Assembly (NCBI GenBank): GCA_951828385.1 | Contig: OX639973.1 | Location: 806,001-870,000 of the forward strand | DNA: 64,000 nucleotides | DNA from: an uncultured Poribacteria bacterium | GTDB lineage: Bacteria; Poribacteria; WGA-4E; WGA-3G | Reading direction: 5' to 3' | Shown here: piece by piece, positions 1 through 64,000 of the stretch | How positions within the stretch are numbered: the stretch's first letter is position 1 | Layout of the letters: the number at the start of each line of letters is the position of its first letter | Notes under the pieces: model-generated | Databases searched by the model: none | What the model saw: only the letters and a program-made list of their open reading frames with translations | What the model was told of the DNA's origin: nothing | Made by a program: the position numbers and the translations under genes

Positions 1-38
1 CTTGACATCCATAAGCAATAGCTAAAAAGTGATAAAAA

Positions 39-866
39 ATGTCAAAAAAACAGATAAATGTTTTAGTTTTTGGGGCACACCCCGATGATTGTGATATTAA
101 AGCGGGTGGCGTCGCTGCTTTGTATGGACGACAGGGACACTGTGTTAAGTTTGTCTCCGTTACAAACGGTGATGCTGGACACCACGAAATGGGTGGCGGT
201 CCTTTAGCACAGCGACGCTACGCAGAAGCACAAGCCGCTGCTGAAGTTATCGGAAACCTTGAATATGAACTGCTTGATAATCACGACGGCGAACTGATGC
301 CGACGTTGGAAAACCGTTATCAGATTATCCGCGCCATTCGCGAGTTCCGTCCAGATTTGATTATGACGCACCGTCCTAACGATTACCATCCGGACCATCG
401 GTATACGTCAACGTTGGTACAAGACGCGGCGTATATGGTGACCGTCCCGAATATCTGTGCACTCACGCCACATCTGGAGAAAAATCCTGTTATTGTGTAT
501 TTGAGTGACGGTTTCATGAAGCCCTACCCGTTCACACCAGATGTCGTTGTCGGTATCGACGCTGTTATTGAACAAAAGATTGACATGCTTCACTGTCACG
601 TATCACAGTTCTATGAATGGCTTCCTTACAATAGTGGCACCTTGGACGCTGTTCCTACTGATGCTTCGGCACGGCGCGCATGGCTCAGTGAACGGCTCTT
701 AAATCGTTTTCGCGCGACAGCCGAAAAGTATCGTGATTTGCTCATAGCACTCTATGGCGAAGAAGTAGGGGCGCACATCGAATATGCTGAAGCGTTTGAA
801 GGATGCGAATACGGGGCATCACTGACAGCAGAAAATATACCGACTCTCTTTCCATTTTTCCAATAA
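39..866 (+). CDS. PIG-L (LmbE-like) family zinc deacetylase
   Basis: A 275-residue protein of the PIG-L/LmbE N-acetylglucosaminyl deacetylase superfamily, cytoplasmic, with no signal peptide. The family signature AHPDD is at residues 13-17, and HPDH at 117-120 supplies the third metal ligand; together these form the usual zinc site. Family members remove acetyl groups from GlcNAc-linked substrates (mycothiol and bacillithiol synthesis, GPI anchors) or act on small sugars. The substrate cannot be read from the sequence. The start is the first ATG after an A-rich leader. A 19-nt gap with an AAGGAG ribosome site separates it from the small diheme gene, so the two may be co-transcribed. The assignment to family is secure; the biological role is open. 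Confidence 0.9.
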   Translation: MSKKQINVLVFGAHPDDCDIKAGGVAALYGRQGHCVKFVSVTNGDAGHHEMGGGPLAQRRYAEAQAAAEVIGNLEYELLDNHDGELMPTLENRYQIIRAIREFRPDLIMTHRPNDYHPDHRYTSTLVQDAAYMVTVPNICALTPHLEKNPVIVYLSDGFMKPYPFTPDVVVGIDAVIEQKIDMLHCHVSQFYEWLPYNSGTLDAVPTDASARRAWLSERLLNRFRATAEKYRDLLIALYGEEVGAHIEYAEAFEGCEYGASLTAENIPTLFPFFQ

Positions 867-885
867 GGAGTTTTGTCTTACATAC

Positions 886-1149
886 ATGCCAACAGAACAA
901 GCCAGTGCCAAGACGCTTATGTATATTGTCTGCGTTATTGGTCTCATCTTTGCGATTGTTATGGTTATCCTCTTCTTCAACGCTGCGCCTGCGCGTTCTA
1001 ATATTGAGGTGCATCGCGGCTCAGAGGAAGCGGTTGAGTGTTTGAAATGTCATTTAAGAGGCGATGAAAAATCACCGACGATGCCACATCTGAATCTCGG
1101 TAGGTGCAACCTCTGCCACGGATTATCGAAGGAGACGAAACAAGAGTAG
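886..1149 (+). CDS. small membrane-anchored diheme c-type protein
   Basis: An 87-residue protein with one hydrophobic helix at about residues 11-32 and a short C-terminal domain. The domain carries two c-type heme motifs, CLKCH (52-56) and CNLCH (74-78), with a free histidine at 68 between them. The topology implies an N-terminal membrane anchor with the heme domain in the periplasm. It resembles a minimal NapC/NrfH- or cytochrome c3-like module, but it is far shorter than those families and no exact family is recognised. The upstream AAGGAG supports the ATG. No electron-transfer partner is encoded nearby. Heme attachment is inferred from the motifs alone. Confidence 0.7.
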   Translation: MPTEQASAKTLMYIVCVIGLIFAIVMVILFFNAAPARSNIEVHRGSEEAVECLKCHLRGDEKSPTMPHLNLGRCNLCHGLSKETKQE

Positions 1150-1153
1150 GTGA

Positions 1154-2047
1154 TTAATTGGTTTGAGATTGGAGTCTCGCCTTAATTCCTACCCAAGTGA
1201 TGTTGTCTTCTGCTTCGGTTATGACCTGAAGACATTCAAATCGATTCGCCTCTAAAACCGATTGAACTTGTGTGAGTTCAGTCTCCAGAATACCAGAAAA
1301 GATGACGATTCCTGCGGGGTGTAGTCTCGGTGCGCACTCTGGAATAATCGGAAGGATCGCCTTTGTTAAGATATTGCCGATGATGAGATGGTATTTACTG
1401 TCTACCTCTTTGAGTCCGTTGCCTTGAGATAAGCACACCTGTGATGTCACGGTATTTGTTTGGAAATTCGCTGCTGCGATAGGGATTGCCGTCGGATCGA
1501 TTTCAATTGCGTCAACCCGTTTCGCCCCTAACTTGATCGCGGCAATTGTTAAGATACCGGAACCCGTTCCAATGTCCGCGATGTGGTGGAAGGGTTCGAC
1601 AGTGTGTTCTAACAATTCGAGGGAGAGTCGGGTGGTAGGGTGGTACCCCGTGCCGAACGCCATGCCCGGGTCAAGTTGGATTAAAACGTCTGTTTCGTTG
1701 TGAAGGGCATCGTGCCACGAGGGTACGATGAAAATCCGTTCTCCGACACGTTGCGGTGGGAAGGCTGCTTTCCAAGCTTCCGCCCATTCCTCAGATTTGA
1801 CGTGTTTTAAGTCAATCGTAGCAGGTCCTGTCTGAATCTCCCACGTTGGAAGTTCTGCGAGAAAGTTTTGGAGCTTTTGCATTCGCGCCCCGACTCTATC
1901 ATCTAATGGATAGTAGGCAATGAGCTGTACGTTCTGCGTATCGCGCTCCTTGAATTCGACACCGGTTGCGCTCATCTCAAAGAGACAGTTCGCGACAGCC
2001 TCGGCGGCATCATAAGAGGTAGTTACCGTAATTTTTGCCCAATCCAT
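1154..2047 (-). CDS. prmA: ribosomal protein L11 methyltransferase
   Basis: A SAM-dependent methyltransferase of 297 residues that trimethylates ribosomal protein L11. The N-terminal substrate-recognition domain is followed by a Rossmann methyltransferase domain with DIGTGSG (about 158-164). The PrmA-typical GMAFGTG loop lies just before it (about 128-134). I chose the internal ATG (protein starting MDWAKITV) because it matches the family's usual N terminus. An upstream TTG in the same frame would add 11 residues of unlikely sequence. The gene is last in grpE-dnaJ-prmA, a common arrangement in bacteria, and begins about 50 nt after the dnaJ stop. Confidence 0.93.
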   Translation of the reverse strand: MDWAKITVTTSYDAAEAVANCLFEMSATGVEFKERDTQNVQLIAYYPLDDRVGARMQKLQNFLAELPTWEIQTGPATIDLKHVKSEEWAEAWKAAFPPQRVGERIFIVPSWHDALHNETDVLIQLDPGMAFGTGYHPTTRLSLELLEHTVEPFHHIADIGTGSGILTIAAIKLGAKRVDAIEIDPTAIPIAAANFQTNTVTSQVCLSQGNGLKEVDSKYHLIIGNILTKAILPIIPECAPRLHPAGIVIFSGILETELTQVQSVLEANRFECLQVITEAEDNITWVGIKARLQSQTN

Positions 2048-2095
2048 TTTCACGTCCACACGCGCATGCGCTGACAGCAATTGAATTGTTCTCTA

Positions 2096-3208
2096 TTAGG
2101 ATTCTTCGTCGTCATGCCGGCCGAGCAATTTGTCCCAAAAGCCGTGTTCATGGTGGTAAGATTCACCACGCAGTTTCGCGAATTCTTCTAACTTCCTTCG
2201 CTGTTCCTCATTAAGATGTTTTGGTGTTTCAATTTCGACTTCAACAACCAAGTCGCCTGAATAAGAGCGTCTGTAATGGGGTACCCCTTTGTTCGGGATA
2301 CGCAGGCGTGCCCCGTATTGTGTACCGGGTGGAATATTGAGTTCTTCGCGCCCATCAACGCCTTGAACTTCGATTTTTCCACCGAGTGAGGCTTGGACGA
2401 ACGAAATTTTGGCGGATGTAATGAGATCGTTTCGGTCGCGTTCAAAACGTTCATGGGGTGCGACATTGATCACAACAAATAGGTCGCCTGGAGGTGCGCC
2501 GTTGGTCCCCGCCTCACCTTCACCGGTTAATCGGTATTTAAAACCGGTATCAACGCCTTTATCAACATTAAACTTAATCTCCTGTGTATTTCGGACGAGT
2601 CCTTTTCCTGCACAGGGCGGACAAGGTTCTTGAATGATTTCGCCTTCGCCGCGGCATTGCGGGCAGGTACGGGACATTGTAAAGAAACCTTGGGATTGGC
2701 TGACTTGACCTCTGCCGTAGCATTGTGGACACGTTATCACGCGCGTCCCTTTCTTTGCGCCGCTGCCACTGCATTCGGGGCAGGTTTCAATGCGTGGCAC
2801 CTGAATTGTGGTTTCTTTGCCGTGGATAATATCTTCGAGTGTGACTTCAAGGTTGTATTGTAAGCTGCGTCCGCGTTGCGGGCCCCGTTGCCTGCCCCCG
2901 AGTCCGCCGAAGATGTCGCCAAAAACATCGCTGAAAATATCGTCTAAATTCACACCGAACCCGCCAAAATCGCTGCCCATGCCTTCGAGTCCGGCATGAC
3001 CGAATCTATCGTACTGCTGCCGTTTCTCAGCATCGCGCAGGACTTCATAAGCCTCTGTGGCTTCCTTAAATTTATCTTCGGCTTCTTTATCGTCAGGGTT
3101 TTTATCTGGATGAAATTGGATGGCAAGTTTGCGATAAGCCTTTTTTATTTCTTCATCGTCGGCATCGCGATTGACCTCCAAAACCTCGTAGTAGTCGCGT
3201 TTTTGCAT
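2096..3208 (-). CDS. dnaJ: chaperone protein DnaJ (Hsp40)
   Basis: Co-chaperone that stimulates DnaK ATPase and delivers unfolded substrates. The 370 residues show the full type I architecture. The J domain has HPD at 33-35, followed by a Gly/Phe-rich linker (about 70-115). Four zinc-finger CxxCxGxG repeats start at cysteines 143, 160, 182 and 196, ahead of the C-terminal substrate-binding barrels. One repeat is slightly off consensus (CPPCAGKG). The gene lies 21 nt downstream of grpE on the same strand and upstream of prmA, so the three probably form one transcript. dnaK is not in the window. Confidence 0.97.
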
Positions 3209-3229
3209 TATATGCTCCCTCTTTTCTCC

Positions 3230-4081
3230 CTATTCAGCAGCATCAGTGTCCTCCGTATCATCTGCGGTATCCTTTGATGTTTCTTCCTCTTTTGCCGGTC
3301 CCTGTGAAACGACTACTTGCGAGGCGCGTAGCACACGGGTATGTAACATATAACCGCGCCGAAATTCTTCAATCACTTTTCCGTCCGGCACGTCATCTGA
3401 TGGGGTAACAAGGAGTGCCTCATGCTGATTTGGATCAAATGTTTCACCAACTGCTACGATTGGCACCAATCCGTGGATTTTGAGCGCATCCAATAGCTGT
3501 TTGTGAACCAGTTGCACACCCTCATTAAAGGTTGTGAACGCTGGTGAAACATCGCTCTCTTCAACTTTCTCAGTCACACTTTTAATAGCGGCTTCCAAAC
3601 TATCCAACACCGGTACCATCCCCTCAAGTATCCCTTCGTTGGCGAACTTGAGTTGTCGCTGATAATCGGTTTGTAAGCGTTTTTTAGTGTTCTCAGCTTC
3701 CGCTGCTGTACGTAGCAAGCGATCGCGTTCCGCTTTATATTCTTCATGAACTGCTTGCACGGCAGTCTCTACCTCTTTATTAATCTCTGCCTGCAATAGT
3801 TCTTCACGTTCTGTTTCGTATTGATCACGCACGCGTTGGACAATAGCCTCTACCTCGTCCTTAACCTGCGATGTAAGGTTGGTAGCGGTTTCTTCCACAG
3901 GAGAAATACGTTCTTCGATCTCTTGTTTGACTTCTGATTTGATCGTATCAAGAGCGACCTCCGCGATTTCCCGCATGCGCGTGACAAGTGTTTTCTCTTT
4001 TCCCTCTTTATTGTCGGTGGAATCGTTATCTGAAGCTTCTTCTACTTCTGCTTCTATTTTTATTTTTTTAACTTCAGCCAT
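3230..4081 (-). CDS. grpE: nucleotide exchange factor GrpE
   Basis: GrpE releases ADP from DnaK. At 283 residues it is longer than the usual 190-200. The extra N-terminal part (about 1-110) is rich in Glu/Lys and predicted helical. The long dimerising coiled coil and a C-terminal beta wing then follow; family residues are visible in VPVLDSLEAAI (about 155-165) and in the C-terminal stretch GYMLHTRVLRASQVVVS. It is first in the grpE-dnaJ-prmA group. A small hairpin overlaps its ribosome-binding site (see the regulatory entry at 4083). The long N-terminal extension is unusual, and its function cannot be told. Confidence 0.93.
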   Translation of the reverse strand: MAEVKKIKIEAEVEEASDNDSTDNKEGKEKTLVTRMREIAEVALDTIKSEVKQEIEERISPVEETATNLTSQVKDEVEAIVQRVRDQYETEREELLQAEINKEVETAVQAVHEEYKAERDRLLRTAAEAENTKKRLQTDYQRQLKFANEGILEGMVPVLDSLEAAIKSVTEKVEESDVSPAFTTFNEGVQLVHKQLLDALKIHGLVPIVAVGETFDPNQHEALLVTPSDDVPDGKVIEEFRRGYMLHTRVLRASQVVVSQGPAKEEETSKDTADDTEDTDAAE

Positions 4082-4082
4082 T

Positions 4083-4097
4083 ATGAAGTCCCTTCAT
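4083..4097 (-). promoter_or_regulatory. hairpin over the grpE ribosome-binding site
   Basis: On the minus strand, ATGAAG-GGA-CTTCAT forms a 6-bp stem with a 3-nt loop ending one base before the grpE ATG. The AAGGGA ribosome-binding sequence is half in the stem and half in the loop. A short hairpin that masks the Shine-Dalgarno of a heat-shock gene is the layout of a simple RNA thermometer. The structure is visible in the sequence; the thermosensing role is inference. Confidence 0.35.
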
Positions 4098-4138
4098 TTT
4101 TTAAATGCGTGTTTGAAAAGCACGCGTAAAATTATATT

Positions 4139-4885
4139 TTAACCGTGAACAGCGTTGGCGAAATTTTTCATTAATTCAAAGGAGCCATTTTTTTCGAGGA
4201 CATTGCCAGTGACGATGAAATCGGCACCTGCTTTCACTTTTTCTGCGGCGATTTTCGGTGTACGAATGCCGCCCCCGACGATTAATGGAATGCTAATTTG
4301 GTTTTTCACAGCGGCGATCATCTCATCTGGAACAGGCTGTGCTGCGCCGCTTCCTGCCTCTAAATATACCATCTGCATGCCGAGATATTCCGCGGCTAAC
4401 GCGTGTGGCCCCGCGATATCCGGTTTATCCCGTGGAATAGGTGCCGTCCCGCTCATAAATTCAACAGCGGTTCTGTTGCCACCCTCAATAAGCATATAAC
4501 CGGTCGGGATAGGTTTAAGGGCATAGCGCTGTATCCAGGGTGCTGCCTTAACTTGTTCGCCAATGAGATAATTCGGGTTGCGTCCACTAATTAGACTGAT
4601 ATAGAGAATAGCGTCAGCGTATGGCGTAAGATGCATTGAATCACCGGGGAAAAGCACGATAGGGAGTTTCGTCTCCTGCTTGAGTGCCTTCGCAATTGGA
4701 TGCAAATCGTTTGTTAGAAAGCTGCCGCCTAACAAAATAGCATCTGCGCCAGCCTGCTCGACCTCCACTGCGAGTTTGGTACATTTATCGACTTCGCACT
4801 GCTCCGGATCGATTAGAACAAAATAACCAGCGTTATGCTTTTTCAGCACCTCATTAAAGTAGTCGAGAACCGAATTTGATCTCAA
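4139..4885 (-). CDS. geranylgeranylglyceryl phosphate synthase-like TIM-barrel prenyltransferase
   Basis: A 248-residue (beta/alpha)8 prenyltransferase of the PcrB/GGGPS family. The family couples a polyprenyl diphosphate to sn-glycerol-1-phosphate, which is the first ether bond of archaeal lipids. Family signatures visible are VLIDPEQ near residue 25, GGSFLT, LFPGDSMHLTP, YMLIEGG, YLEAGSGA and the phosphate-binding IVGGGIRTP, followed by GADFIVTGN. The YLEAGSGA pattern fits group II enzymes known from archaea and Bacteroidetes. The start is a TTG preceded by AAAGGA; no better ATG exists. It lies downstream of the TrmH and UbiA genes. Chain length of the prenyl donor cannot be read from sequence. 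Confidence 0.88.
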   Translation of the reverse strand: MRSNSVLDYFNEVLKKHNAGYFVLIDPEQCEVDKCTKLAVEVEQAGADAILLGGSFLTNDLHPIAKALKQETKLPIVLFPGDSMHLTPYADAILYISLISGRNPNYLIGEQVKAAPWIQRYALKPIPTGYMLIEGGNRTAVEFMSGTAPIPRDKPDIAGPHALAAEYLGMQMVYLEAGSGAAQPVPDEMIAAVKNQISIPLIVGGGIRTPKIAAEKVKAGADFIVTGNVLEKNGSFELMKNFANAVHG

Positions 4886-5000
4886 ATGCGATGTGTCCTT
4901 TTTATCTCATCATTAAATTTTGGCTTGCAAACTGGCATTTTCTTTAGGGGTTTGCGCGCAGCCTACTTTTTTAAAATTGTACCATATTTTTGGTGATTTG

Positions 5001-6221
5001 TCAAATGCGACACTGTCGCGCCACCTCGTAGAGAAGGATACCTGCTGCGACTCCTACATTGAGGGATGATTGTCCTGATGCCATCGGAATACGGACGAGT
5101 TCTGTACAGGCGGCTTGCGTTTCAGCAGACAACCCGCTATTTTCATTGCCGACAACAACAGCGGTAGGCAGTGAGAGTTTCGTGGCGTATAACTCTTTTT
5201 CTGCCTTGGATGTTCCGCCTAATATACGCCAGCCTGATAGACGTAGCGTCTCAATCGCGGCACCGATATCTGTTGCATAGTACAACGGTAAACGTCCAAC
5301 CGCGCCTCGTGATGCCCGCACACAGTTTTTATGAAACGGACTCGCGCCGATCCGACTTAGCAGGACGGCAGATACTCCGACTGCATCTGCTGTCCGCAAT
5401 GTCATACCTAAATTGTCTGGGTTTGCGATGTTCTCAGCGATGAGTATTGTACATCCCGGACTAAAGTGAAAATTGGGTTGACCTGATTCTGACGAAAAGT
5501 GCCGAAAGTTAAAGTATACCGATGCCATAACTGATGGTACCGGACGGGTTGTAGTGACTGAACCCATGACACCATCGTTAACTTGGTAACAGGAAATATT
5601 ATCGGCAGATGCATTCTTTAAGAGGCTTTGCCCATCCGACGTTTCAAATAGGGCAGTGGTATAAAGGATTCTCTCAATAGGGAGTCCATCTTTAACCGCC
5701 CGTTCTACCATCAGGTCTCCTTCGACAACAAATTGCGAATATTCAAGTTTGCCCTTTAAGGTAGCTAATTTACGCATCTCTGCGGCAACCGCATCTTTGC
5801 GTTTAGAAATAGTTCGTTGCTCTACTACAGCACCACTCCCGCGTTTAATACCGCGATAAAATCTTCCATCATCCGTATGAACAAATTCACCTTCTAAGAC
5901 ATCGAGTATTGCGTTGTCCATCCACTTTTCTGTGAGGTGGAACATTCCGGAGCATCGTCTTGGAAAAGCCAAGAGCAGTGCTCTCAGGCTTCGTTCGGTT
6001 ATGGCAGTAAGATAGACTTGATAATCAGTATCAAAGGTGTCCCCTGGTGTCATCAGTAAGACTCCACTGAGTTTCTGCCAACCTGTGGTAAGCACCTGAT
6101 AATTTTGATGCCATTCACCTGTCTTAGAAAAGGTCTGGTACGCCTGTTTAAAGCGAGAGATTACCGTGGCATCAGGATTTTCTCTTTCTAAGAAAGCGAT
6201 GACTTTACCGTAGTTTATCAT
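5001..6221 (-). CDS. TrmH/SpoU-family RNA 2'-O-methyltransferase with extra N-terminal domain
   Basis: A 406-residue protein. The C-terminal half is a SpoU methyltransferase with all three trefoil-knot motifs: NPDNLGMTLRTADAVG, VVVGNENSGLS and IPMASGQSSLNVGVAAG. It is preceded by a small substrate-binding domain (from about residue 130, TISKRKDA). These enzymes 2'-O-methylate rRNA or tRNA riboses. The first roughly 125 residues form an extra domain I do not recognise, possibly a decayed GNAT-like fold. The start is fixed by an ATGA overlap with the UbiA stop (ATG 6221-6219, TGA 6220-6218), implying translational coupling. A longer reading frame exists upstream but lies inside the UbiA gene. 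Confidence 0.85.
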   Translation of the reverse strand: MINYGKVIAFLERENPDATVISRFKQAYQTFSKTGEWHQNYQVLTTGWQKLSGVLLMTPGDTFDTDYQVYLTAITERSLRALLLAFPRRCSGMFHLTEKWMDNAILDVLEGEFVHTDDGRFYRGIKRGSGAVVEQRTISKRKDAVAAEMRKLATLKGKLEYSQFVVEGDLMVERAVKDGLPIERILYTTALFETSDGQSLLKNASADNISCYQVNDGVMGSVTTTRPVPSVMASVYFNFRHFSSESGQPNFHFSPGCTILIAENIANPDNLGMTLRTADAVGVSAVLLSRIGASPFHKNCVRASRGAVGRLPLYYATDIGAAIETLRLSGWRILGGTSKAEKELYATKLSLPTAVVVGNENSGLSAETQAACTELVRIPMASGQSSLNVGVAAGILLYEVARQCRI

Positions 6222-7066
6222 AGAAAGGTTCCGAGATAGATTGCGCCGAGTCCGACAAATATATCCCACTTCATCCAGCGTTGGATGGTGGCACAGCTTT
6301 CTTTGGAAGCATCACGTAACAGGCGGATTGCACATCCGATAAGGACTAAATCGACACCGAGTACAACTGCTAACAAATAATGCCATGAATACCCTGTAAA
6401 TAGGTAGGGGATAGGACTGAATAGAATAACCAACGCCATGAAACCGATAGCTGTCTTTACAGCGAGTTGTGGGTTGAGAATTGCGAGTGTTTTTACACTG
6501 TTTTTCAAGTCGCCTTCTGTATCTTCAAGGTCTTTGATGATTTCCCGCGCTGTTGTGAACAGGAACGCAAAGATTGCTGGCATCAGTGTGCCTTGCACCG
6601 AATCTATCGCGACACCACCAGAGATAAAGGTTAAAGCGGTTAAACTGCTTACGACTAAATTGCCGACAAACGGTACACGTTTCAGCCAGAGTGCGTAGCT
6701 CGCGAGTGCGACGCACACGAGGGTTGCAATCGCTGTTGCGTTTGTATTAATAAGTGTTCCCAACCCGATACCGATAACAACGAGAATCATCGCAAAAATC
6801 AGGGCATCTATGCGCCGAATGCGTCCAGAAGGTAGGGGGCGTCGTGGACGATTAATTTGGTCAATGTTATAATCGCAATAATCGTTTATGGCGTTTCCAG
6901 CAGAAAGCATGATGAATGCGGCGATAGAAACCAACCAAAGCCGAATGTCGAGGAGATTTTCGATCGTGCCTTGGCTGGCGAACATCCCCCCGAGCCATGC
7001 GGAGATAAAAGCGATAATTCCGTTAAGAGGGCGCGCGAGTTCAAGATATGCGAACAGGGTTTTCAT
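6218..7066 (-). CDS. UbiA-family prenyltransferase, DGGGP-synthase-like
   Basis: An integral membrane prenyltransferase of 282 residues with about eight or nine hydrophobic helices. Both Asp-rich motifs that bind Mg-prenyl diphosphate are present: NDYCDYNID with the following NRPRRPLPSG, and KDLEDTEGD. The wording of both motifs is closest to archaeal geranylgeranylglycerol-phosphate geranylgeranyltransferases, which add the second prenyl ether to GGGP. Menaquinone or heme-O enzymes of the same superfamily are the main alternative. A GGGP-synthase homologue lies two genes downstream in the same direction, which favours the ether-lipid reading. The gene overlaps the TrmH gene by ATGA. Family secure, substrate inferred. 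Confidence 0.85.
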   Translation of the reverse strand: MKTLFAYLELARPLNGIIAFISAWLGGMFASQGTIENLLDIRLWLVSIAAFIMLSAGNAINDYCDYNIDQINRPRRPLPSGRIRRIDALIFAMILVVIGIGLGTLINTNATAIATLVCVALASYALWLKRVPFVGNLVVSSLTALTFISGGVAIDSVQGTLMPAIFAFLFTTAREIIKDLEDTEGDLKNSVKTLAILNPQLAVKTAIGFMALVILFSPIPYLFTGYSWHYLLAVVLGVDLVLIGCAIRLLRDASKESCATIQRWMKWDIFVGLGAIYLGTFL

Positions 7067-7263
7067 TTCCGAGATTTCTGACTCCCAATCTATTATGGTA
7101 GATTTCAGAATTAATTGGACACTTTGGCAAGGTTGGGAAACTTCTCAATTTTAGGCGGTAGGGAGAGACAGAGCAGGCAAATCCAAGTGGCCCTAGCAGC
7201 ATAAGGGTGAGGTACGTGGCGTATTTCTGAAAAACGAGCAGGTTCAACAGATCGGAAGTGCTG

Positions 7264-8310
7264 CTACGATTCATCCTCCAACTCTTGAAGTTTTGCTTCG
7301 AGTTCTTCTACCCGTTTCTGGAGTTTTGCGAATTCAGGGAGCAGTTCTGGCAATTTTCGGGTTGCGGCGTGAATTCGTAATTCTTGCTTATGAGGACGCG
7401 CAGGAAATCCAGAGAGCTGACTTCCAGCAGGCATATCTTTTGTAACCGCCGATTTCGCGTAAACGACGCTGTCATCACCAAGCGTCAGATGTCCTGCAGC
7501 GCCGCCGTGCCCTGCGATATTGACCCGATTGCCGAGCGTGGTACTCCCAGCGATGCCGACTTGTGCGGCGAGACAGCAATCCTCTCCGATGACAACGTTG
7601 TGCGCGATTTGGACGAGATTATCCAACTTTGTGCCACGTTTGATGAGTGTTTCAGAAAGTGTCGCTCTATCAATGGTCGTATTGGCACCGATTTCAACAT
7701 CATCTTCAATAACGACAGTCCCAATCTGCGGAATTTTGTGGTGTCGGTTGCTGACCGGTGCGAATCCGAAACCGTCACTCCCAATAACAGCCCCACAGTG
7801 GATAATGACTCGGTCCCCAATCGTAACTTCTTCCCGGATATTAACGTGTGGATAGATAAGTCCATCAGCACCGATTTTAGTGGCTTCACCGATATAGACG
7901 AAAGGTTGAATGACGGTGTCATCGCCAATCTCAACGTTGTCAGCGATGTAAGTAAACGCTTGAATTGAGACGCGCTCACCGAGTTTGACGTTCTTCCCTA
8001 AAATTGCTGTTTCATCAACCCCTGGAAGTGCCCGATAGTTTTTGTCCCATGAGAATATTTCCAAAACTTTAACGAAAGCCCAGTAAGGATTATCAACGCG
8101 AATCGTCGGCTTTCCATTGCCAGAGACACCGCGCCCAATAATGATAGCCGCGGCTTGGGTTGTTGCTATAGCGGCGAGATACTTCGGATTGGCAACAAAG
8201 GTAATTTGAGTCGGAAGAGCCTCGTTGATTCCAGAAACTCCTGTAATTTCAATCTCACCATCGCCAGAGAGATCTCCATTGAGGTGTTCACAAATTTCTT
8301 TGAGTTTCAT
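7264..8310 (-). CDS. lpxD: UDP-3-O-acylglucosamine N-acyltransferase
   Basis: LpxD adds the N-linked hydroxyacyl chain in lipid A biosynthesis, in the cytoplasm. The N-terminal uridine-binding domain (about 1-100) precedes a left-handed parallel beta helix of hexapeptide repeats (about 100-290), then a C-terminal helix. The catalytic histidine lies in IAHNVVIG at about residue 237. The HHKIPQIG loop is also typical. ATGTTTATGAAA offers two starts two codons apart; I give the second, which matches the family (MKLKEICEHL). Order bamA-ompH-lpxD is the classical Gram-negative envelope cluster. Its presence implies lipid A, at least genetically. Confidence 0.95.
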   Translation of the reverse strand: MKLKEICEHLNGDLSGDGEIEITGVSGINEALPTQITFVANPKYLAAIATTQAAAIIIGRGVSGNGKPTIRVDNPYWAFVKVLEIFSWDKNYRALPGVDETAILGKNVKLGERVSIQAFTYIADNVEIGDDTVIQPFVYIGEATKIGADGLIYPHVNIREEVTIGDRVIIHCGAVIGSDGFGFAPVSNRHHKIPQIGTVVIEDDVEIGANTTIDRATLSETLIKRGTKLDNLVQIAHNVVIGEDCCLAAQVGIAGSTTLGNRVNIAGHGGAAGHLTLGDDSVVYAKSAVTKDMPAGSQLSGFPARPHKQELRIHAATRKLPELLPEFAKLQKRVEELEAKLQELEDES

Positions 8311-8386
8311 AAACATCTACCCTAATCCTTTCTCCGTAGGTTTGATTTGTCTGATCTTCATATTACGGAGTTGAGGCAGTGTAAGG

Positions 8387-8959
8387 TTATTCAGGATTTT
8401 CGCCATTTTCGCCATTTTTGCCGTTTTCATTCATCAAGTCGGTTAACCGCTTTGTTAGATCGTATTTCTCTTTGACATAAAGCGTGACGAGCCGTTTTTC
8501 GAGAATGATGTCATAGTTGTCGTCTTTACCGACTTTGATAATTAGGTCTTCAAGACTTTTGTAAATCGGTTCTAGCAATTCCCGCTCTTTTCCAAGGAGT
8601 GCTTGTTGACCCATTTCTCGTTCGCGTTGGTATTCCTGCTGTTTCTGGAGGATTTCGTTGTTCAAATCCGCAGTCTGTGCTTCTTCAACGAAGAGTTCCG
8701 TTCTGGCTTTCTTCTCTTGCAGCGTAACGATTTCTTGTCCTATTTTTTCCAATTTTTTCTGCAGTTTTTCGCCTGCTGCTCTGAGCGTTTCGGTCGCCTT
8801 CGCCGCTGCTGCGGATCCCTTTAGGACCTCTTCGGTGTTCACGACCCCGATTTTGAAGGCTTCCTGCCCGATACTTCCGGAACTGAAACAGAAAGCGACA
8901 AGAGAAATAATTAAGAGAGTTAAGCGTGCTTGAGAAGCACTGAACCGAAATGATTTCAT
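8387..8959 (-). CDS. OmpH/Skp-family periplasmic chaperone
   Basis: A 190-residue periplasmic chaperone for outer-membrane proteins. A signal peptide (about 1-32, cleavage near SIGQEA) is followed by the short beta segment FKIGVVNTEEVL. A long charged coiled-coil tentacle region (about 50-125) and a return beta segment (YDIILEKRLVTLYV) come next, which is the canonical Skp layout. The C terminus ends in a short low-complexity tail, NGKNGENGENPE, which is not family-typical. It sits between bamA and lpxD on the same strand, as in many proteobacteria, and would hand unfolded barrels to BamA. Confidence 0.92.
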   Translation of the reverse strand: MKSFRFSASQARLTLLIISLVAFCFSSGSIGQEAFKIGVVNTEEVLKGSAAAAKATETLRAAGEKLQKKLEKIGQEIVTLQEKKARTELFVEEAQTADLNNEILQKQQEYQREREMGQQALLGKERELLEPIYKSLEDLIIKVGKDDNYDIILEKRLVTLYVKEKYDLTKRLTDLMNENGKNGENGENPE

Positions 8960-9122
8960 AGTTGATTATCCTTATTTCTAAGAAAGAGATCTGTGGACTC
9001 ATTCTCTGAAGCCCCAGTACTTACTGCCAAGCATTCAAGTATATGAGTGTCTCCATATTTCCTCACTTATTTTAGCGAAGTATTTAAACAGATGGTTATC
9101 GACCTGTAATTTCAATATTTTG

Positions 9123-11612
9123 TTAGAACCCGGGGCCAATTGTGAAATGGAATCTGCCTGCGGGTTCACCGCTAAGGCGATCTAATCCGTATCCCCAACC
9201 TAACCGAGCTAACATGCCGAACATGTTGAGTCGGGCTTCAACGCCGAGCCCTTTTTTCATGTTAATTTGACTAAATGGATTTGAAACATTTTCATCCCAT
9301 ACTTGCCCTATATCGAAAAACAGGGCTGCTGTGAGCTGCTGTGAAACCGGAATCCGATACTCAAAGTTCGCGAAGAAAACTTTATTACCGCCGTAAGGAT
9401 TAAAAGCTCGCGATCCTTCAGGGGGGTCAGGGTAAATTTCATAGTCTTCATAACCGCGAACGGTATCTACGCCGCCGAGGAAAAATCGTTCATAAAACAA
9501 GAAGTAGGAATCCGTGCTTTTACTGACCATGTAGCCAGTGCGTGCGTGTACAGCGATGACATGGTTCCACCACCCGCTATAGAACCAACTGGTATCTGCG
9601 GAGTATTTCTGGAATTCATTATCTGCGCCTAAGATTCCGCCCGAGTATTCATAGGAAATTGTATGGGATGCCCCGGCTGTCGGATCATACAAAGAGGTTC
9701 GATAGTCTCGGGTATCTCTACCAACGGCAAAGAGGATACTCCGCGTAGATCGGTTAATCAACTCTGCATCGGGGTTATGCGCCTCAACATGTTCGTTCCG
9801 AAGCCGGACGGACAGATCAATATCATAGGCGATTGGACGCCCAAGTGTTACAGATGCGCCGCGGCGTCCCCAAACGTATCTATCGTATCGGTAATTAGGA
9901 TTTGCTCGGTTATATAAAGCACCGACGGTTCCGTAATAGCGTCGGAAACGTCGATTATCGTAGATGCGAGCGTTAAGTCGGGTGGGTGTTCCAAAAACCC
10001 AAGGCGTTCCAAAACTGAGTTCGGCTGTATGATGGTCTCGCGTGCCTAATTCACCTTTTAGATGTACCCGATATGCGCGTCCGAGGAGGTTGTTTTGTCC
10101 GACCTCAGCGGTGCCAAAGATTCCGCCCTCGCTCCCGTACCCGCCGCCGAGGCTCAGCATTCCGGTTCGGGGTGTTTCAGCGATGTTAACCCTTAAATCC
10201 TTTCGGTTCTCTTCGCCGGTATCGCTGGGGACAAAATCAACCGCACGAATGAAAGACCCCATCTGGAAGAGACGCTGCCGTGCTTTACGCAAGGCTTTCA
10301 CGTCTAAGAGTTCATCGGACTCGATATCCAAAAAATCCAATTCGCGTTTAACGACGTGTTCATTCGTTTTTTCGAGTCCAGTGATAATCACTTTACCGAT
10401 AATTATGACATCCCCTTCGTTGATTTTCAAGGTAATATCAACGACCCCATCTGCCTCATTGAAGAAGGGGGTCGGTACAACTTCTGAGAGCAAATACCCT
10501 TTATCGAGATATGCTTGCTGTAATTTGGAGATGGATTCATCAAAGTTCCCGCGGTTGAAGACCTCGCCTTCTGCGGGGTCAAGCATTTTACGTATCTTTT
10601 TTTCCGAAAACAGGTTTTTGGCACCGGCTTGTACTTCAAGTGTATAGGTTCCGATGATAAATTCGGGGCCTTCGTCAACAGTGATGTCGAGCATCATCCC
10701 GGTTTTGTCTTCTGTGAAACGTTTTTCGTAACCGATTACTTTTACCTGTGCGAATCCTCTGTCCTGATAGTAGTTGCGAAGGTTTAGGGACAGGTCTTCT
10801 TCCTCAAACAAAATCTGGTCAAACGGTTTACCGGTGCGGGTTTTGAGTTTCTTTCGTAGCGTTTTCTCGGTAACCAGATCGTTTCCGATAAAATTGATTT
10901 CCTCAATTCGCACTCTCGGTCCTTCATTTATCTCAAAGGTGACTTGAACAGTATTCGCCTCCGTATCATCTGTACTATTGTTCTTATCAAGATGCGTCTG
11001 GATACCGACAAGATAATATCCTTTTTCATGGTACAGATTTCTGAGAGCTCGCTCACTTTCCCATCGCCGCCGGTCGCTGAAAATCTCATCGGGACGGAGC
11101 GTTATCTCGTTCTTCAGCTTACCCGTGTCCAAATTATCGTTTCCGATAAAGTTGATGCCAGAAATCTTAGGACTCTCAACGACCTTATATATGATTTCAA
11201 GCCCACCGCCTTCAAAGGGTTGGGTATCTACTTGGACTTGGGCAAAGAACCCTGTGTCTTTAAAAAGACTTTTCAGGTCCTGCGTAAGGAACTCAGGTGA
11301 AACTTCATCACCGATTTGTGTTTGAATGAGTGTACGCAGCATGTCTTCAGAGACAGTCTTTACACCTTGAAAAGAAATTTGCTTCACAAGGAACATCGGG
11401 TCAACCACCGATTTAGCGGTATCTGCGGTGTTTTCTTCGTCACCCTCGGTAGCTGAAACTGCCGCGGAATCACCGGCGGTATCTATCTGTTTTTCTGCAG
11501 TTGGCACTTCCGGCCCAAATACTACGTCCACCTGTTCTTCGGCAGCAGCAGTGCTTGCAGCGAGTCCGACGATTAGACTGATTAAAATCAGGATGTTTCT
11601 TATTGCCTTCAT
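9123..11612 (-). CDS. bamA: outer membrane protein assembly factor BamA
   Basis: BamA (829 residues) inserts beta-barrel proteins into the outer membrane. The chosen ATG is preceded by AGAAGGAGA and begins a clear signal peptide (MKAIRNILILISLIVG, cleavage after AAA). An acidic linker of about 50 residues follows, then five POTRA domains (about 60-420). The Omp85 barrel fills the C-terminal half and ends in the aromatic beta-signal FHFTIGPGF. The barrel contains the Omp85 hallmark VRGYEDYEI. An upstream in-frame extension of 32 codons is rejected because it precedes the signal peptide. Neighbours ompH and lpxD follow on the same strand. Confidence 0.96.
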   Translation of the reverse strand: MKAIRNILILISLIVGLAASTAAAEEQVDVVFGPEVPTAEKQIDTAGDSAAVSATEGDEENTADTAKSVVDPMFLVKQISFQGVKTVSEDMLRTLIQTQIGDEVSPEFLTQDLKSLFKDTGFFAQVQVDTQPFEGGGLEIIYKVVESPKISGINFIGNDNLDTGKLKNEITLRPDEIFSDRRRWESERALRNLYHEKGYYLVGIQTHLDKNNSTDDTEANTVQVTFEINEGPRVRIEEINFIGNDLVTEKTLRKKLKTRTGKPFDQILFEEEDLSLNLRNYYQDRGFAQVKVIGYEKRFTEDKTGMMLDITVDEGPEFIIGTYTLEVQAGAKNLFSEKKIRKMLDPAEGEVFNRGNFDESISKLQQAYLDKGYLLSEVVPTPFFNEADGVVDITLKINEGDVIIIGKVIITGLEKTNEHVVKRELDFLDIESDELLDVKALRKARQRLFQMGSFIRAVDFVPSDTGEENRKDLRVNIAETPRTGMLSLGGGYGSEGGIFGTAEVGQNNLLGRAYRVHLKGELGTRDHHTAELSFGTPWVFGTPTRLNARIYDNRRFRRYYGTVGALYNRANPNYRYDRYVWGRRGASVTLGRPIAYDIDLSVRLRNEHVEAHNPDAELINRSTRSILFAVGRDTRDYRTSLYDPTAGASHTISYEYSGGILGADNEFQKYSADTSWFYSGWWNHVIAVHARTGYMVSKSTDSYFLFYERFFLGGVDTVRGYEDYEIYPDPPEGSRAFNPYGGNKVFFANFEYRIPVSQQLTAALFFDIGQVWDENVSNPFSQINMKKGLGVEARLNMFGMLARLGWGYGLDRLSGEPAGRFHFTIGPGF

Positions 11613-11667
11613 AATGAAATCTCCTTCTATGTCCCGCGGGTTTTCCCGCATCTGATAGGCACGGTAT

Positions 11668-12546
11668 TTATTCTGTAGTATAGATCGGAGTGCCGCAGGT
11701 ATTCGCATACTGCCGGAACGCAGCGATCAATCTCTGTGTTATCTTCCCGGGTTGTCCGTCCCCAATAGCCCGGCGGTCGATTTTCACAACGGGAATCACC
11801 TCGGCAGCTGTGCCAGTCAAAAAGCATTCATCAGCGATATAGAGGTCGTGTCGTGTGAAGACGCGCTCCTCGACGTGTATGCCTGCGTCCTGTGCGAGAT
11901 TGATGACACTGTTTCGGGTAACGCCCTCCAAAATCCCCATGTGAACCGGCGGTGTGACAAGTGTTTCATTTTTTATCCAGAAGATATTGTCCCCGCTACA
12001 TTCAACGACATAGCCTTCCGCATTCAGCATCAAGACCTCTTCTGCGCCTGCCTGTTTTCCTTCAATTTTTGCTAAGATATTATTCAGATAGTTCAGCGAT
12101 TTAATGCGTGGATTAATGGCTTCTGCATAATTTCGTCGGACGGAGGCGGTTACGATCTCCAATCCGTCTTCGTAGAATTTTTGTGGATATAAGACGATCT
12201 TATCTGCAATAATTATGATGCTTGGCTTCGGACATTTATCTGGGTCGAGTCCGAGATCGCCTACACCGCGCGTGATAATCAATCGAATATAGGCTTCCGT
12301 GAGGTGATTTCGACGGAGCGTCTCGAGCACCGTTTCCTTCATCGTTTCAATGGAGATAGGAATCTGTAACATAATCGATTTTGCAGAATCGTAAAGTCGT
12401 TCGAGGTGTTCGTCAAGTTTAAAGACCCGCCCGTTATAGGAACGGATGCCTTCAAAAACGCCATCTCCATAAAGCAAACCGTGGTCAAATACTGAGACTT
12501 TTGCCTCTGCTTTTGGTAAAAATTCTCCATCGATATAAATCAACAT
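11668..12546 (-). CDS. ilvE: branched-chain amino acid aminotransferase (class IV, PLP)
   Basis: A fold-type IV PLP aminotransferase of 292 residues that transfers the amino group between glutamate and the keto acids of Leu, Ile and Val. Visible features are the DHGLLYGDGVFEGIR loop (21-35), the Schiff-base lysine K149 in NPRIKSLNYLNN, the ECSGDNIFW segment, and the phosphate-binding LTGTAAEVIPV. Family length is about 290-310. D-amino-acid aminotransferase or aminodeoxychorismate lyase are related alternatives, but the motif set fits IlvE best. The gene stands between lolD and bamA with no obvious functional link to either. Confidence 0.9.
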   Translation of the reverse strand: MLIYIDGEFLPKAEAKVSVFDHGLLYGDGVFEGIRSYNGRVFKLDEHLERLYDSAKSIMLQIPISIETMKETVLETLRRNHLTEAYIRLIITRGVGDLGLDPDKCPKPSIIIIADKIVLYPQKFYEDGLEIVTASVRRNYAEAINPRIKSLNYLNNILAKIEGKQAGAEEVLMLNAEGYVVECSGDNIFWIKNETLVTPPVHMGILEGVTRNSVINLAQDAGIHVEERVFTRHDLYIADECFLTGTAAEVIPVVKIDRRAIGDGQPGKITQRLIAAFRQYANTCGTPIYTTE

Positions 12547-12561
12547 AAACGTATCCTTTTT

Positions 12562-12661
12562 CAGTTGCCAGTTGCCAGTTGTCAGTTACAAGAGGCAATT
12601 TGTGGCAGTTATCATAAAGTTACCCGCCACAAGATGTTAACTGATAACTGATAACCGATAA
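12562..12661. repeat. dispersed CAGTT-type inverted repeat, copy between ilvE and lolD
   Basis: Three or four tandem units of CAGTTGCCAGTTGTCAGTT type (12562-12590) face an inverted set, AACTGATAACTGATAACCGATAAC (12639-12661, written in two overlapping parts). About 50 bases lie between the arms, so RNA could fold into a long imperfect hairpin. Related copies occur near 17052, 32803, 36954, 39974, 41249, 46381 and 57357. All are intergenic. Confidence 0.75.
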
Positions 12662-13366
12662 CTACATAACCACTTTCCCATCCACAAGTTGAACAACCCT
12701 ATCTACTCTCTGAGCAAGTTCTTGATTGTGGGTTACGATAACAAAGGTCTGTCCAGATTTCGAGTTCAAATCCCATAGGAGTTCCAGTACGGCTTCGCTA
12801 CTTCGCCGGTCAAGGTTACCTGTTGGTTCGTCAGCAAGTATCACTTTCGGTTTATTAATCAACGCCCGTGCGATAGCGACCCGCTGCCGCTCGCCACCGG
12901 ACAACTGGCTTGGGTAATGCGAAAGCCTTTCTGAGAGTCCAACGTAGTCAAGCAGAGCTGCGGCTTGCTCATAAACGGCTTTATTGTTCGGCGTTGCGAT
13001 TAAGGCGCCCATCGCCACGTTTTCAAGTGCCGTAAATTCCGGCAATAGGTGATGAAATTGGAACACAAACCCAATTTCCTTATTCCGAAACCGTGCGAGT
13101 TCGGTATCCTGCCAGGTAAAAATGTCTTGTTCATCGTATAAGACGCGTCCGGCAGTTGGTCGGTCGAGTGTGCCGATAATATGAAGCAGTGTGCTTTTCC
13201 CAACACCTGATGCGCCGATGACAGCGATCAATTCTGACATATTGACTTCAAAATCAATACCTTGAAGTACTGGAAGTTCAGTTTCGCCATCATAATAGGA
13301 CTTGTGTAAATCTACAATACGGATGAGTGCTTCTGCAGAATTCGGCACAGGCTCCCTCTTTTTCAC
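12662..13366 (-). CDS. lolD: lipoprotein-releasing ABC transporter ATP-binding protein LolD
   Basis: The 234-residue ATPase subunit of the LolCDE complex, which extracts outer-membrane lipoproteins from the inner membrane. Walker A is GASGVGKST (51-59), the signature is LSGGERQ (155-161), and Walker B is VILADEP (175-181) with the H-loop histidine in VTHN. The Q-loop stretch FVFQFHHLLPEFTALENV is the typical LolD/MacB form. The start is a GTG whose first base is shared with the lolC/E TAG stop, so translation is probably coupled. MacB-type exporters have similar ATPases; the partner permease supports Lol. Confidence 0.9.
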   Translation of the reverse strand: MKKREPVPNSAEALIRIVDLHKSYYDGETELPVLQGIDFEVNMSELIAVIGASGVGKSTLLHIIGTLDRPTAGRVLYDEQDIFTWQDTELARFRNKEIGFVFQFHHLLPEFTALENVAMGALIATPNNKAVYEQAAALLDYVGLSERLSHYPSQLSGGERQRVAIARALINKPKVILADEPTGNLDRRSSEAVLELLWDLNSKSGQTFVIVTHNQELAQRVDRVVQLVDGKVVM

Positions 13367-14826
13367 TATTCATGTTGCAAGGCTTCAACCGGTTTCAGGT
13401 TTGCTGCTTGCCATGCCGGGTAGAGCGTTGCAAGCCAGCAGATAACGAGTGAAAGCGCGTTAATGAAAATAACGAACACCCAATTGACCTTTATGGGCAT
13501 TTGGTGCATCTGGTAAATTTGGCTAAGTCCGAGATCTACGAATGAAATCGGTCTGACCACACAATAGAGCGCGAAACCTATGCCAACAAGCCATAAAACC
13601 CAGGCTGCCAACTTCCATCCCCCCTTGTTTCGCAGCACACGCTGTGAGGCGATGAGGACTTGTAAAAGAATTGGCACAGCAAGCACAAGCACATACCAGT
13701 AAGCAGGTCTCGCGACATTGGAACTGAGCAGCCAACAGATGGCAAGCCCTAAAGCGGTACCAAGTATTGTCCCAAGGCTCCCGATAACGCTGCCCTGAAT
13801 CATGAAGATTCGCATGATGTTCCCGCGTGAGGAACCAAGTGTCCTGAGTGTGCCAACGTCTTTTGTTTTTTCCATCACCGTCATAATGAGCGTGCTTGCG
13901 ATATTAAAGGACGCGACGAGAATAATAAGTACTTCAATGATGACAGTCATTATTTTTTCTAATCGAAGTGCCCAAAAGAGTTGTGCTTGCGCCTCCATCC
14001 ATGTCCTTGCATTAGGCATCCCCTCTAAGACAGTAAATCCAGCAACGTCTTCAATGCGTGTCGCAATTCTCGGTGCTAATTCAGCATCGGTCAATCGGAC
14101 GAAAATGGTATTCGCTCGGTTCTCAGCATCATACAATTTTTGGGCAGCATTTATGTGAATAAGCCCAAGATTGTTATCGTAAAACTCCATTTCGGATTCA
14201 TAAAACCCGATGACAACAAAGTTCGCCAAGTCGGGGACAAACATCGACTCATTTACTGGGTGCTGTTCAAGCTTAATGAGTAAGCGCAGGACATCGCCTT
14301 TGATAATACCGAGTCGGGCTGCCAAACGTCCGCCAAGAATGATGCCGCCGGTAATCGTTTCGTCTCTGATAAACCGAGCCTTTTCAATAAGTTCCGAGTT
14401 TTGGAGGTCGGTTGAGCCATCCACATACGCTGAGAAGCCAGTGACCTTGTCTTCCTGCGCTGGGTCAATGCCTTTAATGATAATTACTTTTTGAATGGTA
14501 TCCGTGCGTTCTCGAAAAACGCCGGTTTGTGTCCAAATAGCAGGCGACGCGGCGACGACATCCTCAAGTGCTTCAATCCGTTCGATTCGTTTTTGATAGT
14601 CTCTGAAAAAACCGTAATCAATCAAACTCAAGACGACATGTGCCTCGTTTGATAGAAATCTGTCCTTGAGTCCATGCTCAACGCCATCTAATACAGCAAT
14701 AACGAGGATCACAGTTGCGACACCGAGTGCGACACCACCGATTGAGATAATACTAATAATTGAGATAAACGACTGTTTTCGCCGAGAACGCAAATAGCGT
14801 GCGGCTACAAACCATTCAAATTTCAT
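13366..14826 (-). CDS. lipoprotein-releasing ABC transporter permease LolC/LolE
   Basis: A 486-residue FtsX/LolCE permease. TM1 is near residues 18-45 after the RYLRSRRKQSF amphipathic start. A large periplasmic domain (about 45-260) follows, then the FtsX domain with SFNIASTLIM and a C-terminal LYPAWQAANLKPVEAL. The usual protein has four helices and about 400-415 residues. Here about 75 extra residues with two further hydrophobic helices sit between canonical TM3 and TM4. The ATG at 14826 (MKFEWFVAARYL) matches the family; a GTG six codons upstream is also possible. It overlaps lolD by one base. Confidence 0.88.
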   Translation of the reverse strand: MKFEWFVAARYLRSRRKQSFISIISIISIGGVALGVATVILVIAVLDGVEHGLKDRFLSNEAHVVLSLIDYGFFRDYQKRIERIEALEDVVAASPAIWTQTGVFRERTDTIQKVIIIKGIDPAQEDKVTGFSAYVDGSTDLQNSELIEKARFIRDETITGGIILGGRLAARLGIIKGDVLRLLIKLEQHPVNESMFVPDLANFVVIGFYESEMEFYDNNLGLIHINAAQKLYDAENRANTIFVRLTDAELAPRIATRIEDVAGFTVLEGMPNARTWMEAQAQLFWALRLEKIMTVIIEVLIILVASFNIASTLIMTVMEKTKDVGTLRTLGSSRGNIMRIFMIQGSVIGSLGTILGTALGLAICWLLSSNVARPAYWYVLVLAVPILLQVLIASQRVLRNKGGWKLAAWVLWLVGIGFALYCVVRPISFVDLGLSQIYQMHQMPIKVNWVFVIFINALSLVICWLATLYPAWQAANLKPVEALQHE

Positions 14827-14905
14827 ATTTTTAATTATGGGCACCTGGGCATCGTTCCACGCTGGTGTTTGATTAATTCCGACCAGGTTCGGGATATGTG
14901 CGGTT

Positions 14906-15490
14906 TTAGGTTGATTCTTTTTGCTCGTTAGACGAGATAGGCGTTAGTGAATCATAATCAGCTTTCAGCATCCCGTATCCGATTGAATCCTCAAAGTTTC
15001 CCCATTTTTTTGTATGTCGTCGGCGGCACCCTTCATAGTGCATTCCGATTTTTTCCAGCACCCGCCCAGAGGCAGGATTTCGCGTGAAGTGATAAGCATA
15101 GATTCGGTTCAACTTCAACACTTCAAAGCTGTATGCGACAACAGCGCGCGCTGCCTCAGTCGCATAACCAAGATTCCAGTAAGGCTTACCTATCCAATAA
15201 CCGAGCTCGGCTCTCTCGTTTTCTTGCTCGAGTTCAAGTCCTATAGTGCCGATTAATTTTCTGTCTGTTCTCAGTGTAATCGCGAAGTTTATTGCTTCGT
15301 CTTTTTTATAAGCGTCAGCACAGGCACGAATCCATTCTTCCGCCATGCCATCTTCATAAGGGTGCGGAATGCGGAGGACCATTAAAGCTATATCGCGATC
15401 GCCTGCAAGGCGTTGTACATCAGCTGCGTCTTCAAGCGTCAGTGAGCGAAGTAGTAATCTTTCTGTAAGAAGAGGCGGTGCGGTTCTCAT
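14906..15490 (-). CDS. GNAT-family N-acetyltransferase, RimJ/RimL-like
   Basis: A 194-residue acetyltransferase. The N terminus LLTERLLLRSLTLEDA and the central ELGYWIGKPYWNLGYATEA acetyl-CoA-binding segment (about 120-140) are diagnostic of the RimJ/RimL branch. That branch acetylates N-terminal amino groups of ribosomal proteins or small molecules. KLNRIYAYHFTRNPASGRVLEKIGM follows the usual C-terminal pattern (quoted here as family context around residues 150-170). The gene begins one base after the lysS stop, so it is probably co-translated with lysS. The acceptor cannot be deduced. Confidence 0.88.
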   Translation of the reverse strand: MRTAPPLLTERLLLRSLTLEDAADVQRLAGDRDIALMVLRIPHPYEDGMAEEWIRACADAYKKDEAINFAITLRTDRKLIGTIGLELEQENERAELGYWIGKPYWNLGYATEAARAVVAYSFEVLKLNRIYAYHFTRNPASGRVLEKIGMHYEGCRRRHTKKWGNFEDSIGYGMLKADYDSLTPISSNEQKEST

Positions 15491-15491
15491 C

Positions 15492-16964
15492 TTAATTTTC
15501 CGGACGCATCTGTGGAAACAGGATTACGTCGCGGATGGAGTATTGGTTCGTTAGCAACATGGTCAATCGGTCGATCCCGATGCCGAGTCCCCCTGTCGGC
15601 GGCATACCGTATTCCAATGCGCGCAGATAATCCTCGTCCACCATGAAGGCTTCATCATCGCCAGCCTCTAAACTGCTTGCCTGCTCCAGAAAACGTTGGC
15701 GTTGGTCAATTGGATCGTTGAGTTCACTAAAAGCGTTTCCGACCTCCATTCCACAGATAAAGAATTCAAACCGTTCAACGAACTCTGGATTGTCAGGTTT
15801 CTTCTTCGCAAAGGGTGAGACTTCAATCGGATGATCCGTTATAAATGTCGGCTGAATCAATTTTGATTCCACAAATGTGTCAAAGAGTTCAGCAATAATT
15901 TTACCTTTCGTCTCATCGCCTGCTAAGTCAACGCCTGCGCCAACGGCTGCCTTGTACAACTCATCTGCTGATAGTGGAACAGGATCTATACCGCTGTGTT
16001 CTCGAACCGCATCGACCATGCTCAGTCGTTGCCAAGGTGGCGTGAGATCGAGTTCGTAATCCTGATAGGGGATATTCGTTGTTCCGTGAATAGTTTCCGC
16101 TGTATCAGCGATCAGGGTTTCGGTGAGTTCCATAATCTGGATATAGTCAGCATAAGCCTGATAGAGTTCCAACATTGTAAATTCAGGGTTATGGTCTCTA
16201 TCCATCCCTTCGTTTCGGAAGTCGCGCGAGAATTCATAAACCCGTTCAAACCCGCCGACTATCAGGCGTTTGAGGTAGAGTTCATTTGCGATTCGCAGAT
16301 AAAGCGATTGTTCCAAAGTGTTGTGATATGTTGTGAACGGTCGAGCGTTCGCACCACCGTAAATTGGTTGAAGGACGGGTGTCTCTACTTCAATAAAATT
16401 TTGGGCGTTGAGCATGTCTCGGATCGCTTGAACAATTTGAGTTCTTTTAAGAAAAACGTCCTTCACCTCTGGATTCATGATGAGGTCGGCGTATCGTTGT
16501 CTATAGCGTGTCTGTTTATCTTGCAACCCGTGCCACTTTTCGGGGAGCGGTCGAATAGATTTAGAGAGGAGTTCTATGGCATCAACGAGGACAGTCAATT
16601 CGCCGGTTCGTGTTCGGAAGACTGTTCCTTCAGCCCCGACAATATCACCGCTATCAAAGCGTCGATAGATTTTATAGGGTTCCGCGCCGACTTTGTCGCG
16701 CCGGACGTAAATCTGAATTTTGCCTTCGCCATCTTGTAGATGTGCGAAGCTGCTTTTGCCGTGGTCGCGTTTTGTCATGATTCTGCCAGCGATGCGAACG
16801 GTATGCGTTTCGTCAGGTGTCTCTTGGGTATCGGCAAAATCTCGGTGAATTGCGGATGTCGTATGTGTAGGTTCGTATTTGTGCGGATACGGTTCCACAC
16901 CAAATTGGCGAATTTCGTCCAATTTGTCACGACGTTGCTGAATTAAGTCCTTCGTCTCTTCCAC
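15492..16964 (-). CDS. lysS: lysyl-tRNA synthetase, class II
   Basis: The enzyme charges tRNA-Lys with lysine. Of 490 residues, an OB-fold anticodon-binding domain occupies about 50-150. The class II catalytic core follows, with motif 2 around FRNEGMDRDHNPEFTMLE and motif 3 GIGIDRLTMLL near the C terminus. The start is a GTG at 16964-16962, preceded six bases upstream by a perfect AAAGGAGG. A TTG six codons upstream would translate the ribosome-binding site itself and is rejected. A good sigma70 promoter lies upstream (17007-17035). prfB lies directly upstream, the same prfB-lysS order as in Escherichia coli. Confidence 0.96.
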   Translation of the reverse strand: MEETKDLIQQRRDKLDEIRQFGVEPYPHKYEPTHTTSAIHRDFADTQETPDETHTVRIAGRIMTKRDHGKSSFAHLQDGEGKIQIYVRRDKVGAEPYKIYRRFDSGDIVGAEGTVFRTRTGELTVLVDAIELLSKSIRPLPEKWHGLQDKQTRYRQRYADLIMNPEVKDVFLKRTQIVQAIRDMLNAQNFIEVETPVLQPIYGGANARPFTTYHNTLEQSLYLRIANELYLKRLIVGGFERVYEFSRDFRNEGMDRDHNPEFTMLELYQAYADYIQIMELTETLIADTAETIHGTTNIPYQDYELDLTPPWQRLSMVDAVREHSGIDPVPLSADELYKAAVGAGVDLAGDETKGKIIAELFDTFVESKLIQPTFITDHPIEVSPFAKKKPDNPEFVERFEFFICGMEVGNAFSELNDPIDQRQRFLEQASSLEAGDDEAFMVDEDYLRALEYGMPPTGGLGIGIDRLTMLLTNQYSIRDVILFPQMRPEN

Positions 16965-17006
16965 GTTGTTCCTCCTTTTCAAGGTGCGCTATTTTATTTT
17001 CTAATA

Positions 17007-17035
17007 ATTATACTTTAGTTTTGTTCATAAATCAA
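17007..17035 (-). promoter_or_regulatory. sigma70-type promoter of lysS
   Basis: On the minus strand, TTGATT (17035-17030), a 17-bp spacer and a perfect TATAAT (17012-17007) lie about 43 bases upstream of the lysS GTG. The spacing and the perfect -10 make this one of the clearest promoters in the window. It suggests lysS can be expressed independently of prfB. Confidence 0.7.
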
Positions 17036-17051
17036 CCCAAAATCGGGGAAT

Positions 17052-17081
17052 AGTTATCAGTACTCAGTTGCCAGTTATCAG
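17052..17081. repeat. dispersed CAGTT-type repeat, copy between prfB and lysS
   Basis: Tandem TAGTTATCAG/CTCAGTTG/CCAGTTATCA units in the gap between the prfB stop and the lysS promoter. It belongs to the same family as the copy at 12562, with a less evident inverted arm here. Confidence 0.6.
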
Positions 17082-17101
17082 CCGTTGGTGATGGGTTGTT
17101 C

Positions 17102-18206
17102 TCATTTTTGTTGTGCTTTCATTTTAAGATAACTTTCAATGAACGGGTCTAACGCCCCATCTAACACGGCGTTAACGTTCCCGGTTTCGACATTCGTCCG
17201 TAAATCCTTGACGCGTTGGTAAGGGTGCATCACATAGGACCGGATTTGACTGCCAAAGTTGATTTCTAAACGTTCACTCCGCTGCTTCGCAATTTCTGCT
17301 TCCCGCTCAGCCCGATATTTTTCATGAAGGCGTGATCGGAGGAGTTTCATGGCGATTTCTCGGTTCTTGTGCTGAGAACGCTCATTCTGACACTGAACAA
17401 TAATCCCCGTCGGTTTATGTGTAATCCGAATCGCTGAGTCTGTGACATTGACATGCTGTCCACCGGCACCGCTGGCTCGATAGGTATCTATGCGCAGGTC
17501 TTCAGCTTGAATGTCCACTTCGACTGCATCGTCGATTTCGGGGGTAACATCAACAGCGGCAAAAGAGGTATGTCGTCGCTTGTTAAAATCGTAAGGCGAC
17601 AGACGGACGAGCCGATGTACACCGGTTTCAGCCTGGAGGTAACCGTAAGCGGAGGGGCCTGTAACAAGAATCGTTGTGCCTTTGATACCTGCTTCGTCTC
17701 CGACAGTGATGTCCACAATTTGCGTTTGATAACTTCGTGTGTCGCACCAACGGAGGTACATCCGCATCAACATCCCGGCCCAATCTTGCGCGTCAACCCC
17801 ACCTGCGCCGGAATGGATATTGAGAATGGCGTTATTCTCATCAAACTCACCATTCAACATTAAGTGGAGTTCCATCTGTTCAAGACGACTGACGACACTC
17901 TCTAACTCGTCTCCAATTTCCGCCTGTAAACTTTCATCGTTCTCTTCAATTGCGAGTTCAATGAGCGTCTGGATGTCTTGAATTTTGAGGCTCAGTTCCT
18001 CGTATTTGCTAACCTCATCTCGGAGGACCGCGATCCGTTGATTGGTTTTTTGAACGCGTTGTGTATTGCTCCAAAAGTCTGGAGCGATCGTTCCTTCCTC
18101 AAGTTCTGTTAATTCTTTTCGTTTTGCAGCGAGGTCAAAGATAACCTCCGAGTTCTAAGAGACGGGTCTGCATATCTTCAGCCTTGTTTTTTAGATCTAT
18201 AAGCAT
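17102..18206 (-). CDS. prfB: peptide chain release factor 2, with programmed +1 frameshift
   Basis: RF2 terminates translation at UGA and UAA. The gene is read in two frames. Codons 1-23 start at ATG 18206-18204 and end at an in-frame TGA (18137-18135). A +1 slip at CTT-TGA-C continues in the long frame to 17102, giving about 367 residues. The GGQ peptidyl-transferase motif is in ASGAGGQHVN. The stop-codon-recognition tripeptide, SPF in E. coli RF2, reads SPY here (in VRLSPYDFNKRRHTSF). Low RF2 lets the ribosome slip, so the gene autoregulates as in E. coli. It lies upstream of lysS and downstream of lnt. Confidence 0.95.
18135..18149 (-). promoter_or_regulatory. RF2 programmed +1 frameshift site
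   Basis: On the minus strand: GGAGGT (18149-18144), three bases, then CTT TGA C. The internal Shine-Dalgarno-like GGAGGT lies three bases upstream of the slippery CTT, the same spacing as in the E. coli prfB signal. Removing one T joins the 23-codon leader frame to the long RF2 frame. This can be seen directly in the sequence. Confidence 0.95.
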
Positions 18207-18225
18207 ATATTACCTCTATAAATAG

Positions 18226-18347
18226 TAGGACTTACGCAATTTTGACTGCAGCCTGTTCTGTTAGATGAGAATTTTCGGAAAACACAGCGTTCTGGTGGCA
18301 CAAACTGGGAAGTTTGTGCTACAAAAGAGCAGCATGCGTAAGTCCTA
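18226..18347. mobile_element. 122-bp MITE with perfect 13-bp terminal inverted repeats
   Basis: TAGGACTTACGCA (18226-18238) is the exact reverse complement of TGCGTAAGTCCTA (18335-18347). The element is flanked on both sides by AATAG (18221-18225 and 18348-18352), a perfect 5-bp target-site duplication. It carries no coding frame. An inner hairpin GCACAAACT-GGGA-AGTTTGTGC is at 18298-18319. It sits between the lnt stop and the prfB start and could affect their coupling. A related, degenerate end lies near 60385. Confidence 0.85.
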
Positions 18348-18352
18348 AATAG

Positions 18353-20086
18353 TTAAGAACGTTTACGCCATCGCCGTCTTACGAGTTGAGTTCCGAACCC
18401 TCCGATACATAGGAGCGCGCAAAGGATCGGAAACCAATCGCCGTAGCGGGTATAAAGCGTGTGTTGACGTTCCGTAGATGAAAGCAGGGGTACGGGTGCA
18501 ATAAGCACCTCCTGCGTGGCGTTCGGTGTAATGATAGGTGTCGTTATCCTACCGAATTTGTCCACAATACATGTAAATCCGCCATTTGCGCAGCGGAAAA
18601 CTGCTATTCGGTTCTCAATCGCGCGGAAAGGTGCCATCGACAGATGTAGTTCAGGGAAAGCAGTCCCTTTGAACCAAGCATCGTTCGTAAAGATTCCGAT
18701 CACTCTGGCACCTTTTTGGACAGGTCTACGAAATTCGTCTGGAAACGCCGACTCAAAACAGATCGAAGCCCCAATCTCTACTTTCTGCGTGTCTGTCTTA
18801 TCTTTAACGACAAACACTTTCGGGTCGCGAAACAGGTCGTCTGTCCGTTTCGGGGTGTTCGTGTTATCTTTAACGATGAACACCGGTAAAAGGTTTACTG
18901 TTTTTCCATGCGCGAAGGGTTCAAACTGGATAAAATTGGGGATAAAATCCGGGAGAAGGTTTGCCAGCGGCACGTACTCGCCAAATGGAACGAGGTGCAT
19001 TTTGGCATAGTCTCCGTGTATCTTTCCATCTGGAGATATTGAAAGGACGCGGTTGTATATCGGTTGATTTTTTTTATTAGTATTTTTGGAAAATTTGCCG
19101 ATTGCTTCGTCTGTTCTTCCTCTGTTAGCTGTACCGACGAGTATCGGAAGTGATGTATCACGAAGCATCTGGGAAAACCTTCCGTAGGATCTCGGCCACT
19201 CACCCGTCAATGCCACGCTCCGAATCGCTGTTTCGGGCCATACAATCAAGTCAGGTGCCTCTCGGCTCGCTTTGTATGTTAAATTGATGTAACGCTGCAA
19301 AATCGCTGGAAATTGATTCACATCCCATTTCCGTAGTTGCGAGACATTACCGGGGACAAGTGCGACGTTTAAGGTTTCAGTGTCTGCCGGTGCTGTGGCA
19401 TTTGACTCACGGTCCAACGGTTCAGCGTCTTGGAGTTGGAAGGCACCGTAACCGAAACAAAAGATTGTTAAAATCACTGGAAGCACTAAAGCCCGAATTT
19501 CTTGTCGCCACTGGTTGCGGTTACAAAGCAGGGTAGCAATGCCAGCATTGAAGAGCACAATCACGAAACTGATGCCGTGTACACTGAAGAGAGAAGCGAC
19601 CTGTATACCGGGTAGATTGTTCCATTGTGAGTAGCCAATACTGCCCCACGGGAATCCTGTTATCATCCAACTCCGCACCCATTCCAATGCCGTCCAGATG
19701 CAGGCAGCAGCAAGCGGGAATAGTACGCCTGAACGCACCGGCACGAACTTCATCAGTGCGGCGAAAACTGCAAAATAGAGACCTGTATAACCGACAAGGA
19801 GTAGATAGGCGACTATCGTAGCGAAGATATTCGCGTACGGATAGAGAAGGGCAATGGCTGGGAGTAAGCCTGCGAAAAACAGAAAACCTGTTAAGTAACC
19901 GATCCAGAATGCGGACTTCCAACCTGTTGCTCGCGTGAGTGCAATGAAAAACGGTACCATCGCGATCCAAGCGAACGGATAGAGGTTTACATTCGGGAAG
20001 CTAAGAAACAGCAAGAGTGCTGAAAGTATTGCGAGTAGCCAATGTTGGTGGCGTTTCAAAAAATTTTCCGTAGGAGTATCCCCCAT
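18353..20086 (-). CDS. lnt: apolipoprotein N-acyltransferase
   Basis: Lnt adds the third acyl chain to lipoproteins at the periplasmic face of the inner membrane. The 577 residues start with seven or eight hydrophobic helices (about 15-215). The nitrilase-like catalytic domain follows, with the triad Glu285 (VWPETAIRS), Lys362 (DYAKMHLVPFGEYVP) and Cys443 (GASICFESAFPDE). A C-terminal helix and basic tail complete the family layout. It is longer than the usual 510-540, partly because of an internal near-duplication at residues 402-411 and 424-433 (VFIVKDNTNT / VFVVKDKTDT). Lnt products are the substrates of LolCDE, encoded farther along the same strand. Confidence 0.93.
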   Translation of the reverse strand: MGDTPTENFLKRHQHWLLAILSALLLFLSFPNVNLYPFAWIAMVPFFIALTRATGWKSAFWIGYLTGFLFFAGLLPAIALLYPYANIFATIVAYLLLVGYTGLYFAVFAALMKFVPVRSGVLFPLAAACIWTALEWVRSWMITGFPWGSIGYSQWNNLPGIQVASLFSVHGISFVIVLFNAGIATLLCNRNQWRQEIRALVLPVILTIFCFGYGAFQLQDAEPLDRESNATAPADTETLNVALVPGNVSQLRKWDVNQFPAILQRYINLTYKASREAPDLIVWPETAIRSVALTGEWPRSYGRFSQMLRDTSLPILVGTANRGRTDEAIGKFSKNTNKKNQPIYNRVLSISPDGKIHGDYAKMHLVPFGEYVPLANLLPDFIPNFIQFEPFAHGKTVNLLPVFIVKDNTNTPKRTDDLFRDPKVFVVKDKTDTQKVEIGASICFESAFPDEFRRPVQKGARVIGIFTNDAWFKGTAFPELHLSMAPFRAIENRIAVFRCANGGFTCIVDKFGRITTPIITPNATQEVLIAPVPLLSSTERQHTLYTRYGDWFPILCALLCIGGFGTQLVRRRWRKRS

Positions 20087-20417
20087 ATTCTATCACATTG
20101 AATTTATACCAAATCTGATTGACGATTTTTGGTTATGCCCGGTGCCCCTTCCCAGTAACGGGTGGGGACCCCGGTTAGGAATGCAGATCGCAAATGTAAA
20201 GCTAAGACAAATTTTGCCGCGTGTGGGCAAAATTTGGGCGTGTACGCCGCGATGCACTTCGCATCTGGGCGTGTACGCCGCAAAACCGCACCTACCGGGC
20301 CTGGGTGGACGGTGCGATTGATGCGATATAAACTTTTAGAAATGGTATTACTTTAATAATTTTAAACTGCAGAATGGGATATGTCAAGAAATTCTACCGC
20401 TCTGTTCTCGTTTTCAG
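20087..20417. repeat. intergenic region with dispersed GC-rich repeats
   Basis: No gene is supported here. GGTTAGGAATGCAGATCGCAA (20174 onward, given minus its last base in the second copy) and GTACGCCGCAAAACCGCACC recur near 60435 and 60530, showing a dispersed repeat. GCGTGTACGCCGC occurs twice in tandem, at about 20238 and 20269. A short open frame at 20162-20356 lies entirely in this repeat and is not a gene. Confidence 0.55.
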
Positions 20418-22610
20418 CTAAAAAAGATTCGTTTTCAATAGATGGGCGATTTTGATGAACACTATCCGTTCGGTGTCACCCTCTACATCTCGGTTGTCGT
20501 TGTAGACAATAAAGAAATTGCTTTCGGGACGATACTCATAAGCGAAAAGTGCGAAGACTCTGCGTTCTTTCTCTAACGTGAATTCAGCACTCGCTCTCGC
20601 ATACATCCGCTGCGCAAATTGATAGTTCACGATGAAACGGCGCGTCCACTCCGAGAGTTGCCACTGCGTTGCCTCTGGCTCTCTTTCATGGAGTCGTTGT
20701 AGAATAAACTCAAAGCTGAGTTTAGCAGTAGGACGAATCGTAATTTCTGGACGGATAAAGAAGGTGTCTTTGTTGTCTCGGACACCGAAACTTCCGGTAT
20801 TTCGGATTTGGACGTATTTTGGTGGAAACCACCCGGCGAAGAACCGCACTGTTCTGTCAGTAAAAGGTTCATTATCGTCGTTCACATGGTAGTACCACTC
20901 TGGTCCGAGGAAAAAAAAGATGTTACTAACACCGAGGAGTCCGCTAAAACGGGCTCGATGGTTTGTGAGTTCGCCTGCGTGGTTCGCGAGTCGTTCATAT
21001 TCGGCTTCACCGCGGAGCCTTTCGAGTGTCCCTTTGTATTGTTTGTTATAGCGGCTTCTAATGACGAATCCACGTCTGTCTACGCGCGGGATAAATCCGG
21101 TTTCGGGATTAAAGTGTTCTCCAATGTCCGCGTAAACCGCATCTAACGAGAACACATTTGTCCGCCGCGCGAGTTGAACAAAGATCAGATCGTCTGCCGT
21201 ACTGTCTACCATCTGGAGTCCGCCTGCCTTCCATTCCTTGGCGTATTCAAGATTCAGATTTACGTCTGCTGGCAGTTGGACGCGGGCATCTACGCCACCG
21301 GCGCGGTCATAAGTGCTGCCGCGTTGCTTATTGACCCCTAAAAACCCGACAGATGACGTTTTTCCGAGTTCCCGCTGCAACCGAAAGACGGAGTAGTTGT
21401 AGTTAGCAAGGGGCAACTCGCCTTCTTCTATCTCTTTATCTGGATTTTCCGGTCCCGCGACGGCTCCCATAAAGGCGAGATTGTATTTGCTGAATTTTCC
21501 GATAACCTTGCCACCACCGATCAAATCTTCGACCCGTCGGCTATAGAATAGGTCAAGCGGCATCTGAAAAAGTTCGTTGCCTTCAAGGAAAAACGGACGT
21601 TTCTCCGGGAAACGGAGCGGAATATCGCTGAGATTTACGAGGTCGGGATCTGCCTCGATTTGTGCGAAGTCTGGGTTTAATGTTAGATCAACAGTGAAAT
21701 CTTTAATAGGATACCGCAGGTCTAATCCGGCATCCGGCTTCACTTCAACAGTTGTCTCACCATCACTGGGTTGTGATACTTGTGGTTTTAGCGTAGCATA
21801 AGGCTTGAATTTCACGGGTCGCTTTGTAACAAGGTCAGTAATCGGGAGGTCTGTTAGTTTCCCGAATTTGGAAACAGCATATTGACGTTCGCCTATATCT
21901 GCCCAGGTTTGTTCTTCAGCAACGGCTTCGTCATTTCTCCAAAAGTTGATACCCCAAGTTGCGATGTCGCTTCCTTTCGAGAATCGGAGCTCGGCAAATG
22001 GAATCGCAAATTCTGCTGTCCACTTGTCTTGTTGTGTGCCTGCTTGTCCTTGCCAATCGCAGTCCCAAGAGATAGCAGTGCCGATGTTAGATTGCCCGCT
22101 GCGTCTGTTTGTGCCTTCATTAATCAACCGCCGATCGGTTTGTGTGCCGAGTGGGTTCAAGGCAAATGCATAACAATTCCTGCCGTCAAGAAAAGTGTCG
22201 ATTAGGACTTCAACATGATCATCGGAGAAGAAGAAAGAGTCGCGTCGGGTTTGATTTGCTGCGAGGTTGTGCATATCGGTCTTGAAACATTCAAACGCTA
22301 CATAGAGTTTATTCGCGTCATAAGCGAGGTAGATCGTCGTTGGCTGTGTCGCTGGTTCGCCGCGCTGTGGTTCAAATTGAATGAGTCCACCGGTTTTCGC
22401 ACTATTTTGCCAGCACGTGTCATCTAATTTTCCATCAATTTTCGGTGGGGTTTCCGTTCGGATCGCTTTAATCTCTCGGTGTGCAGCAGTTTCAGCGGGT
22501 TGGTGATCAGTGTCTACCGGAAATGCCTGACTCGTCAGCAAACAAAATATAAGATAGACACCCAACGTAAAGAGATATGTGTTTCTAAGCCGCGCTTTAA
22601 TTGTTCGCAT
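20418..22610 (-). CDS. secreted CBM9-like / DUF5916 beta-barrel protein
   Basis: A 730-residue exported protein. A signal peptide (about 1-30) precedes a CBM9-like beta-sandwich (about 45-250). This carries the hallmarks IDGKLDDTCW, TIYLAYDANKLYVAFEC and DDHVEVLIDTFLDG. The rest matches DUF5916, with LRFPEKRPFFLEGNELF in the middle and amphipathic beta strands to the C-terminal Phe, consistent with an outer-membrane barrel. In Bacteroidetes-like bacteria such proteins sit in the outer membrane and are poorly characterised; carbohydrate binding is only an inference from CBM9. No partner genes lie adjacent, lnt being the next gene downstream. Confidence 0.85.
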   Translation of the reverse strand: MRTIKARLRNTYLFTLGVYLIFCLLTSQAFPVDTDHQPAETAAHREIKAIRTETPPKIDGKLDDTCWQNSAKTGGLIQFEPQRGEPATQPTTIYLAYDANKLYVAFECFKTDMHNLAANQTRRDSFFFSDDHVEVLIDTFLDGRNCYAFALNPLGTQTDRRLINEGTNRRSGQSNIGTAISWDCDWQGQAGTQQDKWTAEFAIPFAELRFSKGSDIATWGINFWRNDEAVAEEQTWADIGERQYAVSKFGKLTDLPITDLVTKRPVKFKPYATLKPQVSQPSDGETTVEVKPDAGLDLRYPIKDFTVDLTLNPDFAQIEADPDLVNLSDIPLRFPEKRPFFLEGNELFQMPLDLFYSRRVEDLIGGGKVIGKFSKYNLAFMGAVAGPENPDKEIEEGELPLANYNYSVFRLQRELGKTSSVGFLGVNKQRGSTYDRAGGVDARVQLPADVNLNLEYAKEWKAGGLQMVDSTADDLIFVQLARRTNVFSLDAVYADIGEHFNPETGFIPRVDRRGFVIRSRYNKQYKGTLERLRGEAEYERLANHAGELTNHRARFSGLLGVSNIFFFLGPEWYYHVNDDNEPFTDRTVRFFAGWFPPKYVQIRNTGSFGVRDNKDTFFIRPEITIRPTAKLSFEFILQRLHEREPEATQWQLSEWTRRFIVNYQFAQRMYARASAEFTLEKERRVFALFAYEYRPESNFFIVYNDNRDVEGDTERIVFIKIAHLLKTNLF

Positions 22611-22954
22611 TAGTTTGTGTGTTCAGCCTCTCCTTTTAGTGTCAATCTGTTTGCGATTTTAGCGCAGATTTGTTTTTCTGTCAATAGAAAAGGGAGGGGC
22701 AACGGAAGTATTCAGTCCTTCGTTGCTCTCGATTTTCTGCTGATAGGATCTTTGACTTTTTTAATTCGGAAACCCAAAACCGATTTGCGTTGAATTTTTC
22801 TCGTTCATGTGGTAGATTATATAGCCTCCAGCTTCAGTTAGCACTAAAAAGTGAGTTCTCCGCTTGGTATGCCTAACACCGATCTACTTTTGCGGAGAGA
22901 CGAAAAAGTAAAAAAATAAAATCAGACAAACCCATATTGAGAGGATTAGATTAA
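22611..22954. other. intergenic region with a possible promoter
   Basis: A divergent gap between the DUF5916 gene and the broken FRG gene. TTGAAT (22790-22795), 17 bases, then TAGATT (22813-22818) on the plus strand is a plausible sigma70 promoter for the FRG gene. I see no repeat or RNA gene in the remainder. Confidence 0.35.
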
Positions 22955-23098
22955 GTGGCGAGAATAGAACCTGAACTTGTGGAAACGTTGAGTGATTTCC
23001 TGGAATGGGCGAGTCAATTTGACGATGGCACCTATGTATTTCGGGGTGTTCCTAGTCAAGGCACCCACTACCTAAAGGCAGGGGCTTGTGCTTCGTAG
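22955..23098 (+). pseudogene. FRG-domain protein, 5' fragment cut by the TnpB element
   Basis: A GTG-started frame reads VARIEPELVETLSDFLEWAS and then a segment ending YVFRGVPSQG. The helix plus FRG triplet is the beginning of an FRG domain, a family named after this motif and found in toxin-like and phage-defence contexts. The coding sense ends where the IS end begins (about 23061); the last 12 codons are IS sequence and stop at TAG in the element. The rest of the domain is not found on the other side of the element, so a deletion accompanied or followed insertion. Confidence 0.6.
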
Positions 23099-23250
23099 AC
23101 AGTAGCGTTTCCGAAAAAACGGCTTACACTGTCTCCACAGAGGGACCACAAGCAGCCCTCAAAATGTTTATCGCAGCGTTGACATCTCTGTCGTGATGAG
23201 AACCACATTCGGGACATGTCCACTGCCTATCAGAGAGAGAAAGATTTTCG
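23061..23250 (-). ncRNA. predicted TnpB omega RNA (scaffold over tnpB 3' end and element end)
   Basis: In known TnpB systems the guide RNA scaffold comes from the 3' end of tnpB and the element's right end, and the guide is the flanking host DNA. Here that places the scaffold at about 23250 down to 23061 on the minus strand. The guide would begin at 23060 and run to about 23041, inside the FRG gene. The terminal hairpin is visible; the exact limits are inference. Confidence 0.5.
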
Positions 23251-24287
23251 TTGTGATACCCACAATCCGAACACGGCTTGGTTGTAGGGGTCCATCGTCC
23301 AACTTGACGAAACTCACGATTATGTTTGAAACACTTGAACTTCAGAATCTCAACAAACTGCCCGAAGGAAAGGTCGGAGACTTTGCGTCCCCAGAGCCGT
23401 TTCATACCTCTAAGGTTCAGCGTCTCAGTGGCGATAAGGTCAAATCGCCGACACAGGTCCGTGGCAAGTTTCCAATGCCAATCTTTGCGTTGATTAGAAA
23501 CTTTGCGATAGAGTCGTGCGAGTTGTCGGAGGCAACGCCACCAATTGTTAGAACCTTTGATTTTACGGCTAAGTGCTTTGTTGAGTGTTCGGAGTTCTTT
23601 CAAGGAGTGTTTCAAGAATTGTGGCGATTGTATTTTCTCACCGGTGTTCAACGTCAAAAATGCGTCTTTCATACCGAAGTCTGCACCTACACTTTCACCC
23701 GTAGCAGGCAGCACTTCTTTAGAGGTATCATCGGTCACGACATAGAGCCAATAGGTGCCGACAGCATCACGAAGGATTTGGATATAGCAAACATTCCCTT
23801 TCCAATCACGGTGCTGATGAAAAGAAAACCAGCGTTTGTGGAATTTAAAGGAGTGCGAAGGTGCGTCCCACGCTTTGAAAGAGAGACGGACACGACCTTC
23901 TTCAAGGAGATAACCACTTTGAAACTTCGCAGAACGGTATTTTCCACGTTTCTTGTATTTCGGACGACCGACACCTACGATGTCGAAAAACCTTTCAAAA
24001 GAGATGTGGATACGTCCAATTACCGCGTCAAGTGTATCACGCGGTATCCATGCCCAATGTTTCTTGGTGCGTTTCAGCAAGTTCGTCAAGTGGGGTTGCA
24101 GACGGTAACGCCCCGCATATTTGCCATATCTGCGGTAATAGCGGTTCTCAAGCTTGAGAAAGTGATTATGGACATCACCAAGATCATCAAGCATATTGCC
24201 GAGACGCATATTTTGCGGATGCTCGCGTATCTGATGTTTATACGTCCGACGCTCGCGTTTTTGTTTTCGCTTTCGTTTTTTCGCCAT
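23124..24287 (-). CDS. tnpB: RNA-guided nuclease TnpB
   Basis: A 387-residue OrfB/TnpB protein, ancestor-type of Cas12 nucleases. The N terminus is strongly basic. The RuvC residues appear intact: Asp203 in GADFGMKDA, Glu288 in IATETLNLRG, and the DRDVNAAINI segment at 366-375. The zinc finger is complete, with cysteines at 339, 342, 358 and 361 (CSDCG, CPECG). Nothing suggests decay, so the protein is likely active. In characterised members the omega RNA directs cleavage of the empty donor site, preserving the element. The target here would be the uninterrupted FRG gene. Confidence 0.92.
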   Translation of the reverse strand: MAKKRKRKQKRERRTYKHQIREHPQNMRLGNMLDDLGDVHNHFLKLENRYYRRYGKYAGRYRLQPHLTNLLKRTKKHWAWIPRDTLDAVIGRIHISFERFFDIVGVGRPKYKKRGKYRSAKFQSGYLLEEGRVRLSFKAWDAPSHSFKFHKRWFSFHQHRDWKGNVCYIQILRDAVGTYWLYVVTDDTSKEVLPATGESVGADFGMKDAFLTLNTGEKIQSPQFLKHSLKELRTLNKALSRKIKGSNNWWRCLRQLARLYRKVSNQRKDWHWKLATDLCRRFDLIATETLNLRGMKRLWGRKVSDLSFGQFVEILKFKCFKHNREFRQVGRWTPTTKPCSDCGYHNENLSLSDRQWTCPECGSHHDRDVNAAINILRAACGPSVETV

Positions 24288-24479
24288 GGGTGTTCACGTA
24301 TCACGCCTTTAACCCCTTTGTAGTGGGTAGGAAACCGACACATTACCAAGCAGTAACGCTACAAATGTCTGCCAACGTGATATTATCATTATACTACATT
24401 TTGATGGCACTGTCAAGAAAAATATAGGAGCGGGCATTCCTCCCCAACCTAAAGGATGGGGTCTCCTGCCCGAAGATTG

Positions 24480-24905
24480 ATGATGAATCAAATGCCAATA
24501 AATCTCTTTTGGGCGAAAGGTAAGAACAAGGCTTGGTGTTCATTGGATGAAGTAGACTTTAGTCATAGTTACTATGATAACTTTAAAGGATTCATCTACA
24601 TCATTTGGTACTGGGATAAGTTCGGTGAGCCAGTAACAATCAAAGTCGGGCAAGGAAACATTAGAGAGAGACTTAAGGCACATAACACAGACCCACAAAT
24701 TCAAGCCTACGCGCATCTGAATTTGCTTGTCACTTGGACAAGTCTACCATCAAACTTACTTGATGGTGTGGAGGCGTACCTCGGCAAGGTGTTGAAACCG
24801 AGAGTGGGTTCGCTGTTCCCGGACGTTAAACCTATTCCTGTGTCACTACCATTCCCTATGGATCTACTGCCGAGTCGAGTTGAAGGGCAAGCGCGTCCAT
24901 ATTGA
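24480..24905 (+). CDS. GIY-YIG-like small protein next to the TnpB element
   Basis: A protein of about 141 residues. Near residues 35-70 it reads GFIYIIWYWDKFGEP then TIKVGQGNIRERLKAHN, which fits the GIY-YIG nuclease core (IYII, then IKVGxxxxxxxRLxxH). A catalytic Glu farther on is not obvious (the candidate is in VEAYLGKVL). Three ATGs lie within 13 bases (24480, 24483, 24492), with no good ribosome-binding site. The natural upstream sequence was replaced by the element end, so this may be a 5'-truncated gene. Together with the FRG fragment it hints at a former accessory or defence locus. Confidence 0.5.
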   Translation: MMNQMPINLFWAKGKNKAWCSLDEVDFSHSYYDNFKGFIYIIWYWDKFGEPVTIKVGQGNIRERLKAHNTDPQIQAYAHLNLLVTWTSLPSNLLDGVEAYLGKVLKPRVGSLFPDVKPIPVSLPFPMDLLPSRVEGQARPY

Positions 24906-24962
24906 TGCATTCATTTTATGTAAAAAATTCTCACAGTAATTTTTACAGCGAAGGAGACTACA

Positions 24963-25910
24963 ATGGCTAAAATCAAGGTGCTGATTGCGAGTGGGATCAG
25001 CCAAGAGGTTGCGGATCTGCTGCAGGACGCGCCACCGGAAATGGAAATAAACTTTTTGCCGGAAGGCGAATCTCTCAGCGATCACCTTTCAGATGTTGAA
25101 ATCCTCTACGGAACGTTGCCAGAGGCGGCATTTCCTCATGCGACATCCCTTCAGTGGGTGATGCAACCTTTCGTCGGCGTGGAGGGTTCAATGTACACTG
25201 CTTTTAAAGAGAGTGCTATCACACTGGTGAACAGCAAACGGTTGTATGGGCCCCAACTTGCTGAGCATGCGTTCGCGTTGCTCCTTGCCCTGACCCGTGG
25301 GATTCACACGCAACTCGACTTGATGCGAGAGAAAAAGTGGAAGTGGTTGCCGTGTGTTGAGGTATCAGGAATGACGATGGGAATTTTGGGGCTTGGTGGC
25401 ATCGGTAGAGCGGTCGCGCAACGCGCGAAGGCTTTCGATTTCAACGTGATTGCGGTGGATCCAGAACCGATGGAAAAGCCGGACACCGTTGATGAATTGG
25501 GACAACTTGATTGGTTGCCGGAGTTTTTATCGCGTTGCGACGTTCTAACGGTCTGCTGCCCCATCACGCCAGAAACCCATAAACTGTTATCTCATGCAGA
25601 GTTCGATGCCTTGCCAGAGGGATGCTTCTTCATCAATGTCAGTCGTGGTAAGGTGGTTGACGAGGAGGCACTTATTGCTGCGTTGGAAAGCGGGAGATTG
25701 GCGGGTGCGGGATTAGATGTTACTTACACCGAGCCGTGTCCATCGGACAATCCGTTATGGACGCTTCCGAATGTGATTTTAACGTCGCACACCGCAGGCG
25801 CATCGCAGAACATCGCCAAACGCGCAATGGAGTTGTTTATTGATAACATGCGCAAATATGTGAATGGAGAGCTGTTGGCTAACGTTGTGGACAAAGAAAA
25901 GGGGTATTAA
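24963..25910 (+). CDS. D-2-hydroxyacid dehydrogenase family protein
   Basis: A 315-residue NAD(P)-dependent dehydrogenase. The nucleotide-binding motif GLGGIGRAVAQRA is at about 141-153. The family signatures CDVLTVCCPITPETHKL and NVSRGKVVDEEAL follow, then the catalytic Glu and His in YTEPCPSDNPLWTLPNVILTSH (residues roughly 250-275). Substrates in this family include hydroxypyruvate, glyoxylate and branched hydroxyacids; the sequence does not distinguish them. AGGAG precedes the ATG. It converges on the enolase-superfamily gene with a 4-bp overlap of the stop regions, which may share a sugar-acid catabolic theme. Confidence 0.9.
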   Translation: MAKIKVLIASGISQEVADLLQDAPPEMEINFLPEGESLSDHLSDVEILYGTLPEAAFPHATSLQWVMQPFVGVEGSMYTAFKESAITLVNSKRLYGPQLAEHAFALLLALTRGIHTQLDLMREKKWKWLPCVEVSGMTMGILGLGGIGRAVAQRAKAFDFNVIAVDPEPMEKPDTVDELGQLDWLPEFLSRCDVLTVCCPITPETHKLLSHAEFDALPEGCFFINVSRGKVVDEEALIAALESGRLAGAGLDVTYTEPCPSDNPLWTLPNVILTSHTAGASQNIAKRAMELFIDNMRKYVNGELLANVVDKEKGY

Positions 25911-27046
25911 CCCTCTATTGCAAAGGCTTCTAACGCTTCAGTATCAATGGTAACACCGATGCCAGGGGTATTGTCAAGGATGAAAGCTCCATCTTTGACG
26001 GCCGGTTTTCGGCTGGTGATTTGTCCCTTCATCTCATACGCGCCGGGGGAATGTTCCATGATAAGGAAGTTCGGGATCGTCGCGGAAAATTGGATGGTTG
26101 CGGCGATCGATAAGATACCACCGCCCCCGATGTGGGGTGTCACCGGAATGTTATAGGTATCCGCAAGGCTTGCGATGCGTTTCCCTTCTGTGATCCCCGT
26201 GCGCGCAATATCAGGCATAGTGATGTCGCAGGCACGGCGTTCAAATACTTCCCTCAATTCAAAACGGGTGCGCGTCCACTCTCCGATAGCGACCGACATA
26301 TCCAATGCCTGTGCCAATGCCGCTTGCCCGGGGATATCCTCCGGTGCTGTGGGCGACTCTAACCACATCACGTCCAGTTTTTCAAGCCCGCGGCCGAGCA
26401 GAATCGCGTCCGGGATACTGTACTGCGTATGAACATCTACCATCAACTTGACCTTAGGCCCTACCCGTTCTCGGACGGCAGCAACGATCTCCAATATTTC
26501 TGCCCGGTCTTGGGTTGCGTGAATTTTCAAACCACTGTACCCTTGTGAAACATATTCGTCCGCCTTAGCTGCTGCTGATTCTGGTGTTCCGCTCACGCCA
26601 GCGTACAAAGGTATCCTATCGCGATAGCGACCGCCAAGCACTTTATGCACTGGTTTCCCTGTCGCTTGTCCGATGATGTCCCATAACGCAATATCACACC
26701 CCGCGAGTGCATCAATAAAAAAACCTGTATAGTGTCCACGCTCCCGCATCGCTGTGAACATCCGTTGCCAGAGATATTCTACGTCAAACGGGTCTTGCCC
26801 CATCAGTATCGGACGACACAAATCCTCAACGATTGTTTTTGAGGTGCGCGGTGAAACCGGACTTTGTCCTTCGCCATAGCCGACAATGCCGTCTGATGTG
26901 GTGATACGCACGACCATTGTTTCGTGGTAGCGTGCGTAGATGCAACGCCATCCTTCATCTGGCAAGTAATAATTGTCTTCCTGTTGTTCTGATAGTTTCC
27001 CAGTTTGGAACCGGAGTGCGAAGGCTTCTACTTGTGTGATTTCCAT
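25907..27046 (-). CDS. enolase-superfamily (mandelate racemase/muconate lactonizing) enzyme
   Basis: A 379-residue enzyme with the capping domain (about 1-130) and a TIM barrel. Candidate catalytic residues, numbered from a start two codons upstream, are K176 and H178 (LKIHA), Asp206 with His208 (VDVHTQ), Glu232 (LESP), Glu258 (GEWT) and His307 (TPHIGGGG). This pattern fits acid-sugar dehydratases and racemases of the MR group, which abstract a proton alpha to a carboxylate held on Mg2+. D-galactonate- or mannonate-dehydratase-like activity is possible but unproven. ATGATCATG gives two starts; I use the second. Confidence 0.88.
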   Translation of the reverse strand: MEITQVEAFALRFQTGKLSEQQEDNYYLPDEGWRCIYARYHETMVVRITTSDGIVGYGEGQSPVSPRTSKTIVEDLCRPILMGQDPFDVEYLWQRMFTAMRERGHYTGFFIDALAGCDIALWDIIGQATGKPVHKVLGGRYRDRIPLYAGVSGTPESAAAKADEYVSQGYSGLKIHATQDRAEILEIVAAVRERVGPKVKLMVDVHTQYSIPDAILLGRGLEKLDVMWLESPTAPEDIPGQAALAQALDMSVAIGEWTRTRFELREVFERRACDITMPDIARTGITEGKRIASLADTYNIPVTPHIGGGGILSIAATIQFSATIPNFLIMEHSPGAYEMKGQITSRKPAVKDGAFILDNTPGIGVTIDTEALEAFAIEG

Positions 27047-27194
27047 GATCAAATGTCCTCTCTGACCTCAACATCCAAGATGGAATTCCTTGAACTTTTA
27101 CGTAAATAAACGTAAAATATAGAGAGACGGTTCACTTTTCTGCAGCAACACACCAAGACCTTTCATCAACTGCCCAGTCCTTCAAACGCGCATT

Positions 27195-29135
27195 ATGCCT
27201 CTATCACATTCGCATACGGATACGCCAAACCATGAGAAGATCACCGTGCGTACCATCCTCATATCGCTGCTACTCTTGCCGTTCATCTACAAATGGCACA
27301 TCGAATGTGAGGCACTCCGATACACCTTTCCAACATTGATGGCACCGTTCTACAGTGTTGTTTTTACACTGCTGGTCATCGCGATGCTCAACATCGTTGT
27401 AAAAAAATACGCAGCGAAGCATGCGCTGACAGGCGGTGAACTGATTAGCCTCTATGTGCTGATGTCTATCACGTTGCTGTTCATGTCCTACGATATGTTT
27501 CTGCCACTCGTCTCCATTATCGTTCATGCCTTCTATTTTGGCACGCCTGAAAACGAGTGGCGCGAACTATTTTGGAGTTATCTACCGGACTGGTTGACGA
27601 TCAATGATCCGAGTGTGCTTCGCGCGTTCTATCTCGGCGACGAGCCGTTTTTTGAGACCTATTATGTGATGAAGTGGCTGATCCCGACGTTCTGGTGGTG
27701 TGCCTTCACTTTTGCACTGATTTTCGTGATGCAGTGTATCAATGTGATTATCCGCAAACAGTGGACAGAACAAGAACGCCTCGTGTATCCGATTGTTGAA
27801 CTTCCGTATCAACTCGCCTACAACACAAATCGGTTCTTAAGGAGTCGAGCGATGTGGTGTGGGTTCGGCATCGCGTCCATTATCAGTCTTGTGAATGGAG
27901 TTAACATCTTTTTTCCCTCGATTCCAGCTTTCCCGAACAAGCACATACCACTTGACGCTCTATTTACTGAAAGGCCGTGGACGGCTCTTCTCCGTGGCGG
28001 GAATGCGATTATTGTTTATCCGTTCGCTGTTGGACTCGGTTTCCTGATGCCGCTTGAGCTGCTCACATCGTGTCTGCTCTTCTTTTTTCTTTATAAAGTG
28101 CAATATTTTGTTGCTATCCTCACCGGATTGGAGAACATCCCTGGCTTTCCTTATCCGTACGAGCAGAATATCGGTGCATACATCGGTATCTGCGCAGTTG
28201 CATTATGGGGTACACGTCGACAGGTTTGGCGAGCATTTCGCACAGCGTTTGTGCGAAAGCAGATAGCAGACGAAAGAGAGCCTATGCGGTATCGAACCGC
28301 ATTTTTGGGGATCGTTTTCGGTGGAATATTCATCATTGGGTTTGCGATGCGCGGCGGCATGGCGATGTGGGTCGCCGTGCTATTTTTTGCCGCACATTTT
28401 GCGACGATTGCGATCCCGTTGACGCGTATTCGCGCCCAAATCGGTTTCCCTATTCACTCAACAACTTTTATTGGGCCGCATCATAGCCTCGTTAGCATGC
28501 TTGGTACTCGGCGGATCGGCGCACGCAACTTAACGTGGTTTGTCCTCTTTTTCTGGTTTAACAGAGACAATCGGAGCCACCCGATGCCGCACCAGCTTGA
28601 AGCGTTTAAACTCGCCGAACGCGGTAACCTTGACGTAAAGGGGCTATCGCGTTTGATGCTTATGCTGACAGTCATTGCGATGCCGTTGTGCATCTTCATG
28701 CTGGTGGACACGTTTTTTGAGCTCGGTGTTAATTCTGGCAAAGTAGGCGGGCAGATTAACAGTTTTGGTGGACGTGCGTATCGTTTTCTTGAGGGTTGGC
28801 TCACTTCGCCCCAAGATGCAAACCCAGGGCATATCGCTGCGATAACGATCGGTTTCTGCGTTACGATCCTGCTTTCCGCTGTGCGCAGTCGACTCTTTTG
28901 GTGGCCGATCCATCCGCTCGGTTATGGTGTCTCTTTCCATCTCCATCTCTTTTGGGCGGCGTTTATCATTAGTGCCGTTGCGAAATGGAGTGTGCTAAAA
29001 TATGGTGGGCTTGGTCTCTACCGGAAAACAGTGCCGCTTTTTCTCGGATTGGCACTCGGTGATTTTGTGATGGGGAGTTTCTGGAATATCTTAAGCATTA
29101 TTCTTGATAGACCGACGTATACCTTTTATTATTAA
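27195..29135 (+). CDS. large polytopic membrane protein, DUF6785/DUF6784-like
   Basis: A 646-residue integral membrane protein with roughly 12-14 hydrophobic helices. Conserved-looking loops include LPDWLTINDPSVL (about 130-143), the REIVR-like WTEQERLVYPIVELP (about 190-205), and aromatic-rich segments near the C terminus (HPLGYGVSFHLHLFW). This matches my recollection of the DUF6785/DUF6784 pair, frequent in planctomycetes and poribacteria and often near sugar-catabolic genes. A transport role is a guess from topology. It lies divergent from the enolase-superfamily gene. Function unknown. Confidence 0.65.
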   Translation: MPLSHSHTDTPNHEKITVRTILISLLLLPFIYKWHIECEALRYTFPTLMAPFYSVVFTLLVIAMLNIVVKKYAAKHALTGGELISLYVLMSITLLFMSYDMFLPLVSIIVHAFYFGTPENEWRELFWSYLPDWLTINDPSVLRAFYLGDEPFFETYYVMKWLIPTFWWCAFTFALIFVMQCINVIIRKQWTEQERLVYPIVELPYQLAYNTNRFLRSRAMWCGFGIASIISLVNGVNIFFPSIPAFPNKHIPLDALFTERPWTALLRGGNAIIVYPFAVGLGFLMPLELLTSCLLFFFLYKVQYFVAILTGLENIPGFPYPYEQNIGAYIGICAVALWGTRRQVWRAFRTAFVRKQIADEREPMRYRTAFLGIVFGGIFIIGFAMRGGMAMWVAVLFFAAHFATIAIPLTRIRAQIGFPIHSTTFIGPHHSLVSMLGTRRIGARNLTWFVLFFWFNRDNRSHPMPHQLEAFKLAERGNLDVKGLSRLMLMLTVIAMPLCIFMLVDTFFELGVNSGKVGGQINSFGGRAYRFLEGWLTSPQDANPGHIAAITIGFCVTILLSAVRSRLFWWPIHPLGYGVSFHLHLFWAAFIISAVAKWSVLKYGGLGLYRKTVPLFLGLALGDFVMGSFWNILSIILDRPTYTFYY

Positions 29136-29220
29136 ACGGAATTAGTTGTTTGGAATAATTTCTGTTGGCATTCGCGGTTAAATCGTGTTATCTTATAACA
29201 TATCGGCGAAAGGAGAGCAC

Positions 29221-29792
29221 ATGCTCGAAGATACAGATATACGCAGTTTTTTTGACATTTCTATCACACATTTTCCCGATAGGAGCGCCAGATGGCTCCT
29301 GCAATACATAGAATACGTCCAAGGGTTGTTAGAAATCGTCCAGTTCTTCAAAAGGAGCGTGCAAGTAAGGCTGCGTTAGTGGATACGCTTGTAGAGGCGA
29401 TGTCTCACCTGAATGAACTTGATACAGAGCAATCTAAGCAGTGGGGACGTGCTATTAAGTATCTGCTGCTGTTGATACTGCATCGTCGTCCTGCTGATGA
29501 ACATCAAGAGTTGATAAAGTTAGTAGGTCAATATACCCAAGAGTTGGAGGTAGAAACAATGGCAAAATCGATGGCAGATGTTCTCAGAGAACAAGGTATA
29601 GAACAAGGTGAGACCCGGGCGAAACAGGCAGCTGTGCTCAAGCTGCTGCAGTTCCGATTTAATGATGTCCCAGAATCGGTTGCGAATCAGGTCGCCTCCA
29701 TACGGAGCGTCTCGCGCCTTGATTCGTTCTTTGAAGAGGTCTGGGAAGCAGCTACACTTGATAAGATTGATTGGCAGAACCGCAACAACTAA
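29221..29792 (+). pseudogene. Rpn/PD-(D/E)XK transposase-like protein, internally deleted
   Basis: The first frame starts MLEDTDIRSFFDISITHF and stops at 29379 after about 52 codons. The second frame continues from about 29350 to 29792 with a helical C terminus containing EQGIEQGETRAKQAAVLKLL and a final DKIDWQNR. These are the two ends of an Rpn-like (DUF4351-type tail) protein normally near 300 residues. The central nuclease core is missing and the two parts are in different frames. The gene looks dead; a short regulatory remnant cannot be excluded. Confidence 0.6.
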
Positions 29793-29837
29793 AAAGACGT
29801 GGATACTGTATCAGTTGGCAGAGTCTGCGTAAAAACC

Positions 29838-31286
29838 ATGAAATTATTCGTCTGCTCCCTCTTTATCACTTTGCTCATACTTTCACCGTCCTTCACAGCA
29901 GGGCAGAAAGTAACCTCTGCTGCCGTCTGTCTCTACCATCTCGCCAGCCTCTTGGATCTTGAGGTATCGCTTGAGCAGGTCGAAAACATCGTCGTGGAAA
30001 GAGCTCGGGGCCCTTATGTTGTCAATTTTGTCATCATTGACGTTGCCAGTAGAATCGGCATTGAGTTGCAGGAACGCGACCTCAACTACGAGCAGTTACA
30101 GGCACTTGAAACACCCGTTATCGCTTACCTTAAAACCTCATTCGATACCGAAAACCCTTCGGAAGCAGATACTACTGCTATAGACGATTTTGTTGTCGTT
30201 GAATCCGCAACCGAAAAATCGGTACGTGTGTTTGGCATACCCGGCAAATCTTCACAGGCGACATTCATTGCTCGCGATCGCTTTTTGAAGCACTGGACGG
30301 GACAAGTCCTAACGCTAAGACCTCCTCTCTCCGCAGAATCGACACAACTGCTTGAAGATATCATAAGTGGAACAACTGCCTATAACGCAAAATTTAAAAG
30401 CGGCGAGGTCGAATTCTCAATAACCATGAACCAAGCCGTTCAACAAAGGAAGAATGATCTTGAGCGTTTCCTGACATGGGGCAGGAATCTCCTGAGGCGA
30501 CCCGAAAAAGAGAAGGCGGAGAGCGAGTATGAAGAGCAGGGGTATTGGTATATCATCTATCGATTTGATGGCGATCGCCACTTTTACGATGTCAAGATGC
30601 GCAAAAAGAGGGAATTAAATGGAAAACCCCTCCGGAACTGGCACGACATGCACTTACAATATCGGGTGGACGGTAGAACGCTGTATTTCAGGGAAAATTC
30701 CAAGACGGAATGGCAACAGCAATCCGCACATAAGGGCAGACCTCCTTGGGGTGTAGACATACCATCGGATGTTTTTGAAGAACGGTTCAACCCTCGCCGG
30801 TGGAGTCGCCCACCGTGGGGATCTAAATTCACAAGAATGATTAATTTCTACAAACCTGTTGATGTGCAGCGGGTTAACGTTGAAGGAATACCACATTACC
30901 TTTTGACGCTGCAAGGCACAAATTTTGAGGCAACTCAGACCAACGAAATCTGGCTGGATCCACAGAAAGCGTACCGACCTACCCGCATTTTAGCGCACCG
31001 TAGATCCCGATCCCTTACCTCTACATTCAGAGAGGGACGTGATGGTAAGGTCACACCCCTACCGCGTGAAAAAATCTACAACCTTACTTCTTATACATAC
31101 CAGTTCGCACAATTTGAACCCAACATCTGGTTTCCGAAAACTGTTACTATGGAACACTCGTCTACCGTGAGTGATGAAGATAAACAACCCGCACCAGCGT
31201 ATCGCAGAACAACCATGCAAGTGCATCGCGCCGTTTTTAACATCCCGATTTCACAAAAAGAACTGGGCATAACCTCAGACAGATAG
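29838..31286 (+). CDS. secreted protein with C39-peptidase-like N-terminal domain
   Basis: A 482-residue exported protein. The signal peptide is MKLFVCSLFITLLILSPS, and the ATG at 29838 is chosen because it begins this signal. Residues about 25-165 resemble a C39 (bacteriocin-processing) peptidase fold, with SAAVCLYHLASLLDLEV, DDFVVVES and LKHWTGQVLTLRP. The catalytic histidine expected before VVV is replaced by Asp-Phe, so it may be a non-peptidase C39-like domain. The remainder (about 190-480), with NEIWLDPQKAYRPTRI and PNIWFPKTVTM, recalls LolA-like lipoprotein-binding folds. Not otherwise recognised. Downstream comes a CaCA exchanger gene. Confidence 0.5.
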   Translation: MKLFVCSLFITLLILSPSFTAGQKVTSAAVCLYHLASLLDLEVSLEQVENIVVERARGPYVVNFVIIDVASRIGIELQERDLNYEQLQALETPVIAYLKTSFDTENPSEADTTAIDDFVVVESATEKSVRVFGIPGKSSQATFIARDRFLKHWTGQVLTLRPPLSAESTQLLEDIISGTTAYNAKFKSGEVEFSITMNQAVQQRKNDLERFLTWGRNLLRRPEKEKAESEYEEQGYWYIIYRFDGDRHFYDVKMRKKRELNGKPLRNWHDMHLQYRVDGRTLYFRENSKTEWQQQSAHKGRPPWGVDIPSDVFEERFNPRRWSRPPWGSKFTRMINFYKPVDVQRVNVEGIPHYLLTLQGTNFEATQTNEIWLDPQKAYRPTRILAHRRSRSLTSTFREGRDGKVTPLPREKIYNLTSYTYQFAQFEPNIWFPKTVTMEHSSTVSDEDKQPAPAYRRTTMQVHRAVFNIPISQKELGITSDR

Positions 31287-31328
31287 CACTACAAAACAAA
31301 TCGCTGAATAAATGTATTTGAAACACAT

Positions 31329-31357
31329 TTGACTTTACTAAGGGTATATGTTAATCT
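31329..31357 (+). promoter_or_regulatory. candidate promoter of the CaCA gene
   Basis: TTGACT (31329-31334), exactly 17 bases, then TAATCT (31352-31357), about 40 bases before the ATG. The -35 is good and the -10 is weak. Confidence 0.35.
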
Positions 31358-31398
31358 ATTCTCTGTAATCGTATATCACGTTAAAAAAGGAGGGGTTA

Positions 31399-32799
31399 AT
31401 GAAAAAATATACTCTCGTTTGTTTTTCGATTTTTATAGTTGGTGTTTTTCATAGTTTAGTTCCACACGCCGTTTTCGGAGCTGAGGATTCCACTGCCGAA
31501 AAGGTATTTGAAAAGCATAAAGCAACACTCCAACGGACAGAAATTCAAAGTGTCTTGAATATTTTCAAAGCATCAAAGGGCTCTACACGCTTGACCTCGG
31601 AGGATATAAGGGAAAACCTGAGCCACATTGGTGCGGATCCAGAAGCCCTAAAAACGTTAATTGAGGATGCAGAAGTTCAAGCATTATTCAACGATGCCGA
31701 ATTTCAGGCTTTGCTTCAAGATCCAGAGGCACTTGAAGAACTCATCGGACTTGCCAATGCGGGTTGGATCGAACTTTTGGCTCGGACATTTCCGAGTCTG
31801 GTTCTTTTTCTGATAATCGCAGTGACGCTCTTCACACTCGGTAAAGGTGCAGATTGGCTTGTTGATGAAGCCGTTGCGCTTTCAACACGGTGGGGTTTAG
31901 GGAAAGCCGTTATTGGTGCTACGATTGTAAGCGTCGGTACCACCACACCAGAGGCGGCAGTCTCTGTACTATCTGCACTACAAGGAAAACCGGGACTCGC
32001 GCTCGGCAACGCCGTCGGTTCGATTATTTGTGATACGGGACTTATTCTTGGATTGGCATCCCTCATCGCGCCCTTACCGCTTAACCGCCAATTGGCTTCA
32101 CGATTATCAAATGTGCAAGTGGGTGCCGGTATCCTTATGGTAGCAGCGTGTTTTCCGTGGTCATCTCCAGCGAAAGTTTTTAGTGACGGGGGCGTTTTGC
32201 CGCAACTCGTAGGTGTTGTCTTCGTTGTGCTGCTGGGATTGTATATTTGGCAGTCTATTCGATGGGCGGGTTCGATGCCGTCAGATACTGAAGACACAGA
32301 AGACACACATGCCGAGGCCGAGGAAGGTAATACTTTTCGGATACTCCTTAAACTTATCGGATCAATCGCTATTATTGTTGTCTCTGCCCAGATATTGATT
32401 CCGACCGTGAGCGTCATGGCGGAACGCATTGGGGTGCCGAAACATATTATTTCAGCGACACTTGTTGCGTTCGGTACATCGCTCCCAGAATTAGTGACGG
32501 CAATAACGGCAGTCAGACGTGGACACGGTGAGTTGGCAGTCGGAAATATTATCGGTGCGGACATCCTGAATGTGCTCTTTGTTGCGGGTGTTTCAGCCGC
32601 TGCAACACAAGGCGGTCTGCAGGCGGATGGGCAGTTCTTCCAGTTCCTATTCCCCGCGATGCTATTTATTCTGATCGTCTTCCGATGCGGTATCTTCGTA
32701 TCGGGTGACCAGTTGAAACGTCCGTTTGGGATCGTGTTAGTTGCGACATGGCTTTTGGTGACGATTCTGAGTTATGTGCTTTCAATTGAGATGCATTAA
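31399..32799 (+). CDS. CaCA-family Na+/Ca2+ exchanger-like protein with periplasmic N-terminal domain
   Basis: A 466-residue cation/Ca2+ exchanger. The membrane part (about 130-466) has two inverted alpha repeats: GATIVSVGTTTPEAAVS with GNAVGSIICDTGLILG, and SATLVAFGTSLPELVTA with GNIIGADILNVLF. The first repeat reads GTTTPE where the second has the usual GTSLPE. An acidic loop (SDTEDTEDTHAEAEEG) separates the halves. Unusually, a signal peptide and about 100 helical residues (EVQALFNDAEFQALLQDPEAL) precede the first exchanger helix. AAGGAGGGG supports the start. The transported ion is inferred from the family. Confidence 0.85.
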   Translation: MKKYTLVCFSIFIVGVFHSLVPHAVFGAEDSTAEKVFEKHKATLQRTEIQSVLNIFKASKGSTRLTSEDIRENLSHIGADPEALKTLIEDAEVQALFNDAEFQALLQDPEALEELIGLANAGWIELLARTFPSLVLFLIIAVTLFTLGKGADWLVDEAVALSTRWGLGKAVIGATIVSVGTTTPEAAVSVLSALQGKPGLALGNAVGSIICDTGLILGLASLIAPLPLNRQLASRLSNVQVGAGILMVAACFPWSSPAKVFSDGGVLPQLVGVVFVVLLGLYIWQSIRWAGSMPSDTEDTEDTHAEAEEGNTFRILLKLIGSIAIIVVSAQILIPTVSVMAERIGVPKHIISATLVAFGTSLPELVTAITAVRRGHGELAVGNIIGADILNVLFVAGVSAAATQGGLQADGQFFQFLFPAMLFILIVFRCGIFVSGDQLKRPFGIVLVATWLLVTILSYVLSIEMH

Positions 32800-32802
32800 T
32801 GG

Positions 32803-32836
32803 GTTGTCAGTTACCGGTTATTAGTTGTCAGTTAAG
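32803..32836. repeat. dispersed CAGTT-type repeat after the CaCA gene
   Basis: Tandem GTTGTCAGTTACCGGTTATT and AGTTGTCAGTTAAGAGG units starting immediately after the CaCA stop codon. Same family as at 12562. Confidence 0.6.
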
Positions 32837-32951
32837 AGGATCAAATGGTTCTGATTTCCAGATTGTGGTTTTTGATAAATTTGTGAAAGTCTGTGATAGT
32901 ATAATTCCAAGTTTTGGTGAGTGTTCAAGAAGTTTCAAAGGAGGAACGATA

Positions 32952-34133
32952 ATGAGCAACGATCAATCACCTGAGAAAGAAGTCTATAGCGCGCCGGCGT
33001 TTGCTGATTTCAAACCGGAACTCGCAGCCCCCGGAGCCACACCTGAAAGACTGGAACATTTAAGGGAACACGGTTTTGTCATCATCAACGATTTTGTTGA
33101 CAATCCGTGGATTCCGACGCTTCGAGAGGCGGGTCGTCGCGTTACGCAAGCGTGCGCGCCAGAAAACGGCTACGATATTATCGACTGTTCAAAGGGCTAC
33201 GTTCACCGCGCAGGCGAGAATGAACCTTGGGCAATCCGAGGCATCATCCATCCGGCTTTCAAAGAACCCGTTTTCACTGAATTTTACGGGTCGCCAGATT
33301 TCACCGGCTTCGTCAAGTTGTGGTGCGGTGCGGAGCCTGAAGAACTTGTGATGACCAATATACTCCTCTGGTGCAACCCTCGTAAAAAAGAAAATAGACT
33401 TGGGTGGCATAGAGACACAACATGGTGGGGCACAGGGAAAAGTTACTTTTCACAAGAAGATGACCGTGGAGATGGCACCGAAGCCTATTCCGAGGAAGTT
33501 GAGCGGATCCGCTGGAAAGAAATTCAGGAGGACAACGAGAAACGCATTACCGATCGGAAGGGTGTGGGTATGTTTTTAGCACTCGCAGACGATGAATGCC
33601 ATGAACTCGTTGTCGGGAGCCACAGCCGGTGGCGGACCCCGCTTGAGCATGACGTGCTGCTTCCGAAGTCCATGAAGGATCAAGGTGTGCCCTATACGCC
33701 GAGTTGGAACGGTACGGATCCACTCCCTGGACAAGTCGCGATTCGACTGAAAGCTGGACAAGCCCTCATCCGTAACGGCACAACGATTCATACGGGACAT
33801 ACCGTGCCTGAGCGTGAACGTAACACGCTATCCATCGGTTGGTCAAAATGGGGCGGTCCCTCCGATGAGGAGCCAAAGGTCGTGGATGCGCGATTTGCAT
33901 GGCAGCTCGACCCCGCTGTCCGTGAGGCGCTCCCGCATGAATGGATGAAGACCGCCTGGGATCGCTGGGCAGCAAACCACAAACTCGGCGATAGGCTTGA
34001 AGATCGTTATGCTGGTTTTGACATCCAACGTATCAAGGCTGGCGAAGTCGTTGGGTGGCGAACGGAATTGGAACGTCAAGCTGCCGCTGCAGGCGACGCG
34101 TGGGAACGCTATCAAACTGTGTCGGAATCGTAA
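32952..34133 (+). CDS. phytanoyl-CoA dioxygenase (PhyH)-like Fe(II)/2OG oxygenase
   Basis: A 393-residue cupin-fold oxygenase. The Fe(II)-binding HxD is in LGWHRDTTWWG and the distal His in IHTGHTVPERERNTLSIG, with the 2-oxoglutarate-binding Arg probably in the same segment. The N-terminal helix LREHGFVIINDFVD is characteristic of PhyH proteins. AAAGGAGG precedes the ATG; a longer frame begins at the previous gene's stop and is rejected. PhyH proteins hydroxylate diverse small molecules and are highly expanded in poribacteria. The substrate is unknown. A strong terminator follows. Confidence 0.87.
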   Translation: MSNDQSPEKEVYSAPAFADFKPELAAPGATPERLEHLREHGFVIINDFVDNPWIPTLREAGRRVTQACAPENGYDIIDCSKGYVHRAGENEPWAIRGIIHPAFKEPVFTEFYGSPDFTGFVKLWCGAEPEELVMTNILLWCNPRKKENRLGWHRDTTWWGTGKSYFSQEDDRGDGTEAYSEEVERIRWKEIQEDNEKRITDRKGVGMFLALADDECHELVVGSHSRWRTPLEHDVLLPKSMKDQGVPYTPSWNGTDPLPGQVAIRLKAGQALIRNGTTIHTGHTVPERERNTLSIGWSKWGGPSDEEPKVVDARFAWQLDPAVREALPHEWMKTAWDRWAANHKLGDRLEDRYAGFDIQRIKAGEVVGWRTELERQAAAAGDAWERYQTVSES

Positions 34134-34148
34134 AGGCAGAAAATGTGG

Positions 34149-34175
34149 AGGCGGATCTTCGGATCCGCCTTTTTT
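34149..34175 (+). terminator. rho-independent terminator of the PhyH gene
   Basis: AGGCGGATC-TTCG-GATCCGCCT is a perfect 9-bp stem closed by a UUCG tetraloop and followed by a T run. It lies 16 bases after the PhyH stop. This is the best intrinsic terminator in the window. Confidence 0.9.
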
Positions 34176-34307
34176 GTTTTCTCTGAAGGGTTACGATTAT
34201 TGCCTGAATGCACGTCGCATTTGGTCGAGTACGCCGCAAATCTCGGATTACGCGGATTGCGCAGATTTCACGGATTTTAAGAGGTTCTAACAACAACAAT
34301 TGTGATA

Positions 34308-34787
34308 GCACCCACTACCTAAAGGTAGGGGCTTCGGCTTCGTAGACAATAGCAGTTTTCCAAAAGGTCAACTGTCTTACGCTGTCTCCACCCGTAGGCG
34401 ATTCCCTACAGGGTGAAAAATCCCCGTAGGCATATCGTGCGAAAAACTTTCACGGCTATCCCCGCCTACCTCTCTCCAAAATGGAGAGAAAAGTTGAAAA
34501 AGGGGGCAGCAATACAGCGTGCGAGATTTCACCTTCGCTCCGAAACTTTAAGCGTTAGCTGCCCGATACATGTTTTTAGTGGTGTCGCACTTCGCACCCA
34601 AGACCTTTTCTACAAGGTCGGTTAGGACTCTCTCAAGTGAGAGAGGTAGAAATCCTAACCAAGTGCTAATATTAATTATACTACATTTCTGTGTGAATGT
34701 CAAATCTATTTTGGCTTTCATACCTTTAGCCGTCTACATCCCCAAGCTAAAGCATGGGGCTTTGACGGGGGAGTGGTAAGCACGATT
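34308..34787. mobile_element. non-autonomous IS200/IS605-type relic (about 480 bp)
   Basis: Starts with GCACCCACTACCTAAAGG, identical to the low end of the TnpB element at 23061. It finishes with the matching hairpin CCCCAAGCTAAAGCATGGGG nested in CGTC/GACG (about 34731-34770). The TTATACTACATTTNTG stretch next to the hairpin is also shared (34676 and about 24390). The interior has several hairpins (GTAGGC/GCCTAC, CTCTC/GAGAG) but no tnpA or tnpB; a 70-codon frame at 34413 shows no TnpB motif. It looks like a deletion derivative that could be moved in trans and could still make an omega-like RNA. Confidence 0.65.
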
Positions 34788-34815
34788 AGAAACGGCACTT
34801 ACAATTGTTGGAAAA

Positions 34816-35802
34816 CTAAGCTGGTGGTGCGATGAGGCGGACAAACGAACGCGAGACCTCGTCCAATTCATCCCGCACTGCTGCATCAAGTTCCCAACCG
34901 ACACCGCCGAGTGTATCGTCGAGTTGTTCAATTGTATCGCTGCCACTGATTGCAATTGTGACCTCTGGATGCGACAACACCCACGCGACAGCGAGTTGTG
35001 CAAGCGTTTTTCCCAACTCCGCTGCGAGTCGCTTGAGCGTTGTTATTACCTGTCCGGTTGCGCCACTCATCCGTTGCGCGAACTCATCTCGGAGGCGTGT
35101 TCCCCATAAAGTACCTTCGGGAGGTGGTTCATCTGGTGAGTAGACCCCGCTCAATAAGCCGACAGCTAATGGACTATAACACATCACACCCAATCCTTCC
35201 TCACGCACCAAGCCGAACATCTCGGTCTCCAAATCTCGGTTTAGCAGGTTATACATATTCTGGATACACATGTAAGGGGTTGCGTTAATTCTATCAGCGA
35301 TCCAGAGAGCTTTACATGCCTGCCATGCTTGATGATTACAGCAGCCGATATAGCGTACCTTACCCGAACGTACCAGATCGTCCATTGCGCGAACGGTTTC
35401 TTCTTGCGGTGTCGTTTCATCAGGCGCGTGGATAAGATAGACATCAATATGGTCGGTGTTCAGGCGTGATAAGGAGCGTTCCACCTCGCGCATAATATGG
35501 TAGCGCGACAAACCGGCATCATTTGGACCTGGACCGATTTGGCTGAAGACCTTTGAGGTAATCACCACATCGTCCCGTTTGCCTTGAATCGCTTTACCGA
35601 GTACGACCTCTGAGCGACCGATGTTGGCACGATCGTCCATAGGTCCATAGATGTTGGCGCAATCAATGAGGTTGATGCCGGAGTCAATGGCATGCTCAAT
35701 TAACCGTTGGGCGGCAGCTTCGTCGCCTTGTCCTCTGAATCCTAAGCCTAAAGCGAGTGGACTTACTTTAACGCCTGCTTTTCCAAAATTGACATATTCC
35801 AT
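34816..35802 (-). CDS. aldo/keto reductase
   Basis: A 328-residue NADPH-dependent TIM-barrel oxidoreductase. The catalytic tetrad is Asp47, Tyr52, Lys84 and His125 (in IDCANIYG, ITSK and LIHAPD). The C-terminal cofactor segment TIAISGSDTIEQLDD replaces the usual IPGxxxxxQ wording. The branch resembles L-galactose dehydrogenase- and YajO/Tas-like reductases. The substrate is not evident. It stands alone, downstream of nothing on its strand except rluD, with about 100 bases between. Confidence 0.9.
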   Translation of the reverse strand: MEYVNFGKAGVKVSPLALGLGFRGQGDEAAAQRLIEHAIDSGINLIDCANIYGPMDDRANIGRSEVVLGKAIQGKRDDVVITSKVFSQIGPGPNDAGLSRYHIMREVERSLSRLNTDHIDVYLIHAPDETTPQEETVRAMDDLVRSGKVRYIGCCNHQAWQACKALWIADRINATPYMCIQNMYNLLNRDLETEMFGLVREEGLGVMCYSPLAVGLLSGVYSPDEPPPEGTLWGTRLRDEFAQRMSGATGQVITTLKRLAAELGKTLAQLAVAWVLSHPEVTIAISGSDTIEQLDDTLGGVGWELDAAVRDELDEVSRSFVRLIAPPA

Positions 35803-35898
35803 AGATAGATTCCCTTGTTAATTGTCTGAACCAAGATTTTCAAGATTATAGTTTTAAGTGTTGGGCTTCACGTGCGTTCAACCGAAGTTGAACACCCG

Positions 35899-36870
35899 TT
35901 AATTTTGATACGTTTGCAAAGCATCTACAATCCGCTGTATATCCTTCGGCATTGGTGCTGAAAACGTTAAACTTTCACCCGTAACCGGATGTTCAAAGCC
36001 GAGCAGGCGGGCATGTAGTGCCTGACGCTTGAGCTGCGCAAGTGCCTGTTTCAACGCTGGCGTATCGGCATCGTTTAAGGCGCGTCGTTCACCGCCATAA
36101 ACAGTGTCCCCAGCGACTGGGTGCCCGATGTGTTGCAGATGGACACGGATCTGATGGAGCCGTCCGGTTTCGAGTGTGAGTTGAACGAGTGCGAATTGTG
36201 GATACCGTTCCAAAACTTCATAGTGCGTGACGGCATGCCGTCCGTCAGTTTTAACGGTGGTCATTCGTCGCCGATCGCGTCGACTTCTTGCGATTCGGGC
36301 ATCAATGGTCCCGGTAACTTCCGTTGGTGTGCCACAGACAACAGCGAGATATTGACGTGTAATGCTATGCTGCTCAAACTGTGCGGAGAGTTTCCGGTGC
36401 GCAACATCCGTTTTCGCAACAACGAGGATTCCAGACGTATCCTTGTCCAACCTGTGAACGATCCCTGGCCGCTCTACACCACCGATGCCGGATAGGTCGG
36501 TACAATGCGCCAGCAGCGCGTTGACGAGCGTGCCATCGTTTACGCCGTTCGCAGGATGAACGAGCATTCCGGCGGGTTTATTCAAAACAAGTAAATGGCT
36601 ATCCTCGTGAAGAATGTCAAGCGGAATGTGCTCAGGTGCTATAGTGTCCAGAGGTCGCGGCGGTGGTAGCGTTAAGCAGATGCGGTCGCCATCGCGAAGC
36701 AGATAACTCGGTTGTTTCGCCACCTTATCGTTGACGGTGACATCGCCATTGCGAATCAGTCGCTGCAGATAGGTTCGAGACATCTCTTGCGTCGCGCTGA
36801 TCAGAAAGCGATCTAAGCGGGTACCACGATGCTCTTTTCCGATGTGATAAACTTGGGTCTCGTCTTTCAT
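35899..36870 (-). CDS. RluD-family 23S rRNA pseudouridine synthase
   Basis: A 323-residue enzyme of the RluA/RluD family that isomerises uridines in 23S rRNA. The S4 RNA-binding domain covers about residues 15-75 (TRLDRFLI to GDRICLTLP). The catalytic domain contains HRLDKDTSG with Asp142, and the conserved LETGRLHQIRVHLQHIGHPV motif lies near 230-250. Length and order are typical for RluD (about 325). RluC is a close alternative; the S4 domain together with length favours RluD. It is a single-gene unit next to repeat-rich DNA. Confidence 0.92.
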   Translation of the reverse strand: MKDETQVYHIGKEHRGTRLDRFLISATQEMSRTYLQRLIRNGDVTVNDKVAKQPSYLLRDGDRICLTLPPPRPLDTIAPEHIPLDILHEDSHLLVLNKPAGMLVHPANGVNDGTLVNALLAHCTDLSGIGGVERPGIVHRLDKDTSGILVVAKTDVAHRKLSAQFEQHSITRQYLAVVCGTPTEVTGTIDARIARSRRDRRRMTTVKTDGRHAVTHYEVLERYPQFALVQLTLETGRLHQIRVHLQHIGHPVAGDTVYGGERRALNDADTPALKQALAQLKRQALHARLLGFEHPVTGESLTFSAPMPKDIQRIVDALQTYQN

Positions 36871-37207
36871 TTTTGTCTCTTACCCGAATCGACTCGGATA
36901 TGGATTTCAATTCTCATTATATATCTTTGCTTTGCATTTGTCAATTGCTTGATTAGTTATCAGTTGTCAGAGCAATAGTTGTCAGTTATGAGTTGTTCGT
37001 TTTCAGTAGAGAATCTCTAATTCCGAAAAATCCTAAAATTTTGAAGATAACGACTCAGACAACATCAGCGTAATTAGAAAATCCACCACATGCTGATGGC
37101 TAATGGCTGATCGTTGAATGCCTCTCTACAATTGATTTGACACTTAAGAGAAAATGTGATACTCTTTATGCATCAGGCTTTCAGATGCCCGACGACAGGG
37201 TGACACC
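36871..37207. repeat. intergenic region: CAGTT-type repeat copy and truA promoter
   Basis: TAGTTATCAGTTGTCAG and AGTTGTCAGTTATGAGTTG units run from 36954 to 37016. The inverted arm here is weak (GCTGATGGCTAATGGCTGAT at 37092). A promoter for truA lies at 37137-37165. Nothing else is supported in the gap between divergent rluD and truA. Confidence 0.6.
37137..37165 (+). promoter_or_regulatory. candidate promoter of truA
   Basis: A perfect TTGACA (37137-37142), 17 bases, then TACTCT (37160-37165) preceded by TGTGA. It lies 43 bases upstream of the truA ATG. The -10 is weak. Confidence 0.5.
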
Positions 37208-37996
37208 ATGCGGAATATCAAACTCGTGCTTGAATACGACGGTACGAACTACTACGGTTGGCAGACGCAACCGAACTTTCCAACAATCCAAGGTACAATT
37301 GAGGATGCCTTGGGAAAGTTAACAAAAACCCCGATACAAATCATCGGGGCAGGGAGGACAGATAGCGGTGTCCACGCGGCGGGACAGGTCGCGAATTTTC
37401 GGACGATCTCACAGATACCGCTCATTGCTTTTCAGAAGGGCCTCAACGCCACGTTACCACGGGATATTGTTGTCTGTTCTGCAACAGAGGTGTCCGCCGA
37501 TTTTCATGCCCGTTTCAGTGCGACAAGCCGGCGGTATCGGTACACGATCCTGAACAGAGAATACCCGAGTGCGCTTTCGCGACAGACAAGTTACTTCTGC
37601 TCGGAAGAGCTCAATGTCGCGCGAATAAACGACCTCAGTCAAATCCTGATCGGGGAAAAGGACTTCTCTTCCTTCCAAAAGACAGGGAGTGACCGCATAA
37701 ACCCTGTCTGTGAAATCTACGAGGCGGGTTGGTGGCAGAAAGCGCCATACATCTATTTTGAAATCGAAGCCGATTCGTTTCTGCGTGGTATGGTTCGTGG
37801 GATCGTCGGCACGGTCCTAACTTTTAATCGCAAGTTTTTGCTTGCAAGCGGCGCGAAAAATATGAAATATCAGGCTGCTAAAACCGAGCTTCTCCGCATT
37901 TTAGAAGCCAAAGATAGGTCTGCAGCAGGGATGTCAGTACCTGCACACGGCTTGTCGCTGATCAGCGTGCGATATAAGAACATATCAACCTTTTAA
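37208..37996 (+). CDS. truA: tRNA pseudouridine(38-40) synthase
   Basis: TruA modifies the anticodon stem-loop of many tRNAs. At 262 residues it has the two-fold pseudo-symmetric core. The catalytic Asp52 is in GAGRTDSGVHA, and FHARFSATSRRYRY (about 95-108) and SFLRGMVRGIVGTVL (about 195-210) are conserved TruA segments. Family length is 245-270. The ATG has a weak ribosome-binding site (GACAGGGTGAC). The gene is followed after 67 bases by an HD-domain gene on the same strand. Confidence 0.95.
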   Translation: MRNIKLVLEYDGTNYYGWQTQPNFPTIQGTIEDALGKLTKTPIQIIGAGRTDSGVHAAGQVANFRTISQIPLIAFQKGLNATLPRDIVVCSATEVSADFHARFSATSRRYRYTILNREYPSALSRQTSYFCSEELNVARINDLSQILIGEKDFSSFQKTGSDRINPVCEIYEAGWWQKAPYIYFEIEADSFLRGMVRGIVGTVLTFNRKFLLASGAKNMKYQAAKTELLRILEAKDRSAAGMSVPAHGLSLISVRYKNISTF

Positions 37997-38063
37997 TCCT
38001 ATAGTATATTGAACAATTCATGATATACCATCAAGTGGCGTGCTAATATGAAAAGGAGTTCTT

Positions 38064-39077
38064 ATGAACTACAGCCAAGTTTTGAATGAATTGGAAACTT
38101 TAGTCAACGAAACCTTCGCGCTTTGGGAACACAACCGTGTTGGTTTCCAATGGCGACACTATACATGGAACCACTCCATGCGTGTGCGTGCGACGAGTAT
38201 GGAACTCGGTAGACGAGAAGGCGGCGACGTGAAACTGCTTGAAGTTGCTGGCACGCTGCACGACATCACTAAACGCTATGACGGTGATTTTAAGACCGAC
38301 GCGGAAGGAAAACGCCTTTTCAGCCCGGACGGTTTATGGCTAAATGAGACGCTGACACCAGCAGGTCAGAACATCGTTACGGAACTTTACAACAAGCATA
38401 ACCTCCACGGCAAGGTCCATCACGAGTCCGGGGCAGTTATTACTGAAAATATCTTGGCGATGTACGACTTTGAACCGGATTTCGTAGAAGCTGCGACAGC
38501 TGTTGTCTTCGCACATCTAAAGCCTACGAACCTCACAGAGGAGAATTTTAAACTGCTCTACAACAGGATCGAAAATCAGATCCTCTATGATGCAGACACT
38601 ATGGATCCGAACGTCGGCTATACCGGTTTTTTCCGAAACATTCACATTCACTCCTATTTCGCACTCCAACGGGGAAGTTTCGATTTAGAGGATTATGTGC
38701 GGAACCTGCCGCGCTGGATTAACTCGAAGCAGGAATTCGTTGACAAACTTCTAACTGAATCTTCTCGTGAGCTTGCCCAAGGGCGACAGGACAGAAATCA
38801 GCAGCTTTTCTTGCAAATGGTAGACGAATTAGACGATATGGAGATCAATCGGAAATACGGGCTGCTCGGTATCATCGAATATTTCGTGAGCGTAACCGAG
38901 GATCCGCACTTCCTGAACCAACTTGACCACCTGACAAATGAGTGGCTACCGAAGCGGAAACAGTGGTTGGCTGAAGAGGAGAAAGACGCATCGGCACGTG
39001 ACCGCGCCCAAGGGGCTATTGATCGGGTTGACGATTTCTTGACGCTAATGGCCCGCGAAAGCAGGGGAGAAATTTAA
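38064..39077 (+). CDS. HD-domain hydrolase
   Basis: A 337-residue cytoplasmic protein with an HD metal-dependent phosphohydrolase core: His37 (NHSMRVRATSMELG), the HD pair at 66-67 (AGTLHDITKRYD), and a later His-Glu segment, HGKVHHESGAVITENIL. The remaining C-terminal half is helical and unrecognised. HD proteins hydrolyse nucleotides or phosphoesters; YqeK-type dinucleotide hydrolases share the pattern but are shorter. AAAAGGAG precedes the ATG. It is followed 30 bases later by a PhyH gene and may be co-transcribed with it. Confidence 0.75.
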   Translation: MNYSQVLNELETLVNETFALWEHNRVGFQWRHYTWNHSMRVRATSMELGRREGGDVKLLEVAGTLHDITKRYDGDFKTDAEGKRLFSPDGLWLNETLTPAGQNIVTELYNKHNLHGKVHHESGAVITENILAMYDFEPDFVEAATAVVFAHLKPTNLTEENFKLLYNRIENQILYDADTMDPNVGYTGFFRNIHIHSYFALQRGSFDLEDYVRNLPRWINSKQEFVDKLLTESSRELAQGRQDRNQQLFLQMVDELDDMEINRKYGLLGIIEYFVSVTEDPHFLNQLDHLTNEWLPKRKQWLAEEEKDASARDRAQGAIDRVDDFLTLMARESRGEI

Positions 39078-39106
39078 GGCGCAGCTTGCTACAAAGGAGT
39101 TTCTTT

Positions 39107-39970
39107 ATGAATAACGCAACGACAGGCGAACATAGCGATGTCGTCCAAATTCCGTATCCGCTTGACCTTTACCGTTTTGATACAGCTGCCAAAGGGATTT
39201 CCGGAGGATTTCCAGGCGTAACCGAGGCGGATATTGATTATTTTCACCAGCACGGTTATCTCGTTATTAACGACGCTTTTAGTCCTACGGAAGTTGAAGA
39301 CGCATTGGCAGGCATGGTGCATCTTATGGATGGGAAGTGCCCCGACTTCCGAGCGATCCAATTTGAGCCGTCACTCGTCAAACAGAAGGACGAGATGGAA
39401 GGCAACGACCGCCGTGATGCTATCAGGAAGATCTTCGGGTTTGTAGACTACGAACAACGTCTGAACGCGCTGGCAGCGCATTCAGGACTGCTCGGTGTGC
39501 TTGAACAGATTATGGGAGATACGCCGGAACTGTTCCAAGATATGGCACTCGTCAAACCGCCGCGCTTCGGGTCGGAAAAGCCGTGGCACCAGGATTGTGC
39601 CTATTTTAACCTACCAGAGGGTACAACGGTTGTCGGTGTATGGGTTGCGTTAGATAAAGCGACCCCTGAAAATGGGTGCATGCACATCATTCCGGGTTCA
39701 CATATCGAAGGACCGATGATCCATTTCAAACGTCGAGATTGGCAGATTTGCGATACGGATGTACCCGTTGGACGTGATACGATGGTGCCGCTGAAGCCCG
39801 GTGGCTGTCTTTTCTGGCACGGGTTGACGCATCACGGGAGTCCTGTGAACCAATCTGAGCAGCGGCGGCGTGCGCTACAGTTCCATTACAAACCGGCGAG
39901 TGCTGTCGAAGTTACAACACAGGAACGTTTGGCGGTTTATGGCAGTGACGGGAAAGATGTGGATTGCTGA
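39107..39970 (+). CDS. phytanoyl-CoA dioxygenase (PhyH)-like Fe(II)/2OG oxygenase
   Basis: A 287-residue oxygenase, shorter than the PhyH protein at 32952 and close to the classical PhyH size. The N-terminal helix is YFHQHGYLVINDAFSP. The iron ligands are in KPWHQDCAYF and FWHGLTHHGSPVN, and the later RRRALQFHY carries the 2-oxoglutarate-binding Arg. AAAGGAG lies just before the ATG; an in-frame TTG seven codons upstream is not used because it precedes this site. The substrate is unknown. The two PhyH proteins in the window are not adjacent duplicates. Confidence 0.88.
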   Translation: MNNATTGEHSDVVQIPYPLDLYRFDTAAKGISGGFPGVTEADIDYFHQHGYLVINDAFSPTEVEDALAGMVHLMDGKCPDFRAIQFEPSLVKQKDEMEGNDRRDAIRKIFGFVDYEQRLNALAAHSGLLGVLEQIMGDTPELFQDMALVKPPRFGSEKPWHQDCAYFNLPEGTTVVGVWVALDKATPENGCMHIIPGSHIEGPMIHFKRRDWQICDTDVPVGRDTMVPLKPGGCLFWHGLTHHGSPVNQSEQRRRALQFHYKPASAVEVTTQERLAVYGSDGKDVDC

Positions 39971-39973
39971 GTA

Positions 39974-40092
39974 TTAGTTATCGGTTATCGGTTATCAGTT
40001 TTCAGTTAAGATTCTGTAACAATCTATCCAAACTTGGAGTCCTCGTAGGAAGTCGTAAATTATTACAGAGTCGCTCTTGAACTGAAAACTGA
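39974..40092. repeat. dispersed CAGTT-type inverted repeat, copy with both arms
   Basis: TTAGTTATCGGTTATCGG and TTATCAGTTTTCAGTTAAGA (39974-40010) face TCTTGAACTGAAAACTGA (40075-40092). The arms are reverse complements over most of their length with about 65 bases between, making this one of the best examples of the family. Confidence 0.7.
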
Positions 40093-40178
40093 CACCTATT
40101 GAGGCAGTTGCGGATTCTGCAAACACCACATACTGTTCTTGTCCGAGAACCGATAGCCGAGGTCCGACAATCATCACG

Positions 40179-41231
40179 CTACTTTTTCTCTTCTGGAAAC
40201 GGGGCACGGATATCGTAACGCCCTTCAACAAACACCGGTAGTTTACCGCCTTCAACCAATAGGTCGAGCGGGTTCGGCCGCGTTGTTAAGGGGAAGGTTA
40301 CTACGTCCTGTATGCGCAACGATTCGTAAATCGCCATGAGGATCTCGATCGTGCAAAGCCCGTGTTTGCCAGCGTTGCGGTGTTCATCAACATCGCCTTC
40401 GATCCAGGCTAACATCTCAGTAAACTGATTCGGTTCGCTTTGGCGGGGTTTGACAGTCTGCCATCCAGCGGCTTTGCTATTCAAGAGTTCGATCGTGCCA
40501 TCGCCACCACGGCGCAGCTGCCCATCATCCCCATAAACTGCATCGCCTCGGAGTCCGGGTTCTGGCAAATCGCTTTCGTAGATACCGCGGATCCCACCAT
40601 CAAAACAGATTTCTGCCATACAGAGGTCTTCGGTTCTCACACGGCGTTCCCAACGGTCAGTTTTCCGTGCTGCCTGACCAATAAGCCATAACGGATCTGG
40701 ATCACCGAGGATAAAACGCATTTCGTCAACTTCGTGCGTTCCACGGTTCAGCAATCCGTGTCCGTCGCGACGGAGCATGGCTTGCGGTTGGCCGATTGCG
40801 CCCTCTTGGATGAGTCGGCGTGCCTCGCAGTTCTGTGGACTGAACCGGCGTTGGTGTCCGACAACCAATTTCACGTCGTTCTTCTCACAAGCCTCCATCA
40901 TGTCTTGTGCGTCGCCGACAGAAGCCGCCATCGGTTTCTCGGTAATAACACCCAAGACCCCGTTTTCAGCGGCGGCGATTGTTGGTTCGGCGCGAACGCT
41001 CTGCCATGTGGTGATACTAACGATGTCTAAATTCTCTTTCTCACACATTTCACCGAAATCGGTATAGTGGGTTGGGAGTGCGAATTCTTCAGCGAATTTC
41101 GCGGCGGATGCTTCACTGATGTCGGAAGCGGTGACCACTTCGGCACGCCCTGTATTGGTCCAATTATTTGCGTGTGAACGTCCCATGCCGCCACATCCAA
41201 TAATTCCGACACGATATGTTTTGTCTGCCAT
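40179..41231 (-). CDS. Gfo/Idh/MocA-family oxidoreductase
   Basis: A 350-residue NAD(P)-dependent dehydrogenase of sugars or inositols. The Rossmann start is YRVGIIGCGGMGRSHANN with GCGGMG at 12-17. The conserved EKPMA segment (Lys of the active site, about 97-101) is followed by the C-terminal alpha/beta dimer domain. The substrate is unknown. The family is often expanded together with enolase-superfamily and hydroxyacid dehydrogenase genes in bacteria that degrade host or algal glycans. It is convergent with the PhyH gene. Confidence 0.92.
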   Translation of the reverse strand: MADKTYRVGIIGCGGMGRSHANNWTNTGRAEVVTASDISEASAAKFAEEFALPTHYTDFGEMCEKENLDIVSITTWQSVRAEPTIAAAENGVLGVITEKPMAASVGDAQDMMEACEKNDVKLVVGHQRRFSPQNCEARRLIQEGAIGQPQAMLRRDGHGLLNRGTHEVDEMRFILGDPDPLWLIGQAARKTDRWERRVRTEDLCMAEICFDGGIRGIYESDLPEPGLRGDAVYGDDGQLRRGGDGTIELLNSKAAGWQTVKPRQSEPNQFTEMLAWIEGDVDEHRNAGKHGLCTIEILMAIYESLRIQDVVTFPLTTRPNPLDLLVEGGKLPVFVEGRYDIRAPFPEEKK

Positions 41232-41584
41232 CTGTTTTACCTTTTTATAGTTTTCAGTTATCGGTTATTAGTTTTCAGTTAAGAAGGCACTTTTTAACAA
41301 TTCAGCACTTCTTGGCGTAAACCAAGGGCGGCTGGCTTGTTAGAGAAGGGTTTCTTAACCGAGAATTTCCATCTACCATGGGGCACATATTATCAGAAAC
41401 TGCGCGTCCCTACAAGTAAATTCTGCGAAAGAGCGATAACATGTGTCTATTTTGACACAATTCTTTAAACCCAAAACCCTTGTAACACGGTAGTTTGTAA
41501 CAGGTACCCAATTGGCATCGTTTATGCTATAGAGAGAGTAAAATCTCTATATCCCGTGACGAAGATTTGTGAAGGAGACAGAAA
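41232..41584. other. intergenic region with a CAGTT-type repeat
   Basis: A divergent gap between the Gfo/Idh/MocA gene and murA. A repeat copy (TAGTTTTCAGTTATCGG, TTATTAGTTTTCAGTT) lies at 41249-41284. The rest is AT-rich and probably holds both promoters, but I cannot place a convincing -35/-10 pair. Confidence 0.5.
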
Positions 41585-42850
41585 ATGGAAAAATTAATAA
41601 TCAAAGGCGGAACCAGACTTGAAGGGACAATCCCGGTCAGTGGTTGTAAAAACGCGGTTCTTCCGATCGCGGTTGCTGCTGCGATTCTCGGTGACGGTGT
41701 CAGTGTGCTACATAACGTGCCGAACTTAACAGACGTAATGACCCTTCGCGCTGTGTTGGAAGGGTTGGGTGCTACAATAAAATTTAAAAATTCAACACTC
41801 TATATTGAACCGATAAACCACTTGGAATATGAAGCGCCTTACGAACTCGTGCGAAAAATGCGAGCCTCCATCTATGTTCTGGGGCCTCTCGTTGCCAAGC
41901 TTGGAAAAGCAAAAGTATCGTTTCCGGGCGGCTGCGCGATCGGTCCGCGTCCGATTGACTTGCACATCCGCGGCTTGGAGCATCTGGGTGCGGAAGTGAT
42001 AGTAGAAAAGGGGTACATATACGCGCAAGCGGAGCGACTCATCGGTACAGAGATGTATCTTACCGGTCAACACGGACCGAGTGTCGGTGCGACAGCGAAT
42101 GTAATGATGGCTGCTACGTTGGCACAAGGGACAACCGTCATCCGTGGTGCAGCCTGTGAACCGCATATTTCTGATCTTGCTCGTTTCCTGAAGGCAATGG
42201 GGGCAGATATTGAGGGTATCGGTACATCCGTTCTAACGATTCGTGGGGTCAAACAGCTCCGTGGGACTGAACATACCGTCATCTCTGACGACATTGAGGC
42301 GGGCACTTTTATTGTTGCAGGTGCGATTACCAGAGGCGACGTTTATGTTGAGGGGATTACTCAGCAACAAATTCCGGCGATTTCGGAGAAAATCGTTGCG
42401 GCAGGCGTTGAATTAGATTGGGATGATACCGGCGTTCGGGTCACAACACCGCGCGAGATAAGAGGCATTGATGTCTCTACGGCTCCATTTCCGGGTTTCC
42501 CGACGGATATGCAAGCGCAAATCATGGGCATGCTTTGTTTGGCATCGGGAACGAGTATTATCAACGAAAATGTTCACACAGACCGGTTTATCCATGCTGC
42601 GGAACTCAATCGGATGGGTGCGGATATTATGCTTGATGGTGGCAAAGCGATTATCAATGGTGTGCCGAATTTCAGTGGCGCGCCTGTAATGGCTTCCGAT
42701 TTACGTGCTGGCGCGGTATTGGTTGCGGCTGGGCTGGCAGCCTCAGGTGAGACTATCGTTTCACGGGTCTATCATATTGACCGTGGGTACGAGTCTATTG
42801 AGAAAAAACTGAATAACGTCGGTGCGAATATTACGAGGGTCAGCGACTGA
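41585..42850 (+). CDS. murA: UDP-N-acetylglucosamine 1-carboxyvinyltransferase
   Basis: MurA catalyses the first committed step of peptidoglycan synthesis, adding enolpyruvyl to UDP-GlcNAc. At 421 residues it has the family length. Lys22-Asn23 (SGCKNAVLP) bind phosphoenolpyruvate, and Cys117 in FPGGCAIGPRPIDLHI is the fosfomycin-reactive cysteine. The C-terminal Arg is in SRVYHIDRGYE. GAAGGAGAC precedes the ATG. The next gene, hisD, follows after about 95 bases on the same strand, an association seen in several Gram-negative bacteria. Confidence 0.97.
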   Translation: MEKLIIKGGTRLEGTIPVSGCKNAVLPIAVAAAILGDGVSVLHNVPNLTDVMTLRAVLEGLGATIKFKNSTLYIEPINHLEYEAPYELVRKMRASIYVLGPLVAKLGKAKVSFPGGCAIGPRPIDLHIRGLEHLGAEVIVEKGYIYAQAERLIGTEMYLTGQHGPSVGATANVMMAATLAQGTTVIRGAACEPHISDLARFLKAMGADIEGIGTSVLTIRGVKQLRGTEHTVISDDIEAGTFIVAGAITRGDVYVEGITQQQIPAISEKIVAAGVELDWDDTGVRVTTPREIRGIDVSTAPFPGFPTDMQAQIMGMLCLASGTSIINENVHTDRFIHAAELNRMGADIMLDGGKAIINGVPNFSGAPVMASDLRAGAVLVAAGLAASGETIVSRVYHIDRGYESIEKKLNNVGANITRVSD

Positions 42851-42946
42851 ATGAACTGTCCTGCCTAAACTTAGAGGCCAATCTACTCACACAAAGATGT
42901 TTAATCTTGTTCTTCCTTGCCAGGGGAAAGGAATGGTTATTCACGA

Positions 42947-44245
42947 ATGCTACGAATTGTTGAAACCCATACCACAGAGGCTGATACTTTCCTCTCAAAG
43001 TTGAAAGCACGCGGTAAATTGGAAGATGAAAGTATCTTGAAAACAGTCAATCGCACTTTGAGCGATGTGCAGGCCGAAGGCGATAAAGCTGTTGTGCGAT
43101 ATACTCGTAAGTTAGATGCTCCCCGTATCACCGTTAAAGAGCTGAAGGTATCAAGAGAAGAAATTGGGAACGCCTATTTAGAAGTCACCGACGAATATAT
43201 TGCGGCGATTACACACGCCCGAACCAACATTGAACGATTTCACGAAAAGCAGCTGCGGACTTCGTGGATGTCAACAGAGGCAAATGGCGTAGTGCTTGGG
43301 CAGTTGATTCGTCCATTGAAGCGCATCGGGGTTTGTGTACCATCTGTTAGCCAGCTTTTGGTATCTTCTTTATTGATGGCCGTGCTTCCAGCTACAGTCG
43401 CTGGTGTGAAAGAGATAGTTGTCTGTACTGCGCCAATGCGCAACCGGAATATTAATCCGTATATGCTCGTTGCTGCAGCGGAATGCGGCATTCAAGAAAT
43501 CTACAAATGTGGCGGTGCACAAGCCGTAGCAGCGATGGCGTATGGGACTGATACTATTCCGCCTGTCGATAAAATTGTTGGTCCTGGGAATCTCTATGTA
43601 CAATTTGCGAAAAAAGAGGTTTATGGACATGTTGACATAGACAAATTGGCGGGTCCAAGCGAAATTCTTGTTATCGCTGATAGCACAGCTGACCCAGATT
43701 ATGTCGCTGCCGATCTCATCTCACAAGCGGAACATGGCCCCGAGTGTGCTGCGATCCTTGTTACCTCCTCATTGGGTTTCGCTGAACAAGTCAAAACAGC
43801 TATTGAGGTACAAGGTAAATCCTTACCTCGCCACGATCTTCTGACAGAAGCGTTTAAAAACTACGGTGTTGCTTTTGTCACTTCCACTATTGCTGAAGCT
43901 GTAGCGGTCGCCAATGAAATTGCCCCGGAACACCTCGAACTCCACGTAGAGAATCCTATGGACTGGCTTGGAGATGTCGAAAATGCCGGAGCTATCTTTG
44001 TCGGGCCTTATTCTCCAGAAGCGGTTGGAGATTATATTGCCGGGCCCAACGCAATTCTACCCACTGGTACCGCTCCACGCTACGCCTCGCCCCTAAACAT
44101 TGACGATTTTCTCAAGAAAACAAGCCTTGTCTCTTACACCAAGACTGCTTTAGCGAAAGTCACACCGTCAGTTGTCAAACTGGCAGAAGTAGAAGGACTT
44201 GAAGGACACGCTGCCGCCATGAAAATCCGATTTGAGGAAGATTAG
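42947..44245 (+). CDS. hisD: histidinol dehydrogenase
   Basis: HisD oxidises L-histidinol to histidine in two NAD-dependent steps. The 432 residues include KRIGVCVPS, KCGGAQAVAAMAYGT, the Zn-site region DKLAGPSEILVIAD and DLISQAEHGPEC, and the catalytic Glu-His in EIAPEHLELHVEN. All are canonical. The ATG at 42947 is preferred over a TTG ten codons upstream because the protein then starts MLRIVETHTTEAD. Other his genes are absent from the window, so the gene is detached from an operon. A DUF1028 gene follows. Confidence 0.95.
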   Translation: MLRIVETHTTEADTFLSKLKARGKLEDESILKTVNRTLSDVQAEGDKAVVRYTRKLDAPRITVKELKVSREEIGNAYLEVTDEYIAAITHARTNIERFHEKQLRTSWMSTEANGVVLGQLIRPLKRIGVCVPSVSQLLVSSLLMAVLPATVAGVKEIVVCTAPMRNRNINPYMLVAAAECGIQEIYKCGGAQAVAAMAYGTDTIPPVDKIVGPGNLYVQFAKKEVYGHVDIDKLAGPSEILVIADSTADPDYVAADLISQAEHGPECAAILVTSSLGFAEQVKTAIEVQGKSLPRHDLLTEAFKNYGVAFVTSTIAEAVAVANEIAPEHLELHVENPMDWLGDVENAGAIFVGPYSPEAVGDYIAGPNAILPTGTAPRYASPLNIDDFLKKTSLVSYTKTALAKVTPSVVKLAEVEGLEGHAAAMKIRFEED

Positions 44246-44295
44246 GCGATTACAAATAGCGCCTACCGGGCCTGGAGATTTAGGAAACACAGGAA

Positions 44296-45006
44296 ATGCT
44301 TTTAATACCACTGAGTTTTTTGTTCCACCTTTCCGAACCCGATATATCTAACGAAAAACCTGTTCTGTCTCCTGTTGCGACGTTTTCAATTGTCGGATAT
44401 GATACGGAAACGGGTGATCTTGGGATCGCTGTACAATCCAAATTTTTCGCGGTCGGCTCGGTTGTGCCGTGGGCTGAAGCCGGTATCGGAGCGATTGCGA
44501 CCCAATCTTGGGCAAACACGACTTACGGACCTAACGGTTTGAAATTGCTCAAAAGTGGACTCTCGGCGAAGCAGAGTTTGGAACGGCTGATTGCAGATGA
44601 CCCCGGACGGGCAACGCGGCAGGTAGGTATCGTTGATGCGAAAGGAAACGTTGCTAACTATACAGGCGATGAATGTAATGAATGGGCAGGTGCTGTCTCA
44701 GGTAAACACTACACAGCTCAAGGCAATATTCTCGCGGGTGAAGATGTCGTTAAGGCGATGGGGAAAGCATTTGAGGAAACGAAAGGTGAACTTGCAGATA
44801 AATTAATGGCTGCACTCTTCGCTGGGCAAGAACACGGTGGAGATACACGTGGACAGCAGTCAGCGGCCTTGCTTGTTGTTCGAGAGCAGGGCGGTTACGG
44901 CGGTTTCAACGACCGGTATATCGATCTGCGTGTGGATGATGCTGAGAAACCGATTGAAGAACTTCAGCGGCTATTGGAGATTCACAAGCAATTTGTGCCG
45001 CGGTAA
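44296..45006 (+). CDS. DUF1028 (Ntn-hydrolase-like) protein
   Basis: A 236-residue protein with the DUF1028 pattern: TFSIVGYDTETGDLGIAVQSKF, followed by GSVVPWAEAGIGAIATQS, then QGNILAGEDVV and GGDTRGQQSAALLV. The family adopts an Ntn-hydrolase fold similar to proteasome subunits; its substrate is not known. A Thr or Ser after the maturation site would be the nucleophile (candidate Thr in VATFSIVG near residue 29). That placement would mean the first 28 residues, weakly hydrophobic, are removed as a propeptide or signal. It is separated from hisD by 50 bases. Confidence 0.82.
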   Translation: MLLIPLSFLFHLSEPDISNEKPVLSPVATFSIVGYDTETGDLGIAVQSKFFAVGSVVPWAEAGIGAIATQSWANTTYGPNGLKLLKSGLSAKQSLERLIADDPGRATRQVGIVDAKGNVANYTGDECNEWAGAVSGKHYTAQGNILAGEDVVKAMGKAFEETKGELADKLMAALFAGQEHGGDTRGQQSAALLVVREQGGYGGFNDRYIDLRVDDAEKPIEELQRLLEIHKQFVPR

Positions 45007-45031
45007 ATGCTATCGTCAGCGGCAAGTAAAG

Positions 45032-45484
45032 TTATTCGGTTGTTGATTCATCTAATACGAGCAGTGGACGATTGAAACGGGAACGGATATGGTTCAGGGC
45101 TGATAGGACTGCTGGTGAACGTATGATTCGACGCTCCAATTTACGTTTGCCCGGAATATCGCTGATGACAAGACCAATCAGTATCGTCAAAACGCCTTGT
45201 CCCGGTAAAGGTATCAGGATAATCCCAACAATAATAAGAATAACAGCAAGCAGATTTTTCAGGACGATCAGAATGCCCCATAAAACAGGTCGTCTGATAC
45301 GACTCGCCCGCCTTTTGGACCGAAAATAGTCAAAGGGTAGGTAAACGATGACGAGTGCGCAAAGGAAGATACTACCGACCAAACTGGCACCGGAAATAAT
45401 ACCGACTATCAACCCGTGCGCTTTAAGCCATCCAAAGACAGCCAGACAGAAAGCTCTCAAAGTATCAGTATCAACGAACGACAA
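45032..45484 (-). CDS. PGPGW-family transmembrane protein
   Basis: A 150-residue inner-membrane protein with two or three hydrophobic helices (about 25-50 and 70-108). The motif PLPGQGVLTILIGLVISD corresponds to the PLPGPGW segment of the PGPGW family (Pfam PF09656). It is followed by DIPGKRKLERRI. Here the second Pro and the Trp are replaced (PGQGV). The function of the family is unknown. The gene lies immediately downstream of an SDR gene, with 20 bases between. Confidence 0.7.
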   Translation of the reverse strand: MSFVDTDTLRAFCLAVFGWLKAHGLIVGIISGASLVGSIFLCALVIVYLPFDYFRSKRRASRIRRPVLWGILIVLKNLLAVILIIVGIILIPLPGQGVLTILIGLVISDIPGKRKLERRIIRSPAVLSALNHIRSRFNRPLLVLDESTTE

Positions 45485-45504
45485 GAATCTTCTCCTCTCA
45501 CAAC

Positions 45505-46278
45505 TTATCGGCGCGAAACGGCTCCACCGTCAATCGTCACAATATCACCACTAATATAGGCGGCTTCATCGGAGGCGAGAAATAATACTGCTCCGATATA
45601 GTCCCATACAGTTGCCCCGCGTTCAAGAGGCGGTGCGTCTACAGCGGCAGATGGCAAATCCGGTAGCGTGTTATCTTCAGGAATATTTTGTGATGCGTTC
45701 ATACCGGTCGGTGCACCACCACCGGGTGCAACAGCATTTACCGTGATACCGTGTGGACGCAGTTCCAAAGCCAAGCTCCGTGTGAGTCTATTCAGAGCGG
45801 CTTTGCTGACACAATAACTGAGTACCCCAACGTGTGATTCCTCAGCATAGATAGAAGAATTGTTAATGATACGTCCGGGTATCCCCTGCTCTACCATTAC
45901 TTTAGCGACCGCTTGTGCACATAGCAGACACCCTTTCACATTAACCGCCATTACCCTATCAAATTGCTCTGGCGTAAGTTCAAATAACTTCTGAGGACCG
46001 AGGATACCTGCATTATTGAATAGAATATCAATCCGTTTAAATGTATCCACAGTCGTATCTACAGCCGTTTGAACCTGCTCAGGCACTGTAACATCCAAAG
46101 GCACAGCAATCGCTTTTCCGCCTTCGGCGCGCACTTCGTCAGCAACAGCATCTGCGCTTCTGCCCCCGGCGACAACAACAGACGCGCCCTCGCGAGCGAA
46201 GGCCAAACACGCGGCTCTTCCGATACCTAACGGTCCGCCGCCCCCTGTTACAAATGCAACTCGGTTTTCAAAACGCAT
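45505..46278 (-). CDS. short-chain dehydrogenase/reductase
   Basis: A 257-residue classical SDR (FabG-like). The nucleotide-binding TGGGGPLGIGRAACLAFA has an extended glycine loop. NNAGILG is at about 88-94, the catalytic Ser pair is at NNSSIYAEES, and YxxxK is in SYCVSKAALNRL. The glycine loop TGGGGPLGIG, with Pro-Leu inserted before GIG, differs from the common TGxxxGIG by two extra residues. The substrate is not evident. It precedes the PGPGW gene. Confidence 0.92.
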   Translation of the reverse strand: MRFENRVAFVTGGGGPLGIGRAACLAFAREGASVVVAGGRSADAVADEVRAEGGKAIAVPLDVTVPEQVQTAVDTTVDTFKRIDILFNNAGILGPQKLFELTPEQFDRVMAVNVKGCLLCAQAVAKVMVEQGIPGRIINNSSIYAEESHVGVLSYCVSKAALNRLTRSLALELRPHGITVNAVAPGGGAPTGMNASQNIPEDNTLPDLPSAAVDAPPLERGATVWDYIGAVLFLASDEAAYISGDIVTIDGGAVSRR

Positions 46279-46599
46279 CTTGTTGTCTCCATTACGGAAT
46301 ATTTTTTATCTTCGTATGTTACTATTTTATCATAACGCCTATTATTTTGCAAGGTTTCATTAGATTTATTTGAGGCATTTAGTTGTCAGTTACCAGTTGC
46401 CAGAGGTTATAGAAAAGGTCTTAAACCACATGAAAAGTTTGTGTCTCGAACCGCGCCTACAAAGTCAGGAATTACCGATTTATATAATTTTTACTTGACA
46501 AATTTTTGTAAAAAGCCTTATTATAGTTAGTGAAGCAGCATACGATGTCGAAATTCACGTTGCATTTCACAATTCATGTAGAAAAAAGGAATTCTCATA
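46279..46599. other. intergenic region: CAGTT-type repeat and PQQ-gene promoter
   Basis: A divergent gap. A repeat copy (AGTTGTCAGTTACCAGTTGC) is at 46381-46403. A strong promoter is at 46495-46524. GAACCGCGCCTACAAAG near 46447 is a fragment of the GC-rich dispersed repeats. Confidence 0.6.
46495..46524 (+). promoter_or_regulatory. promoter of the PQQ-propeller gene
   Basis: A perfect TTGACA (46495-46500), 18 bases, then TATTAT (46519-46524), with 75 bases to the GTG start. Clear sigma70 pattern. Confidence 0.7.
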
Positions 46600-48141
46600 G
46601 TGGCGCAGACGCAAAAACCGATTCGCTGGTGGCCTCTTTTTGTTATCCTTAGCCTTGCTGTTTTAGGCATGATGGTAATCTGGATATTGGAGGCAGGCCA
46701 TCGCCAAGACAAGGTCCTTTGGACGACCATGGTTGTTATCCTGACAACCCTCCTGGGAACCTTGTGGCTATTAGGTTTTTCTCGTTTGCGCTGGCGGATT
46801 CGATTGTTTGCCGTTGCCATAGTCCTTTTGTGTGTCTTTCTGAGCGCAAGTCTATTCCAGTTTAAAGGATTCAGTGGCGATCTTACGCCTATATTTGAAT
46901 GGCGATGGCAGGGGCAACCCACGACTTTTCGTCAGGATTCCAGCAGCACGTCCAATACCGAAATGTCCGCGATGGACTCCCCACAATTCCTCGGGCAGCA
47001 TCGGAACGGTGTCGTGTCGGGTATCGAGTTAAATCTTGATTGGGACACGCATCCACCGAAACTCGTTTGGCGACAACCGATTGGGGCAGGCTGGTCAGGC
47101 TTTGCAGTCGTTGGCAATTCAGCAATCACACAAGAACAGGAAGGTGCCTGGGAAAAAGTGGTCTGTTATGAATTACACACCGGCGAAATAAAATGGAGCC
47201 ATCAAGACTCGGCACGCTACAATACACCTCCTGCGGGGTTAGGTCCACGAGCGACACCAACGATTTCAGGAAATCGGGTTTACACTGTCGGTTCAACAGG
47301 GATTCTGAACTGTCTCGACTTTGAGACCGGTGAACCACTCTGGACGACCAATATTTTTGAAGAAAACCAAGCAGAGATGCCCCCTTGGGGTGTAAGCATC
47401 TCACCGCTTGTTCTTGGTGAACTCGTTATCGTTAGTGCTGGTGGTGCCGTGGCATACCACAGCGAAACAGGCGAAATCGTGTGGACAGGTTACAGAGCCA
47501 AAAGTGGTTATAGTTCACCCCTCTTGACAACCTTGGTAGGGACCGAACAAATCGTGCTCTTTAACCAGGGATTAATCACCGCTCATGAACCGTTGAGTGG
47601 GCAACTTTTGTGGAAGCAACCGTGGTCTCCAATAAGGGCAGAATGTGTTGCTCAACCGGTACCGCTCGCCGATGACAAACTGCTCGTCTCAACGGGTTAC
47701 GGTGTCGGTGCCAAGCTCTACCATATCTCGCGTAACCCAGCCGGTGAATTCAACGTTTCAGTTTTATGGGAAACGATATACCTCAAAGCAAAATTCACTA
47801 ACATTGTCTATTACAAAGGTTATCTGTACGGTCTGGACGACGGTATCTTCGCTTGCATAAACCCAGCCGATGGCACCCGTCAATGGAAACGCGGTAGATA
47901 TGGACATGGACAGACCCTTTTAGTTTCGGATGTTCTGTTGGTACTCACCGAATCAGGTGAAGTTGTGCTTGTAGCACCGGATCCGGAAAACCATATAGAA
48001 CATGCACGTTTCGCGGCACTAAAAGGTAGGACCTGGAACACCCCAGCACTTGCGGGTCGCTACCTTCTTGTGCGGAATGACCGTGAGGCAGCGTGCTATG
48101 AATTACCAGTGATACACACGAAGTCAATAACCCCCGACTGA
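46600..48141 (+). CDS. membrane-anchored PQQ-like beta-propeller protein, 3' end altered by insertion
   Basis: A 513-residue protein. Three hydrophobic helices (about 10-30, 38-60, 68-88) precede a periplasmic eight-bladed PQQ-like propeller (about 125-500). The blades show repeated motifs such as GEIKWSHQ, GEPLWTTNI, GEIVWTGY and GQLLWKQPW. It resembles outer-membrane-assembly or sensor propellers, not a true quinoprotein dehydrogenase. The start is a GTG preceded by AAAAAAGGA. The last codons (about ITPD) and the TGA come from the IsrB element's terminal hairpin (48131-48150), so the native C terminus was replaced. Confidence 0.75.
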   Translation: MAQTQKPIRWWPLFVILSLAVLGMMVIWILEAGHRQDKVLWTTMVVILTTLLGTLWLLGFSRLRWRIRLFAVAIVLLCVFLSASLFQFKGFSGDLTPIFEWRWQGQPTTFRQDSSSTSNTEMSAMDSPQFLGQHRNGVVSGIELNLDWDTHPPKLVWRQPIGAGWSGFAVVGNSAITQEQEGAWEKVVCYELHTGEIKWSHQDSARYNTPPAGLGPRATPTISGNRVYTVGSTGILNCLDFETGEPLWTTNIFEENQAEMPPWGVSISPLVLGELVIVSAGGAVAYHSETGEIVWTGYRAKSGYSSPLLTTLVGTEQIVLFNQGLITAHEPLSGQLLWKQPWSPIRAECVAQPVPLADDKLLVSTGYGVGAKLYHISRNPAGEFNVSVLWETIYLKAKFTNIVYYKGYLYGLDDGIFACINPADGTRQWKRGRYGHGQTLLVSDVLLVLTESGEVVLVAPDPENHIEHARFAALKGRTWNTPALAGRYLLVRNDREAACYELPVIHTKSITPD

Positions 48142-48328
48142 AGTCGGGGGCTTGTGCGAAGCGTATACCAAACGTTCACTCCACAAGTTAAACTATTTTC
48201 TACAGTAAAATATCGTAATATCTGTGGTGGTTCACAAAAGTATTTAGGATACTCCCCTCGTCCTATATCAATGCCGATATTACGATCTGGAAGGGGCAAT
48301 ATACAACCCGTAAGGGAGATTACAAACG
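48131..48328 (+). ncRNA. predicted IsrB omega RNA
   Basis: In IscB/IsrB systems the omega RNA lies upstream of the gene, with the guide at its 5' end taken from DNA flanking the element. Here the leader folds strongly. ATCGTAATATC (48212-48222) is the exact complement of GATATTACGAT (48276-48286). Inside, TAGGA/TCCTA (48245-48249 and 48261-48265) forms a hairpin whose loop CCCCT (48254-48258) can pair with AGGGG (48292-48296), a pseudoknot. The guide would be the roughly 20 bases before 48131, in the PQQ gene. Boundaries are inferred. Confidence 0.7.
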
Positions 48329-49357
48329 ATGTTTGTTCCGGTGACGAGTCAAACAGGTCAGAAGTTGATGCCTACGCATGCTAACAAGGCGGGCGTGCTG
48401 ATTAAGAAAGGTTTAGCCACGCCCTATTGGTCTAATGGGATATTCTGTATCCGGCTTAACTATGCGCCCGAAGACGCATACACACAAGATATAGTCGTCG
48501 GTGTAGACCCCGGTAGCAAGAAAGAAGGCTTTACCGTCAAATCAGAGGCACACACTTACTTGAATGTGCAAGCAGACGCTCACGGGACTGTCGGCAAGAA
48601 AGTCGCGAAGCGTAGTGAGTTGCGTAGAAGTCGGCGTTCACGAAAATGTCCGAATCGCAAACAGAAAAAGCACAATCTATCTAATAGAGACCGTATCCCC
48701 GCAGGCACGCGTGCGAGATGGGATTGGAAGTTAAGGGTTCTTGATTGGCTTTCTAAACTCTATCCACTCACGCATGTCTGCGTTGAAGATATTAAGGCGC
48801 CGACGATACAACGTGCAAAGAAGTGGAATCAATCGTTTAGTCCTTTGGAAGTCGGTAAACAGTGGTTCTATAGCGAAATCCAAAAGCGTTGGGAACTCTA
48901 CACTTTACAGGGGTGGGAAACCAAAGAGATACGGGATAGGTTAGGTCTCAAGAAGTCTTCAAAGAAACTATCAGAAACCTTTGACGCACACTGTGTAGAC
49001 AGTTGGTGTCTGGCACATCATAGCGTAGGCGGTTTGGATATACCCGATACCACGACGCTTCTGTGTATCTCACCGATACCGATAAAACGCAGAGAGTTGC
49101 ATAGGCAACAGGAAGCGAAAGGCGGTAAACGCACACGGGTGGGCGGAACTCTATTAGGGAAAGGATTGGTCAAAAACACACTCATTCGGCATGTCAAATA
49201 CGGATTAGCCCGACTCGCTGGCGTTAACGCAAAGGGTTTGTTTTCAATATACAGTATGAAAAATAAACGATTAACAACAGGCGCGAAACGCTCTGATTTC
49301 AGAGTGCTAACACGTCTTAACTTTTACTACAAGAGCGGTGTTTCCTCCCCTGAATGA
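48329..49357 (+). CDS. isrB: IsrB-type RNA-guided nickase (IscB-like without HNH)
   Basis: A 342-residue protein of the IscB/IsrB group, relatives of Cas9. The N-terminal PLMP-type domain reads QKLMPTHANKAGVLIKKGLA (10-29). RuvC-I has Asp60 in VGVDPGSKKEG, then an Arg-rich bridge helix (about 88-115), RuvC-II Glu153 in VCVEDIKA, and RuvC-III His221/Asp224 in HCVDSWCLA. Only about 65 residues separate RuvC-II from RuvC-III, with no HNH CxxC or HxxP motifs, so the HNH domain is absent, as in IsrB (typically near 350). The C-terminal RRELHRQQEAKGGKR block is the usual TAM-recognition region. AAGGGAG precedes the ATG. Confidence 0.88.
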   Translation: MFVPVTSQTGQKLMPTHANKAGVLIKKGLATPYWSNGIFCIRLNYAPEDAYTQDIVVGVDPGSKKEGFTVKSEAHTYLNVQADAHGTVGKKVAKRSELRRSRRSRKCPNRKQKKHNLSNRDRIPAGTRARWDWKLRVLDWLSKLYPLTHVCVEDIKAPTIQRAKKWNQSFSPLEVGKQWFYSEIQKRWELYTLQGWETKEIRDRLGLKKSSKKLSETFDAHCVDSWCLAHHSVGGLDIPDTTTLLCISPIPIKRRELHRQQEAKGGKRTRVGGTLLGKGLVKNTLIRHVKYGLARLAGVNAKGLFSIYSMKNKRLTTGAKRSDFRVLTRLNFYYKSGVSSPE

Positions 49358-49686
49358 ATTTAGGGGTTTCCACACCGAAGATAAGAGATGATTTGCGACT
49401 CTGATATACGCTTGTACTTATAATACAGTAGTTTGGACAATTCTTGTCGCATGGACGTTGCGTTTTCAAAGGTCTGTCTATTTTTCTATGAGTTTCGGAC
49501 GTTCACGGACCTCGTAGAAAAACGCACACTTTCGGACGGGTTGGGTAACCCAACCCCTACGAACCTGTGTCCCTCGTAGGGGGCGGGTCCCCCGCTCCGC
49601 TTGAAAAGTGTCCAAACTATAGTTATAATATTATATCCCCTCATATTCATTAAGGGTGAAAAAAGAGAAAGAAACAGGTTAGCAGA
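49358..49686. repeat. intergenic region with GC-rich palindromes and a promoter
   Basis: GGGTTGGGTAACCCAACCC (49538-49556) is a near-perfect palindrome followed by CCTACG, and CGTAGGGG recurs at 49575. The unit is related to the 30-bp repeat in uppP (62831) and to the repeats at 60590. A sigma70 promoter is at 49601-49629. No gene is supported. Confidence 0.6.
49601..49629 (+). promoter_or_regulatory. promoter of the serine hydrolase gene
   Basis: TTGAAA (49601-49606), 17 bases, then a perfect TATAAT (49624-49629), with 57 bases to the ATG at 49687. One of the clearest promoters in the window; its -35 abuts the GC-rich palindromic repeat. Confidence 0.75.
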
Positions 49687-50622
49687 ATGTTTAGACACAC
49701 ACAGCAGTTAGTCATACTTTTGATCTGTTGGAGCATTGCATTATTGCTCCCGATATTTACCGCGTCAGCGGCTACGTACCGGAACATCCCGATCAAGTAC
49801 CGTGGTACGATTGATTCGCCTTTGGAGGCTAACTTTGAAAGTTATATTAAAAGCCGGCGCAGTCGAAAAATCTTGGCAGCCACCGATCGGACTAGCTTCG
49901 TAGTCTACGACATTTCAAAAAATAAAAAAATAGTGTCAATCAACGAAGATCGGCAAATGATGGCGGCCTCGCTTATTAAGAATTTTGTGATGCTCGCGTA
50001 TTTCCACGAAGTCAAATACGGTCGGCAGAAGCATACTTCTGTCAACAAAGGCCATTTGAGAGCAATGATTCATCGGAGTTCAAATCCATCGACCAATTAT
50101 TTCATTTGGTTGCTCGGTGGTACGGCGCGGGTGAATCGGATACTGCGAAATAATTACCCATATTTCAAGCAGACTCGGATTGTAGAAACGATCCCGTATA
50201 GCGGACGGACCTATAGAAACATGACATCTGCCCGGGACCTAAGTACATTTTTCTTACGGTTGTGGCAAGAGAAACTCCCTCATTCCGAAAAAATGAAGTG
50301 GTACTTCAAAATCAAAAATGGGGACTACATCTTTAAAAATACCTATATCCCAGCATCCGTAACGGTTTATAACAAAACGGGAACTGTCTATGGATTGGTA
50401 GGTGATGGTGGGGTATTGGTTCTCCGAGATCCACAAGGCAGAGCCAGGCCGTACATTTTCATTGGAATGATGGAGGACCGGACGAAGACGAACCTCAGAA
50501 ATCGGTGGCAATCTTTTTCTGATTGGAAGAATCGGCGTGCTTATATCTTACGTAGACTTTCCGAACAGGCTTATAAGTACATCTATGAAAAGCACTACGG
50601 CGGCCGATTAGTGCGCCACTAA
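49687..50622 (+). CDS. secreted class A beta-lactamase-fold serine hydrolase
   Basis: A 311-residue exported protein with a signal peptide (about 1-29, cleavage near TASAAT). The serine beta-lactamase/transpeptidase motifs are SxxK (Ser95-Lys98, SLIK), an SxN-type triad at SSN 131-133 or STN 135-137, and KTG at 230-232 in YNKTGTVYGLVGD. The order fits the class A beta-lactamase-like superfamily (PF13354). The Glu166-bearing omega loop ExxLN of true beta-lactamases is not evident, so a D,D-peptidase or cell-wall role is at least as likely as drug hydrolysis. It lies 20 bases upstream of an unknown gene. Confidence 0.82.
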   Translation: MFRHTQQLVILLICWSIALLLPIFTASAATYRNIPIKYRGTIDSPLEANFESYIKSRRSRKILAATDRTSFVVYDISKNKKIVSINEDRQMMAASLIKNFVMLAYFHEVKYGRQKHTSVNKGHLRAMIHRSSNPSTNYFIWLLGGTARVNRILRNNYPYFKQTRIVETIPYSGRTYRNMTSARDLSTFFLRLWQEKLPHSEKMKWYFKIKNGDYIFKNTYIPASVTVYNKTGTVYGLVGDGGVLVLRDPQGRARPYIFIGMMEDRTKTNLRNRWQSFSDWKNRRAYILRRLSEQAYKYIYEKHYGGRLVRH

Positions 50623-50641
50623 TCGGTGTAAGGGGATACTT

Positions 50642-51298
50642 ATGCGACGCGTTGTTAACATCGGCAGACGCATTGAACTCATACCTATTGATCCACATTT
50701 TCACGACATCACTATAGGTCTCTACCGGCAGCAAACTGTTGACGCAACGCCTGGTAGAGATGCTCCTGTTTTCTTGGTTCATACCTACAGTCACATTTCC
50801 GGTGCCGCCGAGAGAATCGAAAATGTGATGCGAGGCATGCAAATACTCGGTGGAATGCTGAGAACGGCTGACGGTTTGCTCTATTTCCCTTGTAAGAGTG
50901 CGCATGAAGCCGCGTGTCGCCGTGTTTTTTTGGAAGCCTGTAAACTTGCACCCAATACCCTCATCGAACCGCGTCCACTCACCATACTCGATAAGAAATC
51001 GCAACTGACTATTACAGTCGATTCCACTGGAAAAGGCATCTACCGAGTCACAGCAGAAGGTGAGGGGAGAGGCGCAGCACGACGGATTTCAGCGATTGCG
51101 GGTGGCTTAATGAAATTGGGTGAAATGGAAAGCATCGAAACCGATACTAAAGACACTGTGGCTTTCGCTTGCGCGCAGCCGCACGATGCACTGATTGGAC
51201 TTCTGCTGACGCGCGCGCCGAATGTTAGAATCGTCTTGCGAGAAGAAGAGATGGAAGCAGGGCGCGGCGTACTCACTGCACCGAGCCAACAAACATGA
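50642..51298 (+). CDS. conserved-looking protein of unknown function
   Basis: A 218-residue soluble protein I do not recognise. It has no signal peptide, membrane helix or cofactor motif. Features seen are IELIPIDPHFHDITIGLYRQ near residues 10-30 with two His, a SHISGAAERIENVMRGM helix (about 52-68) and a C-terminal alpha/beta region with repeated hydrophobic strands. A ribosome site (AAGGGG) precedes the ATG. It starts 20 bases after the serine hydrolase gene and ends 12 bases before the MtaA/HemE-family gene, so it is probably co-transcribed with the latter; a link to methyl-group metabolism is only guilt by association. Confidence 0.6.
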   Translation: MRRVVNIGRRIELIPIDPHFHDITIGLYRQQTVDATPGRDAPVFLVHTYSHISGAAERIENVMRGMQILGGMLRTADGLLYFPCKSAHEAACRRVFLEACKLAPNTLIEPRPLTILDKKSQLTITVDSTGKGIYRVTAEGEGRGAARRISAIAGGLMKLGEMESIETDTKDTVAFACAQPHDALIGLLLTRAPNVRIVLREEEMEAGRGVLTAPSQQT

Positions 51299-51310
51299 AG
51301 GGAACCGAAG

Positions 51311-52342
51311 ATGCAAAAAACAATGACCGGGCGTGAACGTGTACTCGCTGCACTCCGCAATGAACCCACTGACCGAACTGCAGTCTGCAATCCGACCTCC
51401 GTTGCAACCGTCGAACTGATGGATCTTGTGGAGGCACCGTTCCCAGAAGCAAATCGAGAGCCGGAATTGATGGCACGGCTCGCTGCTACAGGCTATACTG
51501 AACTCGGCTTTGACACTATCATGCCCGTCTTCACAATTATCCAAGAATCCAGTGCGCTTGGCTGCAAAATTCAGTGGGAACAGAAGGATAACTGGCCCAC
51601 GGTTAGAATGCGAGAACCGATCTGGGAAGATGTTGATGACATTGCCATCCCCGACGATTTCTTGACACATCCTGACACGCAATGTGTACTGGAGGCGATT
51701 AAAACCTTGAAAAAAGAATACGGGGATGAAATCGCTGTTATCGGGAAAACGATGGGCCCCTGGTCGCTCGGCTATCACTGCTTCGGCGTTGAACCTTTTC
51801 TGTTACTGTCGCTTGACGACCCGGGCAAAACGAAGCTTGCACTGGATCGGATGAAGGAAGCCACTGTGGAGTTCGGTGTTGCTCAAATTGAAGCGGGGGC
51901 AGATGCCCTCACGCTTCCCGACCACGCGACAGGCGACCTTGTAAGTGGTGAATACTATCAACGTTACCTCCGCGACTTGCACATCGAATTCGTTGAGCGG
52001 ATTCCGATCCCTCTCATCCTGCATATCTGCGGACGCACGGTTGACAGAATGGAGTATATCGCACAAACCGGCATGGCAGCGTTCCATTACGATTCCAAAA
52101 ACGAACCGCAAGAATCCATGGACATCGTGAAAGAACGGATTGCGCTTGTTGGAAACATTAACAACCCTGAAACACTGTTTTCCAAAGAACCGGAAGATGT
52201 CAAAGCAGAGGTGATAAAAAACCTTGATGCTGGCGTTCCACTAATTGGACCGGAGTGCGCGATCCCACTTCAGACGACAATCGAAAATCTCCAAGCGATC
52301 CCAGAAGCGGTCCAGGAATGGCACCGTGCGCGGGAAAAATAA
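51311..52342 (+). CDS. uroporphyrinogen decarboxylase-fold methyltransferase (MtaA/CmuA-like)
   Basis: A 343-residue TIM-barrel protein of the HemE superfamily. Instead of the HemE N terminus it has the corrinoid-methyltransferase zinc site: His238 and Cys240 in LHICGRT and Cys316 in GPECAIPLQT. The family phrases FHYDSKN and LVGNINNPETLF are also present. Enzymes of this branch move methyl groups between corrinoid proteins and thiols (coenzyme M, folate) or demethylate small molecules. No corrinoid protein is encoded here, so the partner is unknown. It follows the 218-residue unknown by 12 bases. Confidence 0.82.
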   Translation: MQKTMTGRERVLAALRNEPTDRTAVCNPTSVATVELMDLVEAPFPEANREPELMARLAATGYTELGFDTIMPVFTIIQESSALGCKIQWEQKDNWPTVRMREPIWEDVDDIAIPDDFLTHPDTQCVLEAIKTLKKEYGDEIAVIGKTMGPWSLGYHCFGVEPFLLLSLDDPGKTKLALDRMKEATVEFGVAQIEAGADALTLPDHATGDLVSGEYYQRYLRDLHIEFVERIPIPLILHICGRTVDRMEYIAQTGMAAFHYDSKNEPQESMDIVKERIALVGNINNPETLFSKEPEDVKAEVIKNLDAGVPLIGPECAIPLQTTIENLQAIPEAVQEWHRAREK

Positions 52343-52390
52343 AGATAGGTCCGGACGGACACACGCAAAAACCCTTAACGGAGGAAACCT

Positions 52391-54697
52391 ATGAAAAAAT
52401 TGATTTGTTCATTGCTAACACTAAGTTTAGCACTACTCGCTTTAACAGCAAGTTACACCGAAGAAGGGACGGATATAGAACTCTTGCGGGCAGCTGATGT
52501 TAATGCTGATAGGATCATAAACATTCTCGATTTGGTGCTGATCGCCTCACACCTCGGTGAGACATCCACCGCAGATCAGCCTCTGAGTTCAGATGTCAAC
52601 GGGGATAGTAATGTCAATATTCTTGACTTGGTTCTCGTCGCGAGTTATCTTGGCGAAACCGTCAGGCCGCCTGTGGTATTCGTGAGTGCGGACCCAGCGA
52701 TTGACTCCGAGATTACGGTGAACGATACTATCACACTAACCTTTGATAATTCGCCAGAGGATGTTACTGTTAGTGAAGGCATCGCTACGATCACCGATAA
52801 TACCGTCACAATTGCTGGTCCCTTCACCCCCGGCACTCTTGAGATGACGATCACTTGGGCAGATAGTTCCGAGACACTTAACTATACCGTTCGGCAACCT
52901 GCGGATTTCGTGAGTGCAGAGCCAGCAGTTGATTCGGAGATTACCACGAATGATAGTATCACGCTGACGTTTGATCATCCACCAGAGGACGTTACTGTTA
53001 GTGAAGGCGCTGCTACAATCTCTGATAATACTGTCACAATTGCTGGTCCCTTCACCCCCGGCGCGCTTGACTTGAAGATTACTTGGGAAGATGGCACTGA
53101 AACGCTTTCATACACTATCAGACCTCTTGTCGCATTCACTGGAGCTGAACCAGAGAGCGGGGCGAAAATTACGACAAACGATACTATCACCCTGACTTTT
53201 GATCATCCACCAGAGGATGTTGCTGTCAACACCGGTGTCGCCACAACTAATGGAAATACTGTCACAATCACGGGGCCTTTTACACCCGGCGCGCTTGACT
53301 TGAAGATTACTTGGGAAGATGGCACTGAAAAGCTTTCATATACTATCAGACCCTTTGTGGCGTTCGTTAAGGCGAAGCCAAAGAGCGGGGCGAAAATTAC
53401 GACAAACGATACTGTCACCCTAACTTTTGATAACTCACCAAAAGATGTTACAGTAAGTGAGGGTGTCGCTATAACTAAGGGGAAAACTGTCACAATCACG
53501 GGGCCTTTTACGCCCGGCGCGCTTGACTTGAAGATTACTTGGGAAGATGGCACTGAAACGCTTTCATATACTATCAGACCCTTTGTGGCGTTCGTTAAGG
53601 CGAAGCCAAAGAGCGGGGCGAAAATTACGACAAACGATACTATCACCCTAACTTTTGATCATCCACCAGAGGATGTTGCTGTCAACACCGGTGTCGCCAC
53701 AACTGATGGAAATACTGTCACAATCACGGGGCCTTTTACACCCGGTACGCTTAACCTGAAGATCACTTGGGAAGATGGCACTGAAAAGCTTTCATACACT
53801 ATCAGATCGCCTATAGCATTCGTTAGCATTGAGCCGACAGTTGACTCTCCGCTTACTGTGGACAGTAGCATCACGCTTACCTTTGACAACCGACCAAGGG
53901 ATGTCACTGTTAACACGGGTGTCGCTACAACTAAGGGGAAAACTGTCACAATCACAGGGCCCTTCACACCCGGTGCACTTGAATTAACAATCACTTGGGC
54001 AGATGGAAGTTTAACGTTTACTTACACAGTTGCTGCACCAGATACTGAAGTTCCCTCAATCACCGGTGGAACTATCAGTGATGGTGACACAAAGGTTGAC
54101 CCAAGTGCGACGATTGAAATCGAGTTCAGTGAAGAGGTAAGCGGCACCATCGCACTGCAAACTGAAGCTGGCGATGATGTTGGATGGACCGGCACAATTG
54201 AAGGCAAAAAAGCGAGGCTTGAACTTGTCAAAGGCAAAGAACTTGGGCATGAAACAACCGCGATAACTTACATGATTGTAGGGAAAGTCGAAGACGCTGC
54301 GGGCAACGAAACGGATATCAATATTACTTTTACCACTGCCCCTCAATACGACGGCATCCCGATTGAAGTCACCGATGCGACCTTTGACAGCATTGTGCTT
54401 GAATCTGAGATTCCGATTGTGGTTGAGTTTTATACGGATTGGTGACCGTTCTGTCATATAATGGCGCCAGTTGTCGCCGAAATTGCCTTTGAGCAGCGGA
54501 ACACATTTGCTATCGCGAAGTTAGATCGTGAAGAGAATAATAAAATAGCCCAAAGATATGGAATTAGAATACAACCGATTTACCTTGTATTCCAAGATGG
54601 AAAGCTTGTGGAACCGCACCCGCGTTTGTTAGGCAAGATACCGAAAGACGATTTTGTCCAAAAGGTGCTTAATGCCATAAATATTGAAGAAAATTAG
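52391..54697 (+). CDS. secreted dockerin/repeat protein with C-terminal selenocysteine thioredoxin domain (in-frame TGA)
   Basis: Read through one TGA (54443-54445) this is a 768-residue protein. A signal peptide (1-23) is followed by two dockerin type I-like Ca-binding repeats (DVNADRIINILDLVL and DVNGDSNVNILDLVL, about 35-90). Six 76-residue beta-rich repeats cover 95-550, and an SbsA/Big-like Ig domain with FSEEVSG about 551-650. A thioredoxin domain spans about 655-768. Its active site reads FYTDW-U-PFC: TGA takes the place of the first cysteine of WCxxC, with Cys at +3. The cis-Pro is in IQPIYLVFQDG. A SECIS-like hairpin follows. A stop mutation is the alternative, but the adjacent paralogue has the same TGA. 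Confidence 0.8.
52673..54040 (+). repeat. six tandem 228-bp coding repeats (76 residues each)
   Basis: Six in-frame copies beginning near 52673, 52901, 53129, 53357, 53585 and 53813. Core phrases are TITLTFDHPPEDV, TVTITGPFTPG and KITWEDGTE. Copies 3-5 are nearly identical over long stretches (GCGTTCGTTAAGGCGAAGCC at 53359 and 53587, exactly 228 apart), pointing to recent duplication or gene conversion. Outer copies are more divergent. Confidence 0.92.
54443..54478 (+). promoter_or_regulatory. candidate bacterial SECIS element of the first selenoprotein
   Basis: Downstream of the TGA, GGCG (54463-54466) pairs with CGCC (54475-54478), with an inner C-G pair closing the loop AGTT (54469-54472). 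The loop starts 23 bases after the TGA and has G as its second base. Both fit the published bacterial SECIS pattern (loop 16-37 bases from UGA, G among the first two loop bases). The stem is short, so this is weaker than the second one. Confidence 0.55.
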
Positions 54698-54774
54698 GCG
54701 TTGATGATCAGGTATAGCGTTGGAAGCTGCTGCGAGTGTGAGGCTAAGGCATAAATACTAAGGACAGAAAACGT

Positions 54775-55383
54775 ATGAAAAAGTTGATTTGTTTGTTGCT
54801 GACATTAAGTTTGACACTCGGATTCTGGACAACAAGTTCCGCCGAAGCTGAAGATTTCGATGCTCGGAGTGCATCTGATGTCAACACTGATGGCTTCGTT
54901 AACATCCTTGATTTGACGTTCATCGCCTCACAGCTTGGTGAAATGCCAGCCGAAGATCAGGTTCCCAACCCGGATATTAATAGGGACGGGATCGTCAATA
55001 TTTTAGATTTAGTGCTCGCTGCAAACTATTTAGGCAAAACATCCGGTGTCCCTTTTGAAGTTTTTGATACTACTTTTGACGACATTGTATTGGGTTCCAA
55101 ACTTCCGATCGTCGTAGAGTTCAAATCTGAGTCCTGAATATACTGTATACTGATGAAGCCTGTGGTCACAGGCGTAGCATTAGAATATCGGGATACCTTC
55201 ACTTTTGCCAAGTTGGATGTGAACACCCAACGGGAAAAAACAACTGAATATCAAATTCGCGGAACGCCTACCTATATTGTATTCAAAGATGGAGAGACTG
55301 TAGGGAGGTTTGTCGGGGCAATGTCGAGTACTAAACTGGTAGCGCAAATTCTTGGCATCTTAGGGATTGAAGAGACTGAATAG
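54775..55383 (+). CDS. secreted dockerin-thioredoxin protein with selenocysteine (in-frame TGA)
   Basis: A 202-residue paralogue of the preceding gene without the repeat block. The signal peptide is about 1-23, with two dockerin-like repeats (DVNTDGFVNILDLTF and DINRDGIVNILDLVL, about 38-90). The thioredoxin domain runs from about residue 95 to the end. Its active site reads EFKSES-U-IYC: the TGA at 55135-55137 (codon 121) stands at the first active-site cysteine, and Cys follows at +3. The cis-Pro is in RGTPTYIVFKDG. The frame continues without interruption to TAG at 55383. A 6-bp SECIS-like hairpin lies downstream. The tryptophan before the active site is replaced by Ser. Confidence 0.82.
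55135..55173 (+). promoter_or_regulatory. candidate bacterial SECIS element of the second selenoprotein
   Basis: GCCTGT (55158-55163), loop GGTC (55164-55167), ACAGGC (55168-55173): a perfect 6-bp stem. The loop begins 26 bases after the TGA, with G at its first and second positions, matching the bacterial SECIS rules. The stem lies in coding sequence, as bacterial SECIS elements do. Confidence 0.7.
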
Positions 55384-55417
55384 CATTTTATTGATCTTAT
55401 ATTTAAAACTCTATGAC

Positions 55418-57349
55418 CTAAGCGGTCCGCTTGGAGAGCACTCCCACCCGAAAGGATAAACCGTCTCGGTGATAAAACCACCACTCCAATAGCAGGACGA
55501 CACATGCGAACAGTGCCGGTATCCGCCATACTTCCTGCGTCATCGGTTGTAATTCGCTTTCTATCGCTGTTGGTACCTCTGCGGTTGGTGCTGTTCCAGG
55601 ATGTGGAAGTGCTGATTCTTTCGGATCCATCAGATTAACCGTAAATTGCTCAAGCTGCCTGTCATCAGCAAAGAGCGTGTAGACCCCTACCTGATCCGTC
55701 TCCGTAAATATGGAATCCACCCCTTTAACCATCTTGTCATCAGGTTTCTGCACGTGAAGGACAATCTCCTCGCCTATCGGTGCAATTCGGACGCGCTCTC
55801 CGGCGCGGAACGCATGTCGGGTCTGTCCTTCTTGAAACGCAAAGGATTGGAGCGGGGTACTTCTCGCCTCAAACCACTCTAAACAGTGATAAAAAAACAG
55901 CTGTCCATCCGGGACAGTGAGCGCGAAGAAAGAGATATCAAGGTTGAACGCATCAAATTCAAAAACAAGGAATTGACTGCTTGATTCTTGACCGATCCAT
56001 ATCAATGCCCCCTTCTCCGTTTCAATAAGCGAACGTCCAGAGAGCGGCATTTTTCGGGACGTAGATTCCAGTACCTGTAATCCTTGTATCGACACACCTA
56101 CCATGAGCGGATGGGTTTTATCGGTCTTGATAACATGCAGAGGTGCTGCAACTTCCTCAACGTCGCGGGCATCTTCTGGTATAAAGGGTAGGTTGCTACC
56201 GGGGTTGATGAAGACCAAGTGTGTTCCGGATGCAACTTCAGAAAAACCACCGAAAGCCGCGCGTCCGGTGCGTGTACCGCCATCGAAAATTGCGATATGC
56301 GCGTCCGCAATGCCGTGATAATCCGCGGGTGACACCAGACGGAGTTGGACGTGTTTTCCGTAAGTCCTTAACAATGCAGGCAGCAAAGACTTTTGATTGT
56401 CACTGACAAGCAAGATTCGCAGTGGGGAAACGGCAGACAGGAACGCAAATGCACTGTTATCAACTACAAAATCATCGTCTAACTGAAGATGTGCACTCAT
56501 AACTTTCCCTACTAACCCGCTCGGATCGTCGGAAAAAAGGATAGATTTCGTTTTACCCGGCGGGATAGCGGCTGTTTTTTGATCAAAAGGTTCGCCTTCT
56601 ACCGCCAATTGCACGTCTAATTCTCTCGGAGTATCCGTAAAATTTCGGATACCGACCAGTACCTCGTACTTGTCGGCTACGATTTCAACGCTGAAATGAA
56701 CGATCCCGATATTCTCGGCTGCCCCACCGACTCCGATTTTATGAATCGGCAGCGATATATCTGGCAGGTTTTCAAAATTATCGCTGATAAAGAAGACTTG
56801 GTCTTGTGGCGACTCTGCATAGTGTGTTACAGCATCAAAGACGGGTTGGAGATTGCGCGGTGCCTCGCTTTTTGGGATATTTTCTATTGCGTGCTGGAGT
56901 TTGGCTGTATCCGTTGTGAAGGCTACTTGGACAGCGGTGGTGTTTGTTAGCATCAGCATCATTCCACCCTCTGCAGAGACCTGTTCAATGTGCTGCAGTG
57001 CTGCCTGTTTTGCTAAGGCGAGACGGGTTTGTCCCATCTCTGTTGACAACATACTCGCAGAGTTATCAACGATAAGAATTGCCCGTCCCGGCATAACGCC
57101 GGGTCTATGCAATGCTGGACGTGCTGCGCTGAACGTGACAAGCGACAAAAATAGTACCTGTAGCATCAGGAGTAATAGGTTCCGGAGTCGTTGGAAAGGG
57201 ACATTTGCTCTCCGATCCTCATCAGTAGAGAGCCAAAGCATAATGCTGGGGACGCGGTGGGTGTGGCGGCGCAATTTTAGGAAATGAAGTGCGACCACAA
57301 TTGGGATAAACCCCAACAGGTAAAACGCGGCAGGGTTCAGGAACTGCAT
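55418..57349 (-). CDS. BatA/VWA-domain membrane protein
   Basis: A 643-residue protein. The N terminus is the BatA domain (LNPAAFYLLGFIPIVVALHFLKLRR, shown here by its position 4-28) with two helices, then a von Willebrand A domain carrying the MIDAS motif DNSAS (95-99). Middle segments resemble DUF4159/glutamine-amidotransferase-like domains often fused in such proteins (about 300-420). A final hydrophobic helix lies near residue 615. The family is associated with Bacteroides aerotolerance or MoxR-linked assembly in the cell envelope. MoxR is not present in the window. The role is inferred from domain content only. Confidence 0.82.
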   Translation of the reverse strand: MQFLNPAAFYLLGFIPIVVALHFLKLRRHTHRVPSIMLWLSTDEDRRANVPFQRLRNLLLLMLQVLFLSLVTFSAARPALHRPGVMPGRAILIVDNSASMLSTEMGQTRLALAKQAALQHIEQVSAEGGMMLMLTNTTAVQVAFTTDTAKLQHAIENIPKSEAPRNLQPVFDAVTHYAESPQDQVFFISDNFENLPDISLPIHKIGVGGAAENIGIVHFSVEIVADKYEVLVGIRNFTDTPRELDVQLAVEGEPFDQKTAAIPPGKTKSILFSDDPSGLVGKVMSAHLQLDDDFVVDNSAFAFLSAVSPLRILLVSDNQKSLLPALLRTYGKHVQLRLVSPADYHGIADAHIAIFDGGTRTGRAAFGGFSEVASGTHLVFINPGSNLPFIPEDARDVEEVAAPLHVIKTDKTHPLMVGVSIQGLQVLESTSRKMPLSGRSLIETEKGALIWIGQESSSQFLVFEFDAFNLDISFFALTVPDGQLFFYHCLEWFEARSTPLQSFAFQEGQTRHAFRAGERVRIAPIGEEIVLHVQKPDDKMVKGVDSIFTETDQVGVYTLFADDRQLEQFTVNLMDPKESALPHPGTAPTAEVPTAIESELQPMTQEVWRIPALFACVVLLLEWWFYHRDGLSFRVGVLSKRTA

Positions 57350-57356
57350 TATAGTC

Positions 57357-57458
57357 GTCGGTTATCAGTTTTCAGTTTTCAGTTAAGAGATATTTGTGAT
57401 GGTGAAAGGATACGCAAGCACCACAGACCAACAACCGACAACTGATAACTAACAACCG
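57357..57458. repeat. dispersed CAGTT-type inverted repeat, copy with both arms
   Basis: GTCGGTTATCAGTTTTCAG and TTTTCAGTTAAGAG (57357-57388) face CAACCGACAACTGATAACTAAC (57434-57455, quoted minus two bases in the longest match). The arms are close reverse complements and sit between two minus-strand genes. Confidence 0.7.
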
Positions 57459-57848
57459 CTACTCCTCTTTTTCTTTTAGGCTTTGCATCACCTCTTCGGC
57501 ATCCAGTTTGCCGACTTCGCCATAGTCTTGTAAGCGTTCACACGTCGCGCGAACTTTATCGTGTTCGTCAAGCTCCAAATAGAGGCTTGCCAGATTCTTG
57601 TGCATTTCCCGAAATACGCCTGGCCAGTTCCGCTCACCTTCTTTGTCAACGATCCGGGTTGCATTCTCAAGCGCGGTGTTGACGATCTCGTCTAAGTTGG
57701 CCTTCTCTTCATCTGAAATCCGAAAATCTGGCTGTTTGCGTTTTTCGTTGTAGGCTTTCAGTTGCCCAAGTGCTCTATCACATTCGTTGTATGTTTTTTC
57801 TATGCTTAACGCGCCTTCAAACATTTTTGATAAAAATCCAAGTTTCAT
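57459..57848 (-). CDS. small helical (TPR-like) protein of unknown function
   Basis: A 129-residue acidic, all-helical soluble protein. The segment MHKNLASLYLELDEHDKVRATCERLQDYGE resembles one tetratricopeptide unit by its spacing (residues about 80-108), but no clear family is recognised. There is no signal peptide or membrane helix. The ATG follows a region with a perfect hairpin (57872-57895) after the LamG gene. The codon pattern and conserved-looking helix faces support a real gene, though it is small. Confidence 0.55.
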   Translation of the reverse strand: MKLGFLSKMFEGALSIEKTYNECDRALGQLKAYNEKRKQPDFRISDEEKANLDEIVNTALENATRIVDKEGERNWPGVFREMHKNLASLYLELDEHDKVRATCERLQDYGEVGKLDAEEVMQSLKEKEE

Positions 57849-57871
57849 AGCGTCTCCGAATCGGTATAGGT

Positions 57872-57895
57872 GGGGTGAGACACACGTCTCACCCC
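57872..57895. other. perfect 10-bp intergenic hairpin
   Basis: GGGGTGAGAC-ACAC-GTCTCACCCC between the LamG stop and the next gene's start, both on the minus strand. No T run follows in either direction, so it is not a normal intrinsic terminator. It could be a 3'-end stabiliser or an attenuator; function unknown. Confidence 0.7.
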
Positions 57896-57908
57896 GAAAA
57901 TAATAGTG

Positions 57909-58685
57909 TTAGAAATTGGTTTTCAGTTCTCCCCAAGTTGTTGCCAACTTGTTACGGGCTTCGACTGCAAGCACCCCTGGAACGCTCATTTCCATTGATG
58001 CTTGAATTTCCTCTTCCGTCAACGCCTTGGCATATATGACGACTTCATCGATAATCGCGTCCTCTACTTTGTGAAGGGTTGGGTTTTCCCCTGCACCGAT
58101 GTAAATCGCCGCCTCTTTATGCTCAGGCAAATCAAAATTCTCTGGCTGCGCACCAATAAATTCGCCGTTGATATAGATTTTACCATCTTTACCATCGGCA
58201 ACCATCACGTAGTGATACCACTCATCCAACTCAAATTGGTAGCCACCGAGACTTTTGTCAGCGTGATGCCCGGCATCCCAGAACGGGTTGAAACCCGGGT
58301 TGACCATAATCCGGTACTCGCAACAGCCAGCGGCAGCGGCTTCAATCGAGATAATCCCATCATACTCCACATGTTCATTCAGATAAAACCAGGCTTCCAT
58401 CGTGATTTGACCCACTACGCCGACTGGAACGATAAAATCATTCGCAGCCATCTGGACGACACCGCCATTGAGACGCACGGCTTTCTTGAATGCTCCATCA
58501 ACGAGTGAACCTTTTCCAACTAACTCTGCATCGTTCCCGTTGCCTGAACCATCTATGAATTTCTTGCCATTCAGACTGTCAAAAGAGTAATAGACAAGGA
58601 TGTCCTCTGGCTCTATAGCGTCTGAGAGCGTAACAGCAAATACACAAATCGCTGAAAGCCCTAATACGATTATACTTCTAAGCAT
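57909..58685 (-). CDS. secreted LamG/concanavalin A-like domain protein
   Basis: A 258-residue exported protein with a signal peptide (about 1-24). A LamG-like jelly roll starts at EDILVYYSFDSLNGKKFIDG and continues through GNGNDAELVG, ITMEAWFYLNE, WYHYVMVADGKDGKIYINGE and AIIDEVVIYAKALTEEEI. These are the standard strands of LamG_3-type domains, which bind glycans or proteins. A vicinal Cys-Cys pair (GCCEYR) lies in the middle. The tail, AVEARNKLATTWGELKTNF, is of the type seen after LamG domains in planctomycetes and poribacteria. The ligand is unknown. Confidence 0.85.
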   Translation of the reverse strand: MLRSIIVLGLSAICVFAVTLSDAIEPEDILVYYSFDSLNGKKFIDGSGNGNDAELVGKGSLVDGAFKKAVRLNGGVVQMAANDFIVPVGVVGQITMEAWFYLNEHVEYDGIISIEAAAAGCCEYRIMVNPGFNPFWDAGHHADKSLGGYQFELDEWYHYVMVADGKDGKIYINGEFIGAQPENFDLPEHKEAAIYIGAGENPTLHKVEDAIIDEVVIYAKALTEEEIQASMEMSVPGVLAVEARNKLATTWGELKTNF

Positions 58686-58754
58686 TTCTGTACCCTGTTC
58701 CTTTGAACCTGCGTATTTACAGAAAAATCTCTGTAAACCGCGGTTTGCATCTGC

Positions 58755-59903
58755 CTAAGCAGATGGACGAACCGCCAAAGCACGAGCGACACTCTTAATG
58801 AATATCCCCCGTGCGCCGTTTAAATCCCTATCCATACATTGACCTTCTGATGACTTGATGACTTTAGAACCGCCCAGGTTCGCGACGATTTCACCTGTCC
58901 AAGACACCGTTTTAGAAGTATATGCCTCACATACGTCTTTGATTCGCACACCATATTCTTTTCCCTTTTGTTTCAAGAAGACTTTGAATCTATAGTGTGA
59001 AAGCGTTAGCATTTGCCGTGCGGTTCTGCTTCGCAACTTCCGCCCCCCGCGTTTTGTCATCTGTTTCGTCTCAAAAGTCGGGAGCAAAATAATATCAAAG
59101 TTTTTTACGAGGAAGTGAGCGATCTTCTTGTGAAGTTCATCAATGAGGTTACGGATTTTGTCTCTGATTCTGTTCGCTGCTTTTCGCAAGGCACGCCGTA
59201 GCGGGCGTTTCTCCTGCGTCGCACGTGATAAAAGATTATCGCAGTGTTGACAAAGCCTTTGGATACGGTTGATACACTGCTGTCCTAACCAACCGAAGCA
59301 ATCTTCAGAGAAAAATGTCATAAAATCACGAACACCGGGGTCAAGTGCTACTATTCTACCGCTTGGTTCTCGCGTCTTTTTCTTCTCAATGTATGATACA
59401 CAAAGAAAATACCTACCATTCTCGCGTATCAGTTGAGAATCCTTGACTTCTGCATCCGTCTCTCGTTCTTCTACTTTACCTTTCCCTTGAGGATTAGCGG
59501 GTAAAGGTTCTGACATTTTCATATCGCCTAAAAGTCTAACGTAAAAGCCGCTCTTTTTCAGAGAGTCGGCACGCAGATAAAGCGTCTGTCTCCGGTTCTT
59601 ACGGGAGCGAAACTTGACATGTTGGAACTTACCTGTCTGCTTACATTTGACCTTCGCATTTGAAACAGTTTGGCATGCGTCTATCACCGCACCCACCTTT
59701 ATCTGACGCGGTGTTTCCTTATGCCATTCAGGGAGTTTATCAAGGACTATAGGCACAAGTCTTTGAAAGTTTGTCGGCGTATCCTTATCATTCAACAAAG
59801 ATATTGACTCGTTGTAAGTATACCGCGAAGTGCCAAACCACTTACTCAGAATCACTTTCTGTTCCGTTGTTGGAAAGATTTCTATCTTCTTTGATTTGGT
59901 CAC
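58755..59903 (-). CDS. tnpB: TnpB protein of IS607 type, zinc finger degenerate
   Basis: About 382 residues from a GTG at 59903 (MTKSKKIEIFPTTEQKVIL, a typical TnpB start). The reading frame extends farther upstream, but that part is only the shadow of tnpA in another frame. RuvC residues look complete: Asp in RIVALDPGVRDF, Glu in LLPTFETKQM and Asp in MDRDLNGARG. The zinc finger, normally CxxC...CxxC, has lost most cysteines: EAYTSKTVSWTG replaces TSKTCxxCG, and only one Cys precedes MDRD. Some phage and IS607 TnpB variants tolerate this, so nuclease activity is uncertain. Confidence 0.75.
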   Translation of the reverse strand: MTKSKKIEIFPTTEQKVILSKWFGTSRYTYNESISLLNDKDTPTNFQRLVPIVLDKLPEWHKETPRQIKVGAVIDACQTVSNAKVKCKQTGKFQHVKFRSRKNRRQTLYLRADSLKKSGFYVRLLGDMKMSEPLPANPQGKGKVEERETDAEVKDSQLIRENGRYFLCVSYIEKKKTREPSGRIVALDPGVRDFMTFFSEDCFGWLGQQCINRIQRLCQHCDNLLSRATQEKRPLRRALRKAANRIRDKIRNLIDELHKKIAHFLVKNFDIILLPTFETKQMTKRGGRKLRSRTARQMLTLSHYRFKVFLKQKGKEYGVRIKDVCEAYTSKTVSWTGEIVANLGGSKVIKSSEGQCMDRDLNGARGIFIKSVARALAVRPSA

Positions 59904-60300
59904 GGTATCGCCGGAGTCCAGACATTCGGTAGGAAAACACGTGGAGTATTGCGAGGAGATCGGCGGTGAGTTCTTCTGCTGGACTGTAAACAGTTTCGTC
60001 GAGAACCACGACTTCTCCACCGTTTTGTTCGCCCAAGAACTGTATGACTTCGCCGCCGAATCGGGCGAGTCTATCCCGATGGGCAACAACAATCCTGAGT
60101 TTACCACCTCGCAATATACGTTCCAATAGGGTTCTAAGCCCTTTTCGCTTGAAGTTGATACCACTCCCGAAGTCTTTGATGATTTCCACTTCGGGGTAGT
60201 GCTTTTGCAAGTAGGCGACTTGGGATGCAAGAGCGTCTGATTGCGGTTTGCCACTAACTCGGCAGTATCCAATGGTAGTAAGAGTTGTTTCGGTTTGAGC
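59842..60300 (-). pseudogene. tnpA: IS607 serine recombinase tnpA, 5' end lost
   Basis: The frame from 60318 down to 59842 encodes the catalytic core: YCRVSGKPQSDALASQ with the nucleophilic Ser, then FGSGINFKRKGLRTLL, VVAHRDRLARFG and an ELTADLLAILHVFSYR helix. IS607 TnpA normally begins with a MerR-like helix-turn-helix of about 50 residues. Here a TAA lies 11 codons before YCRVS, and there is no ATG, GTG or TTG before the catalytic Ser. A TTG at 60210 would delete it. The gene is most likely inactive. Confidence 0.7.
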
Positions 60301-60305
60301 ATCAA

Positions 60306-60878
60306 GATAACCCTTTTAGTGTTTTACCTGAAGTAATTCTAACATAAATGGTTAACAGTGTCAAAATATTATTTATAGGACTTATAGGGCTTACGCAAAA
60401 TCGGAGAATTACGCTTATTCGGACGCGGTAGGTGCGGTTAGGAATGCAGATCGCAAGAAACACTTTCTTCGCATTGGATTTTAGCGTTTGCAAAAACACC
60501 GCCCTTTATCCCCTGTTCTCAGAGGGCAGGCGAGTACGCCGCAAAACCGCACCATAGGTGTCAATTTAGCAGTATTCCAGGGTCGGTAGGTTCGGTTTCC
60601 TAACCGAACCGAGCTTATCCCAACCGGTCAACCCAACCTATGGGACGATATGGTTTTTTCTAAAATTGATACCTATGATGTAGTTTGCAACCGAAAGCCG
60701 AAGCCATCCCACCGGTTACGGGGAAGGGACACCGGGTTTGAAAAAGAAGACTCAAAAATCGAGATAATCCGACAATTTGTTTAAAACCAAATGCCCCTAC
60801 CCAAAACCTTATGTTTAGGCAACAGTGACGTGTTTAAACGTCACTGTGACGTGCAGATGTCTGAAGTGCATACGCTTA
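60306..60878. repeat. intergenic region rich in palindromic repeats
   Basis: Several repeats are visible. ACTTATAGGGCTTACGCAAA (60383) resembles a MITE end from 18226. GGTTAGGAATGCAGATCGCA (60437) and GTACGCCGCAAAACCGCACC (60534) are shared with 20174-20290. GGTAGGTTCGGTTTCCTAACC with GAACC (60586-60612) is a palindrome also seen at 62300-62330. CAGTGACGT-GTTTAA-ACGTCACTG (60823-60846) is a perfect 9-bp-arm hairpin. No gene is supported in these 570 bases. Confidence 0.65.
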
Positions 60879-60900
60879 TTTAGGCCACAATTTCGCAAAG

Positions 60901-61756
60901 TTAAGACAAGTTTTGTCGTTGAAATTCGATAGGTGTCAAATATCCTAACGCCGAATGTGGGCGTTTCTGATTATAGACGTTTGTAATAAAATGTCCGATG
61001 CGATCTCTCGCCTCGGTGATGCTTTGATAGTCATTGAGGTGAACTTCTTCTTCTTTGAGCGTGCGGATGAGTCTTTCAGCATATCCGTTCTCCCAAGGGC
61101 ATCCGCGACGGGCGACGGAAATCTCAACGCCATGTGCTTCGAGTGTGGTAACATAGGTCTTTGAAAGATACTGCACGCCTTGATCAGAATGATGAATCTC
61201 ACAGACGCTGTGGCAGAATGCTTCTTTGAGCGGTTTGAGTGTCAAAGAGTGGTTCAAGTGCTGGAGAACCGATATGCCAGGAAACCCTGATCAACCGGGT
61301 GAAAACATCCATGAGCAGGCAGAGATAAATGAAGCGTCCCTTGAGACGAATATAGGTAATATCTGCCACCCAGACCTGATCCTGACGAGAGATTTCAAGG
61401 TTTTCGAGACGGTTGATCCAGGGGTTATCCCCCTGAAACGATTTTGTTGTTTGACACGCACGCTTGACAGAGACCAAGAGATTATTAGTTTTCATCAACC
61501 GAGCAACGCGTCGGGTTCCAACGGTGTATCCCTGACGCTGTAGCAACTGCGTGATACGCCTATACCCGTATCTCGGATACCGTCGGGCAAGTTTCTCTAT
61601 TTCCGAGCGTAGCACCGCTTCGGACGGATCCTCTTGGGGGTGATAATAGAAACTACCCCGGTTGACACCGAGGATGCCAGAAATATCTCGCACGGAATGC
61701 TCCTTTTGCAATGCCGAAATGAAGCATCGCTTTTCAGCTAACGTGAGTCCAACCAA
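60901..61756 (-). pseudogene. IS3-family transposase orfB, frameshifted
   Basis: The first part (61756-61199) has the HTH_21 segment RYPRYGYRRITQLLQRQGY and the first catalytic Asp in VWVADITYI. The second part (61257-60901) has the remaining catalytic residues: Asp in HHSDQGVQY and Glu in CPWENGYAERLI. Both are needed for the DDE integrase fold, but they lie in different frames. The shift is near 61250-61260, where the first frame runs into WHIGSPALEPLFD instead of the expected NHSLTLKPLKEA. The copy needs an extra +1 slip to work. Confidence 0.75.
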
Positions 61757-62031
61757 GTCAATAGTTTTTTTTGGATGTCTAACGCTACAGCCATTCTCCC
61801 AATGAGATGCTCAAGGTGAGCGATACGCTTCTCGGAGACCTCGCTGGACGGTTTATCAGTAGAATCAAACAGCGAGGGCACTTTTTCAAGAAACTGCTGC
61901 TTCCATTTCGAGAGTTGGTCCTCATTAAGATTATGACGCCGACACACTTCTGCTTGCGAAGTCGCACCGCTAAGAACCTCCAGCACAAGCTCCGTCTTAA
62001 ACTCGGAGGTGAATTTCCTTCGTTTGGCCAT
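61738..62031 (-). CDS. IS3-family transposase orfA (helix-turn-helix)
   Basis: A 97-residue HTH protein starting MAKRRKFTSEFKTELVLEVL, with the HTH helix TSQAEVCRRHNLNEDQLSKWK (about 25-45) and a C-terminal leucine-zipper-like stretch. Near its end, eight As followed by C (CAA AAA AAA CTA; 61772-61765 on the plus strand as T8) form the A6C-type slippery site used by IS3 elements to fuse orfA to orfB by -1 frameshifting. OrfA alone would be intact. Confidence 0.85.
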   Translation of the reverse strand: MAKRRKFTSEFKTELVLEVLSGATSQAEVCRRHNLNEDQLSKWKQQFLEKVPSLFDSTDKPSSEVSEKRIAHLEHLIGRMAVALDIQKKLLTWLDSR

Positions 62032-62091
62032 TAGATAACTCCTTTCAGTGAGATTGTATTATAGCACAATCTTGTTTTAGGGAGTGGCCTA

Positions 62092-62389
62092 AAAAACCGT
62101 AGGCAGTACAAAAAAAATTGCCTGCGGCGAGTTAGCGGGTCAGTGTGACTTCAATTGGGCGACGCTTATAAAACATCTAATAGTGTGCATAACTGCAACG
62201 TTTTATCGGTTAAAAAGAAATGGACTGTCGGATTCTATAAACATACCGTTCCTACGGAACTCAAGAGGACTTTTGGGGTCTGAAAAGTTTGTGGCTAAGC
62301 ACCGGTTCGGTTAGGAAACCGAACCTACCGGCTCGTGTAGATAGCGGTTTCGCCTTGTGGATTAGCGCGTAAAGTGGTACAATAAATGC
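62092..62389. repeat. intergenic region between the IS3 element and uppP
   Basis: GGTTCGGTTAGGAAACCGAACC with CTACCGG (62304-62332, a palindrome of two parts) is the same unit as at 60586. TTTTATCGGTTAAAAAG and similar AT-rich stretches fill the remainder. The uppP promoter is probably close to 62340-62380, but I cannot place it. Confidence 0.5.
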
Positions 62390-63241
62390 ATGACCTTTCT
62401 TGAAGCGATTCTTCTCGGTATTTTACAAGGCTTAACCGAATTCCTACCCATTAGCAGCTCAGGACACCTCGTTTTGGCACAGAGGTTCCTCGGACTGGAG
62501 GAACCTCTCGTATTTTTTGATGTAATGCTGCATGTCGGGACGTTAGCGGCTGTGCTTGTTGTCTATCGTGAAGCGATAGGGAAGTTAGTAATCGGCGGGG
62601 TTTCTACACTTGCAGACACTCAATTTTGGCGGAAGCCGAGTGCGGGGTTCAACGCATCAACCGAACTCAAGTTTATCTGGCTGATCCTGCTCGGTTCCAT
62701 TCCGACCGGCGTTATCGCGGTGCTGTTCAAGACGGAGTTAGAATCTTTTTTCGATGAAGTTCGACTTGTGAGCCTCATGCTAATTCTCACCGGCGTTATT
62801 CTGCAATTGCCTCGCCTCCGCAGACAGGACGTAGGGGAAACCGGGTTACCCAGCCCCTACACAAGGGAGAAATTGAAGACGTGGCACGCGCCGCTCATTG
62901 GGATTGCGCAAGGCTGTGCGATTACACCGGGCATCTCTCGCTCCGGCACAACGATCTCGCTGGCTCTGTTTTTAGGGATCCCCGCCAAAACGGCTGCGGA
63001 ATACTCCTTTTTGCTTTCAATTCCCGCGATCCTTGGGGCAGTTGCGCTGAAAATCCGAGATGTCGGGGACACCACCATACCGCTATACATCGTAGGAGCG
63101 GGGATGCTCGCCGCGTTTATCGTCGGCTATATCGCGTTGCGATTGCTATTGGTCGTGCTAAATCGTGGCAAATTTTCCCTGTTTTCCTACTACTGTATCG
63201 CTTTAGGATTGGTTTCGCTCTTGATCGCCTTAATCCAATAA
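62390..63241 (+). CDS. uppP: undecaprenyl-diphosphatase (BacA)
   Basis: UppP dephosphorylates undecaprenyl diphosphate in the inner membrane to recycle the carrier lipid. The 283 residues contain GLTEFLPISSSGH (Glu17 and SSSGH 22-26) and PGISRSGTT (about 180-188), the two active-site motifs, and about eight hydrophobic helices. Residues 148-157 (VGETGLPSPY) are encoded exactly by a 30-bp palindromic repeat inserted in frame into a polar loop before the second motif. This makes it roughly ten residues longer than E. coli UppP (273). It overlaps the methyltransferase gene tail to tail by 52 bases. Confidence 0.95.
   Translation: MTFLEAILLGILQGLTEFLPISSSGHLVLAQRFLGLEEPLVFFDVMLHVGTLAAVLVVYREAIGKLVIGGVSTLADTQFWRKPSAGFNASTELKFIWLILLGSIPTGVIAVLFKTELESFFDEVRLVSLMLILTGVILQLPRLRRQDVGETGLPSPYTREKLKTWHAPLIGIAQGCAITPGISRSGTTISLALFLGIPAKTAAEYSFLLSIPAILGAVALKIRDVGDTTIPLYIVGAGMLAAFIVGYIALRLLLVVLNRGKFSLFSYYCIALGLVSLLIALIQ
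62831..62860 (+). repeat. 30-bp palindromic repeat inside uppP
   Basis: GTAGGGG (62831-62837) and CCCCTAC (62854-62860) are perfect arms, with GGGTTACCC in the middle. The unit starts at codon 148 and covers exactly ten codons. Similar units (GGGTTGGGTAACCCAACCC followed by CCTACG) occur in intergenic DNA at 49538. Confidence 0.75.
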
Positions 63242-63873
63242 GTCGCGACACATCCAAGGATTTTTTGATTGTAGTGCCGCATCTCTGGTACGACACCGAT
63301 ACTGTTTAAGAGGTTGCAAATTTTCTTATCGTTCTGGAGTGTGTTCCGGATCCACTTTTTCCGAGTACATCTATAAATCAGACTGGCGATATACATCTGC
63401 AAGGGTTTTAGTCTGAAGCGTTTGAGATAACGGAGTGGAAATCCGAATCCGTGCCCGGAAATAGCGAGCGTGCCGCCCGGTTTCAGGACGCGTGCGAGTT
63501 CAGCCAAGGCAAGTCTATCATCAGGGACGTGTGGCATGACGAGGAAGCAAGTTACGAGATCAAAGGTTTCATCAGCGAAGGGTAATATCGGGAGTGAGGC
63601 ACGTAGTAAGATAGGAACCGCGGCGGGTGGGTCTATTGAATTTTCGACTTGAGAACGCCCAAATACCAAGAATGTCTCATCTACATCAACCCCAATGAGG
63701 AGTTCCGGTGCATCGGTGGAGAGCGCGACAAGGAGATTCCCCGGTCCGCATCCGACATCCAAGACTCTCTTGCCAGTAGCATTGATATTCAGGGTATCAA
63801 GTTGTTTGCGCGTTGTGCCACGCTTTAATTCCTGGTAGGCGTTTTGAATGTAGGCAGCATGCCATTTTGTCAT
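63190..63873 (-). CDS. SAM-dependent methyltransferase, class I (type 11)
   Basis: A 227-residue methyltransferase. The SAM-binding motif VLDVGCGPGN is at about 37-46, motif II FDLVTCFLVMPHVPDD near 120, and LARVLKPGGTLAISGHG near 148. The branch resembles UbiE/type 11 methyltransferases acting on small molecules or lipids. Its ATG overlaps the stop of the upstream gene (ATGA, 63873-63870), so the two are translationally coupled. The substrate is unknown. Confidence 0.85.
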   Translation of the reverse strand: MTKWHAAYIQNAYQELKRGTTRKQLDTLNINATGKRVLDVGCGPGNLLVALSTDAPELLIGVDVDETFLVFGRSQVENSIDPPAAVPILLRASLPILPFADETFDLVTCFLVMPHVPDDRLALAELARVLKPGGTLAISGHGFGFPLRYLKRFRLKPLQMYIASLIYRCTRKKWIRNTLQNDKKICNLLNSIGVVPEMRHYNQKILGCVATYWIKAIKSETNPKAIQ

Positions 63874-64000
63874 TTTTTTAGATATTGGGTTTCTGCTCCG
63901 TTTTTTCCGTTGTCAAAAACGGGTTTCCGATCAAGCCGATCACCATCGTATAGCACCCTATAAACATCTTCCAATTTCTTGATAGACTCCGCACTGTTGA
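63870..64000 (-). CDS. 3' end of a gene running off the window
   Basis: On the minus strand a frame is open from the window edge to a TGA at 63872-63870, encoding about 42 residues ending ENGAETQYLKK-like (observed NGAETQYLKK). The sequence SIKKLEDVYRVLYDGDRLDR is charged and helical. The TGA overlaps the methyltransferase ATG. The family cannot be judged from this tail. Confidence 0.6.
   Translation of the reverse strand, partial: NSAESIKKLEDVYRVLYDGDRLDRKPVFDNGKNGAETQYLKK

Follow-up and report, generated by a model that had tools for sequence, protein, structure and literature searches.

Putative exported dockerin-selenothioredoxins encoded by two adjacent genes in a genus of Poribacteria

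Introduction

Two neighbouring genes in the stretch of DNA analysed here (the window; 64,000 nucleotides) each carry an in-frame TGA at the position of the first cysteine of a thioredoxin CxxC motif, which raises the question of whether this codon ends translation or is decoded as selenocysteine (Sec). Those relatives that bear names in the genome collection are MAGs of Candidatus Poribacteria, and SelA and SelB have both been reported for most sponge symbiont bins (PMC5649159). A Sec-containing bacterial thioredoxin (PF00085, UxxC) is listed in the inventory of PMC13188914, which cites Kim et al. 2015, and the GOS survey describes Trx-like 1 selenoproteins as well as Trx-fold fusion selenoproteins, some of them with extra domains (PMC2398784).

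Results

Architecture of the two genes and their locus

Translated with TGA as Sec, the small gene (MKKLICLLL...VVEFKSESUIYCILMKPVV...) runs to its stop codon through a single in-frame TGA. This codon replaces the first cysteine of the CxxC motif at codon 121 (ES-TGA-IYC), precisely where a sequence-only reading of the window had placed it (Table 1). The dockerin domain scores 46.3 bits against a PF00404 cut-off of 22.9 and the thioredoxin domain 67.8 bits against the curated PF00085 cut-off of 23.5, while the protein remains below the NCBIfam thioredoxin equivalog cut-off (65.6 vs 96.8 bits). When solved structures were searched with the small protein, only thioredoxins were among the best matches listed. 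AlphaFold models computed from one and from nine sequences were too poor to use (pLDDT ~40). The proline of the GTP motif is presumably the cis-proline, a role that we assign from general knowledge of thioredoxins.

The two paralogues are adjacent, as had been noted, with a gap of 77 bases rather than 78 between the end of the larger gene (54697) and the start of the small one. Their N-terminus, which comprises the signal-peptide-like start and the dockerin, is common to both (54% identity over residues 1-102 of the small protein), and the central Ig-like repeats are confined to the larger gene according to Pfam; on both points the sequence-only reading was accurate. The best reading of the locus is that it encodes a pair of putatively exported selenothioredoxins with dockerins, the longer of which has Ig-like repeats, and that it is conserved across the genus. 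The pair is flanked on one side by a uroporphyrinogen-decarboxylase/MtaA-type gene and on the other by a convergent VWA gene, both of which are present in 31 of 36 fetched regions; overall, the flanking genes are conserved in 24-31 of the 36. The order of the small and the large gene is swapped between genomes (loci L061-L096), with the flanking genes unmoved. An IscB-like RRXRR protein (48329-49357) and a TnpB-family gene (58755-60305) are encoded on the two sides of the region.

Table 1. Positions of the observed and predicted features of the two genes in the window.
Feature	Position	Strand	Basis
Small dockerin-selenothioredoxin gene (candidate), 202 aa with TGA read as Sec, TAG stop	54775..55383	+	Orthologues at 34 other same-genus loci
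AAGGA, Shine-Dalgarno-like, 10 nt 5' of ATG	54760..54764	+	Inferred from sequence reading
Predicted Sec-type signal peptide (MKKLICLLLTLSLTLGFWTTSSA)	54775..54843	+	Inferred from translation
Dockerin type I domain, two F-hand repeats (DVNTDG.. and DINRDG..)	54874..55032	+	Pfam PF00404, E 4.8e-12, residues 34-86
Thioredoxin domain	55057..55350	+	Pfam PF00085, E 9.2e-19, residues 95-192; PDB thioredoxins E 5e-16
In-frame TGA, putative selenocysteine 121, first position of UIYC	55135..55137	+	TGA in 35/35 intact orthologues; aligned with Cys in paralogues
Putative resolving cysteine 124	55144..55146	+	Cys in 103/103 aligned domains
bSECIS-like apical hairpin GCCTGT-GGTC-ACAGGC	55158..55173	+	Stems 55158-55163/55168-55173, loop 55164-55167, 26 nt between TGA and loop
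Presumed cis-proline of the Trx fold (GTP)	55267..55269	+	Invariant in nine aligned orthologues
Large paralogue, 768 aa: signal peptide, dockerin, Ig-like repeats, Big_5, putative selenothioredoxin	52391..54697	+	Translation, Pfam
In-frame TGA, putative selenocysteine 685 of the large paralogue, W-U-P-F-C	54443..54445	+	Translation; family alignment
bSECIS-like apical hairpin of the large paralogue, GGCG-C-C-AGTT-G-T-CGCC, loop 23 nt after TGA	54463..54478	+	32 distinct sequences

The TGA is conserved and the sequence behind it is under selection

We searched a sample of 60 genomes, 36 of which, including the window's own, belong to one genus. The small gene is present in nearly every genome of that genus, and its near full-length matches (59-89% protein identity) contain one TGA each. 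The codon at the site is TGA in all 35 intact orthologues, the window copy counted; no Ser or Gly codon and neither TAA nor TAG occurs there, and the second cysteine is always kept. In the wider family of 103 thioredoxin domains, the site codon is TGA in 87 cases and TGT or TGC in 15, the one remaining case being an artefact (a transposase-interrupted gene), and the second cysteine is retained throughout (103/103). Apart from this artefact, the site is TGA or Cys in all 103 domains, the pattern proposed as a check when the gene was first read, with no Ser, Gly or other stop codon among them.

Thirteen of the 15 Cys-site domains come from the same genus (one gene was fetched twice), including a dockerin-like Cys form at locus L176. 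Genome G034 encodes a dockerin-like thioredoxin with Cys at the site (ADWCEPC). On the family tree the Sec/Cys label changes only twice. Among the 24 searched genomes outside the genus, a sample and not a census, the best matches inspected were ordinary Cys thioredoxins. A second locus in the window's own genome (C1:2307000-2318000) encodes one thioredoxin with Sec (AEWUGFC) and one with Cys (ADWCPFC), whose N-termini both resemble those of lipoproteins as judged by sequence reading; Sec copies of this type were seen in 14 fetched loci. The predicted extracytoplasmic Sec/Cys thioredoxin family thus also includes lipoprotein-like members.

The median dN/dS of the small gene is 0.13 3' of the TGA, compared with 0.17 in the signal and dockerin part. 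Because the TGA is conserved and purifying selection acts 3' of it, translation must run on through this codon. In genome G005 the small gene, the only copy found besides the 35 intact ones, has retained the TGA and is interrupted by a transposase gene just 3' of it; its parts lie near the ends of two contigs (L095 and L096), one on each.

The genome encodes a complete selenocysteine system

SelA is encoded in the same single-contig genome, as is SelB, which is adjoined by a tRNA-Sec with the anticodon TCA (UCA). SelD is encoded at C1:1330118-1331041 and has an in-frame TGA within CAGUASK, which makes it a selenoprotein candidate itself. Across the sample, tRNA-Sec scores above the Rfam threshold in 52 of 60 genomes. 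Since TGA still terminates 5 of the 30 long open reading frames in the window, the genetic code is the standard one.

Hairpins downstream of the TGA

Downstream of the TGA, the window copy of the small gene has the perfect 6-bp stem with a GGTC loop at a distance of 26 bases that had been reported for it, with coordinates that proved exact. Its folding energy is -7.8 kcal/mol alone and -16.3 kcal/mol together with a lower helix (55145-55188). It fits the geometry of the bSECIS model of PMC13188914, which asks for a loop of 3-9 nt with G in the first two positions, a stem of at least 4 bp, a distance of 16-37 nt after the UGA and an MFE <= -7.5 kcal/mol. A hairpin of bSECIS geometry is present at least once in each distinct Sec sequence; because the Cys paralogues have one as well, the geometry rule alone is not discriminating. 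The isolated hairpin reaches -7.5 kcal/mol or lower in only 14 of 33 small-gene orthologues, and among 27 distinct sequences of orthologues no more than 2-3 have the two outermost pairs of the 6-bp stem. One clade of orthologues has four inner pairs and the GGTC loop, while the other has a stem of up to 7 bp and a GGT loop three bases closer to the TGA. Because the register shifts between these clades, the small orthologues could not all be described by one consensus hairpin, and the orthologue alignment contains no clean compensatory change in either register. Rfam families were matched neither in the window nor around the hairpins.

Folding was also compared with synonymous codon resampling. 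Small-gene orthologues fold better than resampled sequences (z -7.4 over 12 codons, -7.0 over 8 codons), with control stretches of the same gene ranging from z -3.2 to +4.9. In both genes folding exceeds what codon choice alone predicts, whereas the Cys paralogues show no folding excess over codon resampling 3' of the corresponding Cys codon. Synonymous conservation near the small-gene stem, another check proposed at the outset, gave a weak signal: the rate test was not significant with the Cys codon column included, a column skewed by a tiny background, and once Cys columns were dropped, codons +7 to +11 ranked with the lowest synonymous windows (3 of 85).

The hairpin of the large paralogue is more uniform, with the consensus GGNG-C-C-AGUU-G-U-CNCC and 99.4% of cells paired across its 32 distinct sequences; in the window copy its energy is -4.5 kcal/mol alone and -9.8 kcal/mol for 54 nt. 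Pair 23-34 shows compensatory changes (CG 20, UG 7, UA 3, AU 1), and the covariation score was reached in none of 500 shuffles. The residues encoded at this pair vary jointly (A-A, V-T, E-S), which is what base pairing would require, and there is zero synonymous change in codons +7 to +11. Both genes share C26, G28, U29 and G31 at a fixed distance from the UGA, which suggests that the putative elements descend from one ancestral hairpin. In the second Sec family (AEWUGFC), a hairpin with an AGUU loop lies 35 nt after the UGA (GAUGC-AGUU-GCAUC) and shows one compensatory change, in one relative; at codons +5 to +12 of this family folding is not above resampling (z -0.4), the better hairpin lying further downstream. 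The view that both paralogues keep a SECIS-like hairpin holds for the large gene, with its conserved hairpin and compensatory changes at one pair; the 6-bp stem of the small gene is largely private to the window copy, its orthologues having four pairs or a 7-bp stem in a shifted register. Covariation, likewise, is seen at pair 23-34 of the large paralogue and once in the second Sec family but not in the register-shifting 6-bp stem of the small gene.

Dockerin and cohesin matches in the genome

N-terminal dockerins are common in the window's own genome (6.66 Mb): dockerin-like matches make up most of 71 matches, alongside 13 cohesin matches. Given how common they are, the dockerin of the two proteins may serve as a surface module of general use. 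Some cohesin and dockerin matches appear to share one open frame. In the small-gene orthologues, both calcium-binding repeats of the dockerin are kept in the alignment.

Discussion

The conserved TGA, the selection behind it and the Sec machinery together lead to selenocysteine recoding, not nonsense mutation, as the explanation of this locus. From sequence comparison we consider it very probable that the site is decoded as selenocysteine and that both adjacent genes are real selenoprotein genes.

Were the TGA a normal stop, or the product of nonsense mutation, the small gene would yield a 120-residue secreted dockerin peptide followed by a pseudogene remnant of a thioredoxin. TGA is indeed a normal terminator in this genome, as its use in the window shows, and one sibling genome has its copy split by a transposase. 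Yet the orthologues carry the same TGA without exception and never another stop, dN/dS is about 0.13 after it, and paralogues have Cys exactly at its position; we therefore reject this explanation, which is barely credible at all, and the judgement of the sequence-only reading that a random nonsense mutation is unlikely is upheld by the same conservation and purifying selection. It is also very improbable that UGA is read as cysteine or tryptophan through a variant tRNA or a changed genetic code. Cys is admittedly the residue in the non-TGA paralogues, but the Sec system is complete with a tRNA-Sec(UCA), read-through at the other long frames that TGA terminates is usually short, and the excess folding occurs 3' of the TGA but not behind the matching Cys codon in the Cys paralogues. 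A changed code in particular is rejected, as TGA still ends genes and the full Sec set is present.

With Sec accepted, SelB with Sec-tRNA(UCA) would read the UGA as selenocysteine, guided by the hairpin just downstream, and the predicted signal peptide would direct export of the product. In the thioredoxin domain, disulphides would be attacked by the Sec selenolate and the resulting mixed bond resolved by Cys124, the mechanism of known Sec thioredoxins. The proteins most likely serve in extracytoplasmic thiol/disulphide exchange. Dockerin-cohesin binding might tether the enzyme to the cell surface or to a complex there, and the partner of the dockerin may be among the 13 cohesin matches of the genome; the Ig-like repeats would then give the longer form a different reach from the short one. 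Sec incorporation, export, redox direction, partners and cohesin docking are all deduced in this way, and for a docked extracytoplasmic redox role of both proteins we see roughly even chances. A serious competitor, to which we give somewhat less than an even chance, accepts Sec insertion and regards the dockerin as a secretion or stability module without a cohesin partner, which would make the proteins soluble extracytoplasmic thioredoxins. It would account for dockerin-like matches far outnumbering those to cohesin and for the apparent occurrence of both in the same open frame in some cases, but fits less well with the retention of both calcium-binding repeats in orthologues and with the existence of cohesin domains in the genome.

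Classical dockerins have a carbohydrate enzyme as their cargo. Here, the cargo is a predicted thiol oxidoreductase and the dockerin is N-terminal, while the two calcium-binding F-hand repeats and the secreted context are those of dockerin type I modules (PF00404). With the Sec thioredoxin of PMC13188914 the proteins share the Trx domain, Sec at the first UxxC position and the second Cys; they differ from it by their signal-peptide-like start and dockerin fusion and, in the larger form, by Ig-like repeats. The motif itself is U-I-Y-C or U-P-F-C instead of the CGPC usual in thioredoxins. Selenoproteins in the excerpts of the GOS survey (PMC2398784) are likewise marine, have UxxC and a Trx fold and are in some cases fused to extra domains; the fusions in those excerpts involve Prx, Prx-like and UGSC proteins, and a dockerin fusion is not described there. 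None of the literature searched mentions Poribacteria together with a selenoprotein or with a dockerin, a literature that leaves subscription papers mostly outside and in which absence is not proof; the sole co-mention of selenoprotein and dockerin is in a paper that appears to be about carbohydrate-active enzymes. Sec thioredoxins (UxxC) and dockerins are thus known parts, and their fusion was not found in the literature searched. The claim of a previously undescribed dockerin-selenothioredoxin family is narrowed accordingly: the selenothioredoxin was already known (PMC13188914), and what is new is the combination with a dockerin, in a putatively extracytoplasmic Sec/Cys thioredoxin family.

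Because standard gene callers stop both genes at the TGA, the family is probably mis-annotated in Poribacteria genomes. It brings together selenium chemistry, a docking module and a predicted extracytoplasmic location in a phylum associated with sponges. The two neighbours, the lipoprotein-like Sec paralogue and the close Cys forms make up a compact natural series of Sec/Cys exchange within one genus, which also suits the study of how a SECIS hairpin moves within coding sequence. Tentatively, and with the odds slightly against it, the genus may run a selenium-based extracytoplasmic redox system, in which exported selenothioredoxins, docked by dockerin-cohesin binding or possibly anchored as lipoproteins, would edit the disulphides of surface proteins. 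If true, selenium would here be put to a use of which the literature searched gives no description.
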